11,841 nucleotides of DNA from a bacterium. GTDB lineage: Bacteria > Spirochaetota > UBA4802 > UBA5550. How positions within the stretch are numbered: the stretch's first letter is position 1; every line of letters begins with the position of its first letter. The notes beneath the pieces are model-generated. The model had not been told where the DNA came from and made no database searches. It saw only the letters and a list, made by a program, of their open reading frames with translations. A program made the translations under genes and the position numbers. Shown here piece after piece: positions 1 through 11,841 of the stretch. The stretch spans positions 1-11,841 of the forward strand of contig JAAENB010000742.1 in NCBI GenBank assembly GCA_024224995.1, read 5' to 3'.

Positions 1-99
1 CCCTCCGGGGCGTTACCCCTGGCAATATTGCCTCGGGGGCTGCAGTCCAGCCTTCGGCGGTGTAAAGAAGAGGGGATGCTTCCAGACCCGCGCACATGC

Positions 100-152
100 A
101 AAAAGAGTTTCTTGAGAGTGCGGACCCCGTCGAACGGGGAAGAATACGAAAG
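100..152. repeat. copy 1 of a duplicated hairpin module
   Basis: The order is an A-rich start (100-105), TTTCTTGAGAG (108-118), then GACCCC (123-128) opening a hairpin with loop CGA, and CGAAAG (147-152). The same order recurs at 302-357. The hairpin stem is 6 bp (125-130 with 134-139). Confidence 0.55.
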
Positions 153-301
153 AAACTGTGGGTATACCGGGGTCTGTTTTACGAAGATGCTCCGGCCTGG
201 GTTTCGGTCTGAGAGACGTTGCAGTGCAACGCCTTTACTGGCTGGTTTCTGGCCAGGGCTATGGAGATTCCGGGTAAGATCCCCCGAAAAAGACCCTATT
301 T

Positions 302-357
302 AAAAAGAAGTTTCTTGAGAGCTCCTGACCCTGCGGAACCGGCTGGGTCATCGAAAG
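302..357. repeat. copy 2 of the duplicated hairpin module
   Basis: This copy has AAAAAG (302-307), TTTCTTGAGAG (311-321), a hairpin closed by GACCC/GGGTC (327-331/345-349) and CGAAAG (352-357). Compared with copy 1, the leading block is nearly identical while the hairpin has changed sequence but still pairs. That suggests the structure matters more than the sequence. Confidence 0.55.
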
Positions 358-397
358 TGAACATCCACCTGTACGCGCGAGGGATGTGCAGGGTTTA

Positions 398-472
398 GTC
401 CCGAAACCTTTTGATTTTTTCAACGAATGGGGGTCCTTTTGACAATAGTTGAAAATCAAAAGGTTTTGGGAC
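398..472. repeat. long inverted repeat
   Basis: The left arm 398-424 pairs with the right arm 448-472. GTCCC pairs with GGGAC, then comes one G-T wobble (403/467), then 15 consecutive base pairs (404-418 with 452-466), a two-base TT bulge, and CAAC with GTTG. The loop is about 23 bases. There is no T-run after either arm, so it does not look like an ordinary intrinsic terminator. It could be the closing stem of a structured RNA or a miniature mobile repeat. Confidence 0.7.
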
Positions 473-525
473 CGAAGCGAAGCGGAGCCCGGAGCAGCCC
501 GGTCCGCAGGGCGCGCCCAACCCCG
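473..525. other. GC-rich intergenic block
   Basis: This is a short, strongly GC-rich block inside AT-rich flanks. It contains GCGGA (482-486)/TCCGC (503-507) stacked on CCGG/CCGG (489-492/499-502), followed by the perfect palindrome GGGCGCGCCC (509-518). Base composition changes sharply on both sides, which is typical of dispersed intergenic repeats. No protein is encoded. Confidence 0.4.
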
Positions 526-540
526 CTATAAAATATTTAT

Positions 541-859
541 TTGTATTCTTTTTTTTCCTGTCATCAAATCCTCCCTGAAATTAGTCCAGCTTCTCCAATA
601 ATTTCATTAATTTCTTTGCTTATCAGCATTCTGTCTTATTCTTTTTATTTCCTGCAAAAGCAACAAGTCCGCTGTTTTTTCCGGCAGCCCCCAAAAAAGC
701 TGCCAGGAAATCACTCCATGCATCTCTGAGGAGCTTATTACATAATGATGGAAGCAAACTTTTTTAAAATTACAAAAAAAGTTGTATTGACAGAACAGGG
801 AAAAGGCGGATTATCAATCTGGATAAATTTAGCCGGTTAAAATAGTTTATTATGGCATC
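541..859. other. AT-rich intergenic region upstream of the 860 gene
   Basis: No gene is supported here. The region holds an inverted repeat at 678-710 (GGCAGC 683-688 with GCTGCC 699-704, extended by CC/GG and TTT/AAA around one bulged A) without a clear T-tract. It also holds a perfect TTGACA (787-792), but the expected -10 position (about 810-815) reads ATTATC, a poor match. Transcription of the downstream gene may start here, but the promoter is not convincing. Confidence 0.4.
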
Positions 860-1444
860 ATGAAAAAAACAATAAAATACGGAATAGGAATTTCAATAAT
901 ATTATTCTTGCTGTCCAATGCGCTATTTGGCTGGCCCATAGTAAAATTATACAATGACTTTTTATCGGCAAGATTTTTATACAGCCTGGAAAACACAAAC
1001 CTGCCCGGCAAATCCAGGGTCATTAATAGTTTCAAGAGATTCGGGATTTTACACGGGAACAGTAATCACTGTGATTGTGAAATAGCGATACTGATTGAAA
1101 CCGATATGAACATAAAAAAATTTGAGAAGTATGTTCAAACATCACTTTTAATTGACCCGCCATTCAGCAGCCTCGGAAAAAAGTATTCCGAGCTCTATAA
1201 TATAAAGGGTCGGCAGTTATTCAGGGTTTATAAAAGTAATACGATAGAGCTGGTACAAGAAAAGGAATATCCATACTATTCCATAAATAATACTTATGAG
1301 TTTTACCTGCAAGCCCATGGCTACCAGGCTTTAATTACGATGATAAAAAAAATTAAACAAAAACCCGGAAAAAACTATTTTATAATAACCGCTTTTGACC
1401 AGACGTATTCGGGAATTAGTATGAGAGACATCCGGTGTCATTGA
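860..1444 (+). CDS. small membrane-anchored protein of unknown family
   Basis: This 194-residue protein is one I do not recognise. Residues about 7-27 are a hydrophobic helix after a basic start (MKKTIK), so it is probably a single-pass inner-membrane protein or has an uncleaved signal anchor, with the rest outside the cytoplasm. There is no lipobox. The most distinctive part is GNSNHCDCEIAILIE at about residues 65-79, with His and two Cys followed by a strand-like stretch, and then a mixed alpha/beta pattern. The start is ATG 860 with no good Shine-Dalgarno sequence. A four-codon frame ATG-GCA-TCA-TGA (852-863) overlaps it as ATGA, which may be chance. The gene stands alone and converges with the sigma operon, 62 bases from that operon's last stop. 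Coding status is supported by length, composition and the membrane segment. Confidence 0.75.
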   Translation: MKKTIKYGIGISIILFLLSNALFGWPIVKLYNDFLSARFLYSLENTNLPGKSRVINSFKRFGILHGNSNHCDCEIAILIETDMNIKKFEKYVQTSLLIDPPFSSLGKKYSELYNIKGRQLFRVYKSNTIELVQEKEYPYYSINNTYEFYLQAHGYQALITMIKKIKQKPGKNYFIITAFDQTYSGISMRDIRCH

Positions 1445-1447
1445 GAG

Positions 1448-1506
1448 TTTTTTTAGCCGGAGAACCATCACATAAAAAAAAAGCGGTGAATAAATCAATA
1501 TTTATT
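1448..1506 (-). terminator. possible weak terminator of the sigma operon
   Basis: Just after the stop of the minus-strand operon, AATAAAT (1489-1495) pairs with ATTTATT (1500-1506) around a 4-base loop. Reading leftward it is followed by CACCGC and a run of T on the minus strand (A-run at about 1474-1482). The stem is AT-only and weak. The plus strand has its own T7 run at 1448-1454, right after the convergent gene. This may be a shared termination zone for the two genes. Confidence 0.3.
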
Positions 1507-2733
1507 TTATATTTTATGTATTGTTTTAATATTAAAATGATACAACCCCTGCGGGTGTTGCTCTCCCTCCACAACAATACAACGATACACGCTCAGCACC
1601 AGGTCTGATGAGTCAAACATGGCAACTTTCACTTTTCCTCCCGGTTGTATTATTTTTTTCACACCCAGGGAATCCACAGAATAATTATTATATGTTCGAA
1701 AGAATAGAGAAAAGTCTACTACCTCAGATGGAGAGAGTGTATATGCAAAACATAACCCCAATTGACTATATTGAAAACTATTGTATGAATCAAAACTGTT
1801 GTATGATTGATAATTATAAAAAGCTGCCAGGGTAAACTGAAGCAGCTTAAATGGAGTAAGATTTATTGTCATCCCTCCACCAGCGATTAGCATTCCATTC
1901 TCATCTAATCTATTTTTTAGATAAATAACATCGTTAGTATAAACATCATAGTCGATCTCATCAAAATAAATATCTTTACTATATGAAACCCCTCCTCCCA
2001 TTACCATAAAAGTTATAGCAAAGGAATTGGTAAAATTGTTTCCAACCCCGACATAAAAAATACCGGGAACGGAATATACCAAGTCCCCATTTTCTGTAAT
2101 ATCAGCCGATAAACCGGTCTCCACCATAAACCTATGCCCCATTTCATAAGCATCATCACCGCCCCATAAATCAGAACCATAAACGGTTACAACACTCCCC
2201 CAATCACTATCCATGTAAAGATTCCCATCAAGCATTGTTGAAACTTCAAACATTTCCGAAATAACTCCGGAAACAACCGGTTTAAACTCTTCGATAGACG
2301 AGATCTTTTTTGTACTCATATACAATATTTCTTTTGATTTAATCGAATACAATTTAAGATTTATTTCATATTCAAGTTCATTCAAATCCAGGGAGCTGAT
2401 AATAATCCAATCCCATGATGATTCCTCACCAATAGTAAAGGCTTTAATCTCAGTAAGATCTTCAAGTTGAAATTTTTCCCGCAGGCTGTTAACTTTATCC
2501 CTGTCGACCTGTTCGAGATCATTTCTTTTATAAATATATTCTTCTATCATATTAACAACAATACGGTTCTGGGTCATAGAATCTTCAGTGGATTCCTGAA
2601 AGTATTCCTCGATAATAAGAACTTTTTTCGGTTTCTCTTTGGATTCCCGGGTCTCTGCAAAGCCATAAGAGGCGAGCAAAAAGAAAAATAATACAAAACT
2701 CATAACATATTTAAGAGATCTGGTTCTACTCAT
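1507..2733 (-). CDS. exported CsgG/LpoB-like domain protein with a probable outer-membrane barrel
   Basis: The protein has 408 residues. Residues 1-26 form a signal peptide (basic start, hydrophobic core, GFA before the cut), with no lipobox. Residues about 37-163 resemble the CsgG/LpoB/TolB-N alpha/beta fold: strand KKVLIIEE, helix NRIVVNMIEEYIYKR, then LEQVDRDKVNSLREKFQL, strand WDWIIISSLD, strands to EILYMS and a final helix. Residues about 170-408 are rich in Gly, Tyr, Phe, Ser and Asn with alternating amphipathic strands and few helices, consistent with an outer-membrane beta-barrel. The last residue is Ile rather than the usual Phe, so barrel assembly is less certain. It is third in the operon, 4 bases after the anti-sigma-like stop, with AAAGGA 7 bases before ATG 2733. 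It may report envelope state to the upstream membrane protein, whose periplasmic domain looks similar. The role is inferred from context. Confidence 0.8.
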   Translation of the reverse strand: MSRTRSLKYVMSFVLFFFLLASYGFAETRESKEKPKKVLIIEEYFQESTEDSMTQNRIVVNMIEEYIYKRNDLEQVDRDKVNSLREKFQLEDLTEIKAFTIGEESSWDWIIISSLDLNELEYEINLKLYSIKSKEILYMSTKKISSIEEFKPVVSGVISEMFEVSTMLDGNLYMDSDWGSVVTVYGSDLWGGDDAYEMGHRFMVETGLSADITENGDLVYSVPGIFYVGVGNNFTNSFAITFMVMGGGVSYSKDIYFDEIDYDVYTNDVIYLKNRLDENGMLIAGGGMTINLTPFKLLQFTLAAFYNYQSYNSFDSYNSFQYSQLGLCFAYTLSPSEVVDFSLFFRTYNNYSVDSLGVKKIIQPGGKVKVAMFDSSDLVLSVYRCIVVEGEQHPQGLYHFNIKTIHKI

Positions 2734-2737
2734 GGAC

Positions 2738-3451
2738 TTATCCTTTAACTTTTTGATAAATTTCTTTAAGAGTCTTTAGAAAAAAAGGATAGAGTTCCTT
2801 TTCTGAGCGAACCTCTACCCTTTTTAAGTAAACTTTTTCAAGTGTTTTAGAATTGAACGCTTCTATTTTAACAAAATACTTCTCATCCAAACAGTTAACT
2901 TCACCCGAAATCAGGTATTTTTTGCTAATACGCATCCTGTTTCTTAAAAAATATTTTTTTATTTTTTGTTCAATTGAAGATAAAACCTTTTTATCGATAT
3001 TGGTCCCATCAATAGAAAGATAGACCGGGGAAATATATTTAATTTTTTTTGGAACAGGAGTCTCTTTTTTGACGATTTTAGTCTCTTCAACGGTTTTTTC
3101 CGGAGCAGACTTGCTCAACACAAAATGGTCAATCGCCGTATACCCTCCGGAAGAGACACCGGCAGCAACGGCAACAGAAGCCACTCCCAGAACAACGGCG
3201 CTCTGAAAAACAGAAAGCCGCAGCCCCATTTTGGCAAAGGCAAAAAAGACATACAGCACAGCGCCCTCAAAAAAGCCATAGTCACCAGCTTTCTTTAGCA
3301 GCTTAACCAGTTCTTTCCGTCTTTTTTTACGAAGAATTTTTTGATACTCTTCAGGAACCGGCTCTGCAAGACCGCATTGCTCAAGAACTTTCCTTGTAGT
3401 TTCAATATCTTTTTCAATATAATTATCAGTCTTTTGTTCTTTATCGCTCAT
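2738..3451 (-). CDS. probable membrane anti-sigma factor with periplasmic domain
   Basis: The protein has 237 residues. Residues 1-75 are cytoplasmic and strongly charged (VPEEYQKILRKKRRKELVKL), the likely sigma-binding part. No zinc anti-sigma HxxxCxxC motif is present. Residues about 79-103 form the membrane segment. Residues 104-137 are a Lys/Glu/Pro linker (KIVKKETPVPKK). Residues 138-237 form a small alpha/beta domain with YLISGEV, YFVKIEAFNSKTLEKVYLK and a final helix, resembling the N-terminal domain of the next gene product. The start ATG overlaps the sigma stop as TAATG, with GGAGG 10 bases upstream, so translation is probably coupled. This is the classic arrangement for an ECF sigma factor and its inhibitor. 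The anti-sigma role is inferred from position, topology and the charged N-terminus rather than from a recognised family motif. Confidence 0.75.
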   Translation of the reverse strand: MSDKEQKTDNYIEKDIETTRKVLEQCGLAEPVPEEYQKILRKKRRKELVKLLKKAGDYGFFEGAVLYVFFAFAKMGLRLSVFQSAVVLGVASVAVAAGVSSGGYTAIDHFVLSKSAPEKTVEETKIVKKETPVPKKIKYISPVYLSIDGTNIDKKVLSSIEQKIKKYFLRNRMRISKKYLISGEVNCLDEKYFVKIEAFNSKTLEKVYLKRVEVRSEKELYPFFLKTLKEIYQKVKG

Positions 3452-3972
3452 TATAGCAGATCCTCCATGCTTTCCACACCGCGTTCACGTTTCAGAAAAT
3501 CCAGGATAGTTTTCAGTACCCGGCTGTATCGATAGCGGACCTGTCCCTTATTAAGACCCAGGTTTTTGGCAGCGTCTTCGTATGAGTAGTACTGGACTGC
3601 GATATAGTCAAAAATAAGCCTGTCCATTTCGTCATCAATGCCATCAATAGCCTCTTTCAAAATGATTCGCGCGTCCTTAAACCCGTTAATAAAGGTCAGG
3701 GCAATATCACCGGAAGCGTGAAGCAGGGCGATATCATCAGGCATGTTCTTCTTTTTTCTATAGTAAGAAACCAGTTTGTTCCGGACCGCGCTAAAAAGCC
3801 ATGCCCTGAGATGTTCAATATCATCCAGGTGAATAAAAAGTTCGGTAAAAACATCCTGTGTTAAATCATCGGCGGTTTCCTGATCGCTTACTTTTGTGTA
3901 AATAGAACCATTGATTATAGAATAATAATCTCTATATATTTCTTTAAACAGGTTCTTCCCTGTTGAGACCAT
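3451..3972 (-). CDS. ECF-type RNA polymerase sigma factor (operon copy)
   Basis: This is a 173-residue ECF sigma factor that directs RNA polymerase to a specific promoter set. Region 2 spans about residues 7-75, with the core-binding signature DDLTQDVFTELF (35-46) and the -10-reading stretch LRAWLFSAVRNKLVSYYRKKK. The linker is about 76-110. Region 4 (about 115-165) has the helix-turn-helix YSYEDAAKNLGLNKGQVRYRYSR. I chose ATG 3972, which has AAGGGG 6 bases upstream. The longer frame opens with GTG 4021-4023, but that codon has GAGGG touching it and lies upstream of the promoter -10, so it would not be in the transcript. The gene heads the operon with the anti-sigma-like gene, overlapping it by one base, and is divergent from a paralogous sigma gene. 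Family assignment is firm; the regulon is unknown. Confidence 0.92.
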   Translation of the reverse strand: MVSTGKNLFKEIYRDYYSIINGSIYTKVSDQETADDLTQDVFTELFIHLDDIEHLRAWLFSAVRNKLVSYYRKKKNMPDDIALLHASGDIALTFINGFKDARIILKEAIDGIDDEMDRLIFDYIAVQYYSYEDAAKNLGLNKGQVRYRYSRVLKTILDFLKRERGVESMEDLL

Positions 3973-4006
3973 ACAATACCCCTTGTTGTAACACTTTTGT
4001 TTAAGA

Positions 4007-4039
4007 GTATAGACGCATTCCACCCCTCAAAGTGCTGAA
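4007..4039 (-). promoter_or_regulatory. ECF-type promoter of the sigma/anti-sigma operon
   Basis: Read on the minus strand: TTCAGCACT (4039-4031, -35 position), 13 bases, then TGCGTCTATAC (4017-4007, -10 position with the CGTC core typical of ECF promoters). An A-rich run lies immediately upstream, like an UP element. The same elements with the same 13-base spacing occur on the plus strand at 4064-4096. The predicted transcript start is near 4000-4005, leaving a leader of about 30 bases before ATG 3972. Confidence 0.7.
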
Positions 4040-4072
4040 CTTTTTTTGGAAAATAAAAAAAAATTCAGCACT
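4031..4072. promoter_or_regulatory. inverted repeat centred between the divergent sigma genes
   Basis: AGTGCTGAA (4031-4039) and TTCAGCACT (4064-4072) are perfect inverted 9-mers. They are extended inward by T7 (4041-4047) against an A-run (4056-4062) after one mismatch. The outer 9-mers are the -35 elements of the two facing promoters; the inner A/T tract may act as a shared UP element or bend. It could also serve as an operator or form a cruciform, but the promoter reading explains it best. Confidence 0.65.
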
Positions 4073-4096
4073 CTGCGGTCTTTTCTGCGTCTTTAC
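4064..4096 (+). promoter_or_regulatory. ECF-type promoter of the divergent sigma gene
   Basis: TTCAGCACT (4064-4072), 13 bases, then TGCGTCTTTAC (4086-4096). Every position but one in the two blocks matches the minus-strand copy. Nine A residues precede it. The predicted transcript start is near 4098-4102, so ATG 4109 would have almost no leader, while TTG 4124 keeps GGAGG in the mRNA. Confidence 0.7.
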
Positions 4097-4123
4097 CCAA
4101 TATAACATATGGAGGACATACGA

Positions 4124-4651
4124 TTGAAACAAAAACAAAAGCATAAGAATAGTGAATTTTCTAAATTATATTATTGCTACTACCACTATATATTTAGCTT
4201 GATCAACATTAAAATACAGGACTATGATACAAGCTGTGATTTAACCCAGGAAGTTTTTATGCGGCTTTTTTCAAAGCTGGACACAGTTACCAGCATAAAG
4301 CCGTGGTTAATCAGTGTACAAAAAAATGTACTGTTTGAATTCTATCGAAAAAACAAAAAACCGAATCAGGCAGCCACAACCTTTGAAACAGGCTTCGATT
4401 CGGAATCATTATTTCATAGCGACTTTCATGAAGTAAAAATGATTGTTGATGATGCAATCAAAAACACCTGCAATCATAACGATAAAGCTATCCTTGAACT
4501 GGTTGCCTGCCAAAAATTCAGTTATGCAGAAGCCGGGAATCATATTGGACTCAATAAAAACCAGGTTCGATACAGGTATAACCGTATTACAAGAAAAATA
4601 CTTTGTTATTTCAAGAAAAAAGGCATCAATAGTATTAAAGATATTTTATAA
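4124..4651 (+). CDS. ECF-type sigma factor paralogue (divergent copy)
   Basis: This is a 175-residue ECF sigma factor, similar to the operon copy along its full length. Region 2 has CDLTQEVFMRLFSKLD (about 38-53) and IKPWLISVQKNVLFEFYRK. Region 4 has FSYAEAGNHIGLNKNQVRYRYNR (about 132-154). Both copies end alike (GINSIKDIL here, GVESMEDLL in the other). Eleven of 13 residues in the recognition helix GLNKxQVRYRYxR are identical, so both probably read the same -35 element. I chose TTG 4124 because GGAGG (4111-4115) sits 8 bases upstream. An in-frame ATG at 4109 overlaps that GGAGG and lies too near the predicted transcript start; it would add five residues. No anti-sigma gene follows, so the protein is either unrestrained, held by the neighbour's anti-sigma factor, or controlled only by transcription. 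It is Lys/Asn-rich and more AT-rich than its paralogue. Confidence 0.88.
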   Translation: MKQKQKHKNSEFSKLYYCYYHYIFSLINIKIQDYDTSCDLTQEVFMRLFSKLDTVTSIKPWLISVQKNVLFEFYRKNKKPNQAATTFETGFDSESLFHSDFHEVKMIVDDAIKNTCNHNDKAILELVACQKFSYAEAGNHIGLNKNQVRYRYNRITRKILCYFKKKGINSIKDIL

Positions 4652-4697
4652 TTTTTGTATGCAGCAGCTTTATGTAAAGGATATTTAAAAAAAAGTG

Positions 4698-4717
4698 TAG
4701 GGACAAATTTGTACCTA
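4698..4717. promoter_or_regulatory. 20-base near-perfect palindrome
   Basis: TAGG-G-ACAAATTTGT-A-CCTA is symmetric apart from one mismatched pair (4702/4713). It lies about 47 bases after the stop of the divergent sigma gene and is followed by a short T5 run. It could be a weak terminator or a protein-binding site. Confidence 0.3.
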
Positions 4718-4774
4718 TTCAATTTTTAATAAGTATTATGAGTAACAGGCAGGAATATTAAACGAAAGGTATCG

Positions 4775-4812
4775 AACCATGCTATGCGAAGCAAACTCCC
4801 CATAGCATGGTT
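4775..4812. terminator. hairpin between convergent genes
   Basis: AACCATGCTATG (4775-4786) pairs perfectly with CATAGCATGGTT (4801-4812) around a 14-base loop containing GAAGC. It lies 18 bases after the ankyrin gene stop and about 124 bases after the divergent sigma stop. A T-run is present on the minus strand only upstream of the stem, so this is not a canonical intrinsic terminator. It may instead define mRNA 3' ends by blocking exonucleases, or terminate in both directions. Confidence 0.5.
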
Positions 4813-4829
4813 TACTAAAAAAACCTATA

Positions 4830-7307
4830 TTACTTCGCACCCGCTTTAGCAGGAGCCTTCTTCTTCGTTGCAGCTTTTTTCTTCGCAGCGGCTTTTTTTC
4901 TATCCTCGATCTTTTTCTTCGCAGCAGCCTTTCTCTTTTCAATGGCAGCTTTCCTGGCATCGGCACGTTTTTTAATGGCGGCTTTTCTCTTTTCGGCTCT
5001 TTCTTTTTTGAGCGCGGCCTTCTTTTCCCTGGCCAGCTTCTTGCGGTAGTTCTTAAGAGACGTATCCAGAACACGGATAATGGCTTTAATCTTATGCTCT
5101 TTGTTAATCTCTTTAGCAATATCAAGAACGTTTTTACCGTCGGCCACGTCAGCAACAAGGGCGCCGTTCCGCAGCAGCAGCCGAACCATACCGTAATTGC
5201 GCTCGGTCACGGCGTGCATTAAAACAGTATGTTTATTCTCAAGCCGGGACTCCACCGGGGCTTTCTTCTTCAGGAGCAATTTCGCCATAGCAAAATCTTT
5301 ATTCGCAATGGCGTAATTTAACGCGGTAAACCCTTTACCCGCTTTATGCTTAACACTGGCACCCTGCTTCAATAAAGACTTAACCATATCGTATTGACGA
5401 TGGTTAACCGCTCTTAGCAGGATAGTAAATTTTTTATCATCCGTAGTTTCAAGACTGGCACCTTTTTTAACCAGCTGTGAAATCCCGTCAAAATCATCAT
5501 TATCCACGGCCTGCCATAAGAGCTTGTTAAGGGCGTCGGCGCTCTCGGGTTTGGCGGCAGCTGCCGCGGCATCGCTAATCTCAGTTTCCGTCAGGAGCCT
5601 GGTATTCCGGTCCAGTCCTTCAGTGAGGTTAGTCATGGCAGCGGGAAACGTATCTTTAAGAATAATATCATCAGGATCTCCAAAGACCACTTTCATGGCA
5701 GCGGTATCAACAACATACAGGCAATCATCAACAATAAGATAGAGATGCTTGTTGGAAATAGCCTTTTGCAGTTTTTTTGAAGGATAAATAGCGTCCGAAT
5801 CCGAATAGATCCGTAAAGAACGCTTAAAGACCTTGCATAAGGGATCACCAGTAACAGGGATGATGCAGGGGTTAACCTCAAACATTGTTACGAGCCCGGA
5901 TTTTTCCGGAGCAGCCTTTTTGTCGGCGGTCTTCTTCCCGGGTTTGGGTTTAAGCGTTTCGATAACGGGTTCATACATAAGAAGAGCCGTACTATCCTGG
6001 CCTTTTAGCGGAGCAAGGCAATAATAGGTTCCCTGTTCGTATATATACATAGTGTCTTCGGGAGAGAATCCTTTATAGTACATCTCAACAGCCCGGCTGC
6101 TGAAAACCACATCTCCCCGCATTGTATCAATAACAAGATAGATCAGGTTTTGAAAATCATTGTTCAATGTCCAGTCGGTATTACCCCGGAGCATAACCGG
6201 AACAAACCGGTGCCGCATGGAATAAAGGGGATGCCGCTCCGGAGCATGCTGTAGAAGCCGGGAATCGCCCAGGCTGTCTACAACCTGCATAGACGGGTAT
6301 TCAGGAAAGAATTTATCCCATCTTACCCCCATAGACGAAGGCCGGTATCCAAGCAGAACAGGATAGCGGGATCTTTTTCCGTGAGTATAGAAGAGGCCAT
6401 AGCCACTTTTGCCCAGCAAATATCCCAGGTACCTGTCCACGCCGTGGGCGGACATGCTTTTCTTTTGTTTGATGTTATAGACTCTGAGACTGGTATGCCT
6501 CTTGCCTTTGGTGCCGTCGTAATAAATCATATTTCTGTGCTGCACGAATTTATCAACACCCGAAAGTTCATCAATGGTATCGTAGTGGCCGGTTTTTTTA
6601 TCGAAAAGCACAATGGCACTGCTGCCGTCTTTTACCGCGAGATAATTATCAAAAAAGAGCGGGGATTCCGGGGCATTCTTAAACTGGTTAAAAGTCCAGA
6701 GAACTTTACCCGTTTGCGGGTTTATGGCTTCCAGCATTTGTCCGCCTTTTTTCCCGAGAGCTTTCCGCATCCTGAACATGGAGGTAGAATCGCTCATGAG
6801 GCCAAGACCGGCCGGTGAATTTTCACCGTCCAGGGTTTCGTTCCAGAGAACTTTGTTAGTTCCCAGGTCTACGGCAAAATGGATTATTTCCTGTTTTGAC
6901 TCATTTCCGGAATACTGTTTGGTAACAATGTACGAAAAGACTTTATCAACGGCAGCAGACCGTTTTTTGTTTAAACTATAATCACTAATAAAGGAACTCC
7001 CCGTTGTTTTCACCAGTGAAATAGAAGCCTCTTCGTTGGTGCCGAGAAAATTGAGGGAAATTGTATTTTTACTATCCTCAATAGTGTCAATTATTGCCAG
7101 GCGGTAATTGGTTTTGGTGTATTTGGGGTGAATGGGGCTAAAAGTGTCTTTAATCTCTTCGAGAAGAACTACACTCCGGTCATCTAACGGGACAAAATCG
7201 ATAACAGTACGTCCCATAAGAAGAAAACTCAAAAGATACAAAATCACCGGGATAGCGATCACTGTGGGAATAACTACTTTTTTTAGTATAGATTTGTTTA
7301 TCTGCAT
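4830..7307 (-). CDS. membrane-anchored PQQ-like propeller / ankyrin protein with basic tail
   Basis: The protein has 825 residues. Residues about 9-31 form a membrane segment after a short Lys-bearing start, so the rest is probably periplasmic. Residues about 65-560 look like a PQQ-type beta-propeller: LGTNKVLWNETL (148-159) and NPQTGKVLWTF (196-206) match the TGKvlW repeat signature, while the other blades are diverged. A low-complexity Lys/Pro stretch (452-470) interrupts it. Residues about 591-750 hold four to five ankyrin repeats (ILLRAVNHRQYDMVKSLLKQGA, VLMHAVTERNYGMVRLLLRNGA). Residues about 753-825 are an almost pure Lys/Arg/Ala/Glu tail ending in histone-H1-like AAAKKKAATKKKAPAKAGAK, partly coiled-coil-like. 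GGAG and AGGA lie just before ATG 7305-7307. The PQQ-like part is more likely a scaffold than a quinoprotein enzyme. No partner is evident; binding to an acidic polymer through the tail is inference. Confidence 0.85.
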   Translation of the reverse strand: MQINKSILKKVVIPTVIAIPVILYLLSFLLMGRTVIDFVPLDDRSVVLLEEIKDTFSPIHPKYTKTNYRLAIIDTIEDSKNTISLNFLGTNEEASISLVKTTGSSFISDYSLNKKRSAAVDKVFSYIVTKQYSGNESKQEIIHFAVDLGTNKVLWNETLDGENSPAGLGLMSDSTSMFRMRKALGKKGGQMLEAINPQTGKVLWTFNQFKNAPESPLFFDNYLAVKDGSSAIVLFDKKTGHYDTIDELSGVDKFVQHRNMIYYDGTKGKRHTSLRVYNIKQKKSMSAHGVDRYLGYLLGKSGYGLFYTHGKRSRYPVLLGYRPSSMGVRWDKFFPEYPSMQVVDSLGDSRLLQHAPERHPLYSMRHRFVPVMLRGNTDWTLNNDFQNLIYLVIDTMRGDVVFSSRAVEMYYKGFSPEDTMYIYEQGTYYCLAPLKGQDSTALLMYEPVIETLKPKPGKKTADKKAAPEKSGLVTMFEVNPCIIPVTGDPLCKVFKRSLRIYSDSDAIYPSKKLQKAISNKHLYLIVDDCLYVVDTAAMKVVFGDPDDIILKDTFPAAMTNLTEGLDRNTRLLTETEISDAAAAAAKPESADALNKLLWQAVDNDDFDGISQLVKKGASLETTDDKKFTILLRAVNHRQYDMVKSLLKQGASVKHKAGKGFTALNYAIANKDFAMAKLLLKKKAPVESRLENKHTVLMHAVTERNYGMVRLLLRNGALVADVADGKNVLDIAKEINKEHKIKAIIRVLDTSLKNYRKKLAREKKAALKKERAEKRKAAIKKRADARKAAIEKRKAAAKKKIEDRKKAAAKKKAATKKKAPAKAGAK

Positions 7308-7332
7308 TGTATCCTGCTCCAGAGTACATTTT

Positions 7333-7360
7333 TGTATATTCTATATGAACAAGATAACAA
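7333..7360 (-). promoter_or_regulatory. possible sigma-70-type promoter of the ankyrin gene
   Basis: On the minus strand TTGTTA (7360-7355) and TATACA (7338-7333) are separated by 16 bases, four of six matches each. The start codon lies 26 bases further. In AT-rich DNA such matches arise by chance. The TTCAGCACT/TGCGTC pair seen at the sigma genes is absent here. Confidence 0.3.
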
Positions 7361-7420
7361 AATCGCTTCAAAAATCAATTAAAAAATTGAAAATTCTTAT
7401 AAACAGGCGTGTAGATAAAT

Positions 7421-7452
7421 CTCATAACGAGAGGAAGCCCTCTCATTATGAG
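7421..7452 (-). terminator. terminator-like hairpin after the large lipoprotein gene
   Basis: CTCATAA-C-GAGAGG (7421-7434) pairs with CCTCTC-A-TTATGAG (7439-7452) with one mismatch and a 4-base loop, 24 bases beyond the lipoprotein stop. On the minus strand only ATTTAT follows, so the T-tract is weak. Its core resembles the hairpin at 11702-11733, which follows the paralogous gene at the right edge. Confidence 0.6.
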
Positions 7453-7476
7453 ATTCTCATTATTTCGATAACCGGA

Positions 7477-10400
7477 TTACTTTAACTTTAAAATCCTGAT
7501 GAATCCCTCATCGGAACAAACTATAATCAGTTTACCATCAGGGGCAATATGCTGGTCCACACTGTAGCCCGAGGCCCATTCTGTGGTAATGAAACCCAAA
7601 TAATCCCAATCTGATTCACTGTAGCGTTTTAGAACCTGGAAAGGATAACCGGAAGAAGGCATTTGAAAAGACATAATGCAATTACTTTCACTGTCTACAT
7701 ATAATGACCTTAAAGACTTACTATTTACCGGCGCAAAACCCATGTCGGTCCATGATGTATAGCTGTCCCATTTTTTAAGATGTATTCTGTACCAGTTACC
7801 GTAAACACTTTTATCACTATAATCCTTAAAGGCGATAACCGGTTTATGATCAATAGGATCAAAGTATAAGCGGTAATAAGAATCAAGCTGGTATAAACCG
7901 GGCATTATCACGCCAAGATCTGTCCAGGTAGAACCGTCTTCCCATTTTATCGCTTTGAATTCACTATTTTCTTTATCGAGAAATACAACAACCGGGCTAT
8001 TATCCAGAGGATCGGAGAAAATTTTTGTATAGCCCGTAGGAACAGTAGTAATATTCCCCGGGTTAGACCAGTTGGTTCCGCCTTCCCATTTCAAAAGTTT
8101 AAGAATTGAATCAACAGTATCGGAATAAAAAACCAACAATTTGTTGTCGGAAGGATCAATCCAGAGATAACGAAAATCTGTTTTTTCAGTAAACCCCAGG
8201 TTTAACCAGGTGGTTCCACTTTCCCATTTCAGAATAGACCTTTGATTATCATTACTGGAATCACGAAATGAAATTATTGGTTTATTATCCGATGGATCAA
8301 GAATTAAGGAAAAGTTGGTTAATGAGCCTCCATCATTGATTGAACCCATATCTGTCCAGGTGGTTCCACTTTCCCATTTTCTGATATATACTCCAGTTGC
8401 ACTATAATAACTGACAACCGGCTTATTGTCAGAGGGGTCAATTACCATACAAGCGGAACCACCACCAGCAGCCCCTTTATTTGCAGTGCCCAGATCTGTC
8501 CATTCCATATCATTTTCCCATTTCAGAACCCGAAATTTGTTGTCATTGTTACGATCCTGAAGGGCAATAAGCAGTTTATTATCCTGGTCCATGATAGATG
8601 TTTTTTCGAAATAAGTATCTTCATCCGAAGAAAACACTTGTGAGAAATCATCACCAAAGGTATAATTCATTTCAGCAACACCGGAGTTCTCAAGCCCTTC
8701 TCTAAAAGCATGGGCTCGTATTAGCGTATCCGATGAAATTACAACTTTGCCGGTATAGACCAGGGCAGTATCACTGGTAATGGGATCACTTCCGTCCAGG
8801 GTATATTTAATAGAAGCACCTGAAGTATCAGTCTTTATTTCCACGGCTATTTCCGATATGGCATAATGCGTATTGGTCTGTTCAAAGTAGGGAGTAAGAG
8901 CAAAAGCCTCAACAACCGAATAGGTCTCTGCTTTTATTTCACTCATCTGCCCATTCTCACCAACGGCGATAAATTTTAATGTACCGCTCCAGTCCCAATA
9001 AGTTCCATCCCAGGTAAAGGTTAGTGGTTGGCTGTATTCCCTGGTACTCCCCCCCCAGGGATAGGGTGAAGAATTCTCCGGAACAGGATCAGATCCATTC
9101 GTTGTATAATAAATTTTAGCGGGTTTATCAGAAGTAAGCGTAATAGTAACACTGTCCCCATAGGTTCCCCCTGGTGGAGATGCCGTTACCACAGGAGGAG
9201 AAAATTGTTCACAAACGTACTGTACTTCCTGAACAGCTTCCCGGTTCCCGACATGGTCAACGGCAAAAAACTTTACCGTTATTTCCGGGTATTGGGGTGT
9301 CAGGTTTATTTCCAGCGGCGTTGTATATACCCCACCAGGATCACTGCCGTTGATACTATAATAGATAATCGCGGTCTCACTTGCCGAAAGGGTCACCGTA
9401 AACGTTTCAGCAACAATGCCCGCTTCCGGTGAAGCAGTAGTTACGGGAGGTGTTGTATCTACAATATATTCACGGGTCAGGGTTGCTCCCTGGTTACCCG
9501 CAGTATCTACGGCCATACATTTAAGCGTTGCCCCGGGGTCCGTAATTAAAAACGGAGAATCATAAACCAGGGAAGCGGAAGAGGGCTCGCTGCCATCCAG
9601 CGTATAATAAATAACAGCAGGCTCGCTGGCAGAGAGGGTCACGGTTATATCTTCCCAGTACGTTCCTCCCGATGGAGACGCGTTAGCGTTAACAGAGGGA
9701 AGGATCGTGTCGATATTGTAATGCCCCGATTTAACCGCTTCACGATTACCGGCTGTATCAACGGCAAAATATTTAAGAACCGCTCCGGGATCGGAAATAG
9801 TAATAGGTGAACTGTATATACTTGACCCTGTTGTAGGAGTACTGCCATTCAGAGTATAATAAATAACAGCAGGTTCATTTGCCAAAAGAGCCAGTGTTAC
9901 GGCTTCATTATACAGACCTTCATCAACCGAAGGGCTGGTAACGGGAGCAGTATCGTCGATGATATAGCTTATGGATTTTTCACTTTCCCGGTTGCCCGCG
10001 TAATCAACAGCAAAATATCTTATTGTGATATCTTCATTAACGATAATGGGAAACGTGTATTTTGCCGAACAGGTCGTCGGTACGGACCCGTCAAGGGTAT
10101 AATAAACAGACGCCGATTCATTGGAACTTAAGGTTACAGCAGTATCAGTATTTACGCTGTTATGAGCGGGATTCGCAGTTGAACGGGGAATATTCATATC
10201 CCCGGTATAAATAAGCGAGAGTCCTTCTTCATCGGAGACATAAGCAATATTGTCCGATACATATACCCCCGCAGCCGTTCCTTCGGTTTGATACGATTTA
10301 ATAAGCTCAGGAACAGCGGGATTGGAAATATCAACAATCATTAAGCCATGGTTATTGTCGGCAACATAGGCGATATTTCCCAGAACAGTCACTTCATAGG

Positions 10401-11586
10401 AATCAGATCCTTCAAGACAAAACTCACCGGCTTTCTCAAGATTCATACCGGAACCGTTATATCTTAAAATTTTCAATCCCGATGTGCCATCGGCAACATA
10501 GATATAGTTATTGTCGGCAGTGACACTCCAGGAAGTTCCATTTGTGTCCAGGACACCTATAGACTGGGGAGAATAGGGATTAGAAATATTAACAACACGG
10601 AGCCCTTTGTTTAATTCAGCCAGGTAAGCAAAGGAACCGTCAACATAAACCGAATAGATCGAATTGGAACAGGTAAATTTTCCAAGCATCTCCGGGTTTA
10701 CGGGATCACTGATATTCCAGATGAAGAGATTGCCGGCACCGTCCTCATCACCGGTGCTAACATAAGCACGATTATCCTTAACAAATATACCATATACCTG
10801 GTTTGCCTCTGTTTCATGAGACAGTTCTCCCACAAGGGAGAGATTGGCGGGATCGGAAATCGAATAAATAAGCACAGTCCGGCTTGATCCCCCGGCAACA
10901 TAGGCATAAGAACCGCTCACATACACATTGACAGCTTCACCGGAACTGTTATAGCTTCCCGCCAGGACAGGGTAATGTTTATTTGAGACATCAATAACCT
11001 TAAGCCCGTCCTGAAAATCGGCAACATAGGCGTAATTGCCGGAAACAAAGCTCTTCATGGCAGTTCCCCTGGTAAAATAGGATCCGGCCGAATATACCTG
11101 GTCCAGGTTCAAAAAATTATCGCCCTCAAGGCATTTTCCTTCCCCTTGCGCGTAAATGATAAAATTTTTATGCTTTGTACTGTTGCTCAGTATTGAGACC
11201 GAAGCGGAAAATTGATCCGGACTCTTTGGAGAAAACAGAAGTTTGAAAGTGGTACTTTCTCCACCGGGGACGGCCGCAGCCATTGCTGATTTATCAAGAG
11301 AAAAAGCGGCAGCGCCCTCACCGGAAAGTTCAATACCATGTATCTGCAATTCGCCGGTTCCGGTATTTTTTATGGAAACATCCGCCTGTATTGAATTATC
11401 AAAGGTACTTGATCCAAAATCAAAGCTATATTGATTATTAATGGCAACTGAATTTATTTCAACTACAATTGCGGGTTGTGAAGAGGTATCCGGATCACCG
11501 GGATCGGGATCCGGATCGGGGGAACCTCCACAGCCAATTATTGAAACGAGGAAAGAAAGAATAAAAACGGGAAAAAAATTTTTCAT
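7477..11586 (-). CDS. very large multidomain surface lipoprotein
   Basis: The protein has about 1369 residues. The lipobox SIIGC gives lipidated Cys19, followed by Gly rather than Asp and a Pro-Asp linker. Residues about 39-150 form an ASH/choice-of-anchor-D-like domain. Residues about 163-463 hold seven LVIVD units (AYVADFQDGLKVIDVSN, AYVADNNHGLMIVDISN), probably a seven-bladed propeller. Residues about 469-977 hold six chitobiase-C-type repeats (YYTLDGSxPT, YFAVDxAGNRE). Residues about 978-1369 form a second propeller with seven KWExxxxWxxLG and eight DPSDNKP units, ending ILKLK. I chose ATG 11586 because AAGGAG (11593-11598) is 6 bases upstream; the ATG at 11592 touches it. No catalytic domain is visible. 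It probably works as a displayed binding or scaffolding protein on the outer membrane. A paralogue is cut off upstream at the window edge. Confidence 0.9.
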   Translation of the reverse strand: MKNFFPVFILSFLVSIIGCGGSPDPDPDPGDPDTSSQPAIVVEINSVAINNQYSFDFGSSTFDNSIQADVSIKNTGTGELQIHGIELSGEGAAAFSLDKSAMAAAVPGGESTTFKLLFSPKSPDQFSASVSILSNSTKHKNFIIYAQGEGKCLEGDNFLNLDQVYSAGSYFTRGTAMKSFVSGNYAYVADFQDGLKVIDVSNKHYPVLAGSYNSSGEAVNVYVSGSYAYVAGGSSRTVLIYSISDPANLSLVGELSHETEANQVYGIFVKDNRAYVSTGDEDGAGNLFIWNISDPVNPEMLGKFTCSNSIYSVYVDGSFAYLAELNKGLRVVNISNPYSPQSIGVLDTNGTSWSVTADNNYIYVADGTSGLKILRYNGSGMNLEKAGEFCLEGSDSYEVTVLGNIAYVADNNHGLMIVDISNPAVPELIKSYQTEGTAAGVYVSDNIAYVSDEEGLSLIYTGDMNIPRSTANPAHNSVNTDTAVTLSSNESASVYYTLDGSVPTTCSAKYTFPIIVNEDITIRYFAVDYAGNRESEKSISYIIDDTAPVTSPSVDEGLYNEAVTLALLANEPAVIYYTLNGSTPTTGSSIYSSPITISDPGAVLKYFAVDTAGNREAVKSGHYNIDTILPSVNANASPSGGTYWEDITVTLSASEPAVIYYTLDGSEPSSASLVYDSPFLITDPGATLKCMAVDTAGNQGATLTREYIVDTTPPVTTASPEAGIVAETFTVTLSASETAIIYYSINGSDPGGVYTTPLEINLTPQYPEITVKFFAVDHVGNREAVQEVQYVCEQFSPPVVTASPPGGTYGDSVTITLTSDKPAKIYYTTNGSDPVPENSSPYPWGGSTREYSQPLTFTWDGTYWDWSGTLKFIAVGENGQMSEIKAETYSVVEAFALTPYFEQTNTHYAISEIAVEIKTDTSGASIKYTLDGSDPITSDTALVYTGKVVISSDTLIRAHAFREGLENSGVAEMNYTFGDDFSQVFSSDEDTYFEKTSIMDQDNKLLIALQDRNNDNKFRVLKWENDMEWTDLGTANKGAAGGGSACMVIDPSDNKPVVSYYSATGVYIRKWESGTTWTDMGSINDGGSLTNFSLILDPSDNKPIISFRDSSNDNQRSILKWESGTTWLNLGFTEKTDFRYLWIDPSDNKLLVFYSDTVDSILKLLKWEGGTNWSNPGNITTVPTGYTKIFSDPLDNSPVVVFLDKENSEFKAIKWEDGSTWTDLGVIMPGLYQLDSYYRLYFDPIDHKPVIAFKDYSDKSVYGNWYRIHLKKWDSYTSWTDMGFAPVNSKSLRSLYVDSESNCIMSFQMPSSGYPFQVLKRYSESDWDYLGFITTEWASGYSVDQHIAPDGKLIIVCSDEGFIRILKLK
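8206..8379 (-). repeat. near-identical DNA repeats in C-terminal propeller blades
   Basis: A 24-base block is identical at 8206-8229 and 8356-8379. The 150-base offset equals one 50-residue blade. It encodes KWESGTTW in both. The identity beyond protein need suggests recent blade duplication or gene conversion. Confidence 0.75.
9602..9873 (-). repeat. DNA repeats in adjacent chitobiase-C-type modules
   Basis: A 20-base block is identical at 9602-9621 and 9854-9873, 252 bases apart, equal to one module of 84 residues. It encodes the PAVIYYT strand of consecutive repeats. Confidence 0.7.
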
Positions 11587-11634
11587 AGACATCTCCTTGG
11601 ATTTTTTGTAAATAATTACAGACCTTTTTATATA

Positions 11635-11662
11635 AGTATGATCCGGAAGGATAAAAGGGCAA
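11635..11662 (-). promoter_or_regulatory. possible promoter of the large lipoprotein gene
   Basis: On the minus strand TTGCCC (11662-11657) and CATACT (11640-11635) are spaced by 16 bases, four of six matches each, about 50 bases before ATG 11586. The spacer contains the small palindrome ATCCTTCCGGAT (11652-11641). This is weak evidence in AT-rich DNA. Confidence 0.3.
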
Positions 11663-11701
11663 TATTTTTTTATATTACTTGAAAATTTTTATATAAAACC
11701 C

Positions 11702-11733
11702 AAAATAACGAGGGGGAAGCCCCTCGTTATTTT
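11702..11733 (-). terminator. intrinsic terminator after the right-edge gene
   Basis: A perfect 14-bp stem (11702-11715 with 11720-11733) with loop GAAG has a GC-rich top and AT base, with T-rich sequence following on both strands. It starts 8 bases beyond the stop at 11741, so it most likely ends the right-edge gene and may also insulate the downstream lipoprotein gene. Confidence 0.8.
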
Positions 11734-11740
11734 TAGCCCG

Positions 11741-11841
11741 TTACTTAAGCTTTAAAATCCTGATACCCCCATTATCGGTACTGATTAAAAAAGGTATGCC
11801 ATTGGAGGGAACAAACTGGTAAACATTACTGTCGGCCTCAG
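11741..11841 (-). CDS. C-terminal fragment of a paralogous lipoprotein (cut by window edge)
   Basis: The last 32 codons of a minus-strand gene are present; the rest lies beyond the right edge. They read ...VYQFVPSNGIPFLIS, then TDNGGIRILKLK and a stop. The large lipoprotein ends SVDQHIAPDGKLIIV, CSDEGFIRILKLK, so both share the closing strand of the same propeller, and the two stop regions are also similar in DNA sequence. The gene is therefore a probable tandem duplicate upstream of the large lipoprotein, separated by about 155 bases with a terminator. Confidence 0.8.
   Translation of the reverse strand, partial: EADSNVYQFVPSNGIPFLISTDNGGIRILKLK

Follow-up and report, generated by a model that had tools for sequence, protein, structure and literature searches.

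What is the role of a bipartite motif that stands twice, back to back and in mirror image, between two divergent genes for related sigma factors? We examined such a pair in an 11,841-nucleotide stretch of bacterial DNA (the window), for which a preliminary description had reported the motif with an N13 spacer once on each strand. Both copies are present (Table 1). The minus-strand copy reads TTCAGCACT TTGAGGGGTGGAA TGCGTCTATAC and the plus-strand copy TTCAGCACT CTGCGGTCTTTTC TGCGTCTTTAC, so that both strands carry the common pattern TTCAGCACT-N13-TGCGTCTnTAC. As described earlier, the blocks of the two copies differ by a single base (19/20 identical), and their -35 halves form a central inverted repeat around an A/T core; the arms are perfectly inverted over 9 bp, with a core of 24 bp and with centres 33 bp apart, or about three helical turns. 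A run of nine A adjoins the plus-strand -35 block, seven consecutive A stand one base away from the minus-strand block, and the A/T-rich core may be a shared upstream element. Each motif sits upstream of the Shine-Dalgarno sequence of its gene, with CGTC ending 40 bases (sigma A) and 33 bases (sigma B) before the start codons. There is no third copy in the window: a search allowing up to three mismatches returns these two alone, and the site that comes next agrees at 13 of the 19 positions scored.

Table 1. Positions of the mirrored motifs, their parts and the adjoining genes in the window.
Feature	Position	Strand	Details
Third gene, likely in the sigma A operon	1507..2733	-	4-base gap after the membrane protein gene
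Membrane protein, 237 aa	2738..3451	-	ATG overlaps the sigma A stop codon by one base (TAATG)
Sigma A, ECF sigma factor, 173 aa	3451..3972	-	ATG 3972, AAGGGG upstream
Putative ECF promoter, sigma A	4007..4039	-	-35 TTCAGCACT, N13, TGCGTC, TATAC
Sigma A promoter, -35 TTCAGCACT	4039-4031	-	
Sigma A promoter, -10 TGCGTC	4017-4012	-	TATAC runs to 4007
A/T-rich core between the -35 elements	4040..4063		21/24 A/T
Putative ECF promoter, sigma B	4064..4096	+	-35 TTCAGCACT, N13, TGCGTC, TTTAC
Sigma B promoter, -35 TTCAGCACT	4064-4072	+	
Sigma B promoter, -10 TGCGTC	4086-4091	+	TTTAC runs to 4096
Sigma B, divergent ECF paralogue, 175 aa	4124..4651	+	TTG 4124, GGAGG 4111-4115

The mirrored pair is clearly non-random at its place. 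We searched dinucleotide shuffles for mirrored pairs in which a 9-mer and a 7-mer both match exactly, with equal gaps of 8-20 bases between the words and non-overlapping footprints. Shuffling the 151-bp intergenic region 10,000 times never produced such a pair, and among 200 shuffled versions of the entire window five contained one; the real window holds a single instance, the motif pair itself. With shorter words (8-mer and 6-mer) the counts rise to 5/10,000 for the intergenic region and 63/200 for the window. The statistical strength of the pair therefore rests on its intergenic setting, while the long-word pair is still unusual even allowing for the whole window. The motif as fixed after being seen occurs in none of 200 window shuffles. 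A cruder 33-base ungapped score of one strand against the other is weaker, with 50 of 2,000 intergenic shuffles scoring as high, probably owing to its dominance by the A/T runs, and a first bipartite scan, in which plain hairpins were also counted, gave non-zero values in 86 of 5,000.

Identity between the copies is unevenly distributed: 9/9 in the -35 block and 10/11 in the -10 block, 5/13 in the spacer and 6/18 in the downstream DNA. Fourteen of the 24 bases upstream of the -35 block also match, seven of them in the A run beside the block and the other seven in a T run, the complement of the other promoter's A run. Frozen blocks around a free spacer are the pattern that two protein-contacted boxes would give. 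The motifs might instead be a functionless leftover of an inverted duplication that included a sigma gene and its upstream DNA, or the end of a mobile element, and the paralogy of the genes and the shared A run are in keeping with such an origin. We consider it very improbable: a leftover would not let the spacer drop this far while 19 of the 20 block positions stayed the same, and the duplication does not look recent, because sigma B is no closer to sigma A (60/172 identical residues) than to P0004, a relative of sigma A (66/172).

Read as CAGCAC-N16-CGTC, the motif has the geometry of an ECF promoter. ECF promoters typically carry AAC at -35 and CGT at -10 (PMC3426412, PMC8103513). The CGT is present within TGCGTC on both strands, but the AAC, which is typical and not universal, is absent, and TTCAGCACT carries CAC. 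The earlier assignment to an ECF -35/-10 pair is supported by the CGTC of the -10 element and the N16 spacing; the -35 element is atypical. The conservation of the blocks supports the promoter reading, as it is maintained although the two sigma proteins share only 35-37% of their residues. We estimate a probability of about 80% that the two mirrored motifs are the -35 and -10 elements of two divergent ECF-type promoters. The same DNA could be viewed as the operator of a DNA-binding regulator, comprising the 9-bp inverted repeat and its 24-bp core, with the outer blocks as flanks or ordinary -10 elements. The perfect inversion of the arms and their spacing of about three helical turns would suit an operator, but no such regulator is found among the 7 window ORFs scanned, and the conserved outer blocks have features for which an operator would have no use, the ECF -10 core and its ECF spacing; we regard this explanation as improbable.

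If the motifs are ECF promoters, transcripts are predicted to start near 4002-4006 on the minus strand and 4097-4101 on the plus strand, by analogy with Tt-RpoE1, which requires CGTC at -13 to -10 (PMC3397946). Starts of the Tt-RpoE1 kind near 4002 and 4101 imply predicted leaders of ~30 and ~23 bases. The intergenic gap, 3973-4123, contains no sigma-70-like match. Beyond it, on the plus strand, two weak matches occur (3911-3940 and 4124-4153), against 1.6 expected by chance in the scanned stretch; the former could in theory serve sigma B as a promoter. Positive autoregulation is described for most ECF operons, and a prediction counts ~55% of ECFs as autoregulated (PMC8103513); the promoter here is compatible with positive autoregulation.

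The flanking genes had been taken for paralogous sigma genes; domain searches bear this out and place both among the ECF factors. Both products exceed the TIGR02937 cut-off of 42.9 bits (sigma A 56.6, sigma B 49.2), and they are 37% identical over 166 aligned residues, or 35% in the 172-residue alignment used above. The Pfam matches are weaker: in sigma A region 2 scores over the cut-off and region 4 below it, and in sigma B region 2 alone is found, just under the cut-off. The defining features of ECF factors were later narrowed to domain make-up (PMC8103513), and both proteins consist of sigma2 and sigma4 only, joined by a linker of <50 residues. A profile built from sigma A, sigma B and relatives matched nine PDB sequences, all nine of them ECF-named or ECF-type sigma factors. 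The AlphaFold model of sigma A (mean pLDDT 75.8, pTM 0.51) retrieves ECF entries in all of the top 24 Foldseek rows, with low whole-chain TM-scores of 0.30-0.37; the best matches include SigH, AlgU, sigma E and SigW. ATG 3972 and TTG 4124 are likely the true starts, and the database versions of sigma A (P0002) and sigma B (P0001) begin there. The longer listed starts are disfavoured because they fit the promoters poorly: GTG 4023 would place the start of sigma A upstream of its predicted transcript, and ATG 4109 would leave sigma B a leader of ~8-12 bases. Four relatives of sigma A (P0003-P0006, proteins only) share 41-55% identity with it, among them P0006, named HGW-Spirochaetae-1, at 42%. 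Sigma A and P0005 are identical at 12 of 12 linker positions, residues 92-103, around DIALTFINGFKDARII. A protein search needing shared 5-residue words, with sigma B as the query, returned sigma B itself and nothing else.

Which of the two sigma factors would read which promoter can be approached through their DNA-contacting regions. Alignment with E. coli sigma E places the -35 recognition helix on NKxQVRYRYxR, and this is the best-conserved stretch between sigma A and sigma B, with 12-residue windows from A residues 138-140 identical at 10 of 12 positions. The peak is modest, as 792 of 20,000 column permutations reach the same level. Over A residues 139-154 sigma A and sigma B agree at 11 of 16 positions, against 5-8 of 16 for sigma A and P0003-P0006, which are closer to sigma A overall (41-55% against 35%) and yet less alike in the recognition helix. 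By our reading of the alignment, the arginine matching sigma E R176, which corresponds to R175 in SigW (PMC6713349), is kept in both proteins, and sigma B also keeps the WL-x5-N positions of region 2.4. The shared recognition helix suggests that both proteins recognise a common -35 element. In the L3 loop, which contributes to -10 recognition, 3 of 10 positions agree between sigma A and sigma B and 3-5 of 10 between sigma A and its relatives; being equally variable within the A family, this loop speaks neither for nor against sigma B. In ECF factors the sigma2-sigma4 linker is described as not conserved (PMC8103513); here it is identical at 18-23 of 33-35 positions within the A family and at 6 of 35 between sigma A and sigma B. 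A linker conserved in the A family and lost in sigma B might be a docking site for an anti-sigma factor.

The gene order also distinguishes the two sides. When a membrane protein gene immediately follows an ECF gene, its product is often an anti-sigma factor. By this analogy the 237-aa product encoded directly after sigma A is a candidate anti-sigma factor, as Tt-TolB is the membrane anti-sigma factor of Tt-RpoE1 (PMC3397946). The protein has one hydrophobic stretch at residues ~79-99 and a C-terminal alpha/beta domain, the only part modelled with confidence from the single sequence, the N-terminal part being of low confidence; it matches no anti-sigma family over the cut-off (NepR model 12.8 bits, cut-off 100). 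The third gene encodes what is probably an envelope protein, with a hydrophobic, signal-like N-terminus seen by eye and no family match over the cut-off. Downstream of sigma B the next gene is convergent, and sigma B has no same-strand neighbour as a possible anti-sigma factor.

From these elements a course of regulation can be proposed. The product of the next gene, the membrane protein, would hold sigma A until a signal freed it to join RNA polymerase, and the resulting holoenzyme would transcribe its own operon leftwards (sigma A, the candidate anti-sigma factor and the envelope protein) and also sigma B rightwards. Sigma B, with its near-identical -35 recognition helix, may then add transcription at both promoters. 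Because it lacks both the A-family linker and a downstream anti-sigma candidate, sigma B could amplify outside anti-sigma control. Taken to its end, this course would be a two-sigma positive-feedback switch, in which membrane-controlled sigma A triggers both genes and unrestrained sigma B keeps both promoters on; we think this full version unlikely, and 'switch', in the sense of bistability, is an inference.

Within the reading of the motifs as ECF promoters, by which one or both sigma factors probably activate both genes, the part of sigma B in this course can be cast in two alternative ways. That sigma A acts on both promoters is a safer claim than that sigma B does. It is plausible, with a chance a little short of even, that sigma A alone reads both promoters and that sigma B targets different ones, a one-way hierarchy with no mutual loop. 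The operon with the membrane protein and the relatives of sigma A speak for such an order, as do the divergent linker of sigma B and its lack of relatives in the 5-residue-word search; the divergent paralogues ecfG1 and ecfG2 of Sphingopyxis granuli work hierarchically (PMC7083833). The retention in sigma B of the recognition helix and of the WL-x5-N positions counts against it. In the other arrangement both sigma factors read both promoters and thereby activate themselves and each other. The -35 elements identical on both sides, the nearly identical -10 elements and the common recognition helix favour this mutual loop, while the differing L3 loops count against it, with the reservation given above for their variability. 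We hold the mutual loop to be possible, but somewhat doubtful.

To place the motif and the sigma genes in a wider context, we considered other DNA. A scan of genome contigs matched at least 589 stretches, of which at least 111 encode a relative. The best 80 of these are distant ECF genes with 23-42% identity in the best segment, and closer relatives may lie beyond them. A sigma ORF is found at all 80 loci, a second sigma ORF within the fetched flanks at four, and a divergent sigma pair within 1.5 kb at one (L038), where the two lie ~850 bases apart; this rate of 1/80 is a rough guide only, because the set was selected for similarity to sigma A and includes many truncated loci. The 15-base bipartite pattern has no occurrence in the 1.08 Mb of loci L001-L082. 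Viral contigs contain one weak relative (28%) and, as a raw count, 47 sites of the bipartite pattern, with the TnTAC tail in none of the 47. Among plasmids, 214 records matched, every one at <60% identity.

The remainder of the window, apparently an entire contig, contains several further features. An 825-aa protein (4830-7307, minus strand) apparently has a membrane segment at its N-terminus; it also has ankyrin repeats at ~597-731, a long Lys/Ala-rich tail and a PQQ-propeller match that stays below the cut-off. A 1371-aa protein (7477-11592, minus strand), by eye a lipoprotein, has LVIVD repeats and six chitobiase C-terminal-like stretches; the contig end (11740-11841) seems to hold the C-terminus of a second copy, with a similar ...RILKLK ending seen by eye. 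Hairpin-forming inverted repeats at 4775-4812, 7418-7455 and 11702-11733 lie past the 3' ends of genes and are possible terminators. A long imperfect inverted repeat around CCTTTTGATTTTTTCAAC / GTTGAAAATCAAAAGG occupies 396-474, near the contig start, where no gene is evident.

The motif pair offers a promoter signature that can be tested, for an ECF family not yet characterised; to judge by the name of one of the four sigma A relatives, P0006, the family is perhaps spirochaetal. A common promoter for two paralogous sigma genes is a natural case for asking how duplicated sigma factors keep or lose specificity. In Leptospira interrogans, none of 11 putative ECF factors is described as biochemically characterised (PMC10144590), and transcript-start mapping identified sigma-54 sites and reported other motifs as not identified (PMC5243855).

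Three known systems come close to the locus. The autoregulated Tt-RpoE1/Tt-TolB operon (PMC3397946) likewise combines a CGTC-type promoter with a membrane protein gene directly downstream; here, in contrast, a second sigma gene has a mirror-image copy of the promoter, and the anti-sigma factor is a candidate. The ECF41 promoter, TGTCACA-n16-CGTC with a spacing of 16 +/- 1, resembles the motif in its CAC-type -35, CGTC -10 and 16-base spacing, and it too is reported upstream of both the sigma gene and a partner gene, which are divergent in <20% of cases (PMC3426412). The partner of ECF41 is, however, no sigma gene, and the -35 elements differ outside the CAC (PMC3426412). The likeness is one of motif and not of membership, because sigma A and sigma B end right after sigma4, without the C-terminal extension of the ECF41 type. 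The nearest layout that we found is nepR2-ecfG1/ecfG2 of Sphingopyxis granuli, where of two divergent ECF paralogues one has an anti-sigma partner and one does not; the ECF motif there (GGAAC-N16-CGTT) is described on the nepR2-ecfG1 side only (PMC7083833), whereas here both sides carry such a motif. In the portions of the open-licence literature covered, we found no case of paralogous sigma genes with near-identical promoters on both sides of the region between them. Since autoregulated ECF promoters are common, the locus appears to combine a known kind of promoter with an uncommon two-sided layout.
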